A stretch of DNA of 64,000 bases from an uncultured Pelagibacteraceae bacterium (lineage in GTDB: Bacteria > Pseudomonadota > Alphaproteobacteria > Pelagibacterales > Pelagibacteraceae), in the NCBI GenBank assembly GCA_902587315.1, contig CACIKW010000001.1, forward strand, positions 155,844 to 219,843, read 5' to 3'. A program made the translations under genes and the position numbers. Positions within the stretch are counted from its first letter, which is position 1. Every line of letters begins with the position of its first letter. Positions 1 to 64,000 of this stretch are shown here, piece by piece. The notes under the pieces were generated by a model that worked only from the letters and a program-made list of their open reading frames with translations, did not search any database and was not told the DNA's origin.

Positions 1-643
1 TCTTGGTACTCCATTATCAACGATTTTATTAACTGCAAAAGAAATTCAAAAAGAATTTGGAGATAATGTAAAAATCAAAAAAGATATAGATTTGTTAGTA
101 AGTCAAAGCAATAGATGTGCAGAGATTTTAAAAAAATTATCTATTAATCCAAAAATTGATGATGGATTTTTAGAATCACAACTAAATTTGCATGATTATC
201 TAAATGAAGTAGTAAGATCATATGAAGAAATAAGTAGTAAAAAATTTATACTTAATACAGAAAATTATAAAAATTCTATTAAAACTTTTAAATCGCCCGA
301 GATAATTTATGGCCTTAGAAATTTTATTGGAAATGCAAATAAATTTAGCAAAAATTTAATAGAAATTTATTTAAATAGTAACAAAAAATATACTGAAATT
401 ATAATTAAAGACGATGGCCCTGGCTTTCCTAAAGATTTGATTGAAAAAGATAGACTTGGTGAACCATATATAAGATCTGCTAGTCAAATAAATATAAAAA
501 AATATGGACTGGGCCTAGGAACTTTTATTGGCAAGACTCTTTTAGAAAAAAATTATGCAAACATAATTTTTAAAAATTCAAAAATAACAGGTGGAGCAGA
601 AGTAATTATAAAATGGGAAAATAAGGATTTAGCTAATATTTAA
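1..643 (+). CDS. regB: RegB/PrrB-type sensor histidine kinase, C-terminal part
   Basis: Partial gene. The frame is open from base 2, so the ATG at 92 in the ORF track is internal. The window opens inside the H-box (LGTPLSTI; the phosphorylated His should be just outside). The ATP-binding boxes follow in order: N-box [11 protein letters not shown]1 DDGPGFP and G2 [12 protein letters not shown]. The LGTPL form of the H-box is typical of the RegB/PrrB/ActS family of redox-sensing kinases, which phosphorylate RegA to tune respiratory genes. The membrane and sensing parts lie outside, so redox sensing is inferred from family only. The stop codon is shared as TTAA with convergent cobT. Confidence 0.8.
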
Positions 644-2436
644 TGAAATTTTTTTTTGTTATCAAATAATCCACTCAATTGTTCAATCATAACATCACCA
701 AGCTCTTGTACATCAGTTATCTTTATTGCTTTTTTATAGTATCTTGAAACGTCATGCCCAATACCTATTGCTAAAATTTCAACATCGGATTTATTTTCTA
801 TAGTTTGAACTACTTTTTTAAGATGTTTTTCTAAAAAGTCACCTGAATTTACAGATAAAGTTGAATCATCTACGGGAGCACCGTCAGAGATAACCATTAA
901 AATTTTTCTTTCTTCTTTCCTTTTAATTAATCTATTGTAAGCCCAAGTTATTGCTTCACCATCTATATTTTCTTTTAATAGACCTTCTTTTAACATCAAT
1001 CCTAGATTTTTTTTACTTTGTCTCCAATGTATATCCGCGCCTTTATAAATTATATTTCTTAAATCATTTAATCTTCCCGGATTTTTTGGTTTGCCTTTTT
1101 TATTCCATTCTTCTCTACTTTTTCCACCTTTCCAATTTTTTGTAGTGAATCCAAGTATTTCTACTTTTACTGAACATCTTTCCAATGTTCTAGATAAAAT
1201 GTCAGCGCATAAGGCAGCTATAGTAATAGGTCTACCTCTCATTGATCCTGAATTATCAATTAATAAAGTAACAACAGTATCTTTAAAATCATAATCTTTT
1301 TCTTTTTTAAACGATAATGAATTGTATGGATCAATTATAACCCTTGTAAGTTTTGCACTATCAAGAAGACCTTCTTCTAAATCAAACTCCCAAGCACGAT
1401 TTTGTTTTGCCATTAATTGTCGTTGAAGTTTATTGGCTAGTTTTATAATTAGATTTTGAAAACTCGTTAATTGTTGATCTAAAATTTTTCTTAATTTGCT
1501 AATTTCTTCTTGGTTTTCTAGATTTTCTGCATTTGCAACCTCATCAAACTGATTTGTAAATATTTTATATTCTTTATCATTAATTGTTTTGTTTATCTTT
1601 TGGATTATTTTTTCTGAACTTTCTTTTTCAGAGTCAGTATCGATAAGTTGCTCATCCATTTGGAAGTCACTTAAATCGTATTCACCATCAATGCCATTTT
1701 GGTCTTGTTGCTGCTCTTTTTTTTCTTGCTCACCTTCTTGCTGACTTTCATTTTGTTGGTTATTTTCATTACTTTCTTCATTCTTCTCATTATTTTCTTC
1801 TTCATCAGAATCTTCCGAATCAAATATTTTCATTTCTTGAAGTAATTTAGAAAATTTAGAATTATATATTTCTTGAATTTCTAGATTATTTTTTAAATCA
1901 ATTAAATGACTATCAAAGGACGATTTTAATTCTTTCTCCCAAAAACCTAATATTTCTTCTGACAATTTATTAAGTTTTATATTGAAAAAATTTTTTAGCA
2001 TGTAAAGCTCAAAAGCTTCGGCAATATTTACATCTTCTTTTGATTTGAGTTGATCTTTTCTCTTAAAATTTATTTTGTTTTTATAATTTTCATTAAAATT
2101 AAAGGATATACCTTTAAGCATTTTACTTCCCAAAAGTTCATACCTTATTTTTTCAGAAATATCATACAATTTTCTGCAAGATGATTTTTTTGGAATATTT
2201 TTTTGATATATTGCTTTGTTTGAAAACTTTCTTTTTAGTGCTTCCGAATCAGTTTCTGCTCTTAGCCTAATAAAATCATTTCTAGTATTTAAGTTATCTA
2301 ATTCAAAAAAATTATAATTTTTTGAACTCAAATTTTTTTTAAACTTTTCTTCTATTCTATTTTCATCGGATATAACTCTAACTGTTGAAATTAATGCTTG
2401 TTTAAATTTTTCTTTAATATTATCTTCTTTGTTCAT
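640..2436 (-). CDS. cobT: CobT-like VWA-domain protein (cobaltochelatase CobT family)
   Basis: 598 aa, close to the usual CobT length. The C-terminal third is a von Willebrand A domain with a MIDAS motif (DNSGSMRG) and a later SDGAPVDD segment. The middle holds a low-complexity acidic/Gln-rich linker ([17 protein letters not shown] and onward), typical of CobT. In B12-producing alphaproteobacteria CobT works with the AAA+ protein CobS and with CobN to insert cobalt into hydrogenobyrinate diamide. Here only the CobS/CobT pair is seen, so the actual target is uncertain. The gene overlaps cobS by 4 bases (ATGA), which suggests translational coupling. Confidence 0.85.
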
Positions 2437-3410
2437 TTACTTTGAACATTTATCATGGATTCTGGCAAATCATCTCCGAAGCATCTTTGATAGTATTCAG
2501 CAATTATACTTTTTTCTGCATCATCACACTTATTTAAAAATGTAACTCTAAATGCATATCCATTGTTTTTGAAAATTTCAGAATTTTCGGCCCAATACAA
2601 AACTGTTCTTGGACTCATTACAGTAGAAATGTCTCCTGCAATAAAGCCCTTTCTTGTTAAAGAAGCTACTTTAATCATATTCGCTACTTTTTCTTTACCT
2701 TTTGTATTATTAAGATTTTTATTTTTAGCTAGAATTATTTCCATTTCTTTTTCTAAGCTTAAATAGTTTAAATTGGTTACAATATTCCACCTATCCATTT
2801 GTGCCTGATTTATTTGTTGTGTTCCTGAATAGAGTCCAGTGGTATCTCCTAATCCTATAGTGTTTGCTGTTGCAAATAATCTAAAATATTCATTTTGTTT
2901 CACAACTTTATTTTTATCCAAAAGTGTAAAAGATCCATCACTTTCCAAAATTCTTTGTAGAACAAAAAGAACGTCCGGCCTTCCAGCATCGTACTCATCA
3001 AAAACTAATGCAACAGGATTTTGAAATGCCCAGGGCAAAATTCCTTCTTTAAATTCTGTAATTTGTTTACCTTCTTTAATTATAATTGAATCTTTTCCTA
3101 TTAGATCAATTCTGCTTATATGTGAGTCCAAATTTATTCTTAAACAAGGCCAATTTAGACGTGCAGCAACTTGTGTTATGTGAGTGCTTTTTCCGGTGCC
3201 ATGATATCCATGAACAATTACCTTTTTATTATAATTGAATCCGCTCAAAATTGCCAAAGTAGTGTCTGCATCAAATTTATAATCTTTATCTATTTCCGGA
3301 ACTAATTCGTGTTTTTTTGAAAAAGCACTTACCTCCATATCGCTATCTATACCGAAAGTTTGTTTAACTGATATTTTAATATCTGGTTTTAAATTTAAAT
3401 TAGGTGTCAA
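2433..3410 (-). CDS. cobS: CobS-like MoxR-type AAA+ ATPase
   Basis: 325 aa AAA+ ATPase. Walker A is GYHGTGKST (about residues 68-76), Walker B lies in [14 protein letters not shown], and a sensor-like segment FRLFATANT follows. These match the CobS family, which forms a ring with CobT as a metal-chelatase motor or chaperone. The gene sits between the J-domain gene (11-base overlap) and cobT (4-base overlap), an order often seen in alphaproteobacteria. Cobalt chelation itself is not supported by the visible context because no cobN or other cob genes are in the window. A wider MoxR/VWA protein-maturation role is possible. Confidence 0.87.
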
Positions 3411-3927
3411 TTTTTGTCCTATAAGTATTTTTTAGCTGGGTATAAGCCAATGTTATCACTTTTAGTTTGTCTTCATATTTTTTATTTCCAGCATTCATAT
3501 CAGGATGAAATTTTTTAACAAGTTTTTTAAATTTTTCTTGTACTTTTTTCCATTTTAATCCCACGGATATTCCCAATACGCTAAATGCTTTTATATCGTT
3601 ACTATCAAATTTAAATTTATTTAAATGTCCATTTTCAATTTTAAAATATGATGAATTTATTTCATCATTTAGTGCATTATTCCAAAGTATTTTAAAAAAA
3701 TTATCCGAGGAGCTAAAACCTTGAGTTGGTTTATGCCACGTCATATCAGACTTTAAAAAATTAAATATCTGTTGTTCATTCATATCTGAAAAATAATTCC
3801 AATTTTTATTAAATTCTTTAATGTGAGCTAAACATAGAAGTTTATATTTTTTACTATTATCTTTTTCGGTCGGAGCCTTGTATTCTCCAATTTTATAACA
3901 ATTTTCCCAGGCACATATATTTTTCAT
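3400..3927 (-). CDS. J-domain protein with N-terminal Cys/His motif
   Basis: 175 aa. The N-terminus carries a probable metal site (C4 and further Cys, CLAH) followed by an aromatic WNYFSDM segment. The C-terminal about 60 residues form a J domain with the diagnostic HPD (KKFHPDMN) and the helix IV part LAYTQLKNTYR. J domains stimulate DnaK ATPase, so this is probably a specialised co-chaperone. This architecture is commonly encoded next to cobS in alphaproteobacteria, which suggests it serves the CobST machine. It overlaps cobS by 11 bases and diverges from bolA across only 22 bases. Confidence 0.75.
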   Translation of the reverse strand: MKNICAWENCYKIGEYKAPTEKDNSKKYKLLCLAHIKEFNKNWNYFSDMNEQQIFNFLKSDMTWHKPTQGFSSSDNFFKILWNNALNDEINSSYFKIENGHLNKFKFDSNDIKAFSVLGISVGLKWKKVQEKFKKLVKKFHPDMNAGNKKYEDKLKVITLAYTQLKNTYRTKIDT

Positions 3928-3949
3928 GATATATATATTAATATATATT
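3928..3949. promoter_or_regulatory. 22-bp divergent gap between J-domain gene and bolA
   Basis: The whole intergenic space is an AT tract containing an 18-base palindrome centred on TTAA. Any -35 elements for the two divergent genes must lie inside the opposite coding region. No recognisable ribosome binding site precedes bolA. The regulatory role is inferred only from position. Confidence 0.35.
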
Positions 3950-4216
3950 ATGGATATAAATCAATTAGTAGAAATAGTAAAAAAAAAAATAACAAATAAA
4001 TTAGATGTTGAGAGTATAACTATTGACGACAAAACTTTTTTACATGTAAATCACAAATCATTTAAAAAAAATAAATTTCACCTTAAGATAACAATTAAAT
4101 CTAAAGATTTAAATAACAAAAGTAGTTTTGATTCTACTAAAATAATTTATAAAATAATAGACGAAGAAATAAAAAAATATATACACTCTATTCAGATATC
4201 ATTTAAGAAGTTTTGA
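3950..4216 (+). CDS. bolA: BolA family protein
   Basis: 88 aa from the ATG at 3950. The ORF track starts 8 codons earlier inside the AT tract, but MDINQLVEIVKKKI is the normal BolA N-terminus. The core FLHVNHKSFKKNKFHLKITIKS corresponds to the BolA fold, with a His in the loop used with monothiol glutaredoxins to bind [2Fe-2S]. The role is probably iron-sulfur trafficking or stress morphology. It is divergent from the J-domain/cobS/cobT group, a common alphaproteobacterial neighbourhood. Its 3' end overlaps convergent aroB by 18 bases. Confidence 0.75.
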   Translation: MDINQLVEIVKKKITNKLDVESITIDDKTFLHVNHKSFKKNKFHLKITIKSKDLNNKSSFDSTKIIYKIIDEEIKKYIHSIQISFKKF

Positions 4217-5305
4217 TCTGAGAAATGAGGTTACTTTTTCAATTTTATAGTGTGAATTAGTAATAGGTTTTCCAATTTTTTTTATTAAAATCAAATTTAT
4301 TTTTGAAGAACTATTTTTTTTGTCTAGCAGCATAAATTTAATAATTTTTTTGATATCTTTAATATTAAAAAATTTGTTAATATAAATTTTAAAATTTAAT
4401 GAATTGATATGATTTATAATCTTGTTTAATTGTTTTTTTTGTAAAATATTTATATAATAACTAAACTTAATTGCGCTTAAGATACCAAGAATTACGGCTT
4501 CACCATGATTAAGTCTTTTTGAATATCCTTTGGTTGCTTCATAAGCATGAGCAAAAGTGTGTCCAAAATTTAAAACTTTTCTATAATTTTTTTCTTTTTC
4601 ATCATTCTCCACTACTTGTTTTTTTACTTTACAGCTATCCATTATAGCTTTTTCGATGAATGGACTTTCTAAGTTTAAAATTTTATTTTTATTATTATCA
4701 ATAAATTTAAAATTCTTAGTATTTGAAATTAATGCATGTTTTAATATTTCGGCATATCCACAAATAATTTCTCTCCTTGGCAAAGATTTTAGTAGATTTA
4801 TATCTGAAATTACTAAGTCTGGCTGATAAAATGATCCAATAAGATTTTTACCAAAATTATTATTTATGCCAGTTTTCCCTCCTATCGATGAGTCAACTTG
4901 AGCCAGTAAAGTACTTGGAATGTTAATAAATTTTATTCCTCTTTTGTAGATACTTGCCACAAAACCTGAAACATCTCCCGTTATTCCTCCACCCACAGAT
5001 ATAATACAATCGGTTCTGCTAAAATTCTTTTTTAAAATAAAATTTAAAATATTATTAACTACTGCTTGGTTTTTATTTTTTTCATTTGCATTAAAAAAAT
5101 ATATAAATTTTTCTTTGCATTTAATTCTATTTTTAATTATAGAAAATTTTTTTTTTGGGACATTCTTGTCCAAAATAATCAAACACTTCTTAAACTTAAT
5201 ATTTTCAATCTTTAAAATTGAAGAAATTTTTTTTATAATATTAGAACCTATAAATATTTTATATTTTTTAGATTTAGTTTTTATTGATAGCTTAGTTATT
5301 TTCAT
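4199..5305 (-). CDS. aroB: 3-dehydroquinate synthase
   Basis: 368 aa. Catalyses conversion of DAHP to 3-dehydroquinate, the second step of the shikimate pathway, using NAD and a divalent metal. The NAD-binding signature SVGGGITGDVSGF is present, as are metal-site segments EILKHALI, NFGHTFAHAYE and LNHGEAV. Substrate-loop STLLAQVDSSIGGKTGIN is intact. It is translated with aroK upstream (14-base overlap), the standard alphaproteobacterial aroK-aroB pair. Confidence 0.95.
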   Translation of the reverse strand: MKITKLSIKTKSKKYKIFIGSNIIKKISSILKIENIKFKKCLIILDKNVPKKKFSIIKNRIKCKEKFIYFFNANEKNKNQAVVNNILNFILKKNFSRTDCIISVGGGITGDVSGFVASIYKRGIKFINIPSTLLAQVDSSIGGKTGINNNFGKNLIGSFYQPDLVISDINLLKSLPRREIICGYAEILKHALISNTKNFKFIDNNKNKILNLESPFIEKAIMDSCKVKKQVVENDEKEKNYRKVLNFGHTFAHAYEATKGYSKRLNHGEAVILGILSAIKFSYYINILQKKQLNKIINHINSLNFKIYINKFFNIKDIKKIIKFMLLDKKNSSSKINLILIKKIGKPITNSHYKIEKVTSFLRSKLLK

Positions 5306-5804
5306 ATAATGCTTTAATTTTTTTTGTTATCTCACTTTTTGAAAGATTTTCACAGTTTATTTTATAATTTGCCAAAGAGTATTTTTTTGATCTTTCAATA
5401 ATTAATTTATTAATTTGATTTTCTTCGAGTTTTATAGCCAAGGGTCTTTTTTTGCTATTATTAATTCTTTTCAATATTGTAGAAGAATTCCAATTTAACC
5501 ATACCGAAAGGTGATCCGATAAAATCTTCTTTCTTATTTTTTCATCAATAAAAGCACCCCCTCCTAATGAAATAATGATATTTTTTCTATTTAGAATCTT
5601 TAAAGTTTCGGCTAGTTCAATTTTTCTAAAATATTTTTCTCCTTTACTTTTGAAGATTTCATGAATTTTTGTTCCTTCTTTTTTTTCTATATGACTGTCT
5701 ATATCTACAAATTCTAAGCCTATTGTTTTTGATAATAAAAATCCTATAGTAGATTTTCCTGAACCCATCATTCCAATTAATACTAAACTTTTATTAGATT
5801 TCAT
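5292..5804 (-). CDS. aroK: Shikimate kinase
   Basis: 170 aa, normal length. Phosphorylates shikimate at the 3-hydroxyl with ATP. Walker A GMMGSGKST is at residues 11-19. The shikimate-binding Asp is in FVDIDSHIE, Arg in KYFRKIE and the Gly-rich SLGGGAF. The lid carries KKRPLA and the C-terminal ERSKKYSLA segment. First gene of an aroK-aroB transcription unit, with a 57-base gap to the divergent gene at 5862. Confidence 0.95.
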   Translation of the reverse strand: MKSNKSLVLIGMMGSGKSTIGFLLSKTIGLEFVDIDSHIEKKEGTKIHEIFKSKGEKYFRKIELAETLKILNRKNIIISLGGGAFIDEKIRKKILSDHLSVWLNWNSSTILKRINNSKKRPLAIKLEENQINKLIIERSKKYSLANYKINCENLSKSEITKKIKALYENN

Positions 5805-5861
5805 AAGTTTCTATATTGAAAAAACACAAATATGTCTTATTTTGAAATTATCTAAGGTTAT

Positions 5862-6047
5862 ATGCAATTTTATAAAAAAACAAGGTCTGGTGTCTTATCG
5901 GGGTTAGGAAAATTACTTATTAAAATTATTATTGTTGGTTTAGTTTTTTTTATAGCAGTAGTTTTGATTGATAGGATAGATTTTCCTTCACCTAATAAAA
6001 AAATAGAAAAAATTGTTCCTAATGAAAATCTTAGAATCATTAAATAA
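5862..6047 (+). CDS. Small single-pass membrane protein, unknown
   Basis: 61 aa protein not recognised. It has a basic N-terminus (MQFYKKTRSGV), one clear membrane helix (about residues 18-37, LLIKIIIVGLVFFIAVVLI) and a short hydrophilic tail rich in Lys and Pro. By the positive-inside rule the tail would be periplasmic. It overlaps the next gene, which encodes a large exported protein, by 26 bases. The two are probably translated together and may act in the same envelope process. Confidence 0.6.
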   Translation: MQFYKKTRSGVLSGLGKLLIKIIIVGLVFFIAVVLIDRIDFPSPNKKIEKIVPNENLRIIK

Positions 6048-7770
6048 GTACAATATAATTTTTTTTTTAATTATAAATTTAGTTTCTTATAATTCCGTTG
6101 CAAATGAGCCAATAGATATTTGGAATATTGATCAAAAAAATACAACAGCCGAAAGTACAGGTCAGCCTATTAGTGAAAGTAATAATGAAAGCTCGATATA
6201 CAAAATGCAAACAAGCAAAACAACTGATATTCAAATCATAAAAGAAGAACCAACAAGTTATAAAAATATAAAACTTGCTGGCATATATGATCCAGAGGAA
6301 TTCGATCTTTCTCTCTATATGTGGACATATTCAAACGGAAAAATAATTAAATCTATATTAAATAAAATCGATAAAATTAACCTATCAGAAGACTCAATGG
6401 AAGTGTTAAATGTGGCATTGCTTACCAATTCTTATTTTCCAAAAAAAAATTTAACTAGTGAAGAATTTTTAAAATTTAAAAGTGATTACTTAATTAAAAC
6501 AGAAAATTTAAATTTAATCAGATTGTATTTAAGTAAAAACAAAGATGTAGACAACAAGGATACTTTAATTAAATATTATTTAAATGAACACCTATCCTCA
6601 GCAAATCTTGAAAAAGCCTGTGATATATTTGATGTCGTAAAAAATTATTCAGATGACTACATATCAAAGTTCCACATTTATTGTTTGTATAATTCTGAAA
6701 AAAATAATGAAGCTCAATTACTTTTTGACTTAAAAAAAGAGCTAGGATTAAAAGATAAGTTTTTTGAAAATAAATTCAATATTTTAATGGGTTATAATTT
6801 AGAAAATAATAATAAATTATCAGAAAAAAATATATTAGAGTTTCATTTGTCACACAGAACAAATAAAGATTTTTCTTATTCTCCAAATGAAAAAACTAAA
6901 AAAATAATTTGGCAATATCTTTCAGCATCAAATTTACTTGAGGAAACATATTTAGTTGATTTAGAAAATATTAAAAAAATAAAATTAATTGAAAAGGCTA
7001 CCCACGAAGGAAACTATAAAGAAAAAGATTTATTAGAACTTTATAAAAGGTTTCAATTTAGCATTGACCAACTCTTGAATTCAAGCGAGGTTTATAAATT
7101 GCTTCCATCTTATGAGGCCAGAGCCTTAATTTACCAAAAATTACTACTTTCAAATAGTGCCCAAGAAAAATTATTTTTATCTTCTAAATTAAAAGAACTA
7201 TTTATTAAAGATCAAATTGAAAACGCTTTTAATATTGAATTATCTAAAATACTAAAAGATATTAATACTGCAGATATAACATCTGAGTATTCCTTATTTT
7301 ATGAAAAAAATTTATTGGCAGAAAAGAAAGATGTTAAATTGACATTTAATAATAAAATAATACATCAATCAAAACTTTTAAAACATTTTATAGAAGACAA
7401 GGAAATAAAAAAGACCCAAAAAGAAACTAATGATTTTCTAAAAAAAATAAGAAAGAATAAAAAATACTATTTTACAACTAAAGATATAATTTTGTTGGAA
7501 TCCCTGAAATCTGATGGAATTGAAATAGATGAAAAAAATCAAGAATTGTATGAAAAAATTGATCCAGATATACCTTATGATATTCAGATAATGATAAATA
7601 ATAGGGAAACAGGATTATTTTTATTAAGATTAGTAGAAATTATTGGTGAAGATAAGCTAACCGATCTTGGAACTGAAACTCTTTATTTTATTGTAATTGC
7701 ATTAAATCAATTAAACCTAGATACATTAAGAGATAAAATATTACTAAAAGTTCTTCCTTTAAAAGTTTAA
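6022..7770 (+). CDS. Large exported protein, unknown
   Basis: About 582 aa from the ATG at 6022; the ORF track uses a TTG three codons earlier. The N-terminus has a signal-peptide pattern (MKILESLNKYNIIFFLIINLVSYNSVANE), with likely cleavage near VANE. The rest is helical, Lys/Glu/Leu/Asn-rich, without membrane segments or recognisable catalytic motifs, and may be an alpha-solenoid repeat. It follows the small membrane protein and precedes def-fmt-truA by 20 bases. I do not recognise the family. A periplasmic scaffold or envelope role is only an inference. Confidence 0.65.
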   Translation: MKILESLNKYNIIFFLIINLVSYNSVANEPIDIWNIDQKNTTAESTGQPISESNNESSIYKMQTSKTTDIQIIKEEPTSYKNIKLAGIYDPEEFDLSLYMWTYSNGKIIKSILNKIDKINLSEDSMEVLNVALLTNSYFPKKNLTSEEFLKFKSDYLIKTENLNLIRLYLSKNKDVDNKDTLIKYYLNEHLSSANLEKACDIFDVVKNYSDDYISKFHIYCLYNSEKNNEAQLLFDLKKELGLKDKFFENKFNILMGYNLENNNKLSEKNILEFHLSHRTNKDFSYSPNEKTKKIIWQYLSASNLLEETYLVDLENIKKIKLIEKATHEGNYKEKDLLELYKRFQFSIDQLLNSSEVYKLLPSYEARALIYQKLLLSNSAQEKLFLSSKLKELFIKDQIENAFNIELSKILKDINTADITSEYSLFYEKNLLAEKKDVKLTFNNKIIHQSKLLKHFIEDKEIKKTQKETNDFLKKIRKNKKYYFTTKDIILLESLKSDGIEIDEKNQELYEKIDPDIPYDIQIMINNRETGLFLLRLVEIIGEDKLTDLGTETLYFIVIALNQLNLDTLRDKILLKVLPLKV

Positions 7771-7790
7771 ATTTTATATAAAACCATTTT

Positions 7791-8315
7791 ATGACAATAA
7801 AAACTATTTTAACAGAGCCCAATAAAATTTTAAGACAGATCTCAAAACCTGTAGAAAAAGTTGGAAAAGAAGAACAAATATTAATGGATGACATGTTAGA
7901 AACCATGTACAATGCTAAAGGAATAGGTCTTGCCGCAATTCAAATAGGAATTCCAAAAAGAATCATAGTTTTGGATATTTCAAAGGAAGAAAATGACAAA
8001 ACCCCAATGTTTTTTGTTAATCCAGTTGTAAAAAATAAAAATATAGAACTGTCAACATATGAGGAAGGATGTTTATCAGTCCCAAATCAATTTGCTGAAA
8101 TTGACAGACCAAGCGAATGTAAAGTGGAATACCTAGATTATAATGGGGAAAAAAAATTTTTAGAAGCAAAAGGCTTATTGGCCACATGTATTCAACATGA
8201 AATGGATCATTTAGAAGGTATATTGTTTATAGACTATTTATCGAAACTTAAAAAAACAATGATAATTAAAAAACTATCTAAACAGAAAGGCAAAGCTGAT
8301 AGAATAGTTGTTTAA
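7791..8315 (+). CDS. def: Peptide deformylase
   Basis: 174 aa. Removes the N-formyl group from nascent proteins. All three signature motifs are visible: GIGLAAIQIG (G-loop), EEGCLSVP (Cys metal ligand) and QHEMDHLEG (HExxH metal site). Followed after 3 bases by fmt, so the enzymes that add and remove the formyl group are co-transcribed, as in many bacteria. Confidence 0.97.
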   Translation: MTIKTILTEPNKILRQISKPVEKVGKEEQILMDDMLETMYNAKGIGLAAIQIGIPKRIIVLDISKEENDKTPMFFVNPVVKNKNIELSTYEEGCLSVPNQFAEIDRPSECKVEYLDYNGEKKFLEAKGLLATCIQHEMDHLEGILFIDYLSKLKKTMIIKKLSKQKGKADRIVV

Positions 8316-8318
8316 TAA

Positions 8319-9248
8319 ATGAATAAAAAAATTGTTTTTATGGGTACATCAGATTTTGCCGTACCAATATTAAAATCATTATACCAGAATGGTTATCCTA
8401 TATCAGCTGTTTATACTCAGCCTCCTAAAAAATCTAACAGAGGTCAAAAAATTAATAAATCGCCAATTCATATTTTTTCAGAAACATTAAGCTACGAAGT
8501 TAGAACACCATTTACTTTACAAAACAATGATCAAGAAAAAGAATATTTTAAAAATTTAGAATTAGATTTGGTAATTGTTGTGGCTTATGGACAAATCATC
8601 CCTAAAAAATATTTAAATTTGAGTAAAAAAGGATTTATAAATATTCATGCTTCACAACTTCCAAAGTGGAGGGGGGCAGCACCAATACAAAGATCTCTTA
8701 TGAATTTAGATGAAGAAACAGGGATTAGTATAATGAAAATAAATGAGAAAATGGATGAGGGTCCAATCTATGATACCTTTTCTATGCAAATAGGAAAAAA
8801 TCAGAATGCTCAAGATTTATCTGAAAAATTGGCTAAACTTGCTTCAGAAAAAATTTTGAATTGCTTAGAAGATATTTTTGAGAATAAAGCTGTTTTTAAA
8901 AATCAAGATCATAACATTGCTACATACGCAAAGAAAATAAGTAAATCCGAAGGAAAAATTTCATGGAAAGAGGATGCAAATAAAATAATAGGAAAAATTA
9001 ATGGGCTGTATCCATTTCCAGGCGCTTGGTTTTCATACAAGGGTGAACGTTATAAAATTTTAAAAGCAGAATTTTCAAATGCAAAAGGCACTCCAGGAAT
9101 TATTATAAGTGAAAATTTTGAAATAGCATGTGGTGATTTTTCAATTAAATTGATTGAAATTCAACGAGAAGGAAAAAAATCTCAAAATATAAAAGAATTT
9201 ATTCTTGGTACTAAAATGAAAAAAGGTACAGATCTAAATAATGCATAG
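8319..9248 (+). CDS. fmt: Methionyl-tRNA formyltransferase
   Basis: 309 aa. Formylates initiator Met-tRNA from 10-formyl-THF. The N-terminal Rossmann half holds INIHASQLPKWRGAAPIQ (catalytic Asn/His and the SLLP-like loop) and KMDEGPI with the catalytic Asp. The C-terminal OB-like half binds tRNA. It sits between def and truA and overlaps truA by 8 bases. Confidence 0.96.
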   Translation: MNKKIVFMGTSDFAVPILKSLYQNGYPISAVYTQPPKKSNRGQKINKSPIHIFSETLSYEVRTPFTLQNNDQEKEYFKNLELDLVIVVAYGQIIPKKYLNLSKKGFINIHASQLPKWRGAAPIQRSLMNLDEETGISIMKINEKMDEGPIYDTFSMQIGKNQNAQDLSEKLAKLASEKILNCLEDIFENKAVFKNQDHNIATYAKKISKSEGKISWKEDANKIIGKINGLYPFPGAWFSYKGERYKILKAEFSNAKGTPGIIISENFEIACGDFSIKLIEIQREGKKSQNIKEFILGTKMKKGTDLNNA

Positions 9249-9981
9249 ATATCAGGTTTTAATTGAATATGATGGTACAGATTTTTATGGTTGGCAAATC
9301 CAAAAAAAGGGAAAAACAGTTCAAAAATTAATTCAATTAATTATATCGAAAATTTTAAAAGAAAAAATAAAAATTATAGGCTCTGGAAGAACTGATGCCG
9401 GTGTCCATGCATGGGAACAGTCTGCTCATTTTGATTGTAAAAGAAAAATAGTTAATCACGATAAATTTATTAAATCTGTTAATTTTTTTTTAAATAATGA
9501 TTTAGTATCAATTTTAAAATTAAAAAAAAAAAACTTAAATTTTCATGCCAGATATTCAGCAAAGGAGCGTATTTATGAATATGTTATAATAAATAGATTA
9601 TCTTCACCATCGATTGAAAAAAACAAAGGATGGCATATAAGAAAAAATTTAAATTTAGAAAAGATGAAAAAAGGATCAAAACTGCTTGAAGGAACCCATG
9701 ATTTTTCCACTTTTAGAGCTACTAACTGTTATTCAAAAACTCCAATTAGAACGCTTAAAAAAATAAATATTAAAAAAATAAATTATAAAATTATTATTAA
9801 ATTTAAATCAGGATCTTTTTTAAGGAATCAAGTAAGATCAATGGTTGGTTGCTTAAAATATCTTGGTGAAAATAAATGGAGCCTAAAAAAATTTAAAAAA
9901 GTTTTTAACTCTAAAAGCAGAAGAGCATGTGCTCCTCCAGCACCACCTGAAGGATTGTATTTGGCTAAAGTAAATTATTGA
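9241..9981 (+). CDS. truA: tRNA pseudouridine synthase A
   Basis: 246 aa. Forms pseudouridine at positions 38-40 of the tRNA anticodon stem. The catalytic Asp lies in GSGRTDAGVHA. Other family segments are EYDGTDFYGWQIQ near the N-terminus and FLRNQVRSMVG near the C-terminus. Last gene of the def-fmt-truA unit; its 3' end overlaps the convergent transporter gene by 7 bases. Confidence 0.95.
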   Translation: MHRYQVLIEYDGTDFYGWQIQKKGKTVQKLIQLIISKILKEKIKIIGSGRTDAGVHAWEQSAHFDCKRKIVNHDKFIKSVNFFLNNDLVSILKLKKKNLNFHARYSAKERIYEYVIINRLSSPSIEKNKGWHIRKNLNLEKMKKGSKLLEGTHDFSTFRATNCYSKTPIRTLKKINIKKINYKIIIKFKSGSFLRNQVRSMVGCLKYLGENKWSLKKFKKVFNSKSRRACAPPAPPEGLYLAKVNY

Positions 9982-10826
9982 TTTTTTCTTACTAGAAATA
10001 CAAAAATTAATGAAGTAGCAAACATTATTAAGCTATAAGTTGCTGCAGGTATTACATATGCACCGCCACCAAAAAGACTAGTTCCAACAAATATAGCCAA
10101 TGTTCCATTTTGGAGTCCACATTCTATTGATATGCATTTTTTTTGTTCTGTTCCAGTACCAAACATTTGTGCAATATAAAAAGCAATTGTCATCATTAAA
10201 ATGTTTAATACTAAAGTAATAAGTCCAGCATCGGCGAAATAAGAAACAACATTATCTTTTTCTGCCAGAATAGCACCAAGCAATACAATTATAAACAAAC
10301 CCACTGAAATTTTTTTACCAATTGACTCAAATTTAATTGCAGCATTTGATAAAAGTTTTCTAAAAAGCATTCCGAATAATGTTGGAACAACAACAATTAA
10401 AAACATTGTTATTGCCATACTTACTAATGAAATATTTTTTGACAAATTTTCTGATTCTAACAGACTTAAAGAAGTTACTACTATAAATGGTACCGTTATA
10501 ACGCTTAACAAACTAATTATTGCTGTAAGCGAGATTGAAAGAGCAACATCACCTTTTGCGAAAGAAGTTAGTATATTTGAAGTTACCCCACCAGGTGCCG
10601 CAGCAATAATCATAACACCAATTGCAAGCTCTGGTGATATTGGCCATAATTTAACTAATATAAAAGCTACTAAGGGAAGCAATACTATTTGACATATCAA
10701 TCCTACAAAAAAATCTTTTGGTTGTTTTGCAACTCTCAAAAAATCTGCACCGGTTAATCCGAGGCCCAAGGTAAACATTATAAATGCCAGTGCCAAAGGT
10801 AGAAAAATATCTGTAATTATACCCAT
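9975..10826 (-). CDS. Bile acid:sodium symporter (BASS) family transporter
   Basis: 283 aa polytopic membrane protein with about nine to ten hydrophobic helices. Family segments include MFTLGLGLTGADF near the N-terminus, AAAPGGVTSNILTSFAKGD (crossover/substrate region) and ECGLQNGTLA in the second half. BASS proteins are sodium-coupled carriers of organic anions such as keto acids or sulfonated compounds. The substrate cannot be read from the sequence. It lies 14 bases downstream of the HDAC-like gene. Confidence 0.85.
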   Translation of the reverse strand: MGIITDIFLPLALAFIMFTLGLGLTGADFLRVAKQPKDFFVGLICQIVLLPLVAFILVKLWPISPELAIGVMIIAAAPGGVTSNILTSFAKGDVALSISLTAIISLLSVITVPFIVVTSLSLLESENLSKNISLVSMAITMFLIVVVPTLFGMLFRKLLSNAAIKFESIGKKISVGLFIIVLLGAILAEKDNVVSYFADAGLITLVLNILMMTIAFYIAQMFGTGTEQKKCISIECGLQNGTLAIFVGTSLFGGGAYVIPAATYSLIMFATSLIFVFLVRKNQ

Positions 10827-10840
10827 AAATTAAATTATCA

Positions 10841-11767
10841 TTATTTGCTAAATTCTAAAAGTGCTTTTACATGCTGTTCTGTACTTTCAGATAGAGCATT
10901 TAAATCATATCCTCCCTCTAAAATTGAAACAACCTTTCCATTACACTGACTTTTTGCATAGATTAAAGTTCTTCTAGTTATTTCATAAAAATCCATAGAA
11001 GTAAGTTGCAATTGTGCCAATGGATCATCTTTATGTGCATCAAATCCAGCAGAAAATAAAATAAATTCAGGTTTAAATGATTTTAATTTTTTCAAGACAT
11101 GTTCGTATGCATCCATAAACTGAATAGAATTTGTACCTGCTGGCAAGGGTATATTAAATATATTATTATATTTGCCTTTCTCATTGTGACCACCACTTCC
11201 TGGATAATAAGGATATTGATGAGTGGAAATGTATAAAACTTTTTCATTATCATAAAAAATATCTTGAGTACCATTTCCATGGTGAACATCAAAATCAATG
11301 ATAGCAACTTTTTTATATTTATAATAACTCAATAAATAATTTGCTCCTATGGCCACATTGTTATAAATACAAAAACCCATAGCTTTATTTTTTTCTGCAT
11401 GATGACCAGGAGGTCTTACTGCGCAAAATGCATTTTTAAATTCTTTTTTTTCAACTCCATCTATTGCTGCTATTATAGATCCAACCGCATCTGTAGTAGC
11501 ATATTTACTACCAGGTGAAACAATAGTATCGCCATCCAAGAAATTTAATCCATTTTTAGGAAATGAATCATTTACGTTTTTCACATATTCTGATGAATGA
11601 GTAATATTTAAAATATTTTTATCGAAATTAGTTGATTTTTTCCAAAGTAATTTTTTATTTTTTTTTAAATTTTTAATAACAGCATCAACTCTATCTGCAT
11701 TTTCAGGGTGACCCAGGCCAGTATTATGATTTGATGAAGTTTCAGATATAACTATAGCAGTTTTCAC
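10841..11767 (-). CDS. Histone deacetylase-like amidohydrolase
   Basis: 308 aa zinc-dependent arginase/deacetylase fold. RPPGHHAEKNKAMGFC holds the tandem active-site histidines, IDFDVHHGNGT the Asp/His zinc ligands, and FSAGFDAHKDDP the third zinc Asp. A Tyr-containing LEGGYDLNAL segment closes the site. Bacterial members deacetylate acetylpolyamines, acetoin-related or other N-acyl substrates; the substrate here is unknown. It overlaps dapE by 4 bases, so it is probably in the dapD-dapE operon. Confidence 0.88.
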   Translation of the reverse strand: MKTAIVISETSSNHNTGLGHPENADRVDAVIKNLKKNKKLLWKKSTNFDKNILNITHSSEYVKNVNDSFPKNGLNFLDGDTIVSPGSKYATTDAVGSIIAAIDGVEKKEFKNAFCAVRPPGHHAEKNKAMGFCIYNNVAIGANYLLSYYKYKKVAIIDFDVHHGNGTQDIFYDNEKVLYISTHQYPYYPGSGGHNEKGKYNNIFNIPLPAGTNSIQFMDAYEHVLKKLKSFKPEFILFSAGFDAHKDDPLAQLQLTSMDFYEITRRTLIYAKSQCNGKVVSILEGGYDLNALSESTEQHVKALLEFSK

Positions 11768-12915
11768 TTAAAGTAATTTTCTAAAATTTTTTTATAAATT
11801 TGAGTAAGTTTTTTAAGATCATTTAAGGCAACAGCCTCATCAATTTTATGCATAGTTTTCCCAACCAATCCAAATTCTACACAAGGAGATATTTTTCTAA
11901 TAAATCTTGCATCAGATATACCCCCAGTTGTTGATAATTTTGTTTTTATTTTTGTAATTTTTTTTATGATTTTTTGAATCATAAGAGTTGTTTTATTTGG
12001 ATTTGTTATAAACGCTTCTCCAGAAATCATGTAAGAAATTTTAAAAGAACATTTGTTTTTTTTACAAATTTTTTTGATAATTTTATTTAGTTTTTTTTTT
12101 AAAGAGTTTGAAGAATGTTTATTGTTGAATCTTATATTAAAAGTCGCTTTCATTTCAGCGGGAATTACGTTATCCGCAGTATTATCGGTATTAATTTTAA
12201 CTATTTCAAGATTTGAAGGTTGAAAGCTTTTTGTGCCGTTATCTAATTTTATACCTTCAATTTTATTTAATATTTTTGTTATAACTGGTGCTGGATTGTT
12301 TGCATCATGAGGATATGCGACATGACCTTGTGTTCCATATACAGTTAAATATCCAGTCATACTTCCTCTTCTGCCAATTTTTATCATTTCACCTAATTTA
12401 TTTTGATTTGTTGGTTCTCCAACTAAACAAAAGTCGATTTTCTCTTTTTTTCTTTTTAAATATTCTACAACTTTTTTTGTACCATTTATTGCTACTCCTT
12501 CTTCATCACCTGTAATTAATAAGCTTATTGAACCTCTAAACTTATTTTTTTTAAATTTACTTACCGCAGAAACAAAGCAAGCAATTGAAGATTTCATATC
12601 ATTTGCACCTCTTCCTATTAAATATTTCCCTTTTACCGCTGGCTTGAATGGATCAACAGTCCAATTTTTTTTATTACCGGGCGGAACTACATCTAGATGA
12701 CCTGCAAAATTAAAATTAGGTTTGGAATTATTTAATTTAGCATATAAATTTTTAACAGGTTTATAGCCTTTTGTTTTAAACTCCAAGATTTGACATTTAA
12801 ATCCTATAGCAGTTAGTTTTTTGGCCAAAAACTTCATTACACCAGCGTCCACAGGTGTAATGCTTGGGTATCTAATTAGCTCTTTAGATAACTGTAATTC
12901 GTTATATGTTTTCAT
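11764..12915 (-). CDS. dapE: Succinyl-diaminopimelate desuccinylase
   Basis: 383 aa M20-family metallopeptidase. Removes succinate from N-succinyl-LL-DAP in the succinylase route to lysine and peptidoglycan DAP. Metal ligands are visible in AGHLDVVPPGN, GANDMKSSIA and TGDEEG, with a C-terminal His in GKTMHKIDE. The start is 3 bases after dapD stops, and the end overlaps the amidohydrolase gene by 4 bases. Confidence 0.94.
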   Translation of the reverse strand: MKTYNELQLSKELIRYPSITPVDAGVMKFLAKKLTAIGFKCQILEFKTKGYKPVKNLYAKLNNSKPNFNFAGHLDVVPPGNKKNWTVDPFKPAVKGKYLIGRGANDMKSSIACFVSAVSKFKKNKFRGSISLLITGDEEGVAINGTKKVVEYLKRKKEKIDFCLVGEPTNQNKLGEMIKIGRRGSMTGYLTVYGTQGHVAYPHDANNPAPVITKILNKIEGIKLDNGTKSFQPSNLEIVKINTDNTADNVIPAEMKATFNIRFNNKHSSNSLKKKLNKIIKKICKKNKCSFKISYMISGEAFITNPNKTTLMIQKIIKKITKIKTKLSTTGGISDARFIRKISPCVEFGLVGKTMHKIDEAVALNDLKKLTQIYKKILENYFK

Positions 12916-12918
12916 TAA

Positions 12919-13749
12919 TTATTCTCTTAGTAGGTCGTTAATTGATGTCTTTGATCTGGTTTTTTCATCGACCTTTTTAATTATTACAGCACAATTTAAT
13001 GAAGGTGCATTAGGATTCTTTTTATCTGGCAAGGATCCTGGTACAACAACTGAATATGGAGGTATATTCCCATAAGTTATATCACCAGTTTTTCTATCAA
13101 CAATTTTTGTTGACTGCCCAATATAAATTCCCATACTTAACACTGATCCTTCCCCAACAATTACACCTTCGACTACTTCGGACATGGCGCCCAAAAAAAC
13201 ATTATCTTCTATAATTGTTGGAAGAGCCTGTGCTGGTTCTAAAACTCCACCAATTCCACTTCCCGCAGATATATGGCAGTTTTTGCCTATTTGACAACAA
13301 GATCCAGCTCTTGAAAACGTATCCATCATTGTGCCAGGTCCAATATATGCCCCAGTGTTTACAAAACATGGCATCAGAACAACATTTTTTGCAATATAAG
13401 ATCCTCTTCTTACTGGCGAATTAGGAACCATTCTAAACCCCGCTTTTTCAAAATCTTCTTTCGTCCATCCCGAAGTTTTTCCTTTGAGCAAGTGAGCTTT
13501 ATCATGCCAAGAGCTATACGGTCCAGATAGTGTTTCCATTCCGTGTATTCTAAAACTTAACATTATAGCTTTTTTAATATGTTGGTGAGTAGTCCATTTC
13601 CCATTAATTTTTTCTGCAACTCTTAAACTTCCTTTGTCTAGACCATCAATTATTTTATTTATTGAATCTATTATTAATTTTTCAGAATTTTGATTAATCT
13701 GGTCTTTTTTTTCCCAAGCATCATTAATTATTTTTTCAATATCTTTCAT
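12919..13749 (-). CDS. dapD: Tetrahydrodipicolinate N-succinyltransferase
   Basis: 276 aa. Succinylates tetrahydrodipicolinate, the step before DapC/DapE in lysine biosynthesis. The second half is a left-handed beta helix of hexapeptide repeats (GAYIGPGTMMDTFSRAGSCCQIG, shown in part by GAYIGPG and AGSGIGG). The adjacent dapE confirms the succinylase branch. The gene lies 5 bases downstream of the HAD gene. Confidence 0.95.
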   Translation of the reverse strand: MKDIEKIINDAWEKKDQINQNSEKLIIDSINKIIDGLDKGSLRVAEKINGKWTTHQHIKKAIMLSFRIHGMETLSGPYSSWHDKAHLLKGKTSGWTKEDFEKAGFRMVPNSPVRRGSYIAKNVVLMPCFVNTGAYIGPGTMMDTFSRAGSCCQIGKNCHISAGSGIGGVLEPAQALPTIIEDNVFLGAMSEVVEGVIVGEGSVLSMGIYIGQSTKIVDRKTGDITYGNIPPYSVVVPGSLPDKKNPNAPSLNCAVIIKKVDEKTRSKTSINDLLRE

Positions 13750-13754
13750 ACAAA

Positions 13755-14426
13755 TTATGCTGCTTGTAATATATTAATTTCTTTTAAAAAACTAGAAAGA
13801 TTTTCGATTTTTAAATCAATAAAATCTTTATCAGAATCTTTTTTACCCCAATATTCATTATTAACTAGCCATACTGTTTTCATTCCAAGTTTTTTTGCTG
13901 GCTCTAGGTTTTTAGCAATATCTTCTATAAAAACGGATTCTTTGGGATCTATTTTAAATTTTTTTGATAATATTTTATATGATTCTATTGCAGGCTTTGG
14001 CACAAAATTACAATCTACTATATCAAATGTTCCATCAAATAAATCATCTATACCCAAGTGTTTGGTTATATTTATTACATGATCATTTGATCCGTTTGTG
14101 AATATAATTTTTTTTGCATCAAGTCTTAATAGTTCTTTTCTTAAGACAAAATCTTTTTCCAAAAAATCAAGATTTATATCATGCACATAATCCAAGAACT
14201 CTTCAGGATTGATTTTATGATGAATCATAAGTCCATTTAAGCTTGTATTATATTTATGAAAGTATTTAGTTTGCAATTTCTTGGCTTCTTTAATGTCTAA
14301 TTTTAATTTTATTGAAATGTAATCCGTCATTCTTTTACTTACCTGGCCAAAAACTTTTTCCAAGTCGCTATAAAGAACGCCATCACAATCAAATATAAAA
14401 TTCTTTATATTTTTAAATTCCTTCAT
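13755..14426 (-). CDS. HAD-family pyrimidine 5'-nucleotidase
   Basis: 223 aa HAD hydrolase. Motif I is FDCDGVLYSD, motif II IIFTNGSN, motif III a Lys in FVPKPAIES, and motif IV VFIEDIAKN. The helical cap after motif I resembles the SDT1/PHM8-type pyrimidine 5'-nucleotidases often found between argB and dapD in alphaproteobacteria. It would dephosphorylate UMP/CMP-like nucleotides, but the substrate is inferred from family and context. It overlaps argB by 4 bases. Confidence 0.82.
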   Translation of the reverse strand: MKEFKNIKNFIFDCDGVLYSDLEKVFGQVSKRMTDYISIKLKLDIKEAKKLQTKYFHKYNTSLNGLMIHHKINPEEFLDYVHDINLDFLEKDFVLRKELLRLDAKKIIFTNGSNDHVINITKHLGIDDLFDGTFDIVDCNFVPKPAIESYKILSKKFKIDPKESVFIEDIAKNLEPAKKLGMKTVWLVNNEYWGKKDSDKDFIDLKIENLSSFLKEINILQAA

Positions 14427-15271
14427 TTTCTAATTAATGTACCTGCACCTTTGTCAGAAAGCAGCTCGAATAAAATTGAATGTGGTTTTCTTCCATCAAC
14501 TATTGCTACTCCCGTAACACCATTTTTTACCGCATCTAAACAAGTATTTATTTTAGGAATCATGCCCCCAGTTATAATTTGATCTTTTAACATTTTCTCC
14601 GCAAAGTCAGAATTAATTTCATTGACTAATCTTTTATTTTTATCCAAAACTCCTTCAACATCTGTCATTAATATCAACCTTCTAGAATTTAGTTTTTTAG
14701 CGATAGCTCCAGCAGCTACGTCAGCATTAATATTATAGATATTATTATCTTCCCCAATTCCCATGGGAATAATAACAGGTACTTCCTTGTTTTTTACTAT
14801 GTTTATTATATTCTTTTTTTCTATCTTCTTAGGTTTTCCTACAAAAAATAATTCCTTTTTTTCAGGCTCAGTTGTTATGATATTATTTTTTTTAGCGGTA
14901 ATTGGTTGAGCCTTACATTTTTTTAAACTTAATCTTTTTATTATTTCAGAGTTTATTTCAGTTAAAGCTTCTTCAACTATTTTTATTGTTTTTGAGTCAG
15001 TTATTCTTAAACCATTTATAAATTTACTTTCAATATTATGCCCATCTAATTTTTTTTTTATATTTTTTCCTCCACCATGGACTACTATAACATTTAATCC
15101 CAGCCTATTAATAACTGAAATATCTTCTATAAATTGTTCAAATAAATTTGTATGAAGTAAAACACTTCCCCCACATTTAATAACAATTGTTTCATCAGTA
15201 TATTTTTTAATGTATTTTTGAACTTCTTCTATAGATGGGCCATCTTTTGGAACTATGTTCTGCAAATTCAT
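14423..15271 (-). CDS. argB: Acetylglutamate kinase
   Basis: 282 aa amino-acid kinase fold. Phosphorylates N-acetylglutamate, the second step of arginine synthesis. Signatures are VIKCGGSVL near the N-terminus, VHGGGKNIKKKLD (substrate binding), NINADVAAGAIAKKL and TGGMIPKI near the C-terminus. It begins 10 bases after yidC ends. The usual engB (yihA) GTPase gene of this neighbourhood is absent. argD, argF and argJ are elsewhere in the window. Confidence 0.95.
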   Translation of the reverse strand: MNLQNIVPKDGPSIEEVQKYIKKYTDETIVIKCGGSVLLHTNLFEQFIEDISVINRLGLNVIVVHGGGKNIKKKLDGHNIESKFINGLRITDSKTIKIVEEALTEINSEIIKRLSLKKCKAQPITAKKNNIITTEPEKKELFFVGKPKKIEKKNIINIVKNKEVPVIIPMGIGEDNNIYNINADVAAGAIAKKLNSRRLILMTDVEGVLDKNKRLVNEINSDFAEKMLKDQIITGGMIPKINTCLDAVKNGVTGVAIVDGRKPHSILFELLSDKGAGTLIRK

Positions 15272-15281
15272 TAAAAATAAA

Positions 15282-16961
15282 TTAAACAGTTTTTACACTA
15301 GTTTTTTTCATTATAACAACTTGTTGAGCCATGGTTAGTATATTATTTACTGTCCAATAAATAACTAGACCTGAAGGGAAGGGAGCTAATATTACAGTTA
15401 AAAATAATGGAAAAAACATAAATATTTTTGCTTGTACTGGATCCGGGGGTGTTGGATTTAACTTTTGCTGAATGTACATTGTAATACCCATCATAATTGG
15501 CCATGCTCCAATTATTAGAAAGTTTGGTGGATCCCAAGGTATTAAACCAAATAAATTAAATATTGTGGTTGGATCTCTTTCACTTAGGTCGTGAATCCAA
15601 CCAAAGAAAGGCTGGTGTCTCATTTCAATTGTTACAAATAACATTTTATATATTGCAAAAAAGAATGGAATTTGGATAAGAATTGGCAGACACCCAGAAG
15701 CTGGATTAATTTTTTCTTTTTTGTACAAAGCCATCATCTCTTGTTGTAATTTCATTTTATCGTCTTTGTATAATTCTTTGAGTCTAGCCATCTCTGGTTG
15801 CAAAACTTTCATTTTTGCCATTGATCTAAATGAATAATTTGCAAGTGGAAAAAAAGCGATTCTTATACAAAGTGTAATCAATATAATTGCTATTCCAAAA
15901 TTTCCCGTGATTTTAAAGAAGTAATCAATCACAAAAAACAACGGTTTAACAATAAAATAAAACCATCCCCAATCTATAGCCAAATCAAACTTGTTTATAT
16001 TTAAGCTGGCAGCATAACCGTCAATTACATCAACTTCTTTGGCGGCAACAACTATTTTTATTTCATTTGATTTACTTTCATTTGCACCAATCGCGGTTGG
16101 TTTAGTTTCAATAAAACTTGCTCTAAATTTATTTTTATATTCAAAATCGCTTCTAAATTTTTTTTCTCTCTCAGGAATTAAACTAGCAATCCAGTATTTA
16201 TCAGTTATACCAAGCCAGCCATCCTTTGCATTTATTGAAAATTTTTTTTCTTCTATGTCTTCGTAATCTTTTTCAACAAGTTGTTCATCAAAAACTCCCA
16301 ATAAACCTTCATGGAGAATATAAAAATTTGTTACTTGTGGAGCAGAATTTCTAATTATTTGTCCATAAGGGTAAAAGTTATAAATTTTTTCTGAATTGTT
16401 GATTATTTTTTGATTAATTGTGAATAGATATTGCTCATCTATGCTAATTTTCTTTTCAAATATTATTCCTTGATCATTAACCCATGTAACCACAACAGGA
16501 CTATTAGGAGCTAGCTTGCTATTTCCTTTAACCTTCCAGAGTGTTTTTGAATTAGGTACTTCTATGTCACTGTTCGTTGCCCAGCCTGTTTCAACATAAT
16601 ATCCATTGTTAATTTTTTTTGGATTTAAAAAAATTACATTATCTTGACCATTTAAAGTCTCAGTATATTTTTTAAAAGTAAGGTCATCAATTATGCTTCC
16701 AACCAAAGATATTGATCCTTTGATGCTTTTATTTTCAAATACTATTCTTTCATTTTCTTTAATTGCATCTTCTCTAGATATTTTAACAACTTCTTCATTT
16801 TGTTCTAAACTGGGTGCTTCAGAATTTTTTGAAATTTCATTTTTATTATTTAATACTTTTTTATTTTCAGCTATTTGAGGGTCAGGAATAAAAAATAATC
16901 CGTATAGAATTATAACAGCTGCACTTAGCGAAATTGCGGCTATAACATTTTTTGTATCCAT
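15282..16961 (-). CDS. yidC: Membrane protein insertase YidC
   Basis: 559 aa, full-length gram-negative type. The first membrane helix (about residues 7-25) is followed by the large periplasmic domain (about 50-320). The C-terminal insertase core has five helices, with the conserved Arg of the hydrophilic groove in CIRIAFFPLANYSFRSMAKM. It inserts proteins with or without SecYEG. It directly follows yidD without a gap, in the rpmH-rnpA-yidD-yidC order. Confidence 0.96.
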   Translation of the reverse strand: MDTKNVIAAISLSAAVIILYGLFFIPDPQIAENKKVLNNKNEISKNSEAPSLEQNEEVVKISREDAIKENERIVFENKSIKGSISLVGSIIDDLTFKKYTETLNGQDNVIFLNPKKINNGYYVETGWATNSDIEVPNSKTLWKVKGNSKLAPNSPVVVTWVNDQGIIFEKKISIDEQYLFTINQKIINNSEKIYNFYPYGQIIRNSAPQVTNFYILHEGLLGVFDEQLVEKDYEDIEEKKFSINAKDGWLGITDKYWIASLIPEREKKFRSDFEYKNKFRASFIETKPTAIGANESKSNEIKIVVAAKEVDVIDGYAASLNINKFDLAIDWGWFYFIVKPLFFVIDYFFKITGNFGIAIILITLCIRIAFFPLANYSFRSMAKMKVLQPEMARLKELYKDDKMKLQQEMMALYKKEKINPASGCLPILIQIPFFFAIYKMLFVTIEMRHQPFFGWIHDLSERDPTTIFNLFGLIPWDPPNFLIIGAWPIMMGITMYIQQKLNPTPPDPVQAKIFMFFPLFLTVILAPFPSGLVIYWTVNNILTMAQQVVIMKKTSVKTV

Positions 16962-17204
16962 CTAACTACCTTTTTTTTTAACTGGATCAAATCCTTTTCC
17001 GCCACCCAAAATTTTAATTGGATGACATGAACATACTCTTTTAATTCCCATAAATGATCCTTTTACTAAACCATTTTTTTCTAAGCTTTCGATAAAATAT
17101 TCTGAACATGTGGGCATATATCTGCATGCATTTCCCAAGTATGGAGAAATCACCAATTTATAAATTTTAATTAATTTTATCAGTACAAATGCAATTATTT
17201 TCAT
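16962..17204 (-). CDS. yidD: Membrane protein insertion efficiency factor YidD
   Basis: 80 aa. The YidD signature is clear: YKLVISPYLGNACRYMPTCS with Cys residues, then RVCSCHPIKILGG and GFDPVK. YidD is a small membrane-associated helper of YidC-dependent insertion. It overlaps rnpA by 4 bases and abuts yidC, so the group is translationally coupled. Confidence 0.93.
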   Translation of the reverse strand: MKIIAFVLIKLIKIYKLVISPYLGNACRYMPTCSEYFIESLEKNGLVKGSFMGIKRVCSCHPIKILGGGKGFDPVKKKGS

Positions 17205-17545
17205 TTTTTAATTTTTTCAAAATCCGTCATTAATTTATTTTTAATATTTTCATATTTATCATCATAAACTGTTCTTCTTACAATTAGCAAATACGAATAA
17301 TTCAAATTTATTTTAATTTTTTTTATCGTTTCATTTATGATGCTTTTTATACGTCTTTTTATAAAATTTCTTTGTACCGCACTACCAATTTTTTTTTTTG
17401 TTATGATACCTAAGTTCAATTTTTTATTATTCTTGTCAGATAGTTTTTTAAAAAAAATTGTTAAATATTTATTAGAAATTTTTTTTCCAGTTAAAATAGT
17501 TTTAAAATCTTGATTTTTAGATAGACTAGAAATTTTGATATACAT
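17201..17545 (-). CDS. rnpA: Ribonuclease P protein component
   Basis: 114 aa basic protein that binds the RNase P RNA and pre-tRNA leader. The family motif is visible as GSAVQRNFIKRRIKSII (RNR-like box, here RNFIKRR). The N-terminal SLSKNQDFKTIL matches the usual RnpA beginning. The start codon overlaps the rpmH stop codon by one base. Confidence 0.93.
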   Translation of the reverse strand: MYIKISSLSKNQDFKTILTGKKISNKYLTIFFKKLSDKNNKKLNLGIITKKKIGSAVQRNFIKRRIKSIINETIKKIKINLNYSYLLIVRRTVYDDKYENIKNKLMTDFEKIKK

Positions 17546-17679
17546 TATGTAGTTAATTTTTTTCTACCTTTTGATCTTCTTCTTTTTAATAATTTTCTTC
17601 CTCCTCTTGTTCTCATTTTAGATCTAAAACCATGTCTTCTTTTTCTTACTAATTTACTTGGCTGGTATGTACGTTTCAT
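17545..17679 (-). CDS. rpmH: 50S ribosomal protein L34 (too short for the ORF track)
   Basis: 44 aa read directly from the minus strand: it begins [18 protein letters not shown], continues with [17 protein letters not shown] and ends GRKKLTT. This is a complete, near-canonical L34. Its TAA stop overlaps the rnpA ATG by one base. It heads the conserved rpmH-rnpA-yidD-yidC unit, and the promoter should lie in the 83 bases up to 17763. Confidence 0.97.
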
Positions 17680-17762
17680 AGATTATTATAATTTTTCAAA
17701 ATTTTGGTAGTTATAGAAAATATATATATATAAGTACAGAAAATTCTAATAAGTTAGTCACT

Positions 17763-18482
17763 ATGAATAATGAACAAAAAATTAAATTTTTTTTGGGGGC
17801 AAGTTATTTATTGATTATTTCTATATTTTTATGGTTTTTTTTTAGTAATTTTACAATTGACGAAATATCAAGTTATCAGTTTATAAAATACAATAGGGAT
17901 AAATTAATTGATTTTAAAAATAGCAATTTTTTATTGGTTGGATTTATATTTTTAATTTCAACAATATTTTGGATTTTACTATTAGGTTTTGCCTCACCAG
18001 TTTGTTTATTGGGAGGTTTTATTTTTGGCAAATGGTTTGGAACGATTATAGTTGCCTTAGGGCTCTCTATAGGAGCTACACTTGTTTATATTATTGCGAA
18101 TTTTTTTTTTAAAGAATTTGTGGAAGAAAAGTTTTCTAAAAAGTTTAATTATTTAATTGAGAAATTTAAAAAAAATGAATTTATTTATTTTCTAATATAT
18201 AGATTTATAGGTGGAATTCCTTTTTTTATATCAAATATGTTACCTACTTTATTCAATATAAAAACAAATATTTTTTTTCTTGGCTCGTTATTGGGCATGA
18301 TACCTCAGTTATTTGTTTGGGTAAGTCTTGGAAGTGGTTTAGAAAAAATTATAAATAATAATTTGGAACCACCAACATTAATTCAATTGATTTTTTCTTC
18401 AGAAATTATTATTCCAATTTTGGGTTTTTTATTATTATTGATACTTGGAATTATAGTAAAAAATTTATATTTAAAAAAATAA
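17763..18482 (+). CDS. TVP38/TMEM64 (VTT/DedA-like) membrane protein
   Basis: 239 aa with about six hydrophobic segments. The VTT core is visible as GFASPVCLLGGFIFGKWFGT followed by an Ala/Gly-rich helix (GLSIGATLVYIIA) and FLIYRFIGGIPFFISNMLP. VTT/DedA proteins are lipid scramblase or lipid-carrier related and often support envelope homeostasis. The substrate is unknown. It ends 4 bases before the CCA end of the convergent tRNA-Thr. Confidence 0.8.
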   Translation: MNNEQKIKFFLGASYLLIISIFLWFFFSNFTIDEISSYQFIKYNRDKLIDFKNSNFLLVGFIFLISTIFWILLLGFASPVCLLGGFIFGKWFGTIIVALGLSIGATLVYIIANFFFKEFVEEKFSKKFNYLIEKFKKNEFIYFLIYRFIGGIPFFISNMLPTLFNIKTNIFFLGSLLGMIPQLFVWVSLGSGLEKIINNNLEPPTLIQLIFSSEIIIPILGFLLLLILGIIVKNLYLKK

Positions 18483-18486
18483 ATTT

Positions 18487-18560
18487 TGGTGCCCCCACCC
18501 AGAATTGAACTGGAAATTCATCCTTACCATGGATGTGTTATACCATTTAACTATAGAGGC
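18487..18560 (-). tRNA. tRNA-Thr(GGT), CCA encoded
   Basis: A full cloverleaf can be drawn on the minus strand. The acceptor GCCTCTA pairs with TGGGGGC (two G-U pairs), the D-arm is GTTA/TAAC with loop AATGGTA, and the anticodon stem CATCC/GGATG encloses loop ATGGTAA. This gives anticodon GGT (18526-18528 on the complement). The T-arm is TCCAG/CTGGG with loop TTCAATT. The discriminator is A, followed by encoded CCA. It keeps the normal G18G19 and T55. Confidence 0.95.
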
Positions 18561-18656
18561 ATATAAATAATTAAGATTAGTGGATAAAATTGAGTTTTTC
18601 AAATTATTGCCTTAATTTTTTTAAAAAATGATTTATATCTATTTATAGGAAATGTT

Positions 18657-18851
18657 ATGGGGATTCATTATGACTACAAGAGCACTAGGGGTGCAAAGGC
18701 AATGGAGAGGCAAGCCAAACGAGAGAAAAAACTTGCTGAAAAAAGAGCTAAAAAGCAGGCTAAAGCAGGAGTAAAAAAGGAAAAAGATAATACAATTCCA
18801 ATAGATCAAGTTATCACTTTAGATCATCTAACAAATCCTGATAAAAAATAA
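18657..18851 (+). CDS. Small basic Lys/Ala-rich protein, unknown
   Basis: 64 aa. The sequence begins MGIHYDYKSTRGAKAMERQAKREKK, has a highly charged helical middle (KLAEKRAKKQAK) and a less charged tail (IDQVITLDHLTNPDKK). An SD-like ATAGGA precedes the ATG. The ORF stops immediately before the next small ORF and upstream of dcd. I do not recognise a function. The pattern of basic helix plus short tail could suit RNA, ribosome or DNA binding, but that is a guess. Confidence 0.6.
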   Translation: MGIHYDYKSTRGAKAMERQAKREKKLAEKRAKKQAKAGVKKEKDNTIPIDQVITLDHLTNPDKK

Positions 18852-18977
18852 ATGGATAAAAAATCCAAATTAAGCAAATTGGAAATTGCTTTAAGAAAGA
18901 ATTTGAAAAAAAGAAAGGAATTCCAAAAAAAAATAAAAAATAAAAAAACGCAAAAAAATGACAGTTCAATCAGATAA
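18852..18977 (+). CDS. Very small basic ORF, 41 aa (below ORF-track cutoff)
   Basis: The ATG at 18852 follows directly on the TAA of the preceding ORF and runs 41 codons to TAA at 18975-18977, overlapping the dcd start by 20 bases. The product starts [24 protein letters not shown] and is almost entirely Lys/Arg/Leu in a helical pattern. Direct stop-start spacing and overlap into dcd suggest a coupled operon gene. In an A-rich genome Lys-rich ORFs also arise by chance, so this stays moderate. Confidence 0.5.
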
Positions 18978-19512
18978 ATGGATAAAAAAAATGGCAAAAG
19001 AATATACCATGATTTCTCCATTTGAAGAAAAGCAAGTTAGAGGAAATAAAATTTCATTTGGAGTTTCTTCATATGGTTATGATGCAAGAGTTTCAAATGA
19101 ATTTAAGATATTTACAAATGTAAATACTGAAATTGTTGACCCAAAAAACTTTAAACAAACTAGCTTTGTAACTAAAACAGGAGCAGAATGTATTATTCCA
19201 CCCAATTCTTTTGTTTTGGCAAGTACAGTGGAATATTTTAAAATACCAAAGGATGTTTTAGTAATTTGTCTTGGTAAGTCCACGTATGCAAGATGTGGAA
19301 TTATAGTGAATGTAACTCCTTTAGAGCCAGGATGGGAAGGACATGTTACATTAGAATTTTCAAATACCACCCCTCTTCCTGCAAAAATCTATGCCAACGA
19401 AGGTGTTGCTCAATTTATATTTTTAAAAGGAAACGAGATGCCCGAAGTAACTTATTCCGATAGAAATGGTAAATATATGAAACAAAAAGGGGTTACACTT
19501 CCAAAAATATAA
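18958..19512 (+). CDS. dcd: dCTP deaminase
   Basis: 184 aa. Deaminates dCTP to dUTP on the way to dTTP. Family landmarks are [36 protein letters not shown] with the catalytic Glu shortly after ([11 protein letters not shown]), and [10 protein letters not shown]. Length and ends match the homotrimeric Dcd family. It is followed by murA after 2 bases. Confidence 0.95.
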
Positions 19513-19514
19513 AA

Positions 19515-20774
19515 ATGCAAAAATTAGAAGTTTTTGGAGGAAAAAAACTCAAAGGACAAATTAATATATCCGGAAGTAAAAATGCTTCACTTCCTATTTT
19601 AGCTGCAACAATACTTTCAAAAAAAAAAATTTATTTATCTAATTTACCTAGAGTTAAGGATATAGAGACCATGATTAATCTCTTAAAGTCTATTGGATCA
19701 AATATAAAATTAACAAAAAATAAAAAATCTTTATTAATTCAAAATGATAAGAAATTAAAATTATATGCACCTTATAAGTTGGTAAAAACCATGAGAGCAG
19801 GAATATTGGTATTGGGACCAATGCTTGCAAGATTCAATAGAGCCATAGTATCTTTGCCCGGAGGATGTAGTATAGGTACAAGGCCAATCGATATTCATTT
19901 AAACTGCCTCTCAAAGCTCGGAGTAAAATACAAAATCTTAGATGGATATGTTTATGCTTCAGCAAAAAAAGGTTTAATTGGAGCAAGAATTAAATTTCCC
20001 AAAGTTTCTGTGGGCGCAACGGAAAATTTAATTATAGCTGCGACCATGGCAAAAGGTATTTCGGTTTTTTCTAATTGTGCAATTGAGCCAGAGATAAAAG
20101 ATTTAGTAAAATTTTTAAATAAAATAGGGGCAAAAATAAAATGGATAGGCAAGAGAACTGTAAAAATTTATGGAGTAAGAGAATTTAAAGAAAATAAATT
20201 TAATATTATCTTTGATAGAATCGAAGCCGGAACTTATATGATTGCAGCCGCAATAACCAATGGAAATATTTTAATTAATGGTGCTGATCATAAAATAATA
20301 AAAACAGAAATTGAATTGTTAAAAAAAATTGGAGTTAAGATTATAATATATAAAAATAAAATTAGAGTTATTGGTAGTGAAAATATTAAAAATACGAAAA
20401 TTTTAACAGCACCTTATCCAGGATTTCCTACAGATTTACAAGCTCAGATTATGGTTTTGCTATCTAAAGCAAATGGACTTTCGATAATTAATGAAAAAAT
20501 CTTTGAGAACAGATTTATGCATTGCGGAGAACTAAATAGAATGGGTGCTAAAATTAAAACGAAAGGAAACAAAGCCTATATACAAGGGAATACAAAATTT
20601 AAATCTGCTGAACTTATGGCTACAGATCTAAGAGCCTCGGTTTGTTTAGTCTTAGCTGCCCTTGCCGCTAAAGGAAAATCAAAAATTAATCGAATTTATC
20701 ATCTTGATAGAGGATATGAGCAAATCGAAAAAAAGTTAAAAAAAGTTGGTGCAAAAATAAATAGAATTTCTTGA
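19515..20774 (+). CDS. murA: UDP-N-acetylglucosamine 1-carboxyvinyltransferase
   Basis: 419 aa. Transfers enolpyruvate from PEP to UDP-GlcNAc, the first committed step of peptidoglycan synthesis. The active-site Cys is present at about residue 118 in LPGGCSIGTRPID, the fosfomycin-sensitive form. Other landmarks are the N-terminal SGSKNASLPIL and the TDLQAQIM loop. Its TGA overlaps the ATG of the next gene by one base. Confidence 0.96.
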   Translation: MQKLEVFGGKKLKGQINISGSKNASLPILAATILSKKKIYLSNLPRVKDIETMINLLKSIGSNIKLTKNKKSLLIQNDKKLKLYAPYKLVKTMRAGILVLGPMLARFNRAIVSLPGGCSIGTRPIDIHLNCLSKLGVKYKILDGYVYASAKKGLIGARIKFPKVSVGATENLIIAATMAKGISVFSNCAIEPEIKDLVKFLNKIGAKIKWIGKRTVKIYGVREFKENKFNIIFDRIEAGTYMIAAAITNGNILINGADHKIIKTEIELLKKIGVKIIIYKNKIRVIGSENIKNTKILTAPYPGFPTDLQAQIMVLLSKANGLSIINEKIFENRFMHCGELNRMGAKIKTKGNKAYIQGNTKFKSAELMATDLRASVCLVLAALAAKGKSKINRIYHLDRGYEQIEKKLKKVGAKINRIS

Positions 20775-21166
20775 TGAACAAGAGTTATTTAAAAAAAATT
20801 ATTGCAAAAGATAGCAATGGACTTCAAATGATATCTGCCTGCTGCTCAGGAGCAATAGTTAAAATTAGTGATATGAAATATTTAAAAAAAAATAAAATTT
20901 TTCTATTCTTTCTTGAAAGATTTAAAAAAGAAGAAGAAAAAAGTAATGAAAAAATTAGTAGTATATGTAAATTTGAATTTATAGACAATGTAAAATCAAA
21001 AAACATAGATCAATTAAATGACAAATTAATTCTTGAATTATTAGCAATAGATATTTTAAAAAAAAATCAAATAATTGAAATTAACCTTTTATTTAATAAT
21101 AATGCATTTATAACACTTTTTACTGAAATTATTGAAGTAACATTGGAAGACCAGAATAAAAATTAA
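20774..21166 (+). CDS. DUF2948 family protein
   Basis: About 130 aa starting at ATG 20774, which overlaps the murA TGA; the ORF-track TTG is one codon earlier. The sequence LKKIIAKDSNGLQMISACCSGAIVKISDM followed by FFLERFKKEE resembles the DUF2948 family, found between murA and hisD in many alphaproteobacteria. Function is unknown. It ends exactly where hisD begins. Confidence 0.72.
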   Translation: MNKSYLKKIIAKDSNGLQMISACCSGAIVKISDMKYLKKNKIFLFFLERFKKEEEKSNEKISSICKFEFIDNVKSKNIDQLNDKLILELLAIDILKKNQIIEINLLFNNNAFITLFTEIIEVTLEDQNKN

Positions 21167-22450
21167 ATGATAAAATATATAAATTGCAACAAGAAGAACT
21201 ATTTAAATAAGCTAAAGTATTATTTATCAAAGAGATCATCAGTAGATATAAAAAAATTAAAAATTGTAGATAAAATAATTAATGACGTAAAAAAAAATGG
21301 AGATAAAGCATTAGCAAAATATGAAAAAAAATTTACTAATAATTCAGTTATAAAAGTAGATAATAATGTTATTAAAAAATTAATTAAAACTCTGAAACCA
21401 GAAGTAAAAAGAGCAATAGATTTTTCATATAATAGAATAATAAAATTTCACTCGAAACAAAAAGTCAGCAATATAATTTTTAAAGATTATCTAAAAAATC
21501 AGATTAAATATAAATATGTGCCATTAGATTCAGTCGGAATTTATGTTCCAGGTGGAAACGCAAGTTTTCCTTCAACTGTACTAATGAATGCAATACCAGC
21601 AAAAATTGCGGGTGTTAGAAGAATTGCCATGATTAATCCAGCAAAAAATGGGAATCAAAGCCCAGGAGTTTTGTATGCAGCAAAAAAATGTGGAATAAAA
21701 GAAATATATTCTATAGGTGGAGCACAATCTATTGCAGCTATTGCTTTTGGAACAAAAAAAATAAAAAAAGTAGATAAGATTATTGGACCAGGAAACATTT
21801 ATGTAGCCAATGCTAAGAAAAAAGTTTTTGGAGAAGTTGGTATAGATATGATTGCCGGACCTTCAGAAATAACAATAGTTGGTGATCGATATTCTAACCC
21901 AGAATGGATAGCAGCCGATCTAATTGGACAAGCTGAGCACGATACTGATTCTCAATGCATTCTGATTTCAAAAAATATTAAACTTATTTCAAGAGTTAAA
22001 AAACATATTATCGATCAATTAAATTCACTACCAAGAAAAAAAATTGCTGAAGAAAGTTTAAAAAAGAATGGTTTATTTTTGTATTCAAATTCTGATAAAA
22101 AAATTATTGAAACTATAAATTTTATTGCTCCTGAGCATTTAGAATTAAATTTAAAAAACTATAATAAAATTGGTAATAAAATAAAACATGCTGGATCGAT
22201 ATGTTTAGGAAAATATTCTGCAATGGCTATCACAGATTATAATGCAGGTAGCAACCATATTCTTCCAACTAACTCTACAGCAAAATTTTCTAGTGGTTTA
22301 TCTGTATATGATTTTTATAAAAGAATATCCCTAATTAATTTATCAAAAAAGGGTATTGAAACTATTGGTGAACAAGTTATAAACCTTGCAAACTACGAAG
22401 GTTTAGTTGGACATGCTAGATCAGTAGAAGTTAGAATAAGGAGAAAGTAA
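21167..22450 (+). CDS. hisD: Histidinol dehydrogenase
   Basis: 427 aa. Carries out the last two oxidations from histidinol to histidine with NAD and zinc. Signature segments are [41 protein letters not shown], and the zinc/base region [13 protein letters not shown] and FIAPEHLE. The adjacent DUF2948 gene abuts it, and infA follows after 2 bases. Other his genes (hisZ, hisG) are about 2.3 kb downstream in the same direction. Confidence 0.96.
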
Positions 22451-22452
22451 AC

Positions 22453-22668
22453 TTGGGAAAACAAGATATACTGGAGTTCAAGGGGCAGGTTATAGATTTA
22501 TTGCCGAATGCTATGTTTAGAGTTAAACTAGAAAACGATCATATAATTACGGCCCACACTTCAGGAAAATTGAGAAAGAATAGAATTAGAGTTCTCCAAG
22601 GAGACAAAGTTACAGTTGAAGTTACTCCCTATGATCTAACAAAAGGAAGAATTATATTTAGATTTTAA
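22453..22668 (+). CDS. infA: Translation initiation factor IF-1
   Basis: 71 aa S1-like OB fold. The motif [30 protein letters not shown] is near-canonical. The start codon is TTG at 22453, supported by AAGGAG at 22438-22443 and by the family N-terminus (GKQDILEF). The tRNA-Phe gene begins one base after the next nucleotide following the stop, so the infA message 3' end is probably made by tRNA 5' processing. Confidence 0.95.
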
Positions 22669-22669
22669 T

Positions 22670-22744
22670 GGCCTTGTAGCTCAGTAGTAGAGCAGTACCC
22701 TGAAAAGGTATGTGTCGTAAGTGCGATTCTTACCAAGGCCACCA
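22670..22744 (+). tRNA. tRNA-Phe(GAA), CCA encoded, altered elbow
   Basis: Complete cloverleaf: acceptor GGCCTTG/CAAGGCC, D-arm GCTC/GAGC with 7-base loop AGTAGTA, anticodon arm GTACC/GGTAT with loop CTGAAAA giving anticodon GAA (22702-22704), T-arm GTAAG/CTTAC, then A73 and CCA. The D-loop has a single G instead of G18G19, and the T-loop reads TGCGATT instead of TTC-type, so position 55 is G. It starts 1 base after infA. Confidence 0.95.
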
Positions 22745-22857
22745 CTAAATATAGCGATTTAACTCAACTATAAAGCTTGCAATAAATTTTAAAATAAACT
22801 AACAAGGGCCCCAAGCTAATTATTAGCTTAAGTAAACTAAACAAGGAAAGAGTAACA

Positions 22858-23067
22858 ATGAGTCTAAAAGGTAAAGTAAAATGGTTCAATGGAAAAAAAG
22901 GTTATGGTTTCATTGAGCGTGAAGATAAAGAAAAAGATGTATTCGTACATGCTTCAGCTGTAAGAGAAGCAGGTTTAAGGTTTTTAAACGAGGGTGACGA
23001 ACTTACATTTGAAGTTGAAGACGGAGAAAAAGGTCCTGCCGCAGTTAAACTGCAAAAAACCTCTTAA
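22858..23067 (+). CDS. cspA: Cold-shock domain protein
   Basis: 69 aa single cold-shock domain that binds single-stranded RNA or DNA. RNP1 is KKGYGFIER and RNP2 VFVHASAV. The N-terminal [12 protein letters not shown] is standard. An AAGGAAAG ribosome binding site precedes the ATG. The 113-base leader after tRNA-Phe contains GGGCCCC and a 17-base palindrome (AAGCTAATTATTAGCTT), which may be a regulatory hairpin. A long hairpin follows the stop codon. Confidence 0.95.
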
Positions 23068-23082
23068 TTCTAATTCAATCAT

Positions 23083-23135
23083 ATTTGTATAGGGATTTTA
23101 AAAGCTATTTTATAGCTTTTAGTTCCTATACAAAT
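23083..23135 (+). terminator. Long two-part hairpin after cspA
   Basis: An 11-base arm ATTTGTATAGG (23083-23093) pairs perfectly with CCTATACAAAT (23125-23135). Inside it AAAAGCTAT pairs with ATAGCTTTT around a 3-base loop, with a small internal bulge between the two stems. It lies 16 bases after the cspA stop. There is no clear T-run afterwards, so it could be a 3'-end stabiliser or processing site rather than a classical terminator. Confidence 0.6.
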
Positions 23136-23158
23136 CATACTTGCATTTATCCAAATAA

Positions 23159-23251
23159 ATGCTATCTAACCTTCCAATGATTACAAAGACTATACTATCT
23201 GCAAATTTACACAGACATCATTCTCATGCTGGCTGCACGCTAGCAATTTAA
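23159..23251 (+). CDS. Candidate histidine leader peptide (30 aa, not in ORF track)
   Basis: ATG at 23159 (or the internal ATG at 23177) opens an ORF ending TAA at 23249-23251. The product reads MLSNLPMITKTILSANL, then HRHHSHAGCTLAI. Four His codons occur in six consecutive codons (CAC AGA CAT CAT TCT CAT, 23210-23227). The ORF sits just upstream of tRNA-His, hisS, hisZ and hisG on the same strand, the position and composition expected of an attenuation leader such as HisL. No SD is evident, and the first ATG lies in the arm of a small hairpin (23143-23162). Confidence 0.55.
   Translation: MLSNLPMITKTILSANLHRHHSHAGCTLAI
23227..23245 (+). promoter_or_regulatory. Hairpin overlapping end of the His leader ORF
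   Basis: TGCTGGC (23227-23233) pairs with GCTAGCA (23239-23245) around loop TGCAC, seven pairs with one G-U. The left arm starts at the last His codon, so a ribosome stalled on the His codons would cover it. A second possible switch is AATGATT (23176-23182), which can pair either with ATCATT in the His codons or with AATCATT (23250-23256) after the stop. A regulatory role is inferred. Confidence 0.4.
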
Positions 23252-23304
23252 TCATTTTATAAATTTAAAATTAATAACAATTAGTATAAAACTAAAGAAA
23301 GGAC

Positions 23305-23379
23305 GCTGCCGTCGTATAATAGTTATTACTCCCGCCTGTGGAGCGGGCTATCTTGGTGCAATTCCAAGCGGCAGTACCA
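23305..23379 (+). tRNA. tRNA-His(GTG), CCA encoded, no G-1, A73
   Basis: Cloverleaf: acceptor GCTGCCG/CGGCAGT (G1-U72 wobble), D-arm GTAT/TTAC, anticodon arm CCCGC/GCGGG with loop CTGTGGA giving anticodon GTG, T-arm CTTGG/CCAAG, then A73-CCA. The base before G1 is C, so no G-1 is encoded, and the discriminator is A rather than C, the known alphaproteobacterial form. The D-loop lacks GG and the T-loop is TGCAATT (G55). hisS begins 4 bases after the CCA. Confidence 0.95.
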
Positions 23380-23383
23380 AAAA

Positions 23384-24775
23384 ATGAGCAAAGAAGAAAA
23401 AATAATACCTGGTTTACCATCAGGTTTTGAAGATCGATGGAATAATAAGTTAGCTTTAAAAAAAAAGTTAATTGAAATAGTAGAGTCTAATTTTTTGAAG
23501 TATGGATTTAGTGCTCTAGAAACGCCATCTTTTGAGATTAGCAAAAACATAGGATCATTTTTGACAGATGATGAAGTCAATCCCATGTCTGATGTATTTA
23601 CATTTAATGATGATAAAGAAAAAATTACGCTTAGATATGATTTAAGTAGTCCATTAAGTAGATTTGTAGCTCAAAACTATAGAGAACTTCCATTTCCATA
23701 TAAAAGATATGCAATAGGAAACGTATGGAGAAATGAAAAAAGTGGCAATGCAAGATATCGGGAATTTACCCAAGCAGATGTTGATATTATTGGCAATGTA
23801 AACAAGAGCCAGGCTGACGCAGAAATCTGTAATGTTATTGCTGACACATTATTAAAAGTCGGATTAAGTGAAAAACAATTTAAAATAAGCGTAAGCAACA
23901 GAAAAATAATTCAAGGGTTAATCAACAATTTAAATATCATCAACAAGCCCCAGGAAATGAAAGTAATTAGAGCAATCGATAAACTAGATAGAGTTGGATT
24001 TAAAGGAGTAGAAGATTTGCTAAAAAAAGAAAGAGTAGATGCATCTGGAGCAGTAACAAAAGGTGCAAATCTATCCGACGCACAAGCATCTGAAATTCTA
24101 AATTTTTTAAAAATCAAAAATCTTAAAGATTTAAAATCTATTCTAAAAAATTCTTTATCTGTTGATGGAATTAATGAAACTGAAAAACTTTTAGAAATTG
24201 TTAGTTATGGAAAGTATGCAAATTTAATTCAACCCAATTTTACAATAGTTCGTGGTCTTGCTTATTATGATGGGTTTTGCGTTGAAACTAATCTTAATTT
24301 TAAGGTAAAAAATCCAAAAGGAAAAGAGGTAGATATTGGAAGTATTGCCTCTGGTGGACGTTACGATAAACTGATATCAAGATTCAAAGGTTCAGATTTT
24401 CCAGGCACTGGCATGAGCATTGGAATTGACAGACTACTATTTGTTTTAGACCAGGTTGACACAATCAAACCTAAAAAAAATGAGCCAGTTCTTATTTGTA
24501 TTTTAGATAGCAAATATTTAAAAAAATACTATGAAGTTTTAGATTATCTCAGAGAAAATGGAATAAACTCTGAACTATATTTAGATGTATCAAAAAATTT
24601 AAAAAAACAATTAACCTACGCAGATAAAAAAGGTTCTCCCGCGGCTATTATCTTGGGTGAGTCTGAAATTAAAGAAAATAAATTTACTCTAAAAAACTTA
24701 CAATCTTCAAAAGAAGGTAATCAAAAAACTATTTCAAAAGAAAGTTTAATTAATGAAATCAAAAAAATTATATGA
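23384..24775 (+). CDS. hisS: Histidine-tRNA ligase
   Basis: 463 aa class II synthetase. Motif 2 reads GNVWRNEKSGNARYREFTQADVDI, histidine-binding boxes are RGLAYYDGFCVE and ASGGRYDKL, and a C-terminal anticodon-binding domain follows. The RYREFTQADVD form of motif 2 differs from the usual E. coli-type RYRQFHQ, in line with the divergent alphaproteobacterial HisRS that charges tRNA-His lacking G-1. The ATG is 4 bases after tRNA-His with no SD. The end overlaps hisZ by 23 bases. Confidence 0.95.
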   Translation: MSKEEKIIPGLPSGFEDRWNNKLALKKKLIEIVESNFLKYGFSALETPSFEISKNIGSFLTDDEVNPMSDVFTFNDDKEKITLRYDLSSPLSRFVAQNYRELPFPYKRYAIGNVWRNEKSGNARYREFTQADVDIIGNVNKSQADAEICNVIADTLLKVGLSEKQFKISVSNRKIIQGLINNLNIINKPQEMKVIRAIDKLDRVGFKGVEDLLKKERVDASGAVTKGANLSDAQASEILNFLKIKNLKDLKSILKNSLSVDGINETEKLLEIVSYGKYANLIQPNFTIVRGLAYYDGFCVETNLNFKVKNPKGKEVDIGSIASGGRYDKLISRFKGSDFPGTGMSIGIDRLLFVLDQVDTIKPKKNEPVLICILDSKYLKKYYEVLDYLRENGINSELYLDVSKNLKKQLTYADKKGSPAAIILGESEIKENKFTLKNLQSSKEGNQKTISKESLINEIKKII

Positions 24776-25808
24776 AAAAATCCTTAGTTCAATTAAATCT
24801 AGAGGATTTAATAATATTATATTGAATCCAGTACTTGAGACCAAATATATTCTTCAAAGATCTGGTGAAAATTTTAAAAAATTCTTATTTTCATTTTATG
24901 ACTTAAATGGAAAAGAGCTTTGTTTAAGACCAGATTTAACTATATCTTCAGTAATTAGATTTATACAAAATAAAAAAGATATTAGAGAAAAAGTTTTTTA
25001 TAGTGGCGAAGCATTTAGAAAAACTTATCAAAAAAAAGATAGCATAATAAAAAATCAAATTGGTTATGAAATTTTAGGATCTAAAAATAAACAACAAGAT
25101 GACAAAGAGATTATCGACACATCTTTAAAAATCTTAAAAAACAGTGGTTTTAAAAAGTCAGTTTTAAAAATTGGCAATGTTGAATTGTTTAATTTGTTAA
25201 TAGATAAATTAGACATACCAATAAGATGGAAAAATAGGCTTAAGAAATATTATTGGAATGAAAATTATTTTAATGAACTATTAAAAAGATTAGAAACAAA
25301 TTCAGACATAGATCCAATATTTGTTGATACGGATAAATCAAGGTATCAAAAAATGAGAAGCAAAAACCAAAACAAAATTATTGCTGGCAGAACCTACAAA
25401 GAAGTATTGGATAGGTTTAATATGAAGATTAAAGATCCAAGGAAATCTTCAACCGGTAAAAAAAATACAAATATTATAAAAAAATTTTTAAAAATAAAAT
25501 GTCCTTTAAAATATGCACCACAAGTTTTAAATGAATTTTTTAAAAAAAATAAAATTAATATAATAGTTGGACGAGGTTATTTTCCATTAAATAAAAATAA
25601 TAATAAAAAGTTAAAAATACAATTCTCAGCTGCCAATGGCAGAGAAGTTGAATTTTATAGTTCAATGATTTTTTCTGTTGAAGTTAAAATAAAATCAAAA
25701 TTTAAGAATTTTATATCTGGAGGAAGATATGATCAACTAACTAACAATTTAGGTTTTAAAAAAATTCCTGCGGTAGGAGCAGCAGTAAATATGAATCTTT
25801 ATGACTAA
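24753..25808 (+). CDS. hisZ: ATP phosphoribosyltransferase regulatory subunit
   Basis: 351 aa HisRS-like protein without aminoacylation function. It has class II core segments (ELCLRPDLTISSVIRF; YSGEAFRKTYQKK; SGGRYDQLTNNLG) but lacks the HisRS anticodon domain. HisZ forms an octamer with short-form HisG and confers histidine feedback. The short HisG directly downstream (8-base overlap) supports this. Being directly after hisS, the two paralogues are coupled. Confidence 0.92.
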   Translation: MKSKKLYEKILSSIKSRGFNNIILNPVLETKYILQRSGENFKKFLFSFYDLNGKELCLRPDLTISSVIRFIQNKKDIREKVFYSGEAFRKTYQKKDSIIKNQIGYEILGSKNKQQDDKEIIDTSLKILKNSGFKKSVLKIGNVELFNLLIDKLDIPIRWKNRLKKYYWNENYFNELLKRLETNSDIDPIFVDTDKSRYQKMRSKNQNKIIAGRTYKEVLDRFNMKIKDPRKSSTGKKNTNIIKKFLKIKCPLKYAPQVLNEFFKKNKINIIVGRGYFPLNKNNNKKLKIQFSAANGREVEFYSSMIFSVEVKIKSKFKNFISGGRYDQLTNNLGFKKIPAVGAAVNMNLYD

Positions 25809-26490
25809 AATTATTATTAATATAGGACTTCCATCTAAGGGAAGGTTAAAACATGACACAATTAATATATTTAGAAAAAATAATCTTAATATTTATTCCG
25901 AAAGAGGGGAAAGAGATTTATTTGGGTATATTAAAAAACTTCCCAATATTAAAATAATTTATTTACATGCTAGAGAAATAATTGAACAAATTTCATTGGG
26001 AAATATTGATGTTGGTTTTTCAGGCTACGATTTATTTAAAGAGAACGAAGTCAGCATACAGAATAAAATTCTAATTAATAAAAAGTATAATTATGGTAAT
26101 GCAAATTTAGTACTTGCAATCCCCGATTTATGGATAGACGTTCAAACTTTATTAGATTTAGATGAAGTAGCAGATGAATTTAAAAAAAAGAAAAAAAGAC
26201 TTTTAAGAGTTGCAACAAAATATCCCAATTTAACAAGACAATTTTTATATTCAAAAGGTGTTACCCAATTTCAATTAGTTAAAAGTTTGGGGAGTACAGA
26301 AGTAGCTCCATTTACTGGCATGGCAGAAATTATATCGGATATAACTAGTACTGGAGCAACATTAAAAGCTAACAATTTAAGAGTACTAAAAGATGGTGAA
26401 ATTTTAAAATCACAAGCCTGTTTAATGATATCAAAACTTTCTTTAAAAAAAGTTGGAATTAAAAAGATTATAAACTTGCTTAGAAGATAA
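25801..26490 (+). CDS. hisG: ATP phosphoribosyltransferase, short form
   Basis: 229 aa, the short HisG lacking the C-terminal regulatory domain. Catalyses the first step of histidine synthesis. Landmarks are GLPSKGRLKHDT at the N-terminus and the PRPP-binding APFTGMAEIISDITSTGATLKANNL. It requires HisZ, which precedes it. With hisS and hisZ it makes a histidine-dedicated unit behind the candidate leader peptide. Confidence 0.95.
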   Translation: MTKIIINIGLPSKGRLKHDTINIFRKNNLNIYSERGERDLFGYIKKLPNIKIIYLHAREIIEQISLGNIDVGFSGYDLFKENEVSIQNKILINKKYNYGNANLVLAIPDLWIDVQTLLDLDEVADEFKKKKKRLLRVATKYPNLTRQFLYSKGVTQFQLVKSLGSTEVAPFTGMAEIISDITSTGATLKANNLRVLKDGEILKSQACLMISKLSLKKVGIKKIINLLRR

Positions 26491-26513
26491 TTTATTTTAG
26501 AATCCCATTACTT

Positions 26514-27569
26514 ATGCAAGATTCGTTGCCATATATAACTCTAGTCTTATTAGGAATAGTAATCTATCTATTAATTATCCAGCGTAAAAATAAAGAAGAC
26601 CCCAAACATAATACTGAAGAATTTAACAAACTAAAAGATGGTATAAACAATTCATTTAATACCATGTCTGCTTCATTTAATAGCCTGTCAAAAGATGTAA
26701 CCAGAGATATGACTCAAACTTTAACTTCTGTTAATGAAAAAGTTTCTGCTTTCAATACCCAAGTTGAGAATTTAAATAGAAGTCAAGAAGGTATTAATAA
26801 GATTTTAGCAGGAGTGAAAAAATATGGAACCTTAGCCGAGTTTAGTTTGGCATCTTTATTAAAAGATTTATTACCTGCTTCTCAATTCATTTCAAATGTG
26901 AAAATGAAAGAAGATACATCTGAAAATGTGGAATTTGCCATTAAACTTCAAGGTGGAGTTTTAGTTCCAGTAGACAGCCATTTTCCGGTAGAAAAATTTA
27001 AAGCCATTGATGATGCTTATCAAGCAGATGACAAAAAAGCTGCTTCAGATTCAAGAATGAAATTAGCAAGAGCATTTAAAGATAAAGCTAAAAGTGTTAA
27101 TGAAAAGTATATTGTTCCACCAAAAACTACTGACTTTGCAATTGTATATGCTCCAACTGAAAGTTTATTTTCAGAATTAAGTTCCTATCAAGATCCAAGC
27201 ACTAAAGAATTATTAACTCAAGAATTAATGAAAAGATATAAAGTTGTAATATTAGGCCCTAATACTCTTTCAGCTTATTTGCAATCTTTACACATGGGCT
27301 TTCAAACTCTTAAAGTTCAAAAACACGCAACAGAGATATATGATCATTTAAAATCAATAAGTACAAGATTTTCTAAACATTTTGATAATGTACTTGTTCT
27401 TAGAAAAAAACTTGAAGAAGCTATGGGGGTTGTTGATAGCTTTGGAAAAGATGCAAGATCAATTACAAGAACTTTAGAAAATATAAAAAATCCCGAAGAA
27501 GTTGAAATAGCTGCTAAAACAGAAAATGTAGAAAAATTTGTCGACCACTCAAAACAGCTTAAAAATTAA
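26514..27569 (+). CDS. rmuC: DNA recombination protein RmuC
   Basis: 351 aa. An N-terminal membrane helix (PYITLVLLGIVIYLLII, about residues 6-22) is followed by a predicted coiled coil and then the RmuC domain (VKKYGTLAEFSLASLLKDLLP; VPVDSHFPVEKF; VILGPNTLSAYLQSLHMGF). RmuC limits inversions and other rearrangements, with a PD-(D/E)XK-like fold proposed for the family. It lies directly upstream of two further nuclease genes. Confidence 0.88.
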   Translation: MQDSLPYITLVLLGIVIYLLIIQRKNKEDPKHNTEEFNKLKDGINNSFNTMSASFNSLSKDVTRDMTQTLTSVNEKVSAFNTQVENLNRSQEGINKILAGVKKYGTLAEFSLASLLKDLLPASQFISNVKMKEDTSENVEFAIKLQGGVLVPVDSHFPVEKFKAIDDAYQADDKKAASDSRMKLARAFKDKAKSVNEKYIVPPKTTDFAIVYAPTESLFSELSSYQDPSTKELLTQELMKRYKVVILGPNTLSAYLQSLHMGFQTLKVQKHATEIYDHLKSISTRFSKHFDNVLVLRKKLEEAMGVVDSFGKDARSITRTLENIKNPEEVEIAAKTENVEKFVDHSKQLKN

Positions 27570-27606
27570 TTTTAATTTTAATCCAAATACTTTTATAAAG
27601 AACTTT

Positions 27607-28290
27607 ATGGAATGGAATAATAAATTTATATATCCAAAATCTACTCGATCCATAATTAATGGATCTAGACACTATAATTTAGATGGTTCAAATTTACCTA
27701 GCGTTACAACCATACTAAAAGCAACCCAAAGTGAAGAAGATAAAGCAGGCATAGCTGCCTGGAAAGAAAGAGTTGGGCACAAAGAAGCAGAAAAAATAAA
27801 AAATGAAGCTTCAAGTAGAGGAAGTTCAATGCATTCATATATTGAGCAATTTTTATTAGGTAAATTTAATTTAGATTTATTAGATGAAGAAAATAATTCA
27901 AAAAAAATGGCGATCGAAATTATAGATTCTGGACTAAAAAATAAACTTTCGGAAATTTGGGGAGCTGAAACTACAGTATATTATCCAGGAAAGTATGCTG
28001 GTACCGCTGATTGCATTGGTGTTTATGAAGGGAAAGAGACTATTTTAGACTTTAAGCAAAGCAATAAACCAAAAAAAGAACAATACATAGAAGATTATTT
28101 TTTACAAATAGCAGCATATTCTCTTGCACATAATACAGTTTATAATTCAAGAATTGACCAAGGAGCAATTCTTTTATGTACAGTTGATGGATTGTTTCAG
28201 GAATTCAAAATTCAAGGAAACGAATTAATAAATTTTCAAAACAAATTTCTTGAAAGAGTTGAAAAATTTTATAATCAATTAAGAAAATAG
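27607..28290 (+). CDS. PD-(D/E)XK exonuclease, MGME1-like
   Basis: 227 aa from ATG 27607. The ORF track starts at a TTG inside rmuC, 23 codons earlier, which I judge less likely, though no strong SD marks either. Motifs in order are LPSVTTILKATQ, SSRGSSMHSYIEQFL, then GTADCIGVYEGKETILDFKQSNKP with active-site Asp135 and Asp148-x-Lys150, and a downstream Gln/Tyr (LQIAAYS). The spacing and the DFKxSxKPK segment recall mitochondrial MGME1 and related RecB-like single-strand exonucleases. Function in repair is inferred from the rmuC and sbcB neighbours. Confidence 0.7.
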   Translation: MEWNNKFIYPKSTRSIINGSRHYNLDGSNLPSVTTILKATQSEEDKAGIAAWKERVGHKEAEKIKNEASSRGSSMHSYIEQFLLGKFNLDLLDEENNSKKMAIEIIDSGLKNKLSEIWGAETTVYYPGKYAGTADCIGVYEGKETILDFKQSNKPKKEQYIEDYFLQIAAYSLAHNTVYNSRIDQGAILLCTVDGLFQEFKIQGNELINFQNKFLERVEKFYNQLRK

Positions 28291-28344
28291 TTTGACTTTA
28301 AAATGAATTAATATATTAAAAATATAACTTTGCTACTTGTTTAG

Positions 28345-28401
28345 ATGCGAGTTTCTAACTATACCCTCACAATTAGCATTAAAATAAAGGAGTTTAATTG
28401 A
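28345..28401 (+). other. 18-codon ORF upstream of and overlapping sbcB
   Basis: ATG at 28345 opens MRVSNYTLTISIKIKEFN ending TGA at 28399-28401. That stop overlaps the TTG start of sbcB, and the sbcB ribosome binding site AAAGGAG lies inside it. No biased amino acid content is seen. It may be a translational-coupling leader or chance. Confidence 0.25.
28386..28392 (+). promoter_or_regulatory. Ribosome binding site fixing the sbcB TTG start
   Basis: AAAGGAG lies five bases before the TTG at 28398. It is one of the few strong SD sequences in the window and supports the non-ATG start of sbcB. Confidence 0.75.
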
Positions 28402-29828
28402 ATTTAGCTATTTGGGATATTGAGTCATCAAATGCCAACACAGATTTTGGAAGTATTATTGAAATAGGAGGTATCCTAGTTGATGAAAACTTTAAAGAAA
28501 AAGATAGATTTAATTTAAGATGTAGACTTCCTGAAGGTGAAATCCCTCAAGCAATGGCATTAATTGTAAATAAAACTGGAGTAGATTTACTAACCAAAGC
28601 TAATTTAAGCCACTACCAAATGCTTGAAGAAGTAGAAAAAATTTTTAAGAAATGGAGTCCAGCAATTTTTTTGGGATGGTCAAACATTGGTTTTGATGAT
28701 GAGATGATTAGAAAAGAATTCTTTAAGGGAATTAGATATCCATATATTACAAATTCTGCACCAAATAAAAGACATGATGGACTAAATATTGCCAGAGGTG
28801 CATTCGCTGTAGATAAAAGTATTTTTAAAACTGAAATAAACGAAAAAGGCAATGCAGTTATGAAACTGGAATCACTTGCTAGAATGAATGGCTTTGAGTC
28901 ATCAGGAGCCCATTCTGCTTTGTTTGATGCAGAACTGACAATGAAAATACTTCGTTTAATAAAAAAAAAACAACCGCAAACTTGGCAGAGTTTTTTTAAA
29001 ACTTCAAATAAACTTGATACTGAAACAATATTTAAAAAAGAAAAAATAATTACTTTAAACGAATATTTTTATGGAAAATCTAGATTATATTTATGTGCTC
29101 CACTACATCCAAGGCACTGTATGCATCCAATCTATCAGTGGGGACAAGCGATAGACCTAAGAGCTGATGTTGAGTCCTTATTAAACCTTTCTATAACCGA
29201 ACTTAAAAAAGAGATGAAAAAAACCCCAAAATTTTTAAGAACAATCAGATCTAACAAGGCTCCAATAATACTTGACCAAAGCTATGGCATTAAGGAAGAA
29301 CCATACAATTTAATAGATCCATTATTAATAAAAAAAAGAGCCGATTTAGTAAAGAATAATGAAAAGTTTGCACTGAATATAATGACAGCATTAAGAGAAA
29401 TTGCTGAAGAAAAGGAACAATCGACCTCACAAGAGGACATTCTGGCTGAAGAAAGCATCTACAAAAAATTTACGCCCAATAAAGACACAAATCTTTTTTC
29501 AGCTTGGCATTCAGCGTCATGGAAAGATAAACTTAGTATGCTGGATAAATTTGAGGATGAGAGACTAGTTGGTTTTGGGAAAAAAATTATTTATCAAGAA
29601 TCTCCAGAAACTCTTCCAAAAAATATTTTAAGAGAAATTCAAAGAGAAATTGCAAAAAGGATTTTGAGTGAGAAAAAAGAAAAATGGTGGACATGTAAAG
29701 AATTTTATTTTGAGTGCGACAATTTAAGAGACAAATATTCAAACGATAATGACGAAGGCAAATTAAAATTTCTCGACCAACTTAATAATTTTGTAATGTC
29801 AATAGAAAAAAAATATGAAAATTTATAG
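28398..29828 (+). CDS. sbcB: Exodeoxyribonuclease I (SbcB-like)
   Basis: 476 aa. An N-terminal DEDD 3'-5' exonuclease domain (IWDIESSNANTDFGSIIEIGG; NIGFDDEMIRKEFF; GAHSALFDAELTMKIL) is followed by the extended ExoI C-terminal region (LCAPLHPRHCMHPIYQWG, SH3-like and helical parts). ExoI degrades single-stranded DNA 3' to 5' in recombination and mismatch repair. The TTG start is supported by AAAGGAG. It lies about 100 bases downstream of the MGME1-like gene, with a TTGACT element near 28292 as possible promoter. Confidence 0.85.
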   Translation: MNLAIWDIESSNANTDFGSIIEIGGILVDENFKEKDRFNLRCRLPEGEIPQAMALIVNKTGVDLLTKANLSHYQMLEEVEKIFKKWSPAIFLGWSNIGFDDEMIRKEFFKGIRYPYITNSAPNKRHDGLNIARGAFAVDKSIFKTEINEKGNAVMKLESLARMNGFESSGAHSALFDAELTMKILRLIKKKQPQTWQSFFKTSNKLDTETIFKKEKIITLNEYFYGKSRLYLCAPLHPRHCMHPIYQWGQAIDLRADVESLLNLSITELKKEMKKTPKFLRTIRSNKAPIILDQSYGIKEEPYNLIDPLLIKKRADLVKNNEKFALNIMTALREIAEEKEQSTSQEDILAEESIYKKFTPNKDTNLFSAWHSASWKDKLSMLDKFEDERLVGFGKKIIYQESPETLPKNILREIQREIAKRILSEKKEKWWTCKEFYFECDNLRDKYSNDNDEGKLKFLDQLNNFVMSIEKKYENL

Positions 29829-29858
29829 TGTGGATAAAATAAATTAAATTTTTATTAG

Positions 29859-29886
29859 TTGATTTAATAATATAAATTTATATATA
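29859..29886 (+). promoter_or_regulatory. Candidate trxA promoter
   Basis: TTGATT (29859-29864) and TATATA (29881-29886) are 16 bases apart. The predicted start point would fall at or next to the trxA ATG (29893), and no SD is present, so the message could be leaderless. AT-richness makes chance matches likely. Confidence 0.35.
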
Positions 29887-29892
29887 GATCGT

Positions 29893-30213
29893 ATGGCAAC
29901 AGTAAAAGTAACAGATGAAAGTTTTGATGCTGAAGTAGTTAAATCAAGCAAGCCGGTTGTAGTAGATTTTTGGGCAGAGTGGTGTGGACCATGTAAAATG
30001 ATTGGACCAATATTAGAAGAACTATCAAATGAGTTATCTGACAAGATCACAATTGCAAAACATAATATTGACGATGAACCTAATACACCAACAAAATTTG
30101 GAGTTAGAGGAATTCCCACAATGCTACTGTTTAAAGATGGAGAACTTAAATCAACTAAAGTTGGAGCAACAACCAAATCAAATCTTAAATCTTGGATTGA
30201 AGAAAATATCTAA
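29893..30213 (+). CDS. trxA: Thioredoxin 1
   Basis: 106 aa. The redox-active WCGPC is at residues 30-34 (FWAEWCGPCKM), with the cis-Pro segment RGIPTMLLFK. Reduces disulfides, including those of ribonucleotide reductase and peroxiredoxins. Complete normal length. Its TAA overlaps the convergent folC stop in the four bases CTAA. Confidence 0.96.
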   Translation: MATVKVTDESFDAEVVKSSKPVVVDFWAEWCGPCKMIGPILEELSNELSDKITIAKHNIDDEPNTPTKFGVRGIPTMLLFKDGELKSTKVGATTKSNLKSWIEENI

Positions 30214-31481
30214 TTTAAATTTAAAAACTCTCCCGCAAGATACAATGAGCCAGTTATAAGAATTATGTCTCCATCTTGAAGCTTTAATGATTTTAAAGCT
30301 TTTTCTATTGAACTTTTATAATTAACTTTTTCAAAACCAGTAATCTTATTTTTTAAATCTATTCCTTTTATAGAATTAGGTTGATTTTGAATATCTACAG
30401 TTGTGATTGAATTAATTTTATACTTAAAATAATTAAAATATTCCTGATGTTCTTTATTTGACATCATGCCAACAATAATATGTTTATTTGAATGTATCGT
30501 ATCCAGGTAATCTGTTAATACCTTGGCACCCAAAGGATTATGTGATCCATCAACAAATAGCTTATTTTTTTTTACAATATTTTTTAGTTTTCCAGATTTT
30601 ATTTCTTGCAATCTACCAATGCTCTTAATTTTAGTTATTCCCTCTTTAATATGATTGTCTAATATATTTAATTCTTTAATATTTCTGAGTGTTGCAATAG
30701 CAGCTGATATATTTGACAACTGAAAATCACCTATAAGATTAGGCATAGGCAGTTTCAAACCTCCATATTCATCCTCATAATAGAAAAAATTATTTTCTCC
30801 CAAAGAATATGTATAAAGATCATTAAAAAATATTTTCTTAGAGTAGTTTGAATTAAGAGATTTTTTTATTTTTTCTAGAGTTTGTTTGTTAGGTTGATTA
30901 GACACAATTATTTTAGATTTAAGCAATTTAGATGTTTTTTCAAAGATAATTTTATCTACAGTTCTTTCGTTATATGGTAGCCAATCTGTATGATCAAGTC
31001 CTATAGCGGTCACTATTGATGCAAAATTTTGTTCAATAATATTTGTAGCGTCAAATCTATGAAATAGACCGGATTCAATAACATTAATATTTTTGTTGTA
31101 TTTTTTTGCACCATAAAAAAACGCAGCAGTTAAAATTTCAAAATATGTAATCTGATCTCCATCATTTATTTCTTCTACTTCAGACAAAATTTTGAATAAT
31201 TCGTCATCTTTAATTTCTTTATTGTTATATACAAATCTTTCATTAATTTTTTTAATATGGGGACTTGTATAAATATTAGATTTTATCCCAGCTGCAGTTA
31301 GTATCGCTCGTATCGTTTGAATAGTAGAATTTTTTCCATTTGTTCCCACAACCGATATTGATTTTAAGTCTTTTTGGGGATTGCCTAATTTTTTACACAG
31401 CTTTTTTATTCTGCTCAAACTAAGGTCAATTTCTTTAGGATGCAGTTTTTGCAAACGGTTCAATATTTTCTGAAGTTTCAT
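30210..31481 (-). CDS. folC: Folylpolyglutamate / dihydrofolate synthase
   Basis: 423 aa Mur-ligase fold. ATP-binding SVVGTNGKNSTIQTI replaces the usual GTNGKGS with GTNGKNS. FHRFDATNII and GLDHTDWLP are substrate-loop segments, and VDGSHNPLGAKVL marks the C-terminal domain. Adds glutamates to folates and may form dihydrofolate. The start overlaps the accD 3' end by 47 bases, an accD-folC pairing known from other proteobacteria. Confidence 0.92.
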   Translation of the reverse strand: MKLQKILNRLQKLHPKEIDLSLSRIKKLCKKLGNPQKDLKSISVVGTNGKNSTIQTIRAILTAAGIKSNIYTSPHIKKINERFVYNNKEIKDDELFKILSEVEEINDGDQITYFEILTAAFFYGAKKYNKNINVIESGLFHRFDATNIIEQNFASIVTAIGLDHTDWLPYNERTVDKIIFEKTSKLLKSKIIVSNQPNKQTLEKIKKSLNSNYSKKIFFNDLYTYSLGENNFFYYEDEYGGLKLPMPNLIGDFQLSNISAAIATLRNIKELNILDNHIKEGITKIKSIGRLQEIKSGKLKNIVKKNKLFVDGSHNPLGAKVLTDYLDTIHSNKHIIVGMMSNKEHQEYFNYFKYKINSITTVDIQNQPNSIKGIDLKNKITGFEKVNYKSSIEKALKSLKLQDGDIILITGSLYLAGEFLNLN

Positions 31482-32367
31482 TTTTTATTTCAGAATTTAT
31501 CTCAGTATTTTTCTTAAGCAATATCGATAAAAGTTTTCCGATTTGATTTTTTAATTCTTTTCTATGTACTACTCTATCTACAAAGCCATGTTTTTCTACA
31601 AATTCTGCAGTTTGAAAATCAGGACTTAATTCCTCTTTAACTGTGGCTTGTATAACTCTTTTTCCTGCGAATGCGATTAAACAACCCGGTTCAGCTAGAT
31701 GAATATCTCCAAGCATAGCAAAGGAGGCAGTTATTCCACCTGCTGTTGGATCTGTAAAACAAACTATATATGGAAGGTTATTTTTTTTTAATTCATTTAT
31801 TGCAAGTGTCGTTCGCGTCATATTTGCAAGTGCAATAGGTGACTCAAACATTCTTTGACCACCTCCACAAGGAAAAAATATATAAGGTGTTTTATTGTCA
31901 ATTGCATGCTGGACTCCATAAATTATGGCTTCGCCTTCCGCAGCGCCAACTGATCCACCTATAAACTCAAAATTTATTGCACCAGCAGTAATTTCTATAT
32001 TATTTATTTTTCCTTTTGCTATTTCAACTGCACAATTCTGATTTGTTTTTATTCTAGCTGCTTTTAGTCTTTCCTTATAAGATTTTGTGTCAACCCATTT
32101 TAAAGGATCTTCAGAGGGAATCGGAGTTTCTAATATTTGATAATTGTTTTTTCCAAAGAAAATATCAAATCTTTGTTTGCAACTTATTCTGTGATGTTTG
32201 CCACATGAATTACAAACCCATAAATTTTCTTCTAAGTCCTTTTTTAGCACCGGACCTTTACAGCAGCTTGTCCAATCTGAATTTTCTATATCTTTTTTTG
32301 AAGGTCTTTTTTTTAAAACCTTCTTAATTTTTTCACCAAATTTAATTGCCTTTGTTAGCCAATTCAT
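31435..32367 (-). CDS. accD: Acetyl-CoA carboxylase carboxyltransferase subunit beta
   Basis: 310 aa. An N-terminal zinc ribbon (SCCKGPV ... VCNSCGKHH) is followed by the crotonase-fold carboxyltransferase with EFIGGSVGAAEGEAI, FPCGGGQRMFES and TDPTAGGITASFAMLGD. Pairs with AccA (encoded at 54.6 kb, far away) to transfer carboxyl from biotin to acetyl-CoA. It overlaps trpA by 4 bases, giving the trpFBA-accD-folC order seen in many alphaproteobacteria. Confidence 0.95.
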   Translation of the reverse strand: MNWLTKAIKFGEKIKKVLKKRPSKKDIENSDWTSCCKGPVLKKDLEENLWVCNSCGKHHRISCKQRFDIFFGKNNYQILETPIPSEDPLKWVDTKSYKERLKAARIKTNQNCAVEIAKGKINNIEITAGAINFEFIGGSVGAAEGEAIIYGVQHAIDNKTPYIFFPCGGGQRMFESPIALANMTRTTLAINELKKNNLPYIVCFTDPTAGGITASFAMLGDIHLAEPGCLIAFAGKRVIQATVKEELSPDFQTAEFVEKHGFVDRVVHRKELKNQIGKLLSILLKKNTEINSEIKNETSENIEPFAKTAS

Positions 32368-33167
32368 AATATTTTACGTTTTAACTTTTTTACCATTTTG
32401 ACTACATTTGTGACAGGATTTTGTCTTCTATTTACACTTTTAGTAATTTCACCACAAATTGCACTACCCACAACTAGACCATCAGCAGATTTTAGCTCAG
32501 AAATTGTTTTTTCGGTAATTCCAAAACCTATGACACAATTCTTATTTTTATTAATTTTTTTTATTTTTTTATAATTTTTTAATATCTCCTTTGAGGAAAT
32601 TTTTAATTTACCTCCAGTTGTTGATAGCATGCTTATATAATAGATCATTTTATGAGAGTCTTTTACAATTTTTTTCATTCTTGTTTTTGACGTAGTAGGA
32701 GAAATTAATTGTACAAACTCAATAGACTTTTTCCTGCATTTTTTAGCAAATTTTTTATTTTCTGGATACGGTAAATCAACCACTATAATACCATCTACGC
32801 CAACCTTTTTGCATTTTAGAATAAATTTTTTTTCTCCATATTGAAGAATCATATTATAATATCCCATTAAAATCACTGGTTTAGATTTTTTACTTTTTTT
32901 AAATTTTTTTACTATATGAAAGACATCATTAATTTTTATTCCATTCTTTAAAGCACGATAAGAGCTGGTTTGTATTTGACCTCCATCCGCAATTGGAGTG
33001 TTGTGAGGAAATCCAACTTCACAAATATCAACATCTTTTGATATTGATTCTAAAATTTTTAAAGATTTTTTTTTAGTGTTGTCTCCTGCCACGGTGTAAG
33101 TAAGTAAGGCTGGTCTTTTTTCTTTTTTTGCATTTTTAAAAGCAAGACTAATAGGTGATAAATTCAT
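32364..33167 (-). CDS. trpA: Tryptophan synthase alpha subunit, divergent
   Basis: 267 aa TIM barrel that cleaves indole-3-glycerol phosphate. Catalytic Glu lies in ICEVGFP and catalytic Asp in TPIADGG. Two usually conserved stretches differ from the textbook family by eye: FSDP is HNTP, and the mobile-loop SRxGVTG is SMLSTTGG. Phosphate-binding GFGITEKT and VVGSAIC are kept. It overlaps trpB by 4 bases. The unusual loop contacts may reflect co-evolution with the equally divergent TrpB. Confidence 0.9.
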   Translation of the reverse strand: MNLSPISLAFKNAKKEKRPALLTYTVAGDNTKKKSLKILESISKDVDICEVGFPHNTPIADGGQIQTSSYRALKNGIKINDVFHIVKKFKKSKKSKPVILMGYYNMILQYGEKKFILKCKKVGVDGIIVVDLPYPENKKFAKKCRKKSIEFVQLISPTTSKTRMKKIVKDSHKMIYYISMLSTTGGKLKISSKEILKNYKKIKKINKNKNCVIGFGITEKTISELKSADGLVVGSAICGEITKSVNRRQNPVTNVVKMVKKLKRKIL

Positions 33168-34396
33168 ATTTTTCCCAATCTCTCTTTTAAAATATCCCTA
33201 TCTTTTTTTGCATCTCCACAAGAGTTAACAATAATTATTGTGTCGTTTTTTAGTTTAGGGGCAATTTTTATTGCTTCCGCAAAAGCATGACATGGTTCTA
33301 AGCTTGGATTTAATTTTTCGTATTTTGTTACCAATTTGTATGCTTTCAAAGCTTCCTCATCAGTAGCAAATGTATATCTTGCCCTTTTGCTATCTTTTAA
33401 AAAACAGTGCATTGGACTTACACCTGGATAATCCAATCCTGCGCTAACCGATTCTGTTTCATTAATTTGACCTTCTTTATTTTGACACACATATGAAGCA
33501 GCACCGTGTAAAATACCTATGCTGGCTCCTTTGCTTAATGGTGCAGCATGTAGTTTAGATTTTTTTGGGCCACCCGCTTCGACACCAATTAGCTCAATAT
33601 GATTTTTATTATAGTCAATAAATTCACTCCAAAAACCATATGCAGAACTACCACCTCCAACACAATTTATTAATTTTATTTTTTTTGGAATTTTTTTAAA
33701 TTCATATTTTAATTGAATTTTTAATTCTCTAGATATTTGAGAAGTGCTCCAACCACAGATTTTCACAAATATGTTTGGGCCGACAGTGGACCCAACACAC
33801 ATATGTGTTGTATCACAATTTGAAACCCAGTGCCTCATACACTCACTCACGGCATCTACCAATGTTTGACTTCCTGTATAAACTGGTACTATTTCAGCGC
33901 CATTTTTCTTCATAGCATCACAATTTGGTTTTTGCCTTTTAATGTCTTTTGCACCCATAAATATTTTACACTTTAGACCAAATTTTTTTGCAGCCATGCT
34001 TAGCATTTTTCCAGCATAGCCTGCTCCGGTATCACCTACTATAAATTTTTTTCCTGCTTTTTTTGCAATTAGACAATGAACAGTAGCATTGTAAATTTTA
34101 TGTGCCCCTCCATTCGCGTCTGATACAACTTTTGCCCAAATTTGGGCACCATTAAGATGGTTAGTTAATTTATCCAGTTTAACGAATCTAGTTGGAGAGC
34201 CAACCCAGTTTTTAAAATATTTATCTCTTTCTTTTAAAAAATTTTTGCTATTTCTCAATTTTGAAAATAAAACTTCAAGATCTTCTACAGGTCTCTTTAA
34301 AGTTTCTGGAATGAAATTTCCTCCGAATTTACCTCCCCAAAAACCATTATTGTCATGTTGGTCAATTAAAGGAATTTTTTTTTTAATTTTTATCAT
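33164..34396 (-). CDS. trpB: Tryptophan synthase beta subunit, divergent
   Basis: 410 aa PLP enzyme joining indole and serine. The PLP lysine is kept (GGAHKIYN, about Lys100) and so are the phosphate-binding CVGGGSSA and AGLDYPGVSP. Compared from memory with enteric TrpB, the catalytic Glu of ETGAGQHG is Asp122 (GDTGAGYAG), the pyridine-contact Ser of NLSGRG is Cys393 (NSCGDA), and NHTGAHKINN is changed. It is clearly a TrpB by length and operon position between trpF and trpA, but its active site is unusual. Confidence 0.9.
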   Translation of the reverse strand: MIKIKKKIPLIDQHDNNGFWGGKFGGNFIPETLKRPVEDLEVLFSKLRNSKNFLKERDKYFKNWVGSPTRFVKLDKLTNHLNGAQIWAKVVSDANGGAHKIYNATVHCLIAKKAGKKFIVGDTGAGYAGKMLSMAAKKFGLKCKIFMGAKDIKRQKPNCDAMKKNGAEIVPVYTGSQTLVDAVSECMRHWVSNCDTTHMCVGSTVGPNIFVKICGWSTSQISRELKIQLKYEFKKIPKKIKLINCVGGGSSAYGFWSEFIDYNKNHIELIGVEAGGPKKSKLHAAPLSKGASIGILHGAASYVCQNKEGQINETESVSAGLDYPGVSPMHCFLKDSKRARYTFATDEEALKAYKLVTKYEKLNPSLEPCHAFAEAIKIAPKLKNDTIIIVNSCGDAKKDRDILKERLGKI

Positions 34397-35006
34397 TTAA
34401 TTTTTTTAGGTTAACTAAAAAAGTATTTATTTTATTTAAATCTTTTTTACCTGAAGTTTCTAAACTTCCAGACAAATCAATAATATCTGTTATTTTTTTG
34501 TAATTTTCAAGTTTCTCATTATATTTTATATTTCCCGCAAGCATTTTATTTATCGATTGGGGTAAATTTTTTATTAAAGATCTATCAAACCCCATAGATC
34601 TTTCATATCCCTTGCTGTCGAATAAAATTATATCTGAAATTGAGACGTATTTTTTATATTTTTTTACATCGTTTTTATCTTCTATAGTTAATGCAGTTAT
34701 TATTTTTTTATTATATTTTTCTTTTATTTTTTTAGTTTCGTTTGGTTCCACATCATACAATTGATAATAATCAAACTTAAGATATTTAATTTTTTCTAAA
34801 AAAATATTATTAGGTTTAACTAGAACTGCTACAAAATTGGTATTTTTTTTATTTCTATTAATTAGTTTCTTTAAGTTGTTAAATTTTAAATTTCTTTTTG
34901 ATTTTAAATAATTACATATAAATCCAATATACTTAGGTGGATTTTTATGATTAATGATATAATTTAGAGTTATAGAGTCTTTAACTCCACAAATTTTAGC
35001 ATCCAT
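34383..35006 (-). CDS. trpF: Phosphoribosylanthranilate isomerase
   Basis: 207 aa. Isomerises phosphoribosylanthranilate in tryptophan synthesis. The catalytic Cys is in AKICGVKDS near the N-terminus, the general acid Asp probably in ILFDSKGYE, and the phosphate site in DIIDLSGSLETSGKKD. Overlaps trpB by 14 bases and pyrF by one base. Confidence 0.9.
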   Translation of the reverse strand: MDAKICGVKDSITLNYIINHKNPPKYIGFICNYLKSKRNLKFNNLKKLINRNKKNTNFVAVLVKPNNIFLEKIKYLKFDYYQLYDVEPNETKKIKEKYNKKIITALTIEDKNDVKKYKKYVSISDIILFDSKGYERSMGFDRSLIKNLPQSINKMLAGNIKYNEKLENYKKITDIIDLSGSLETSGKKDLNKINTFLVNLKKLNDKN

Positions 35007-35689
35007 TATTTTTTCAGATTATTAATTAAATTTTTTAAATTTATCTTAATATTTCCTTGTGTAATAGATCTTCCAATTACTATTCCTGTAGCGCCATTAT
35101 TAAAAGCTTCTTTGGGACTTGTAACTCTTTTTTGATCTTGAATATTATTTCTTTCAAGCCTAATTCCAGGTGTAATTATATCCATTCTCTTGCACACATT
35201 TTTTAACAATTTAGCTTCTTGAGGGGAACAGATTACTCCATCTAATTTAGCCGATTTAGCTAATTTAGCCAACTGTACCACAATTTTTTTTAAATTTTTG
35301 GTGTATCCAATTTTTTTTAAATCATTATTATCTAAACTTGTTAAAGTTGTAACTCCAAGAATTTTAATTTTACCTGACACACTTTTTATTGCTTTAAGCA
35401 TTTTTAGTCCCCCGCCTATATGCACAGATAGATAATTTATATTTTTTAGATCTTTTATTGATTTTACTGCTGATTTGCATGTATTGGGTATGTCTAGTAA
35501 TTTTAAATCAAGAAAAATATTTTTTTTTTTTAGTTTAGAAATATACATCCTTCCTTTTTTTGAGTTCCAAAATTCTAAACCAAATTTATAAGCAATCCTT
35601 AATTTTTTCGTTTTTGTATTGTTGATTATTTTATTTACTTTCGAAATTTTTCTTGTGTCACATGCGATAAAAATTTTTTTATTATTCAT
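35006..35689 (-). CDS. pyrF: Orotidine 5'-phosphate decarboxylase
   Basis: 227 aa TIM barrel producing UMP. The catalytic Lys/Asp array is visible in FLDLKLLDIPNT, with N-terminal FIACDTRK and C-terminal GIRLERN and GIVIGRSIT (phosphate site). It overlaps ihfB by 8 bases. The ihfB-pyrF-trpF order is common in alphaproteobacteria. Confidence 0.93.
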   Translation of the reverse strand: MNNKKIFIACDTRKISKVNKIINNTKTKKLRIAYKFGLEFWNSKKGRMYISKLKKKNIFLDLKLLDIPNTCKSAVKSIKDLKNINYLSVHIGGGLKMLKAIKSVSGKIKILGVTTLTSLDNNDLKKIGYTKNLKKIVVQLAKLAKSAKLDGVICSPQEAKLLKNVCKRMDIITPGIRLERNNIQDQKRVTSPKEAFNNGATGIVIGRSITQGNIKINLKNLINNLKK

Positions 35690-35969
35690 TATTTATTTTT
35701 TTAAATAATTCTTTAGTCATTTTGAAGTGTAAATTTTTTTTTTTTGGAATTTGTAACCGTTCTCCTGTTCTAGGATTTCTTGCTGCTCTTTCGTTTTGTA
35801 TTCTTGTTGACCAAATAGCAAATCCTCTTAATTCTATTCTTTTATTTGATTTTAAAGCTATCTTAATTTCTTCAAAAAAAATGTCTGTGAGTTTTTCTAG
35901 GTCTTTCTTCAAAAAATTAGGGTAATTATCTGCTAACTTTTTGATTAGTTTTGATTTAACTATACCCAA
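35682..35969 (-). CDS. ihfB: Integration host factor beta / HU-family DNA-bending protein
   Basis: 95 aa. DNA-bending protein of the IHF/HU family. The beta-arm segment AARNPRTGERLQIP carries the intercalating Pro, and RIELRGFAIWSTR is IHF-beta-like. It directly follows rpsA (2-base gap), the classical rpsA-ihfB pairing that favours the IHF beta assignment. Confidence 0.9.
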   Translation of the reverse strand: MGIVKSKLIKKLADNYPNFLKKDLEKLTDIFFEEIKIALKSNKRIELRGFAIWSTRIQNERAARNPRTGERLQIPKKKNLHFKMTKELFKKINNE

Positions 35970-35971
35970 TT

Positions 35972-37708
35972 TTACTCTTTTTTAATTTTATTATTTTTTT
36001 TACCCAATTTTTCAGAAAGAGATGAAAATGGAAGGTTTTTTCCTGAAAGAGGTGAACTAAATTTTGTTACTGCCTCTTTGTTTTGTAGCTCTTCCAAAAG
36101 TTTTATGCTCAGAGTTACCTTTCTTTTTGAGAAATCTAATTCAGATATAGCAACATCAATTCTTTCACCACCAACAAATCTTGATGGTCTTGCGTCTGCA
36201 ATATTAATTGCTATTTGAGACTTTTTTATTAAAAATTCCAATTTACATCCTTCTGGCTTAACTAATAATCCTTTGTTATTCGACGATATAATTTGTACAG
36301 TTAAAACATCTTTAACTTTTTTATTTTTAAACCAATCAAATGGGTCCTCTTGTAGTTGCTTAAGTCCAACACGTACTTTTTGTTGGTCTTTTTTAACTTC
36401 TAACAATTTTACAGCTATTTTATCACCTTTTTTAAATTTTTTTAATTCTTCTTCTCCATTATTTGTGTAACTCAGATCATTACAATGCAGAAAACTTTCA
36501 ATTTCAAAATCATTCAATTTAACATAAATAGCATAATCATTCATGCTGCTAATTTCTCCTTTTACTTCACTGTTTATTGGATGTTTATTTAAGAGTGCGT
36601 CGTAAGGATTTTCTTTAGTTAATCTATATGAAATTGAAACTCTTCTTTTCTCTTTGTCAATTTCCGTAATTATACAATCAATTTCATCTCCTACTTTAAA
36701 ATATTTTTTGGCAGATGGATTTTTTTTATTCCAGCTGATTTCCGAAGCATGTAATAAACTAGATAGGCCAGGTTCTAATTCACAAAAGGCCCCGTAATCC
36801 ATTAATTTTACTACTTTAACTTTGTATTTTTTATTTAATTCATAATTTGATATATGTTCAAAAGGATCCGGAGACAGTTGTTTTATTGAGCAGCTTACCT
36901 GTAGTTTTTCTTTATCAACACCTATAACCAATAAATTATGTTTATCTCCAACATTAAATATTTCTTCTGGATGATTAACTCTTGTATAACTAATTTCTTG
37001 TAAGTGAACCAAAACATCAAGCTCAGAATTAACATCAAAAAAACATCCGAAAGAACTATAGCCTTTGACTACTGCATTTTTGATTATATCACCAACTTTA
37101 TATTTGTTTACAATTATTGCTTTATCTGCTTTTTTATGTTCATTAATAATTTGTTTTCTTGATACGCAAGCGTTACCTCTTATCTTATCAAGTTTTATAA
37201 GTGCAAATTTTTGCGGTTCATTCATCAGGTGAGATATGTCTTTTATTGGTTTGTCCGATATTTGTGATCCAGGGCAAAAAAGTAACGATCCGGAATCCAG
37301 ATGTTCTACAATAACTCCACCTTTGCATTTTGAGGTGATTTTTCCTATAATTGGCTCTTGGTTTTCATAGGCTTTAACCAATACATCCCAACCTTTTATT
37401 TTTTGTGCTTTTTGTGCAGATACAACAACATTTCCGTTTTTATCTTCTATTTTTTCTAAATAAACCTGAATCTTTTCTCCAAGACTAATTTTTTTTTCTA
37501 AACCTATTGATTTAAGCTCATTAATGTCAACAATTGGTTCAGATTTTAAACCATCAACAAATAACAAAACAAATTTTTCTGTAATTTTAGATATTTTTCC
37601 TTCAATTATTTTTCCTTCAGTAACATTTTTTGACTTAGACAGCTGACCACTTAATAATTTTTCAAATTCTTTGTGTTTAGAATTATTTAAATCTTTATAT
37701 ATATCCAT
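35972..37708 (-). CDS. rpsA: 30S ribosomal protein S1
   Basis: 578 aa with six S1 OB-fold repeats. Typical repeats are VKGYSSFGCFFDVNSELDVLVHL and LMDYGAFCELEPGLSSLLH. S1 recruits mRNA to the 30S subunit, which matters here because many genes lack an SD. The start overlaps the cmk stop by one base. Its C-terminus is Ser/Lys-rich and ends NNKIKKE. Confidence 0.96.
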   Translation of the reverse strand: MDIYKDLNNSKHKEFEKLLSGQLSKSKNVTEGKIIEGKISKITEKFVLLFVDGLKSEPIVDINELKSIGLEKKISLGEKIQVYLEKIEDKNGNVVVSAQKAQKIKGWDVLVKAYENQEPIIGKITSKCKGGVIVEHLDSGSLLFCPGSQISDKPIKDISHLMNEPQKFALIKLDKIRGNACVSRKQIINEHKKADKAIIVNKYKVGDIIKNAVVKGYSSFGCFFDVNSELDVLVHLQEISYTRVNHPEEIFNVGDKHNLLVIGVDKEKLQVSCSIKQLSPDPFEHISNYELNKKYKVKVVKLMDYGAFCELEPGLSSLLHASEISWNKKNPSAKKYFKVGDEIDCIITEIDKEKRRVSISYRLTKENPYDALLNKHPINSEVKGEISSMNDYAIYVKLNDFEIESFLHCNDLSYTNNGEEELKKFKKGDKIAVKLLEVKKDQQKVRVGLKQLQEDPFDWFKNKKVKDVLTVQIISSNNKGLLVKPEGCKLEFLIKKSQIAINIADARPSRFVGGERIDVAISELDFSKRKVTLSIKLLEELQNKEAVTKFSSPLSGKNLPFSSLSEKLGKKNNKIKKE

Positions 37709-38358
37709 TAACTTAACTTTTTATCCATTATTTTTTTTATTTTTAAAAAGCATGCTCTTTTAGATAACTTTGAGGAATTAATCAATACTTGATCTTTGGT
37801 ACGTTTCAAAGGCGAGTACTTTCTTTCGTAGTCACTTTTATCACGAAATTCAATGCTTTTTCGAACATTAGAATACGATATTTTATTATCGAATTTTTTT
37901 AATTCTAAATATCTCCTTTTAGCTCTTACATTTAGACTGGCATAAATAAAAAATTTAAACATAGCTTTTGGTAATATTTTAGTTGTTATATCTCTGCCAT
38001 CCAAACAACTTCCATCAAATTTTTTTGGAGGGCTATAAGCACACCTTATCTGAAATTGATGTACTAATTTTCTTATCTTAATTTGTTTAGCAATTTGAGA
38101 GGCAATTACTCCTATGTCTTCTGATAATAATTTTTTTTTTCTAAGATGAGAATTCTTTAAGTTCTTAATTTTTTTTTTTAAATAGATATATCCAAATTTT
38201 TTTGTATTTTTTATTTTTAAATAAGCAATATATCTATATATTTTTCCTGTATCCAGGTAATATAAATTGTAATGTTTAGAGATTAATTTTGCTTGAGTAC
38301 CTCCTCCTGAGGAGGCCTCACTATCTATTGCTACGGTTATAAATTTTTTTTTTTTCAA
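37708..38358 (-). CDS. cmk: Cytidylate kinase with altered P-loop
   Basis: 216 aa, TTG start overlapping the aroA TGA (TTGA). The body is typical of Cmk: YYLDTGKIYR, CLDGRDITT, ASLNVRAKRR and the SPLKRTKDQ segment. The P-loop, normally GPA(A/G)SGKGT, reads SEASSGGGT at residues 13-21, so the Walker A lysine is replaced by Gly. I checked this at the nucleotide level (tca gga gga ggt act). It sits between aroA and rpsA as usual. It may use another base to bind ATP, or be less active. Confidence 0.88.
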   Translation of the reverse strand: MKKKKFITVAIDSEASSGGGTQAKLISKHYNLYYLDTGKIYRYIAYLKIKNTKKFGYIYLKKKIKNLKNSHLRKKKLLSEDIGVIASQIAKQIKIRKLVHQFQIRCAYSPPKKFDGSCLDGRDITTKILPKAMFKFFIYASLNVRAKRRYLELKKFDNKISYSNVRKSIEFRDKSDYERKYSPLKRTKDQVLINSSKLSKRACFLKIKKIMDKKLS

Positions 38359-39683
38359 ATTATTTTTGCTCCTAAAGATTTAGCAATATTAATGAATGAA
38401 GGGAAAGATGTATTAACACAATTTTTATTATATATTTTCCATTCTCCTCCAAAAGATAGTGCGGCGACTACTGACATCATAAATACTCTATGGTCATTAT
38501 TAAAATTTTTAACTACTATTTTTTTTGATAATTTTAAACTGGGGTTTCCATAAATTTTTATTGAATTTGGTGATAATTTTGTCTTTACTCCCATTTTATT
38601 TAAAATTTTTGAAGCAATTTTTAATCTAGGGCTTTCTTTTTTGTTTAACTCAGAGATATTTTTAAAAAACGAAATTCCCTTAGCTCTTGAAGCAGCTAGA
38701 AATATAATTAAGAATTCATCTATTGCGCTAGAATTTAGATCAGTAGGACAGTTTATAGATTTTAATTTTTTTTTACTTTTTACAAATATGTCTCCCAAAA
38801 TTTCACCTTTATAACTTCTTTTATTTATTATTTTTATATTTGCTCCCATTTTATTTAAAATACTTATCGAACCTATTCTGGTAGGATTAACGTTAACATT
38901 TTTTATTATCAATTTAGATTTTTTTGAAATCAAAGTTAAAACAATAAAAAAAGCCGAAGAACTTATATCTCCTGGTATATTATAATTAAATGATCGAAAA
39001 TTTTTTTTGCCTTCAACTTCGATTATTTCGAAAGCCCCACTTTTTTTTATTTTGATAGGAATATTTAAATTTTTAAATAGTAACTCTGTATGATTACGAG
39101 ATTTTTTTGCTTTTATTATGGTTTTTCCTGGCGCGTTAAGTGCCGCTAACATCATACAACTTTTGCACTGAGCAGATCCAATTTTTTCAAAATAATTTAT
39201 AGGTTTTGTATATTCTGAACCCAAAATTGAAATTGGAAGATAATTTTTATTTTGAGGGAAAAATTTTGCACCAAATTTTCTTAAAGGCAAAGTTACTCTT
39301 GAAAAATCTCTTGAAGATAAACTTTTATCTCCTATCAGCCTAATCTTTTTTTTTGAAGCAACCAAAAGTCCCAATATTAGTCTGCCACATGTTCCAGAAT
39401 TTCCAGCATCAATTGTGATATTGTTTTTATAAATAAATCCATTTATTCCTTTTCCATAAATTTCACAAATATTGTTTTTTTTAACAATTTTAATTCCTAA
39501 TTTTTTTATACAATTAATTGTACTATTTATGTCTTCTGAATTAAGCAAATTGTAGGCTCTCGATTTACCCATCGCCTGAGAAGCAAGCAAAACCCATCTT
39601 ATTGATAAACTTTTATCGCTATCTACAAAAATTTTTCTATTATAATTGCTTATTGTATTTTTGATTTTAACAAAATCAGGCAT
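38355..39683 (-). CDS. aroA: 3-phosphoshikimate 1-carboxyvinyltransferase (EPSP synthase)
   Basis: 442 aa from ATG 39683, which overlaps the lptB TGA; the ORF track adds a TTG codon. Transfers enolpyruvate to shikimate-3-phosphate. Landmarks are DSDKSLSIRW (usual PGDKSISHR), DAGNSGTCGRL, SAQCKSCMML, KKSRNHTEL and DEFLIIFLAASRAKG. The first motif is altered, but the catalytic Lys is kept. The Gly in GNSGT at the glyphosate-contact site suggests sensitivity rather than the class II Ala form. Confidence 0.93.
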   Translation of the reverse strand: MPDFVKIKNTISNYNRKIFVDSDKSLSIRWVLLASQAMGKSRAYNLLNSEDINSTINCIKKLGIKIVKKNNICEIYGKGINGFIYKNNITIDAGNSGTCGRLILGLLVASKKKIRLIGDKSLSSRDFSRVTLPLRKFGAKFFPQNKNYLPISILGSEYTKPINYFEKIGSAQCKSCMMLAALNAPGKTIIKAKKSRNHTELLFKNLNIPIKIKKSGAFEIIEVEGKKNFRSFNYNIPGDISSSAFFIVLTLISKKSKLIIKNVNVNPTRIGSISILNKMGANIKIINKRSYKGEILGDIFVKSKKKLKSINCPTDLNSSAIDEFLIIFLAASRAKGISFFKNISELNKKESPRLKIASKILNKMGVKTKLSPNSIKIYGNPSLKLSKKIVVKNFNNDHRVFMMSVVAALSFGGEWKIYNKNCVNTSFPSFINIAKSLGAKII

Positions 39684-40459
39684 CAATTTATTTTAAATTT
39701 CTGCCCAAAATAATGAGACTTTGCTAGCTCATCATTAGTTATTTCAGAAGGAGTTCCTTTAGTTAAAACTTTTGCGTTAGACAGAACGATTGCCACATCA
39801 ACACATGATAGTAAGTCTCTTGCCTGGTGATCACAAACAATTACAGTTATATTGGATCTAGTTTGAAGCCCAACTATAATTTGCTGCAAATTGCTGATAG
39901 ACAAAATATCTAGAGCAGCGAATGGTTCGTCGAGTAATAATATTTTAGGATTTCCTATTAATGATAGAGAAATTGCTAACTTTTTTTTCTGACCTCCTGA
40001 TAAATTTTTTGCTTTTAGATCTAGTGTATTCTCCAATTCAAAATCTCCAATTAACTCATCAATTTTAGATTTTCTGTCTTTTTTATCTTTAATTAATATT
40101 TCTCCTACTGCTTTTAAATTATCTAATACAGTGAGATTATGGAAATAACCTGAGTATTGGGGACAGTAACCAATACCGAATTTTGTAGTTCTTAGGCTAA
40201 TAGGTAGTTCAGTAACATCTGAGTTTTCAATTATTATATTTCCACTATCAGGTTTAATTAGTCCTGTAATTAAATTAAAAATTGTAGATTTTCCAACTCC
40301 ATTAGGACCCAACATTCCAAAAATCTCACCCTGGTTAATATTGAAATTTATTTGATCCAGAACAATTCTTTTTCCGAAACTTATTGAAATTTTTCGAAAA
40401 TTAATTATTGACTGTTGTTTTTTAAATGATTTTATTCTAAATTTTTTTATGTTCGACAT
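39683..40459 (-). CDS. lptB: LPS export ABC transporter ATPase LptB
   Basis: 258 aa ABC ATPase. Walker A GPNGVGKST, Q-loop GYCPQYSGYF, signature LSGGQKKKLAI, Walker B ILLLDEPFAALD and switch His in VCDHQARD are all intact. LptB drives LPS extraction with LptFG. Assignment rests on its place right after lptC. The signature motif differs from the usual LptB LSGGERRR form. Confidence 0.85.
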   Translation of the reverse strand: MSNIKKFRIKSFKKQQSIINFRKISISFGKRIVLDQINFNINQGEIFGMLGPNGVGKSTIFNLITGLIKPDSGNIIIENSDVTELPISLRTTKFGIGYCPQYSGYFHNLTVLDNLKAVGEILIKDKKDRKSKIDELIGDFELENTLDLKAKNLSGGQKKKLAISLSLIGNPKILLLDEPFAALDILSISNLQQIIVGLQTRSNITVIVCDHQARDLLSCVDVAIVLSNAKVLTKGTPSEITNDELAKSHYFGQKFKIN

Positions 40460-40461
40460 AA

Positions 40462-41097
40462 TTAATAAGTGGATTTTATTAGTACTTTTTCGTTACTATT
40501 CATAGAGATTTTTGTATTATTTGTTTTAAAATCAATTTCTATATTATCAGCATACATTTTTGTATCTTCATTTTTATAGACTACGTTATCATTTATTTTA
40601 ACTAATTTATCTTCAAAAGATAAGTATAATTTTTCACTTTCAACTTTATGGTTAAGATAATTTATTTTAACATTATCTTTAAAAAATGTTTCAATTGTAC
40701 TTTTATCATAATTTGCGAAATCTCCCGCTATTAAAATTGATTCTGAATTTTTCAACAATATATGGGCGTTAACATCTATTAAAAATATTTTGTTATAGTT
40801 TCTTGCATTTGTTTCTCCATTTTTAGCCGTTATTTTAAATTGGTTACCCACCGCATCCATTGAAATATATTCAATATTTTCAATTAAAGTTGACTCTGGC
40901 AATATTTTATTTTCGACTTTACTAATATTATTTGAAGATTCAGAAGATTTTTCTTTTATTGGATTTTTAGATTCTACACTGTTGAAATTTTTTTCTAATT
41001 TAATGTTTCTGGACTTGTAATTGTAAAAAAAAAAAAATGTCAATATAATTAAACTTAATATTAAAAATGAATATATTATAATATAATTTCTTTTCAT
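40462..41097 (-). CDS. lptC: LPS export periplasmic protein LptC
   Basis: 211 aa bitopic protein. One N-terminal membrane helix (about residues 5-25), a low-complexity Ser/Lys/Asn linker, and a beta-jellyroll LptC/OstA-like domain (IENIEYISMDAVGNQFKITA; YADNIEIDF) follow. It passes LPS from LptBFG to LptA. No lptA gene lies between lptC and lptB, unlike many proteobacteria. It is one base into kdsD and 2 bases from lptB. Confidence 0.82.
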   Translation of the reverse strand: MKRNYIIIYSFLILSLIILTFFFFYNYKSRNIKLEKNFNSVESKNPIKEKSSESSNNISKVENKILPESTLIENIEYISMDAVGNQFKITAKNGETNARNYNKIFLIDVNAHILLKNSESILIAGDFANYDKSTIETFFKDNVKINYLNHKVESEKLYLSFEDKLVKINDNVVYKNEDTKMYADNIEIDFKTNNTKISMNSNEKVLIKSTY

Positions 41098-42071
41098 TAA
41101 GAAATATTTGACTGTAGAATATTATGAATGTGAATTATTCCAACTGTTCTTTTTTTACTTTTTCCATGAACACACAAGCTAGTAATTTTTTTTGAATTCA
41201 TAATGAAAAGAGCTTGAGCAGCTAGTGTTTCCTTATGAACACTTATCGGGTTTTTTTTCATAATGCTTTTTATTTTAACATTTTTCAAATTATTAATCTT
41301 GTAGCTAGATCTTTTTATATCGCCATCAACTAATATACCTGATGTATAACCTTTTTTATTTTTTACTATAAGCGTTCCTAGTTTTTTCTTAACAATAATT
41401 TTTAATGCTTCTTTCATCAAGATATTTTCATTTACAAAAGGAATTTTTTTATCAGTTAGCATTAAATCTTCTACCGTTTTTAGTTTTGCTCCCAAGCTTC
41501 CACTTGGATGAAACTTTTTAAAATCTAGTTTTGTAAATTTTTTATATTTCATCGTTGCTATTGCTAGAGCATCACCAATACTTAATTGTATAATAGTACT
41601 AGATGTAGGAACTATATTGTTAGGATCTGCTTCTTTAATTTCTGGTATTAAAAGTTTTATATCCGAAGCTTTATATAGTAGTGATTTCCTTTTTGACATA
41701 ATACCAATTAAAGAAATTTTGTTTCTTTTAGCGTATTGAATAATATTTTTTAGTTCTGATGAATCTCCACTATAACTAATTAGTATTAATACATCATCAA
41801 CACTTATTTGTCCAAGATCCCCATGAGAACAGGAGCTTGCATCTACAAAAAAACTTGGAGTACCAACAGAAGAAAGAGTTGATGCAATTTTTTTCCCAAT
41901 TATTCCTGATTTTCCTACTCCAGATATAATTATTTTTCCATTCCTGCAGTTCAATATAGTTCTTACTGCTTTCTCAAAAGATTTGTTTATGCTTGATTTT
42001 AATTTTTTTAAAGAACTTATTTCTGTTTCAATTACCTTCTTAGCTATTTTAGTATAGAATTTTTTTTTCAT
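41097..42071 (-). CDS. kdsD: Arabinose-5-phosphate isomerase (KdsD/KpsF)
   Basis: 324 aa. An N-terminal SIS domain (IIISGVGKSGIIGKKIASTLSSVGTPS, LISYSGDSSEL) is followed by two CBS repeats (from about residue 205). Converts ribulose-5-P to arabinose-5-P for Kdo. The gene fits with lptC/lptB downstream and with kdsB elsewhere in the window. It abuts the rnd stop. Confidence 0.93.
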   Translation of the reverse strand: MKKKFYTKIAKKVIETEISSLKKLKSSINKSFEKAVRTILNCRNGKIIISGVGKSGIIGKKIASTLSSVGTPSFFVDASSCSHGDLGQISVDDVLILISYSGDSSELKNIIQYAKRNKISLIGIMSKRKSLLYKASDIKLLIPEIKEADPNNIVPTSSTIIQLSIGDALAIATMKYKKFTKLDFKKFHPSGSLGAKLKTVEDLMLTDKKIPFVNENILMKEALKIIVKKKLGTLIVKNKKGYTSGILVDGDIKRSSYKINNLKNVKIKSIMKKNPISVHKETLAAQALFIMNSKKITSLCVHGKSKKRTVGIIHIHNILQSNIS

Positions 42072-42689
42072 TTAGTGAGACCAAATATCATCCTTAAATG
42101 AGGCTAAATCAAGATCAACTCTTGTGTTAATAAACTTTATTGTATCTTTATAGAGTTGCATTCTGTTCTCTCTTAATAATATTTTTTCTAATTGTGAATA
42201 AATTTTATGTAAATGAACAACATCATGAGCACAGTATAGCAATTGCTTTTCAGTTAACTCACCTCCAAAATCTGAACTTTGAAGCTGTTTGCTTACATCA
42301 ATTCCAATAAATTCTTTAATTAGATCTTTCAATCCATGTTTATCGCTATAACTTCTAGCTAATTTTGAAGCTATTTTTGTATCATCGATATTGTTTAATT
42401 TAATTTTTAAATAATAATTAATAAAAGACAGATCCGACCTAGCAAAATGAAAAATTTTATTTATTTTATTATTATTTAATAATTTTATCAAATTAGGAGC
42501 ACTGTAGTTTTCTCTATTAAGTTGAATTATGTGCGCATCATTATTTCCTGAAGAAATCTGGACCAAACATAATTTATCTCGCGGAACATTTAACCCAGTA
42601 AACTCACAGTCTATAGCTATCTTTTGACTTTTACTTAAATCTATTTCATCTGGTAAATCGTGCTTGTGTAATTTAATATTAATATTCAT
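42072..42689 (-). CDS. rnd: Ribonuclease D, short form
   Basis: 205 aa, a DEDD exonuclease domain only, without HRDC domains, the usual short alphaproteobacterial form. Motifs are AIDCEFTGLN (DxE), FHFARSDLSFI and DVVHLHKIYSQL. Probably trims tRNA and other RNA 3' ends. First gene of the long minus-strand run, with a 15-base gap from the divergent gene. Confidence 0.88.
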   Translation of the reverse strand: MNINIKLHKHDLPDEIDLSKSQKIAIDCEFTGLNVPRDKLCLVQISSGNNDAHIIQLNRENYSAPNLIKLLNNNKINKIFHFARSDLSFINYYLKIKLNNIDDTKIASKLARSYSDKHGLKDLIKEFIGIDVSKQLQSSDFGGELTEKQLLYCAHDVVHLHKIYSQLEKILLRENRMQLYKDTIKFINTRVDLDLASFKDDIWSH

Positions 42690-42704
42690 TTAAAATATAT
42701 ATAT
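42690..42704. promoter_or_regulatory. 15-bp divergent gap (rnd / NDUFA9-like)
   Basis: Only TTAAAATATATATAT-type sequence separates two divergent start codons. Promoter elements for each gene must overlap the neighbouring coding region, or one gene is transcribed from within the other. No SD is visible for either. Confidence 0.35.
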
Positions 42705-43643
42705 ATGAAACCAAAAAATATTCTAGTTTTCGGAGCATCAGGTCAAATTGGGCGTAATTTAATAAGAAAGTTAACAAAAAAAAACTACAAAGTAACTGCA
42801 GTAACAAGAAATTTACATCAAAAAGGATATGTTCTAAAAACTCAGGCAAATCCTGGCTATATAGATATTGTCGAAGCGAATATATTTGATAGTGAAAAAT
42901 TAAATGAGTTAGTTTCCAAATGCGATATATGTATTAATCTTGTAGGTATTTTATTTGAAAAAAGAAAAAATACTTTTAATAATATTCATATTAATTTTCC
43001 TGATATATTATCTAATTTTTGTGCAGAAAATAAAGTTGAAAGCTTTATACACATTTCTGCACTTGGAGTAGATTCTGCCGTAGACAGCAATTATGCTAAA
43101 AGTAAATTAGAAGGTGAAAAAAAAGTTAAAAAAAATTTTCAAAAAGCATTAATACTTAGGCCATCAATAGTTTATTCAGTTGATGATAACTTTACAACTT
43201 TTTTTATGACCTTATTAAATATATTTCCTTTTTTCCCCCTTTATTATAATGGAAATACAAAATTTTCTCCTATTCATTCTTCAGATATGGCAGAAATAAT
43301 ATCTATGATGATAGAAAATAAAATAAACTCTCAAACAATTGAATGTATTGGTCCCGAACAAATAACCTATAAAGAAATAATTAACAATTTATTAAGATCA
43401 ATAAATAAAAAAAGATTATTAATTCCCATTCCTTTATTTTTGGCAAATATTTCTGCGTTATTTTTAGAATTATTACCAAAACCTCTACTTACAAGAGATC
43501 AACTAAAATTATTAAAATATGACAATATAGAAAGTGGAAGTTTTAAAACAAATTTTGATTTAAATATTCCTTCAAAGTTATTTTTTAAAAATGAAATAAA
43601 TAAATATTCCTATATGTGGAAAGAAGGTGGACAATTTTCATAA
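42705..43643 (+). CDS. NAD(P)-binding protein, complex I NDUFA9 family
   Basis: 312 aa short-chain dehydrogenase fold. Nucleotide-binding ILVFGASGQIGRNLIRKL near the N-terminus, ISALGVDSAVDSNYAKSKLEGE in the middle, and LRPSIVYSVDDNF. It matches the NDUFA9-like family common in alphaproteobacteria, whose mitochondrial member stabilises complex I. Whether the bacterial protein joins complex I or acts in quinone metabolism is unsettled. It is a monocistronic-looking gene. Confidence 0.82.
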   Translation: MKPKNILVFGASGQIGRNLIRKLTKKNYKVTAVTRNLHQKGYVLKTQANPGYIDIVEANIFDSEKLNELVSKCDICINLVGILFEKRKNTFNNIHINFPDILSNFCAENKVESFIHISALGVDSAVDSNYAKSKLEGEKKVKKNFQKALILRPSIVYSVDDNFTTFFMTLLNIFPFFPLYYNGNTKFSPIHSSDMAEIISMMIENKINSQTIECIGPEQITYKEIINNLLRSINKKRLLIPIPLFLANISALFLELLPKPLLTRDQLKLLKYDNIESGSFKTNFDLNIPSKLFFKNEINKYSYMWKEGGQFS

Positions 43644-43848
43644 TTAAACTAGTTTTACTTATATGATCTAAAAAGTAGTTTATGAATTAATGAAAATTAT
43701 TTTACTTTTTTGAGATTTATATTGCAATAAAAGTAGTATATAGAGTTATTATATTTAAATAAGAAATTTAATTTTCTAAACATAGAATTAATAAAAAAAA
43801 ACTTATTTATTTTTACAATAGTTATTAAATAATAATATAAACTTAAAT
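43644..43848. other. 205-bp gap with no gene seen
   Basis: This is one of the longest non-coding stretches in the window, between the convergent NDUFA9-like and gcrA genes. It is nearly pure A/T with no ORF over a few codons, no tRNA-like fold and no GC-rich hairpin. It contrasts with all other convergent protein pairs, which overlap. Confidence 0.6.
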
Positions 43849-44343
43849 CTAGGCAGATTTGATTTTTTTTCCTATAAAATTAGGAACCTCATCATTTTTG
43901 TCAAGCAAATCTTCTTTTTTATCGCGAGTCTGCCAAACAATTAGCATATGAAGGGGGCAGTAACTATATTTATCAACTGTTTTTCTTCCACAAAAAGAAG
44001 ATTCTTTCTGGTCAGGATGGCCCTCCATATATTTACACGTCGTTTCAGTTAATTCTTCAAGAGATAAATTTTTTGCAGCTTCAAAACTGTTGTCTAAAAG
44101 AAGAGATCTAAATTTACTTTTTCTTCCTCTTTTAGGAATACTATATTTTTTTTCAAATTTTGAATTATTATTGTAGTTATAATTGGATTTAGTTTTAATT
44201 TTTGCAGATAAATTTAATCTGTGCGCTTTACCAATAACAGCGTTCCTGCTAATTCCACCTATTATCTCTGCAATTTGACTGGCAGTTTTTCCTTTACCCC
44301 ATAGCTCACGAAGCTTTTGTTCTCTTTCAGGATTCCATGACAT
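43849..44343 (-). CDS. gcrA: GcrA-family cell-cycle regulator
   Basis: 164 aa. The N-terminal helix-turn-helix MSWNPEREQKLRELWGKG ... ASQIAEIIGGISRNAVIGKAHRL is characteristic. The C-terminal part has the Cys/His segment CKYMEGHP ... FCGRK ... YCPLHM. In Caulobacter GcrA binds sigma70 and responds to GANTC methylation by CcrM. Whether CcrM exists here cannot be seen. The linker is Lys/Asn-rich. argD/argF nearby is the usual context. Confidence 0.9.
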   Translation of the reverse strand: MSWNPEREQKLRELWGKGKTASQIAEIIGGISRNAVIGKAHRLNLSAKIKTKSNYNYNNNSKFEKKYSIPKRGRKSKFRSLLLDNSFEAAKNLSLEELTETTCKYMEGHPDQKESSFCGRKTVDKYSYCPLHMLIVWQTRDKKEDLLDKNDEVPNFIGKKIKSA

Positions 44344-44473
44344 AATATACTATATATAGTGTATAAATTAATTATTCTAACTATATGGAGATACACACAC
44401 AATGATTAGAAAAACAAGTATTTTTTTGGTTTTTTTAACAAAATTTTTAAAAAAAGGATATTTGTTTTAATCC

Positions 44474-45286
44474 ATGGTTGAATTAAAAAATAAATATAAA
44501 ATATCAAGAACAAGGTTTGGTCTTATAAATTGGATAGGAGTTTTCTCTTTATACAAGAAAGAAGTACTTCGCTTTATAACTGTTGCTGGACAGACAATTA
44601 TAGGGCCAGTTGTAACTTCGGTTTTGTTCTTACTTGTTATTTCTCTAGCTATAGGTGAAGAAAGATCAAATGTTCTAGGGGTACCTTTTATAGAGTTTTT
44701 GGCTCCTGGATTAATAGCGATGCAAATAATTCAACAATCTTTTTCGCACTCATCATCATCTTTGTTGATGGGCAAAATTATGGGAAATATAGTAGATTTA
44801 ATTGGAGCACCACTTTCAGCCGCAGAAGTTACTTTGTCTATTATTTTTGCTTCAATAACTAGAGGTTTTTTTATATCAATATTTTCAATAATTGTTTTTT
44901 CCCTTATGATTGAAATTGAAATAAAAAATTATTTTATTTTATTTGTTTATTTAATATTAAATGGTTTTTTAATGGGCGCCGCTGGATTTATAGCAGGACA
45001 GTGGTCAGATAAATTTGAGCACTTAGCCGGTGTAACAAATTTTTTAATTGTTCCATTATCCTTTTTATCTGGAACTTTTTATGAAATTGATAGATTGCCA
45101 AAATTATTACAAACTATTAGTTTTTATAATCCTTTTTTTCATATGATAGATGGATTTAGATATGCTTTTATAGAAAATTTAGATGGATCATTAAGATTTG
45201 GAATAATTTATTTGTTAACACTTTCACTGATTATTTGGTTTATTGCATTTTTACTATATAAAAAAGGATACAAAATAAGATCTTGA
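44474..45286 (+). CDS. ABC-2 type transporter permease
   Basis: 270 aa with about six membrane helices. The ABC-2 pattern is seen in an N-terminal amphipathic segment, FLAPGLIAMQIIQQSF, and the C-terminal PLSFLSGTFYEIDRLPKLLQTISFYNPFFHMIDGFRY. The family exports polysaccharides, lipids or drugs. No ATPase partner is adjacent, so the substrate is unknown. It precedes argD by 7 bases. A 22-codon ORF (44402-44470) in the 130-base leader is probably not a gene. Confidence 0.8.
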   Translation: MVELKNKYKISRTRFGLINWIGVFSLYKKEVLRFITVAGQTIIGPVVTSVLFLLVISLAIGEERSNVLGVPFIEFLAPGLIAMQIIQQSFSHSSSSLLMGKIMGNIVDLIGAPLSAAEVTLSIIFASITRGFFISIFSIIVFSLMIEIEIKNYFILFVYLILNGFLMGAAGFIAGQWSDKFEHLAGVTNFLIVPLSFLSGTFYEIDRLPKLLQTISFYNPFFHMIDGFRYAFIENLDGSLRFGIIYLLTLSLIIWFIAFLLYKKGYKIRS

Positions 45287-45293
45287 ATATATT

Positions 45294-46463
45294 ATGAGCT
45301 CATTAGCAAAAAATTATAATAGAAGAAAAATTGCTTTTAAAAAAGGAAAAGGAAGTTTTCTTTATGGAACTAATGGGAAAAAATATTTAGATTTTGTTCA
45401 AGGCATAGCGGTAAATTCCCTGGGTCATGCCAATTCATATTTGATTAAAGCCATAAACAAACAAACAAAAAAGCTCTGGCATGTTTCTAATGCATTTATA
45501 ATACCAGAAGGAGAAAAGCTTGCAAAAAGATTAACCCAAAAAACTTTTGCAGATTATGTTTTTTTTCAGAACTCCGGAACGGAAGCAACTGAAGCGGCAA
45601 TTAAAGTTGCAAGAAGATATTTTTATTCAATTGGAAAACCAAAAAAAAACAGAATACTTTGTATAAAAAACTCATTTCATGGCCGAACTATTGCGGCAAT
45701 TTTTGCAAGCGGATCAAAAAAAATGACAGAAGGATTTGGTCCAAAAGTTCCAGGATTTGATCATTTCAAATTTTCCGATCTTAAATCGCTAAAAAAATCA
45801 ATAACTAAAAATACAGCAGCAATAATGATTGAGCCAATTATGGGCGAAGGTGGAATTAAGGTTCATAGCAATAGTTTTTTAAGAAATATAAGAAAAATTT
45901 GTAACGATAAAAATATTTTATTAATTGTTGATGAGGTTCAGTGTGGAATAGGAAGAACAGGGAAGTTTTTTGCATTTGAGCATGCTAAAATTAAACCAGA
46001 TATAGTTCCAATAGCAAAAGGATTAGGAGGTGGATTTCCAATTGGCGCAGTTTTAATGACAAAAAAAGCAGCAAAAGGAATAAATATCGCAGGCACACAC
46101 GGGTCAACATTTGGTGGCAATCCAATTGCTATGAATGTAGGAAATGCTGTATTAGATCAAATTTATAAAAAAGGATTCCTTAAAAAGGTAAAAAAAAGAT
46201 CTGAATATTTTCATAATGAACTGAATAAAATTAAAGATAACAATCCAAAATTAATTAAAGAGGTAAGGGGTGTAGGTTTATTAATTGGTCTACAGCTTTA
46301 TAAGGAGCAAGCAAAATTTATTAAAAAATTAGAAAAAAATAAACTTCTTACAATTAGAGCTGGAGAAAATACTGTGAGAATATTGCCACCACTTATTGTG
46401 AATAAAGCAGAATTAGATCTTGCAGTAAAAATAATTAAAAAAACATGTAGAGAATTTAATTAA
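45294..46463 (+). CDS. argD: Acetylornithine aminotransferase
   Basis: 389 aa class III PLP aminotransferase. The PLP lysine lies in IVPIAKGLGGGFPIGAVL. FFQNSGTEATEAAIKVAR (phosphate site) and IVDEVQCGIGRTGKFF are typical. Makes N-acetylornithine and may also serve as the succinyl-DAP aminotransferase (DapC) needed between dapD and dapE. It is followed by argF after 4 bases. Confidence 0.94.
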   Translation: MSSLAKNYNRRKIAFKKGKGSFLYGTNGKKYLDFVQGIAVNSLGHANSYLIKAINKQTKKLWHVSNAFIIPEGEKLAKRLTQKTFADYVFFQNSGTEATEAAIKVARRYFYSIGKPKKNRILCIKNSFHGRTIAAIFASGSKKMTEGFGPKVPGFDHFKFSDLKSLKKSITKNTAAIMIEPIMGEGGIKVHSNSFLRNIRKICNDKNILLIVDEVQCGIGRTGKFFAFEHAKIKPDIVPIAKGLGGGFPIGAVLMTKKAAKGINIAGTHGSTFGGNPIAMNVGNAVLDQIYKKGFLKKVKKRSEYFHNELNKIKDNNPKLIKEVRGVGLLIGLQLYKEQAKFIKKLEKNKLLTIRAGENTVRILPPLIVNKAELDLAVKIIKKTCREFN

Positions 46464-46467
46464 GTTT

Positions 46468-47403
46468 ATGAATCATTTTATTAATATTAAAGAAATATCT
46501 GCATCAAAATTAAGAAAAATAATAAACAATGCAAAAAAAATAAAATTAAAAAGGGTAAAATTAAATATTTTAGATCGTGACAAGGATGCACCTTTAAAAG
46601 GAAAGCTTTTAATTCAAATGTTTGAAAGATCAAGCTTAAGAACAAGATTAAGTTTTTCTATTGCAATAAAGCAGTTAAATGGAGAAGAGCTTACCCTGAG
46701 ACCTGATGAACTTCATTTAGGCAAAGGAACTGAAAGATTATCTGACACAGCAAAGATTATATCAACTTTTGGAAATGCATTTATGCTTAGAACAGATAGT
46801 GACAGTAAATTAAATGAATTTAAAAAACACATGACTATTCCAATAATTAATGGATTATCTCCATCATCTCATCCAACACAAGTTTTGTCTGATGTTTTTA
46901 CAATTGAAGAAATTAAAAAAAAAAAAATTTCAAAACTGCAAATTTGCTGGATAGGTGATGCTAATAATAATGTTATTAATAGCTTGATAGAAGCTTCAGT
47001 TAAATTTTCTTTTAAATTAAATATTGGTTGTCCAAAAAAATATGAGCCAAGTAAATCTGTATTAAACTGGGCCAAAAATAATCATGGGAAAATTAAAATA
47101 TTTAATGATAGCAAACAGGCAGCAACTGGTAGTGATGTTGTTTTTACAGATAAGGTTATATCAATGAATGACAAAGTAAATAAAACAAAAAAATTAAAAG
47201 ACTTTTTAAAATTTAAAGTAAACAAAAAAGTAATGAATTGTGCAAAAAAAAATGCTATTTTTTTACATTGCCTACCAAGAGGATCTGAAGTTTCAAATGA
47301 AGTTTTTTTAAACCATAAACAATCAAAAGTTTGGCAGCAAGCTTTAAACAGAGTGTATGTTCAGAAGTCGATTTTATTATATTGTTTTGATAAGTTAAGG
47401 TAA
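46468..47403 (+). CDS. argF: Ornithine carbamoyltransferase
   Basis: 311 aa. The carbamoyl-phosphate site FERSSLRTRLSF (STRT-like, here SLRTR), HPTQVLSD and the ornithine-binding Cys loop FLHCLPRGSEV are present. Forms citrulline. The gene is co-directional with argD, and its end overlaps the convergent cytochrome gene by 9 bases. Confidence 0.95.
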   Translation: MNHFINIKEISASKLRKIINNAKKIKLKRVKLNILDRDKDAPLKGKLLIQMFERSSLRTRLSFSIAIKQLNGEELTLRPDELHLGKGTERLSDTAKIISTFGNAFMLRTDSDSKLNEFKKHMTIPIINGLSPSSHPTQVLSDVFTIEEIKKKKISKLQICWIGDANNNVINSLIEASVKFSFKLNIGCPKKYEPSKSVLNWAKNNHGKIKIFNDSKQAATGSDVVFTDKVISMNDKVNKTKKLKDFLKFKVNKKVMNCAKKNAIFLHCLPRGSEVSNEVFLNHKQSKVWQQALNRVYVQKSILLYCFDKLR

Positions 47404-47922
47404 AGGATTTGGATTATCACTATTTTGATTTAAATATAAAATAACAGAAGCCCTATCTTTATCTGACTTAATTCCAGCAAAGCCCATTTTGTTTCCTTTA
47501 ATCCATTTAGCAGGTTTAATTAAAAAACCATTCATTTCTTCCCAGGTCCAATTCTTTTTGTATTCGGACAAAGCTTTTGAATATTTATAATCAGTTACTG
47601 ATCCAGATGGTCTGAACATAACATTCCAGAGTTTGGGGCCAATTTTATTTCCACCATTTTTATTAATACTATGGCAGGCCGCGCATTTTTTAAAAACCTT
47701 TTCTCCATGTGAGATGTCTCCATTTGCGAATAAAGATGATAAATCTACAGTTGATTCACTTTTTGTTTGAGTTATTGATCCTTCTGGTGCATCAACCTTA
47801 TAAGCCACAACATTTTCATCATCTACATCAAAAACAAGGTCTGAAACTTTATTAATTACGACCACAATCAATACAGTTATAATAATTGCTGCTAATATTT
47901 TGTTTATTTCGAAAGAATTCAT
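47395..47922 (-). CDS. Membrane-anchored c-type cytochrome (CycM-like)
   Basis: 175 aa. The N-terminal helix (about 9-28) is an uncleaved anchor. A flexible linker leads to a class I cytochrome c domain with heme motif CAACH at residues 80-84 and probable Met ligand in GNKMGFAGI. It resembles the CycM/c552 proteins that shuttle electrons from bc1 to cytochrome c oxidase. The gene diverges from kdsB as in many alphaproteobacteria. Confidence 0.88.
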   Translation of the reverse strand: MNSFEINKILAAIIITVLIVVVINKVSDLVFDVDDENVVAYKVDAPEGSITQTKSESTVDLSSLFANGDISHGEKVFKKCAACHSINKNGGNKIGPKLWNVMFRPSGSVTDYKYSKALSEYKKNWTWEEMNGFLIKPAKWIKGNKMGFAGIKSDKDRASVILYLNQNSDNPNPLP

Positions 47923-47965
47923 TTTTATTAATAACTATTTGTTCGTATAACATGATAAATCGAAA

Positions 47966-48008
47966 ATTACTTATTTTTTTAAGTAATTATTTGCGTCCCA
48001 TGGACGCA
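47966..48008. promoter_or_regulatory. Two hairpins between cytochrome c and kdsB
   Basis: Hairpin one is ATTACTTA/TAAGTAAT with a six-T loop (47966-47987). Hairpin two is TGCGTCC/GGACGCA with loop CAT (47992-48008), unusually GC-rich for this region. They lie about 20 bases upstream of the kdsB ATG. No terminator-like T-run follows. They could be operators, an mRNA leader structure or insulation between divergent genes. Confidence 0.45.
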
Positions 48009-48028
48009 TAAATTTATTAATTTAAACA

Positions 48029-48769
48029 ATGCCCAAAACATTAATTTTAATACCATCAAGACTTGCAGCAAGTCGGTTACCTGGAAAACCTTTATTAAAG
48101 ATTAACGGGTTATCAATTATTTCACATGTATTTAATAAGGCAAAAAAATCAAATGTAGGCGAAGTCTATGTTTGCACTGGAGATAAAGAAATATATGAAG
48201 ATGTTAGAAACAATGGTGGAAACTGTATATTAACTCAAAAAGAACACAAGACCGGAACCGATAGAATATATGAAGGTTTTCAAAAACTTAATTTATCCAA
48301 TATTGATTATATATTAAACCTTCAAGGAGATGAGCCCACGATAGATGTAGAAGATATTAAAAAAATGAACAGCATAGCATGTAAAAATGAATCCGATGTA
48401 GCTACACTAGCCAGTCAAATAAATGGAAAGGAAAAGCTAAACGAAGAGAATATAGTAAAAGTGCAAACGAAGGAAGATCTAAAGTTAAAATATTTTTCTC
48501 ATGCAATAAAATTTTTTCGGATATCAAATAATTTAAATTATAATAATGTTTACCATCATATTGGTATCTATCAATATAGAACATCGATATTAAAAAAATT
48601 TGTCGAACTTGCACAAACAAAAAGTGAAATAAAATATAAATTAGAACAGCTTCGAGCCTTAGAAAATGAAATAGATATTGACGTTATTTTAGCAAAATCT
48701 GCTCCAATAGGAATTGATACAAAAAAGGATTATATGGAAATAAAAAAATTTATGGAATATAAATCATAA
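48029..48769 (+). CDS. kdsB: CMP-Kdo synthetase
   Basis: 246 aa nucleotidyltransferase. Activates Kdo with CTP for lipid A core. Signature LIPSRLAASRLPGKPLLKI at the N-terminus, TQKEHKTGTDRIYE and LQGDEPTI in the middle. With kdsD and the lpt genes it shows that this organism makes Kdo-containing LPS. It is followed by pheA after 4 bases. Confidence 0.95.
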   Translation: MPKTLILIPSRLAASRLPGKPLLKINGLSIISHVFNKAKKSNVGEVYVCTGDKEIYEDVRNNGGNCILTQKEHKTGTDRIYEGFQKLNLSNIDYILNLQGDEPTIDVEDIKKMNSIACKNESDVATLASQINGKEKLNEENIVKVQTKEDLKLKYFSHAIKFFRISNNLNYNNVYHHIGIYQYRTSILKKFVELAQTKSEIKYKLEQLRALENEIDIDVILAKSAPIGIDTKKDYMEIKKFMEYKS

Positions 48770-48773
48770 AATT

Positions 48774-49601
48774 ATGAAAATTGCATATCAAGGAATTCCA
48801 GGAAGTTATAGCGAAAGTTGTGCAAAAGAAATTTATCCAGAAAGCGAAACAATTTCATGCAAAACTTTTGATGAGTGTTTTGAAAAATCAAATCGTAACA
48901 ACAATATAAAAACACTGATTCCTGAGTCAAACAATACTACCGGTAACATTGGAGTAGAATATTTAATTTTTAAATATAGGCTAAATGTTTATGCTGAACA
49001 TTTTTATCCAATTAAACATAATTTACTTGGTTTGTCAGGATCAAATATTAAAGAAATTAAAAACGTTTACTCACACGCACAAGCACTATCACAATCATCC
49101 AATTTTATTAAAAAAAATAATTTTATAGAAATTGTAAGAGCAGACACAGCAGGTTCTGCAAAGTATATATCAGAAAAAAGAGACAAGTCTAAAGGAGCCA
49201 TAGCTTCAAAGTTAAGTGCAAAAATATATAATTTGGAAATTTTACAATCAGATATCCAAGATGAAAAAGAAAATGTAACAAGGTTTTTATTAATGGGTAA
49301 AGAAGTTTTTGAACCTGAATTTAATAATGAAAAATTTATAACATCATTTTTATTTAAATTAAAAAGTAAACCGGCTGCATTATATTCAGCCCTATCAGGT
49401 TTTGCTATCAACGGTGTTAATCTAACTAAGTTACAAAGTTTTCCAGAAAAAAACTCTTTTTCATCATATTTTTTTCTTTGTGAGCTGGATGGCCATATTC
49501 AAGATAATAAAATTAAGTCTTCTTTAGAAGATTTAAACTATCATTGCGAGGATATGCACGTTCTAGGTGTTTTTAAAGCTGATCAATTTAGAAGCAAATA
49601 G
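48774..49601 (+). CDS. pheA: Prephenate dehydratase
   Basis: 275 aa monofunctional enzyme without a chorismate mutase domain. Catalyses prephenate to phenylpyruvate. YQGIPGSYSE at the N-terminus, the catalytic TRF in ENVTRFLLMGK, and a C-terminal ACT domain (SKPAALYSALSGFAINGVNLTKLQSFP) likely for Phe feedback. The cytochrome c-kdsB-pheA layout is conserved in alphaproteobacteria. Confidence 0.94.
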   Translation: MKIAYQGIPGSYSESCAKEIYPESETISCKTFDECFEKSNRNNNIKTLIPESNNTTGNIGVEYLIFKYRLNVYAEHFYPIKHNLLGLSGSNIKEIKNVYSHAQALSQSSNFIKKNNFIEIVRADTAGSAKYISEKRDKSKGAIASKLSAKIYNLEILQSDIQDEKENVTRFLLMGKEVFEPEFNNEKFITSFLFKLKSKPAALYSALSGFAINGVNLTKLQSFPEKNSFSSYFFLCELDGHIQDNKIKSSLEDLNYHCEDMHVLGVFKADQFRSK

Positions 49602-49616
49602 TAATAATTAACTTTC

Positions 49617-49646
49617 TTGTGGAATAGAAAATAATACTGTTATAAT
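49617..49646 (+). promoter_or_regulatory. ffs promoter
   Basis: TTGTGG (49617-49622) is 18 bases from a perfect TATAAT (49641-49646). The predicted start lies at about 49652-49653, at the 5' end of the SRP RNA. Confidence 0.65.
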
Positions 49647-49648
49647 AG

Positions 49649-49741
49649 AATTGGAGGCTAGAGGTGGGTGCTGCTTAAACCCGATCAGATCCTAACGGAA
49701 GCAGTCGTAGAGACAGATATTCAGGTTCTAGTCTCCTAATT
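49649..49741 (+). ncRNA. ffs: Signal recognition particle RNA (4.5S type)
   Basis: The conserved SRP core is recognised as GGGTGCTG ... CAGATCC TAAC GGAAGCAG. The 5' arm AATTGGAGGCTAGA pairs with 3' TCTAGTCTCCTAATT, forming the long terminal helix. The apical tetraloop is UAAC (URRC type) instead of GGAA. The RNA binds Ffh for co-translational targeting. Ends are from helix boundaries (about 2-3 bases uncertain). The 3' end is 2 bases before the dnaX ATG. Confidence 0.92.
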
Positions 49742-49743
49742 GA

Positions 49744-51438
49744 ATGGAAAAGAAATCAAAAGTTCTGGCCTTAAAATATAGACCTCAAAATTTTAAAGAG
49801 GTTGTGGGGCAAGATATAGTTGTCCAAACCATTTATAATTCTATTAAGTCAAATAAATTACCCAATGCATACTTGTTTACTGGTATCAGAGGAACTGGAA
49901 AAACAACCTTGGCAAGACTGATCGCTAAAAGTCTTAATTGTATAAATGGAATTGATAGAATTTGTATAAAAAATCATTGTGAGCACTGCAGTTCAATATC
50001 CAATTATAATCATTTAGATATTCTCGAAATGGACGCTGCAAGCAAAACGGGGGTTGATGATGTAAGGGATTTAATAGAATTTTCTAAATATCCACCAACT
50101 TCCGCGAAGTATAAAATATTTATAATTGATGAGGTCCACATGTTAAGCAAACAAGCATTCAATGCTTTACTGAAAACTTTAGAAGAGCCTCCAGAATATT
50201 TGAAGTTTATATTTTGCACGACTGAAATAAAAAAAATTCCTGTTACAGTTGTTTCAAGAACTCAAAGATTTGATTTATCAAGGGTAAACTCAGAAATTTT
50301 GTTTGGATTTATTAAAGAGATAAATGATAAAGAAAATGGAAATGCATCTGATGACGCACTAAAACTTATAGTAAAAATTTCAGAAGGATCAGTTAGAGAC
50401 GCACTTAGTTTATTAGACAGAGGATTAATTAGCTATCCAAATGGTAAGGAATTAAGTCTAGAAAGTGCACAAAAAATATTTGGATGTTTTGATAAAATTT
50501 TTCTAATTGAACTATTTGAAAAAATATTTGAAGGCAATGAGAAAGAGGTGATTAAAATTTATAGATCGATATACAATACTGGTGTAGAACCAAAAATTTT
50601 TTTAAATGATTTTATGGAAATACTCTATTATATTAAAAATATATCATCATTAAAAATAGAAAGTAGTAATTTTTCTCTTAATGATAATGAATTTAATAGA
50701 ATTGAAAAAATATCTAAGGAAATTAAACCTGAAATTTTATTATTATTCTGGCAATTTACCATAAAGGCTTTAGAGGAACTAAACATAGTATCTAATCAAG
50801 AGCTTTCACTGGAAATGTTTCTTATCAGACTTTTGTATTTAAAAAAAATTAATAATGAAAAAAAGTATACCGAACTTGAAGAGGGTAGCGTTAATCAAAA
50901 AAATAAAGAACTAACAACGAATCAAACACAGGACATAGAAAATATAATAAAAAGTCAGTCTTTAGATGAGCCTAATTTTAAAAATAAGACCATTAGTCAA
51001 ATAAAAAATTTTAGTCAAAAAGAGTATATTGAAGTTAGAAAAGAAATTAATAAAGAAGGAAATTTAATTCATATAAATAGTTTTAATGAATTAATTGAAG
51101 TCTGCAATGACAAAAAAGAAATTAAGTTAAAATATGAACTTGAAAATAATGTTAAACTGGTAAGTTTTCAAAGTACAAAAATTGAAATTTCATTTAATGA
51201 AAATTTAGATAGAAATTTTGTAAAAGAATTATCATCTAAATTATTTGATTGGACAAAAAAACGTTGGGTAATTAGTTTTTCAAAAAAGACAGGAAGTCCT
51301 ACAAAAAAAGAGGAGCAAGAATTGTCAGAAAAAAAAGTTTTTGATGAATTTAAAATGACTCAAGAATATAAGAGAATTAAGAAAGATTTTCCAGATATTG
51401 AAATAATTAAAGTTAAAAAAAATGATGAGATTAAATAA
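49744..51438 (+). CDS. dnaX: DNA polymerase III subunit gamma/tau
   Basis: 564 aa clamp-loader ATPase. Walker A GIRGTGKT (about 47-54), a zinc module with Cys residues (CIKNHCEHC), Walker B IFIIDEVHML, and SRC-like KTLEEPPEYLKFIF followed by TEIKKIPVTVVSRTQRF. The C-terminal region is Lys/Glu-rich tau-like. The ATG follows the SRP RNA directly, with no SD. It overlaps ybaB by one base (dnaX-ybaB-recR order). Confidence 0.95.
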   Translation: MEKKSKVLALKYRPQNFKEVVGQDIVVQTIYNSIKSNKLPNAYLFTGIRGTGKTTLARLIAKSLNCINGIDRICIKNHCEHCSSISNYNHLDILEMDAASKTGVDDVRDLIEFSKYPPTSAKYKIFIIDEVHMLSKQAFNALLKTLEEPPEYLKFIFCTTEIKKIPVTVVSRTQRFDLSRVNSEILFGFIKEINDKENGNASDDALKLIVKISEGSVRDALSLLDRGLISYPNGKELSLESAQKIFGCFDKIFLIELFEKIFEGNEKEVIKIYRSIYNTGVEPKIFLNDFMEILYYIKNISSLKIESSNFSLNDNEFNRIEKISKEIKPEILLLFWQFTIKALEELNIVSNQELSLEMFLIRLLYLKKINNEKKYTELEEGSVNQKNKELTTNQTQDIENIIKSQSLDEPNFKNKTISQIKNFSQKEYIEVRKEINKEGNLIHINSFNELIEVCNDKKEIKLKYELENNVKLVSFQSTKIEISFNENLDRNFVKELSSKLFDWTKKRWVISFSKKTGSPTKKEEQELSEKKVFDEFKMTQEYKRIKKDFPDIEIIKVKKNDEIK

Positions 51439-51755
51439 TGGAGGATTTTAATAAAATACTTGATCAAGCCAAAGAATTAGAAAGTAAAATAAAAGAAAGC
51501 CAAGAGAAAATAAAAAAAATAGAAGCAGAGGGTATTTCCGGTTCCAATTCGATTAAGGTCACTTTAAATGGCGAGGGTGATATAACTAAAATAGAGCTGT
51601 CCACAGAAGTATTGAATGAAGAAAAATCAATAATTGAAGATTTAATTATGGCAGCACATAATAATGCTAAGTCAAAATTAAAAGTTAAAACTTCAGAAGA
51701 AATTTCAAAAGCAACAAATAGTTTTGGAATTCCAGGGTTTAAATGGCCTATATAA
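51438..51755 (+). CDS. ybaB: Nucleoid-associated protein YbaB/EbfC
   Basis: 105 aa small DNA-binding protein forming a tweezer-like dimer. A helical N-terminus (coiled) is followed by the family beta segment SNSIKVTLNGEGDITKIEL and a C-terminal helix. It is encoded between dnaX and recR, as in most bacteria, consistent with a role in chromosome organisation or recombination. Confidence 0.93.
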   Translation: MEDFNKILDQAKELESKIKESQEKIKKIEAEGISGSNSIKVTLNGEGDITKIELSTEVLNEEKSIIEDLIMAAHNNAKSKLKVKTSEEISKATNSFGIPGFKWPI

Positions 51756-51758
51756 ATA

Positions 51759-52373
51759 ATGAAGAATATTCCTGAAATTGAAAATTTAGTAAAATTAATT
51801 TCAAAACTTCCAGGCTTAGGTCCAAAATCGGCGCGTAGAATCATATTAAAATTAATTAATAATAGAAGTGAATTAATTAGACCCATGTTGAGTTCATTAA
51901 ACGATCTTTATAAAAATATTTCTAGATGTCAGTCATGTGGGACTTTAAAATCGAGTTTGTCTGGATGTAACAATTGTGAAAATACTGAAAAAAAATATAG
52001 TAAAATATGTGTTGTTGAAGACATATCTGATCAATGGAGCATAGAAAATTCAAGTATTTACCAAGGATATTTTCATATATTGGGTGGTACAATTTCAAGT
52101 TCAAACAATCCAAGAAATGAAGATTTGCTTATTGATTCATTAGTTAAAAGGGTAGTCAACGATAAAATAGAAGAAGTTATTATTGCAACAAGCGCAACTG
52201 TCGAAGGTCAAACGACAGCTTTTTATATCCAGGATAAATTAAAAGATACAAAAGTTGCAATAACAAAGCTTGCCCAAGGTTTACCTGTAGGAGGAGAAAT
52301 TGAAAATTTGGATGATGGAACACTAGTTTCTGCATTTAAAAATAGGCATAGTCTTAATGAAAAAAAAGATTAG
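51759..52373 (+). CDS. recR: Recombination protein RecR
   Basis: 204 aa. An N-terminal helix-hairpin-helix (ISKLPGLGPKSARRI), a four-Cys zinc finger (CQSCGTLKSSLSGCNNC), a TOPRIM domain (ICVVEDISDQWSIE; FHILGGTIS) and a C-terminal Walker B-like LAQGLPVGGEIE. Loads RecA with RecO at gaps. Its TAG stop shares four bases (TTAG) with convergent glcB. Confidence 0.95.
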   Translation: MKNIPEIENLVKLISKLPGLGPKSARRIILKLINNRSELIRPMLSSLNDLYKNISRCQSCGTLKSSLSGCNNCENTEKKYSKICVVEDISDQWSIENSSIYQGYFHILGGTISSSNNPRNEDLLIDSLVKRVVNDKIEEVIIATSATVEGQTTAFYIQDKLKDTKVAITKLAQGLPVGGEIENLDDGTLVSAFKNRHSLNEKKD

Positions 52374-54544
52374 TTTTTTTTAAGTAATCTATTTAGATGA
52401 AGAATTGGTTCAGTATAACCTGAGGGTTGATTTCTTCCATTAAACACAAGCTCACATGCAGCTCTAAATGCTATGGAACTATCAAAGTTGCCAGACATTG
52501 CTTTATATGGAGCTTGACCTTTCATGCTTGGATCTTTTAGATTTTGGTTATCGACAACTTTTGCCATTTTTTTCATAATTTCTAAAACCTGTTTTTTACT
52601 ACATATTCCATGAAGTAACCAATTAGCAATGTGTTGACTGCTTATTCGACAAGTAGCTCTATCTTCCATTAATCCAATGCCATTAATGTCAGGAACTTTG
52701 GAGCAACCTACAGATTGGTCTATCCATCTAACTACATATCCCAAAATTCCTTGTGCATTATTCTTTAATTCATTGTTTATTTCTTCTATTGACCAATTAG
52801 CCTTATCAGCCACTGGTATGGTTAAAATATCCGAAAGCTTTGCTGGTTTTCTTTTTAATAATTGTTTTTGTTTTGAAAATACATCAACATCATGATAGTG
52901 CAAAGCATGCAGAGCTGCTGCGGTTGGACTTGGTACCCATGCGCAATTTGCGCCTGCCATAGGGTGATTAACTTTTTGCTCCATCATATCTGCCATTAAG
53001 TCCGGCATAGCCCACATGCCTTTTCCTATTTGAGCTTTACCTGAAAAACCACAGGAAAGTCCAATATCAACATTATTATTTTCATAAGCAGAAATCCATT
53101 TTGATAATTTCATATTTGCTTTTTTAATCATAGGACCCATTTCCATTGATGTATGTATTTCATCACCAGTTCTGTCTAAAAATCCTGTATTTATAAAAAA
53201 GACTCTATTTTTCAAAGCTCTGATGCACTCTTTTAGATTTATAGAAGTCCTTCTTTCTTCATCCATTATTCCAATAAGAATTTGATTTTTTTTTAGATGT
53301 AAAACTTTTTCAACTTTTTCAAAAATTAAATCAGTAAAAGAACATTCTTCCGGTCCATGCATTTTTGGTTTTACTATATATATAGAATTTGTTTTAGAAT
53401 TTCCTTTTCTTTTAAAATCATGAATACAAGCGGCCGATGTAATAAAAGCATCCATAATACCCTCGGGACATTCTGAACCATCTTTTAAGAGAATGCTCGG
53501 ATTTGTCATAAGATGACCTACATTTCTATTTAATAATAAAGATCTTCCATGTAGTTTTAATTTTTTACCTTCAGTAGAAATATAATTTCTATCAATATTT
53601 AATTTTCTTAAGATTTTTTTTTCTTTTTTTTTAAATTCCTCTTTTAGATTGCCCTTCATTAAGCCTAACCAATTTCGATATCCGAGAACTTTGTCCTTTG
53701 CATCTACTGCTGCTACACTGTCTTCATGATCACAAATGGTCGAAACTGCAGATTCTAAAATAATATCATGTATATTTATTATATCTTGATTACCATCAGG
53801 ATTGTTGGTTTCCATTTCTCCCAATTGGTCAAATAAAATATCTATATGAAGATTATTATTTATAAATAATAGTGAAGATAATTTGTTAGATTTTTTGTTA
53901 TATCCAATAAATTGTTTTGGATTTATAAGTTTTAAATTTAATTTATTATTTTTAACTTCTGGAGTTTTTGCTAGTTTTTTCCAGCTTGTATTTTTTAAAG
54001 GTATACACTTATCTAATATATTTCGAGCATACTCAATTACTTTTTTACCTCTTATAGGATTATAAGTTTTTCCTCGTAAAGCACCTTGAGTTTCTGGAAT
54101 TATGTCTGTTCCATATAAACTATCATATAAACTTACCCATCGAGCATTAGCTGCATTTAATATAAATCTTGCGTTAGAAATAGGACAAACTAATTGTGGA
54201 CCACAAATACTAGAAATTTCTTTATCTGTATTTTTTGTTTTAATTTTAAAATTTGAACCAGTTTTTTTTAAATAACCAATTTTTCTTAAAAATTTTTCAT
54301 ATTTACCTAAATTAATTTTTTCGCCTTTTCTGTCTTTATGCCAGTAATCTATTTTTTTTTGCAGTTTTTCTCTTATTTCCAATAATTTTTTATTTTTTGG
54401 GGCTAACTCATGTACATATTTGCTAAATCCCCGCCAAAAATTTTTCTTATTAATTTTAGTGCCGGGTAATAGTTCTTTATTTACAAAATTTAATATATTG
54501 CTTGAAACAGATAAATTTTCTATTTTTATATACTTTTCTGTCAT
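52370..54544 (-). CDS. glcB: Malate synthase G
   Basis: 724 aa. Condenses glyoxylate and acetyl-CoA into malate. Landmarks are LLNRNVGHLMTNPSIL, PKMHGPEECSFTD, GIMDEERRTSINLKECI, RTGDEIHTSMEMGPM and CAWVPSPTAAALHAL. Only 90 bases separate it from divergent accA, and I see no glycine-riboswitch core there although such a riboswitch is reported upstream of glcB in Ca. Pelagibacter ubique. Confidence 0.96.
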   Translation of the reverse strand: MTEKYIKIENLSVSSNILNFVNKELLPGTKINKKNFWRGFSKYVHELAPKNKKLLEIREKLQKKIDYWHKDRKGEKINLGKYEKFLRKIGYLKKTGSNFKIKTKNTDKEISSICGPQLVCPISNARFILNAANARWVSLYDSLYGTDIIPETQGALRGKTYNPIRGKKVIEYARNILDKCIPLKNTSWKKLAKTPEVKNNKLNLKLINPKQFIGYNKKSNKLSSLLFINNNLHIDILFDQLGEMETNNPDGNQDIINIHDIILESAVSTICDHEDSVAAVDAKDKVLGYRNWLGLMKGNLKEEFKKKEKKILRKLNIDRNYISTEGKKLKLHGRSLLLNRNVGHLMTNPSILLKDGSECPEGIMDAFITSAACIHDFKRKGNSKTNSIYIVKPKMHGPEECSFTDLIFEKVEKVLHLKKNQILIGIMDEERRTSINLKECIRALKNRVFFINTGFLDRTGDEIHTSMEMGPMIKKANMKLSKWISAYENNNVDIGLSCGFSGKAQIGKGMWAMPDLMADMMEQKVNHPMAGANCAWVPSPTAAALHALHYHDVDVFSKQKQLLKRKPAKLSDILTIPVADKANWSIEEINNELKNNAQGILGYVVRWIDQSVGCSKVPDINGIGLMEDRATCRISSQHIANWLLHGICSKKQVLEIMKKMAKVVDNQNLKDPSMKGQAPYKAMSGNFDSSIAFRAACELVFNGRNQPSGYTEPILHLNRLLKKN

Positions 54545-54634
54545 TTTTTTTTAACAATTATATAATATTTTAACTAAAATAAATTATTATAAGAACACTT
54601 TATTGCCTTTTTTAAGTATAATAAGCTAGAACTA

Positions 54635-55735
54635 ATGAAAAATTATTTGAATTTTGAAGCAGATATTAAGAAAATTGAGACAGAGCTAGATCAGTTAAAA
54701 GATCCATATAACGAAAGCATAACCGAAGTTGACACAGAAAAAATAAATAGTCTTCAATCTAAATTAGATGAAAAATTAAAATACATTTATTCCAATTTAA
54801 ATGCTTGGCAAACAGCCCTAGTTGCAAGGCACGAAGACAGACCAAAATCAAAATTTTTTATAGATAATCTTTTTGAGGAGTTTATTTCTTTGTCAGGAGA
54901 CAGATACTACGGTGAAGATAGATCAGTAATAGCTGGATTTGCAAAATTTAACAATAAGTCCGTTTTAGTTATTGGCCAAGAGAAAGGCGATGATCTTAAT
55001 GCTAGAATTGATAGAAATTTTGGAATGATGAGACCCGAAGGTTATAGAAAAACAATTAGACTAATGAAACTGGCAGATAAATTTCATATACCTGTAATTT
55101 CTTTTATTGACACACCGGGAGCATATCCGGGGGTAGGAGCCGAAGAAAGAGGACAGGCAGAAGCTATTGCAAGATCAATAGAGTGCTGCATGTCCCTGAG
55201 CGTTCCCACAATTTCTATTATAATTGGCGAAGGAGGATCAGGAGGAGCAATCGCCCTAGCATCATCTAACAAAGTGCTAATGCTTGAAAATGCTATTTAC
55301 TCAGTTATTTCCCCAGAAGGATGTGCAACAATACTATGGAGAGATCCAAAAAAAACACTAGAAGCCGCAGAAGCAATGAAACTTTCATCAAAAGATCTTT
55401 TAGATATGGAAATTATTGATGAAATTATTAATGAGCCAACAGGCGGAGCTCATAGAGATAAAGATTTAATTTTAAATAATGTAAGAGATTCCTTAAAAAA
55501 TAATTTGGTTTTTTTTGAGAATATGGAAGCTGAAGAAATAATAAATCAAAGAAAAGACAAATTTTTGTCAATAGGAAGAAATAAAGGCTTTATAAGTCGT
55601 ACAAAAATGAATCAGGGTCTTTCTATGCAAGAAACAATTATACAAAAATTATTTAACAAAATAACTAAAAATAAAAAAATATTAATTATCTTTGCCGCAA
55701 TTGTCATTTTAATTTTTTTGATTCTTAATTTATAA
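54635..55735 (+). CDS. accA: Acetyl-CoA carboxylase carboxyltransferase subunit alpha with C-terminal membrane tail
   Basis: 366 aa, longer than the usual about 318. The N-terminal helical part and the carboxyltransferase core (RDRYYGEDRSVIAG-like LSGDRYYGEDR; FIDTPGAYPGVGAEERGQAEAIA; GEGGSGGAIALASS; SPEGCATILWRD) are canonical. After the usual end it continues to a strongly hydrophobic last segment (IIFAAIVILIFLILNL, about 350-366) preceded by Lys. This looks like a tail anchor. A TATAAT at 54617 may be its -10. Its end overlaps convergent secA by 6 bases. Confidence 0.93.
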   Translation: MKNYLNFEADIKKIETELDQLKDPYNESITEVDTEKINSLQSKLDEKLKYIYSNLNAWQTALVARHEDRPKSKFFIDNLFEEFISLSGDRYYGEDRSVIAGFAKFNNKSVLVIGQEKGDDLNARIDRNFGMMRPEGYRKTIRLMKLADKFHIPVISFIDTPGAYPGVGAEERGQAEAIARSIECCMSLSVPTISIIIGEGGSGGAIALASSNKVLMLENAIYSVISPEGCATILWRDPKKTLEAAEAMKLSSKDLLDMEIIDEIINEPTGGAHRDKDLILNNVRDSLKNNLVFFENMEAEEIINQRKDKFLSIGRNKGFISRTKMNQGLSMQETIIQKLFNKITKNKKILIIFAAIVILIFLILNL

Positions 55736-58276
55736 GGCTCCATGGCAATGTTTAAATTTCTTTTTAGAACCGCACCAACAAGGTTCATTTCTCCTCATTT
55801 TTTTTCCTAAATATCTACGATCTATCTCAATATTTTGTTTTGTTTCGTCTTTAGGCTTTTCTTCAAATACAATACTAACATTAAAAAGTATTGTTATTAG
55901 ATCAGATTTTAATTTTCTAAGTAGATTTTCAAATAAAGAGAATGCTTCTTTTTTATACTCCACCAAAGGATCTCTTTGACCATAGCTTCTTAAACCAATA
56001 ACGGATCTTAGCTGTTCCAAATATTGAATGTGAAATTTCCAATTTTGGTCAATTAATTGTAAAAAAATATTTTTTTCAAATTCTTCTGATTTAATTTTAT
56101 CTAAATGCTTAATTCTTTCGTTTCTTTTTTCATTAAAATTTTGCTTAATTTTTTTTGAAAAATCATCATTACTTAAATTTGCTAATTCCACTAATTCGTT
56201 TTCTTGTAATGATTTTCCTAATATTGATTTAAGTTGAATTATAAACTCTGGGTTTTGTGGATTTTTTAATAATTTAGCTTTTTTTTCATTAAATTGAACT
56301 ATTATTTCATCTAGAAATTCATCAGCATATTTAAAACTATCTTTAGATTTAATAATGTTGTTTCTTTGATTAAAAATAACTTGTCTTTGATCGTTAAGAA
56401 CATTGTCAAATTTCAAAAGTGTTTTTCTTATATCAAAGTTCCTTGCTTCAACTTTTTGTTGAGCTCTTTCTAATGCTTTATTAATCCAGGGGTGATCTAT
56501 ACTTTCACCATCTTTTAGACCAAGTTTTTTAAGAATATTATTTATTGATTCTGATCCAAAAATTCTCATTAAATCATCTTCTAAGCTTACATAAAAAATT
56601 GAATTGCCCTCATCTCCCTGTCTTCCGGATCTGCCTCTTGCCTGATTATCTACTCTTCTACTTTCCATTCTTTCTGTACCAATTACAAATAATCCTCCTA
56701 AAGATTTTATTTCTTTTTTTTCATTTAAATATTTTTCTTCATTAGATTCTGTGGGATTTCCTCCTAGTTTAATATCAACTCCTCTTCCAGAAATACTTGT
56801 AGTAATTATTACTGATTTTTTTTTACCGGCATTTGCAATTATTTCGGCTTCTTTTTCATGATTTTTTGCGTTTAAAATTACATGATTAATATTCTTTTTG
56901 TCTAACAATTTAGAATAATGTTCAGATTTATTTATGCTTGAAGTAAATATTAATATAGGTTGGCTCTTTATATTTAATTCAGAGACTTTTTCTAATATAG
57001 CATTATCTTTTTCTTTAGCAGTTCTAAATATTTGATCATTAAAGTCATTTCTTATCATTTTTTTATTTGTTGGTATTTCAACTACATGCAAATTATAAAT
57101 TTCGAAAAATTCTTGAGACTCTGTCGAGGCAGTACCCGTACATCCTGCTAATTTAGAATATAATTTAAAGTAATTTTGGTAAGTTATAGAAGCTAAAGTT
57201 TGATTTTCAGATTGAATATCAACATTTTCTTTTGCTTCTAAACTCTGATGTAATCCATCACTAAATCTTCTTCCTGGCAATTGTCTTCCCGTTTGTTCAT
57301 CGATAATTACTATTTCACCTTCTTTAACAATATAGTCTTTACCCAATTGAAATAAATGATTTGCTCTTAATGCCTGGTTAACAAGATGAACTAAATTTAA
57401 ATTTATTGGATCATAAAAATTATTATTTTTTAAAATTCCTGCGTTAGAAAATATTTTTTCTACATGATCTACGCCTTTATTAGTTAATAAAATATTTTTA
57501 TCCTTTTCATCAATTTCATAATCATTTTTATTAAGACTCCTTATTAATTTGTCTATAGAGCGATATTGACTAGATTTATCTTCAACAGCACCAGATATTA
57601 CCAGTGGCGTACGTGCTTCATCAATTAAACAAGAATCTACCTCATCGACAATTGCAAAATTATGTTTTCTTTGAACCATAGATTCATTATTAAATTTCAT
57701 GTTATCTCTTAAATAATCAAATCCTAATTCTGAATTTGTTGCATATGTAATGTCATAGCTATAATTTTTTTTTCTTTCGTCATCTCCTTGATCGTTATTG
57801 ATGTATCCACATGATAAACCTAAGAAATTGTATATTTTTCCCATATTTTCCGAATCTCTTTTTGCCAAGTAATCATTAACTGTAACAATATGAACTCCTT
57901 TTTTATCTAGTGCATTCAGATAAGCCGCCAAGACAATTGTTAATGTTTTTCCTTCTCCTGTCTTCATTTCAGCAATTTTATTTTCATGCAAAACCACACC
58001 ACCTAATATTTGAACGTCGAAATGTCTTTCCCCAAGAATTCTTCTGGATGCCTCTCTAACTAATGCGAAAGCTTCTGGCATTATTTTATTTTTTGAAATT
58101 CCTGAATTAATTTTGGATATAAGCTCTTCAGTTTTCTTTGGAAAATCTTCATCTGGCAATATAGACACATTTTTTTCTAGCAAATTGACTTGATGAACGA
58201 TTTTCTGAATTCTATTTAATTCTTTTTGGTTACTTGATCCCAATAATTTTGATAATAGATTTAATGGATTAAACAT
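55730..58276 (-). CDS. secA: Preprotein translocase ATPase SecA
   Basis: 848 aa. Walker A MKTGEGKT (about 104-111), FAIVDEVDSCLIDEARTPLVISG (DEAD region), TSISGRGVDIKLGGNP and RGRSGRQGDEGNSIFYVSLEDD (motifs V/VI), and the C-terminal zinc/SecB-binding CWCGSKKKFKHCHG. The linker before the zinc site is short. Drives export through SecYEG. It converges on accA and diverges from argJ. Confidence 0.97.
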   Translation of the reverse strand: MFNPLNLLSKLLGSSNQKELNRIQKIVHQVNLLEKNVSILPDEDFPKKTEELISKINSGISKNKIMPEAFALVREASRRILGERHFDVQILGGVVLHENKIAEMKTGEGKTLTIVLAAYLNALDKKGVHIVTVNDYLAKRDSENMGKIYNFLGLSCGYINNDQGDDERKKNYSYDITYATNSELGFDYLRDNMKFNNESMVQRKHNFAIVDEVDSCLIDEARTPLVISGAVEDKSSQYRSIDKLIRSLNKNDYEIDEKDKNILLTNKGVDHVEKIFSNAGILKNNNFYDPINLNLVHLVNQALRANHLFQLGKDYIVKEGEIVIIDEQTGRQLPGRRFSDGLHQSLEAKENVDIQSENQTLASITYQNYFKLYSKLAGCTGTASTESQEFFEIYNLHVVEIPTNKKMIRNDFNDQIFRTAKEKDNAILEKVSELNIKSQPILIFTSSINKSEHYSKLLDKKNINHVILNAKNHEKEAEIIANAGKKKSVIITTSISGRGVDIKLGGNPTESNEEKYLNEKKEIKSLGGLFVIGTERMESRRVDNQARGRSGRQGDEGNSIFYVSLEDDLMRIFGSESINNILKKLGLKDGESIDHPWINKALERAQQKVEARNFDIRKTLLKFDNVLNDQRQVIFNQRNNIIKSKDSFKYADEFLDEIIVQFNEKKAKLLKNPQNPEFIIQLKSILGKSLQENELVELANLSNDDFSKKIKQNFNEKRNERIKHLDKIKSEEFEKNIFLQLIDQNWKFHIQYLEQLRSVIGLRSYGQRDPLVEYKKEAFSLFENLLRKLKSDLITILFNVSIVFEEKPKDETKQNIEIDRRYLGKKMRRNEPCWCGSKKKFKHCHGAL

Positions 58277-58348
58277 TATATATTTTTGTTTGTTTAGCTT
58301 AATAAAAAACTTATATAGTGATTAAATTTATAATTTAAACATATTAAA

Positions 58349-59650
58349 ATGGTTATTAATATTAATAGTTTTTTTAGTTCTAAGAACAAAAGCTCAAATA
58401 TTGGGGACTTTCAAGACCTCGAGCACATCGACGGTGTAGCAATTTCATCTTTAAGCGCTAATTTATACAGAAACAAAAGAGATGATTTGGTTCTATTTTA
58501 TTTTAGAAATGGAGCAAACCATGCATCCGTATATACACAATCCAAGATAGTTTCTGAAAATATTAAGTGGAACTTAAAAATAAAATCTAAAAAAATTAAA
58601 GCCTTGTTAATTAATACTAGAAATGCCAACGCATTTACCGGCAAAGCAGGATTTAATGGAATTAAAGAATTAGCAGAAGAGTTATCTAAATTACTAACTG
58701 AAAAACAAAAATTAGATGAAGAAAAACCAAATAAAATAGAACCTAAGGATTTATTGTTTGCTAGCACAGGAACTATAGGTGAAGAATTCCCTACTGATAA
58801 AATCAAATCAAATTTGAACAAACTTGTTGAAAATATTAAATATACGCAAAATAAATATATTTGGATTAAAGCATCTATGGGTATTTTAACAACAGATTTG
58901 AAACCAAAACTTGCTCTTGAAGAGTGTAAAATTGGAAAATCAAACGTAAAAATTTATGGTGTAGCAAAAGGTTCGGGTATGATTTTTCCAAATATGGCAA
59001 CAACTTTGGGATTTATCTTTACAGATGCAAGCCTGTCATCAGGTATTTTAAAACAGCTTCTCAAAAAAAATATAACGAATACTTTTAATGCAATATCATG
59101 TGATGGAGATACAAGCACGAACGATATGGTTTCAATATTTTCAACATGCAAGGTAAATAATATGAAAATAAAAAATATAAATGATAAAAGATTATCAGAA
59201 TTTGACAAATGTCTAAACTCGGTATTACTAAGCTTGGCAAAAAGAGTTGTTTCAGACGGAGAAGGAGCTTCTAAGTTTATAACTGTTTCTATTAATAATG
59301 CCAAAAACAAAGAAGATGCAAAAAAAATTGCTTTCTCAATAGCAAACTCTCCTTTAGTAAAAACAGCTATTGCAGGAGAAGATTGTAATTTTGGTAGAGT
59401 AATAATGGCCTTGGGAAAAGCAAATATTAGATTAGATTTAAAAAAACTTTCTATAAAGTTTGGGAATCACAAAGTAATTGAAAAAGGAGAAAAATCTATT
59501 TCGTATAATGAAAATGAACTAAAAAAATATATGCGAGACGAGAGTATTGATTTAATTATTGATCTCGGAATTGGGAATCAAAATTTTACTGCATATACTA
59601 TGGATTTTACAAAAAGATATATAGAAATTAATTCAGATTATAGGTCATAA
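58349..59650 (+). CDS. argJ: Bifunctional ornithine acetyltransferase / N-acetylglutamate synthase
   Basis: 433 aa. The autocleavage site is in KGSGMIFPNMATTLGF (Ala-Thr), with the catalytic Thr beginning the beta chain. RNANAFTGKAGF is the substrate segment and AGEDCNFGRVIMALGKA is in the C-terminal half. It recycles acetyl groups and may also make N-acetylglutamate from acetyl-CoA. This completes the acetyl cycle with argB, argD and argF. Confidence 0.94.
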   Translation: MVININSFFSSKNKSSNIGDFQDLEHIDGVAISSLSANLYRNKRDDLVLFYFRNGANHASVYTQSKIVSENIKWNLKIKSKKIKALLINTRNANAFTGKAGFNGIKELAEELSKLLTEKQKLDEEKPNKIEPKDLLFASTGTIGEEFPTDKIKSNLNKLVENIKYTQNKYIWIKASMGILTTDLKPKLALEECKIGKSNVKIYGVAKGSGMIFPNMATTLGFIFTDASLSSGILKQLLKKNITNTFNAISCDGDTSTNDMVSIFSTCKVNNMKIKNINDKRLSEFDKCLNSVLLSLAKRVVSDGEGASKFITVSINNAKNKEDAKKIAFSIANSPLVKTAIAGEDCNFGRVIMALGKANIRLDLKKLSIKFGNHKVIEKGEKSISYNENELKKYMRDESIDLIIDLGIGNQNFTAYTMDFTKRYIEINSDYRS

Positions 59651-59691
59651 CTAATAATTGAATTTGTAAATTCTATAATTAGATTATTTAT

Positions 59692-60132
59692 ATGATTAAA
59701 TACAATCTTCACTGTAAAGACTGTTCATTTACTTTTGACAGCTGGTTTGCTTCTTCAAAAGAATATGAAAAAATAAGAAAGTTAAAATATCTTTCCTGCA
59801 ATGTATGCCATTCTTCGAATTTAGAAAAATCAATAATGTCACCAAATTTACTAAATACAAAAAAAGACAAAAGAATTAATTTAAAAAAAAATAAAAAATA
59901 TATTAGTGTAAAAAACAAAATAAAAGAATATCAAAAATTTATTAAAAATAATTTTGATTATGTTGGCGAAAATTTTGCATATGAGGCAAGGTCAATACAT
60001 TATGAAAATACAAAAAATAAAAGTAATAAAAAAGGCATATATGGAAAGGCCTCTCAAAAGGAAATTAAGGAACTAAGCGAAGAAGGAATTAACGCAGAAA
60101 TAATTCCATGGATAAAAGAAGAAGAAAATTAA
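59692..60132 (+). CDS. DUF1178 family protein
   Basis: 146 aa. An N-terminal zinc-ribbon-like pattern (LHCKDCSFTFDSWFASS, then CNVCHSSNLEKSIMSP) matches DUF1178 of alphaproteobacteria. The C-terminal part (YVGENFAYEARSIHY; YGKASQKEIKELSEEGI) is also family-typical. Function is unknown. It shares a TTAA dual stop with convergent ubiG. Confidence 0.8.
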   Translation: MIKYNLHCKDCSFTFDSWFASSKEYEKIRKLKYLSCNVCHSSNLEKSIMSPNLLNTKKDKRINLKKNKKYISVKNKIKEYQKFIKNNFDYVGENFAYEARSIHYENTKNKSNKKGIYGKASQKEIKELSEEGINAEIIPWIKEEEN

Positions 60133-60857
60133 TTTTTTGAGAATTTAGCAATATAATTAACCGATTTGTCTTTTGTAATTTTCCATTCATTGAAAATAGG
60201 GTTAAAATTAATTCCATCCATTCTTTCCAGTCTTAATGAATTATTTTTTCCAAATTCAACTAATTCCGAAGGTTTAACAAACTTTTCCCAATCATGAGTT
60301 CCAATTGGCAACCATCTTAAAACATACTCGGCACCAATAATAGCAAATATATAGGATTTTAAGGTTTTGTTAAGAGTAGCTACAAACATTAAACCATTTT
60401 TTTTTAAAAATTCAGAACTTTTTTTAATAAAAAAATTAATATCTTCCACATGTTCAATAACTTCCATATTTAATATTACATCATATTTTTTTTTCAAATT
60501 TACTTTTTCTGGTGAAGAACAAATATAATTTATTTTTAAATTATTTTTTTTTGCATGCAGTTTGGCGACCTTTATATTTTTTTCAGAAGGATCTATACCA
60601 GTTACATTTGCACCCATTCTACTCATTGGTTCAGAAAGTAGTCCACCACCACATCCTAAATCTAAGATATTAAGATTAATTAAGGGTTTAGTTTTACTCT
60701 TTATGCCAAAATGTTTGATAGTATTATCTTTTATATATCTTATTCTTATCGGATTAAATTTGTGCAAAGGAGCAAATTTTCCTTCAGGGTCCCACCATTC
60801 AGAAGCCATTTGTGAGAATTTATTTATTTCTTCCTTATTTATTGTCTTACTTTTCAT
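60129..60857 (-). CDS. ubiG: Ubiquinone biosynthesis O-methyltransferase
   Basis: 242 aa SAM methyltransferase. Motif I NILDLGCGGGLLSEPM, ITGIDPSEKNIKVAKLHA (acidic loop) and MEVIEHVEDINFFI. The N-terminal FSQMASEWWDPEGKFAPLHKFNPIRI is specific for UbiG. It carries out both O-methylations in ubiquinone synthesis. It diverges from lysC across 72 bases. Confidence 0.94.
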   Translation of the reverse strand: MKSKTINKEEINKFSQMASEWWDPEGKFAPLHKFNPIRIRYIKDNTIKHFGIKSKTKPLINLNILDLGCGGGLLSEPMSRMGANVTGIDPSEKNIKVAKLHAKKNNLKINYICSSPEKVNLKKKYDVILNMEVIEHVEDINFFIKKSSEFLKKNGLMFVATLNKTLKSYIFAIIGAEYVLRWLPIGTHDWEKFVKPSELVEFGKNNSLRLERMDGINFNPIFNEWKITKDKSVNYIAKFSKN

Positions 60858-60869
60858 TATTAAGTCTGG

Positions 60870-60900
60870 TTGACATTACATTTAAGATGTATTTTATCAA
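60870..60900 (+). promoter_or_regulatory. Candidate lysC promoter
   Basis: A perfect -35 TTGACA (60870-60875) is followed at 17-19 bases by TTTATC/TATCAA (60893-60900). The ORF-track start for lysC lies inside this -35, supporting the downstream ATG 60930 as the true start. Confidence 0.5.
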
Positions 60901-60929
60901 TAAAATTAATAATTATAAAAAAATTATCA

Positions 60930-62144
60930 ATGAAAATTGTTGTTTTAAAATTTGGTGGCACTTCTGTTGGTACAATAGACAGGATAAAAAAAGTAGCCAA
61001 AATAATTACTAGCTATTTGAAGAAAAAATATAAAGTAATTGTTATTTCATCAGCAATGAGTGGAAAAACAAATGATTTAATTAAGAAATCAAATAATATA
61101 TCTAACAATTTTAATCCTGAAGAATATGACGCACTACTTGCTTCTGGTGAGCAGATTTCCTGTGCACTGATAGCTGGAAGATTAAATCATATTGGATATA
61201 AGTCCCGGTCTTGGATGAGTTGGCAAATTCCAATCTTAAGTGAGGGGAGACACAGTTCATCAAGAATTATTTATATTAATAAAAGTAATATTATTAATTA
61301 TTTAAAGTCAGGAGGAATTCCTATCATTACAGGTTTTCAAGGAGTTAATAATAACAACAGGATAGAGACACTAGGAAGAGGAGGTTCTGATGCATCTGCA
61401 ATAATGTGTGCAAAATTTTTTAATGCAAAAAAATGTATAATATATACTGATGTTGAGGGAGTTTATACAACTGACCCAAAAATTTTAAAAAAAGCCAAAA
61501 AAATTAAAATTATTTCTTATGAAGAGATGTTAGAAATGGCTTCACTTGGCGCAAAAGTTATGCAGCCAATTTCTATACAGGATGCAAGATTAAATAGAAT
61601 AAATATAGATGTTAAATCTTCATTTATTAATAAAAAGGGAACTTTAATTACAAAAAGAAAGAATATAATAAGAAATAGAATAATTACGGGAATAACCTCC
61701 ACGAAAAATGATGCAAAAGTAACTCTAGTAGGAGTTAGAGATAAACCAGGAGTTGCCGCTTCAGTATTTAAACCACTCTCAAAAAATTCAATAAATGTTG
61801 ATATGGTTGTTCAAAATATTTCAGCAAATGGAAAAGAAACAGATCTAACATTTACTATAAAGGCTGAAGATTTATATAAAACTCAAAAATTAATTAAAAA
61901 AAATATGAAAATAAGATTTAGAAGTTTAATTGTTGATAAAAAAGTTTCTAAAGTATCGATTATTGGCGTTGGAATGATAACAACTCCTGGAGTAACATAC
62001 AGAATGTTTCAAACTTTGGCTAACCATGGGATAAATATTTTAGTTATTTCTACCTCAGAAATAAAAATATCAGTTTTAATAAACAAAAAAAATATAAATA
62101 AAGCAGTCAAGGCTCTTCATAAAGAGTTTAAATTAAATAATTAA
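60930..62144 (+). CDS. lysC: Aspartate kinase
   Basis: 404 aa from ATG 60930; the 20 extra codons in the ORF track fall in the promoter region. Phosphorylates aspartate for Lys/Thr/Met/[14 protein letters not shown] at the N-terminus, [11 protein letters not shown] and [13 protein letters not shown]-type [13 protein letters not shown] in the kinase, then two ACT domains ([33 protein letters not shown]) for feedback. It is followed by ispG after 4 bases. Confidence 0.95.
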
Positions 62145-62148
62145 GTTA

Positions 62149-63249
62149 ATGAGCATAAGACCATTTAGAGATATTCACAGAAAAAAAACAAAAGTTATAA
62201 ATGTAGGTGGAGTCAAAATTGGAGGTAATAATCCAATTTCAGTTCAGTCAATGACAAATACTTTGACAAAAAATACTAAGGCTACTTTAAATCAAATTAA
62301 TGAAATAGCCAATGAAGGTGCTGATCTAGTTAGAGTTTCATGTCCAGATGAAGATTCTACAAAAGCTTTAAAAGAAATAGTAAAACATTCTAGCGTTCCG
62401 ATAATTGCCGATATTCATTTTCATTATAAAAGAGCATTAGAATCTGCCGATAATGGAGCAAAATGTTTGAGAATAAATCCTGGAAATATAGGTGATAAAA
62501 AGAAAATTAAAGAAATTATTTCTTCTGCAAAAAATAATGGATGTGCAATTAGAATTGGAGTGAATGCCGGCTCACTTGAAAAAGATATTTTGGAGAAGTA
62601 TAAAGAGCCTTGCCCTGAAGCTTTAGTAGAAAGTGCTTTAAGAAATATCCAAATTATTGAGGATGAAGACTTTTTTAATTTTAAAGTGAGCGTAAAGTCT
62701 TCAGATATATTTTTATCAATTGGAGCATACAAACAGCTTTCAAATAAAACTGACTATCCATTGCATTTAGGAATAACCGAGGCAGGATCATATTTGCCAG
62801 GAAGTATAAAATCATCAATTGGAATCGGAAATCTATTGTTAGATGGAATAGGTGATACAATCAGAGTCTCTATTTCAGATAATCCGATAGAAGAAGTAAA
62901 AATAGGCAATGAAATACTTAAAAGTTTAAATCTTAGAAATAGAGGAGTAAAAATTATATCTTGCCCATCTTGCGCCAGACAAGGATTTCAAGTTATTGAT
63001 ACTGTAAAAATATTAGAGGAAAAATTATCACATATTAAAACACCAATTACATTATCCGTTATAGGATGTGTGGTTAATGGACCGGGAGAAGCAGCATTAA
63101 CAGATATTGGAATTACGGGGGGAGGCAAAGGAAGCAGCATGCTTTATTTAAAGGGCGTTCAAACAGAAAAACTTTTAAATGAGAACATTATATCAAAAAT
63201 AGTTGAGCTTGTGGAAAAAAAAGTAGAAGAAATAGAAAATAAACAATAA
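62149..63249 (+). CDS. ispG: 4-hydroxy-3-methylbut-2-enyl diphosphate synthase
   Basis: 366 aa, two-domain bacterial type. Converts MEcPP to HMBPP in the MEP isoprenoid pathway. The iron-sulfur Cys residues are in [11 protein letters not shown] and [12 protein letters not shown], and the TIM-barrel part begins [16 protein letters not shown] with [11 protein letters not shown]. Its stop overlaps the prfA start by one base. Confidence 0.95.
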
Positions 63250-64000
63250 TGATTCCTATAAACAAGGTAAGAGATTTAATTAATAAACATATGCAGCTAG
63301 AAAAAGAATTAGCAGAAGGAAATCTTGATAATAAAAAAATCGCAGAAAAATCAAAAGAATATTCTGATCTAAATGAGGTAGTAAAAGAAGCAAGAGAATA
63401 TGCATCATATGAAAGTGAAAAAAATGATTTAGAGAAAATAATTAATGATAAAAAAAATGATAAAGAAATAAAAGAAATGGCAAATTTAGAATTAATTGAT
63501 CTTAATAAAAAAAATAAATCAAATGAAAAGAAAATTAAAATTTTTCTACTTCCTAAAGATGAAGCGGATAAAAAAAATGCAATTATTGAAATTAGAGCAG
63601 GCACAGGCGGTTTAGAAGCAAGTCTTTTTGCATCAGATTTATTTAGAATGTATGAAAAAGTAAGTAATAAAAAAAATTGGAATTTAGAAATTATTAATTT
63701 ATCAAAAAGTGAAGCTGGAGGACTTAAAGAAGTCATTGCTTTAATTAAAGGTAAAAATATTTATTCTACCCTGAAGTATGAAAGCGGTGTTCACCGAGTT
63801 CAGAGGGTGCCTGATACAGAAACGCAAGGGAGAGTTCATACATCCGCAGCAACAGTGGCCGTTCTTCCTGAAGCGGAAGAAGTGGATGTTAAAATTGAGG
63901 ACAAAGATCTTAGAGTAGACGTTTTTAGAAGTAGTGGACCAGGCGGCCAAAGTGTAAATACCACAGACTCAGCTGTAAGAATTACCCATATACCAACCGG
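63249..64000 (+). CDS. prfA: Peptide chain release factor 1, N-terminal part
   Basis: Partial gene, 251 codons, running off the window and so missing from the ORF track. The start ATG 63249 overlaps the ispG TAA. The stop-codon reading tripeptide PxT is PDT at 188-190 (E. coli RF1 has PAT at the same place), and the GGQ catalytic motif lies at 232-234 in [15 protein letters not shown]. Terminates at UAA and UAG. Confidence 0.95.

Follow-up and report, generated by a model that had tools for sequence, protein, structure and literature searches.

A conserved histidine-codon leader ahead of tRNA-His, hisS, hisZ and hisG in SAR11 bacteria, and its predicted role as an attenuator

The his operon of enteric bacteria is preceded by the attenuator hisL (Rfam family His_leader), in which a short ORF with clustered His codons is followed by a hairpin and which responds to charged tRNA-His, a layout and an expected response that recur in the SAR11 locus described here (PMC10989985, PMC9413887). 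The Escherichia coli hisL peptide has seven His in a row, its RNA adopts alternative structures and it controls hisGDCBHAFI, whereas the SAR11 leader as a rule carries two to four His codons, has yielded no antiterminator, probably starts leaderless and precedes tRNA-His, hisS, hisZ and hisG. A similar arrangement is predicted in bacilli, where a His-codon leader peptide would control hisZ and hisS*, a paralogue of histidyl-tRNA synthetase (HisRS); those bacteria belong to another phylum than the alphaproteobacterial SAR11, and no tRNA has been described in their unit (PMC2965389). Among alphaproteobacteria, Sinorhizobium meliloti trpL offers a leaderless precedent, its RNA 5′ end coinciding with the leader ATG, and its small RNA and peptide work in trans (PMC7298713). 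Unlike the SAR11 leader, trpL senses Trp, uses terminator and antiterminator alternatives and has no tRNA or synthetase gene in its unit. A survey of candidate structured RNAs in Pelagibacter ubique reported cis-regulatory RNA in intergenic regions of the same organism group, and its table mentions neither histidine nor hisS (PMC2704228); intergenic regions containing tRNA or rRNA genes were removed from that table, so the gap between cspA and tRNA-His would have been left off it. The open-access literature on leader peptides, hisS, SAR11 and tRNA genes yielded no description of a unit under His attenuation that includes a tRNA-His gene, and Rfam covariance models run on our window returned only the tRNA family above threshold, with no match to His_leader or T-box. 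The unusual parts of the SAR11 locus are the tRNA inside the proposed regulated unit and the probable leaderless start; the attenuator type itself is already known.

The window is a 64,000-nucleotide stretch within contig 1 of an uncultured Pelagibacteraceae genome (859 kb in 38 contigs), whose gene content and relatives agree with the SAR11/Pelagibacter group. The following genes lie in this order, all on the + strand, with the leader between the cold-shock gene and tRNA-His:

21167-22450, + strand: hisD
22453, + strand: IF-1 gene
22670, + strand: tRNA-Phe
22858-23067, + strand: cold-shock gene
23305-23379, + strand: tRNA-His, GTG anticodon
23384-24775, + strand: hisS, histidyl-tRNA synthetase, its ATG 4 nt 3′ of the tRNA CCA
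24753-25808, + strand: hisZ, HisRS-like regulatory subunit
25801-26490, + strand: hisG, ATP phosphoribosyltransferase

An earlier reading of the sequence alone had placed tRNA-His, hisS, hisZ and hisG downstream on the same strand, and all four are present as claimed; the genes behind the leader are those of His charging and the first pathway genes. A long stem-loop (23083-23135, ATTTGTATAGG...CCTATACAAAT) lies 3′ of the cold-shock gene and has no clear U-tract behind it.

The leader ORF and its promoter

The leader region begins with the following features:

23141-23168, + strand: predicted leader promoter with -35 TTGCAT (23141-23146), a 16-nt spacer and -10 TATCTA (23163-23168); the TTG-to-ATG distance is conserved
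23177-23251, + strand: leader peptide ORF, MITKTILSANLHRHHSHAGCTLAI followed by the stop codon, conserved in relatives and probably translated from a leaderless transcript
23210-23227, + strand: control codons H-R-H-H-S-H, the last His codon (23225-23227) adjoining the hairpin

The sequence-only reading proposed a His-rich leader peptide encoded by 23159-23251. An ORF is listed there, encoding MLSNLPMITKTILSANLHRHHSHAGCTLAI and containing H-R-H-H-S-H at 23210-23227, so the frame and its His cluster stand, but the start does not: the one kept in relatives is an internal ATG (23177), and we rejected the upstream start at 23159 as non-conserved and located within the spacer of the predicted promoter. 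Comparison of hisS upstream regions across the window's order uncovered a short His-rich ORF at all 148 loci that could be read, comprising 111 loci of the same genus, 14 of other genera of the family and 23 of a sister family. The ORF with its clustered His codons is thus universal in the family and extends beyond it; a lack of conservation in close relatives, which the sequence-only reading had named as a refutation of its proposal, did not show up. In each of 20 other alphaproteobacteria, the roughly 0.8 kb upstream of hisS contained neither an ORF of this kind nor a tRNA.

Within the genus the peptides fall into three types: class A, ..THRHHFHAG(CTLAI); class B, ..STHRNCFHSQ/L; and class C, ..STLRxALRGTNRGVHAHFHAG. 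In the family's other genera the peptide takes forms like STHRHHFHAEHLLGQ and STLRSHSHRMHARLLLSL, and sister-family leaders include MFKFKHHHYHI and MIVFTHHHIHI. At conserved His positions the amino acid is kept while CAT and CAC vary synonymously and other changes are rare; class C codon -4, for example, is CAC in 17 loci, CAT in 10 and CAA in 1, and the His at -2 is CAT in 23 and CAC in 5. Because the ORF occurs in all 148 loci and shows this synonymous variation, the comparison indicates that the His-rich leader is real and did not arise by chance. Residues other than His also recur in the control region, with Arg at codon -4 in 46 of 51 class A and 22 of 31 class B leaders, and Phe at codon -1 in 34 of 51 class A, 23 of 31 class B and 22 of 28 class C leaders, a degree of conservation that exceeds the needs of His counting. 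The HRHH-type pattern occurs once in the window's own genome when up to one mismatch is allowed; a looser His pattern gave many scattered matches across six genomes. A search of phage records gave no match.

The leader ATG of the window lies 36 nt after the TTG of TTGCAT, and 140 of 148 loci have a TTG 34-36 nt upstream of their leader ATG (120 of the 122 loci kept by a filter requiring TTG at 32-38 nt, and all 20 loci added later). Six of 128 loci failed this filter: L088, plus five loci from two genera in which the TTG-to-ATG distance is about 7 nt longer; in L137 a hand count places the TTG 42 nt from the ATG. Given normal promoter spacing, a distance of 34-36 nt suggests that the leader mRNA is probably leaderless, starting at or next to the AUG.

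Pairings in the leader RNA

The paired elements of the leader are as follows:

23227-23245, + strand: hairpin P2, TGCTGGC-TGCAC-GCTAGCA, the presumed attenuator, with predicted fold and covariation
23176-23183, + strand: 5′ arm of helix P1, AATGATTA, which includes the start codon
23249-23256, + strand: 3′ arm of helix P1, TAATCATT, directly behind P2

The hairpin that the sequence-only reading had marked at 23227-23245 was borne out, being a predicted fold (z -2.3 for 41 nt) that is conserved and covarying. Double changes convert GCTGGC/GCTAGC into GCAAGC/GCTTGC, and further pairs are GTTCGCTGA/TCAGCGGGC and GTTTGTTAG/CTAACAAAC. Across the whole family, P2 arms pair better with their own partners than with swapped ones (-9.8 vs -6.6 kcal/mol, 50 distinct pairs; 0 of 5,000 permutations), as do sister-family arms (-11.7 vs -8.9; 0 of 5,000), permutation figures that are supportive and not exact, since arms were picked by best fit and relatedness is still in the data. 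In 111 of 122 loci the last His codon meets the base of the P2 stem, at an offset of -2 to 0; sister-family hairpins start directly 3′ of the leader stop codon. Most class A ORFs, that of the window included, read through P2.

The sequence behind P2 varies. Among 122 loci, the 9 nt after the stem contain six T in 47, five in 28, four in 21 and three or fewer in 26; class B has a T-rich tail (5-6 of 9) adjoining the stem, many class A and C loci are weak, and the sister family has a C-rich stretch and no T-rich tail directly after the stem. A terminator scan called no intrinsic terminator at the leader and hairpin site. Sister-family loci L151-L154 and L205-L223 share a conserved ACCCC(C)T motif between hairpin and hisS, which could be Rho-related. 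The DnaA-box consensus TTATNCACA occurs 3′ of the hairpin in 14 of 118 loci, L093-L103 among them; a role for DnaA has been proposed in E. coli his attenuation (PMC10989985).

Two alternative pairings had also been suggested as the switch. That of AATGATTA with TAATCATT, our P1, held in class A, where own arms were preferred over swapped ones (0 of 5,000 permutations), and weakly in class B (33 of 5,000); we rejected it in class C, where own arms did no better than swapped. With shorter arms the corresponding counts were 24, 123 and 1,423 of 3,000 permutations for classes A, B and C. Pairing of AATGATT with the His-codon region found no support, own partners being no better than swapped ones. 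P1 does not overlap the P2 arms; it may extend the terminator hairpin or shut off the start of the leader. Comparison of leader-region pairings across loci uncovered no mutually exclusive antiterminator; a mechanism based on masking by the ribosome could do without one.

A tRNA gene behind the leader

In the window's family, 117 of 118 loci have the tRNA-His anticodon loop GTGGA 3′ of the hairpin, and among 113 loci hisS starts 4 nt (79 loci) or 5 nt (19 loci) past the tRNA-His CCA; with such spacing, processing of the tRNA 3′ end would release a hisS mRNA that is almost leaderless. The copy behind the leader is the sole tRNA-His in G082, a near-complete genome; ARAGORN overlooked it, and we read its anticodon from the sequence. 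Across L001-L110, all from one genus, the tRNA-His genes behind the leader are strikingly diverse: they comprise 32 distinct sequences, some of them likewise overlooked by ARAGORN, and their median pairwise identity is 0.66, against 0.79 among the tRNA-Phe genes from those loci.

The sister family has no tRNA between leader and hisS; in its genome G202, tRNA-His directly follows tRNA-Phe about 1.4 kb upstream of hisS. Because this family has the leader and hisS with no tRNA between them, an older hisS leader probably existed first and tRNA-His came to lie behind it later. The alternative history is a unit that once included the tRNA and lost it in the sister family.

One further element separates the hairpin from the tRNA:

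23264-23290, + strand: bipartite AT-rich block, TTTAAA (23264-23269), N15, TATAAA (23285-23290), conserved and a candidate internal tRNA-His promoter

Within the family the TTTAAA-N15-TATAAA block hardly varies; its TATAAA half stands about 16-20 nt upstream of the tRNA, and the block could be a second promoter. In class A, TTTATA and TATAAA before the tRNA are able to pair.

Proposed attenuation and its alternatives

The conserved ORF, its His codons and the covarying hairpin at the last His codon, together with the fixed spacing between them, the promoter spacing and the synteny established by comparison, support ribosome-mediated attenuation sensing charged tRNA-His, as the sequence-only reading had suggested. 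We put at roughly 0.72 the probability that such a His attenuator controls tRNA-His, hisS, hisZ and hisG. From the arrangement we infer that the ribosome stalls and transcription terminates, which way the response runs, and that the tRNA is made mainly from the leader transcript. RNA polymerase would begin no more than about 2 nt from the 23177 ATG, with a ribosome following. With little charged tRNA-His available, the ribosome would stall at the last His codons. A ribosome with a late His codon in its A site covers about the next 9-10 nt, a reach that would take in all of the P2 5′ arm; the hairpin would then fail to form and transcription would continue into tRNA-His, hisS, hisZ and hisG. 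The fixed contact of the last His codon with the stem base fits this simple masking. With ample charged tRNA-His, the ribosome would finish and depart, P2, perhaps extended by P1, would form, and most transcription would end before tRNA-His. In class A, where the ORF continues through P2, a trailing ribosome could block the hairpin in His-replete cells and weaken or even reverse the response. More tentatively, at somewhat under even odds, the circuit would be a closed loop in which a leaderless peptide reads charged tRNA-His and switches the cell's only tRNA-His along with its synthetase and HisG, while excision of the tRNA leaves an almost leaderless hisS mRNA and so ties tRNA maturation to synthetase translation.

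Termination at P2 is the weaker step of this mechanism, because T counts after the stem are often low and the terminator scan was empty. The same leader and the same sensing could instead act through Rho access or through RNA processing or stability, with a hairpin that is no intrinsic terminator. The poor U-tracts of many class A and C loci, the ACCCC in place of a U-tract right behind the sister-family hairpin and the lack of a terminator-like site in the scan all point that way; the T-rich tails adjoining the class B stem argue against it, and a leader placed before a tRNA favours control of transcription, leaving this reading improbable. A larger claim on our belief, albeit still an unlikely one, belongs to tandem promoters, by which tRNA-His and hisS would be made mainly from the internal promoter at 23264-23290, the attenuated transcript would only add to this supply and the tRNA would not really be under His control. 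The near invariance of TTTAAA-N15-TATAAA and its position before the tRNA favour this view, but the block has no TTG -35 like those of the leader promoter and several tRNA genes in the genome, its spacer is 15 nt, and a structural or processing role could account for it equally well. Such a promoter is compatible with an attenuator acting on the upstream transcript.

The conserved Arg at -4 and Phe at -1 would also suit an arrest peptide that responds, inside the ribosome tunnel, to free histidine or some other ligand and does not count codons. We regard this as very unlikely: sister-family peptides such as MFKFKHHHYHI share only the His run, and some leaders keep as few as two His while other residues have changed. 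From a single genome one might suspect that the intergenic ORF arose by chance or has no function, since 30-codon ORFs are common in the region, but order-wide conservation, synonymous variation and the covarying hairpin refute this view.

SAR11 bacteria, which rank among the most abundant cells in the ocean, are thought to be poor in transcription factors. If the preferred reading, a ribosome-mediated His attenuator, is true, they would possess a compact, protein-free amino-acid sensor, and one whose output, unusually, includes the sensed tRNA, so that tRNA supply joins the feedback. The family with leader and hisS and the family with leader, tRNA-His and hisS would then form a before-and-after pair for studying how such a circuit grows.
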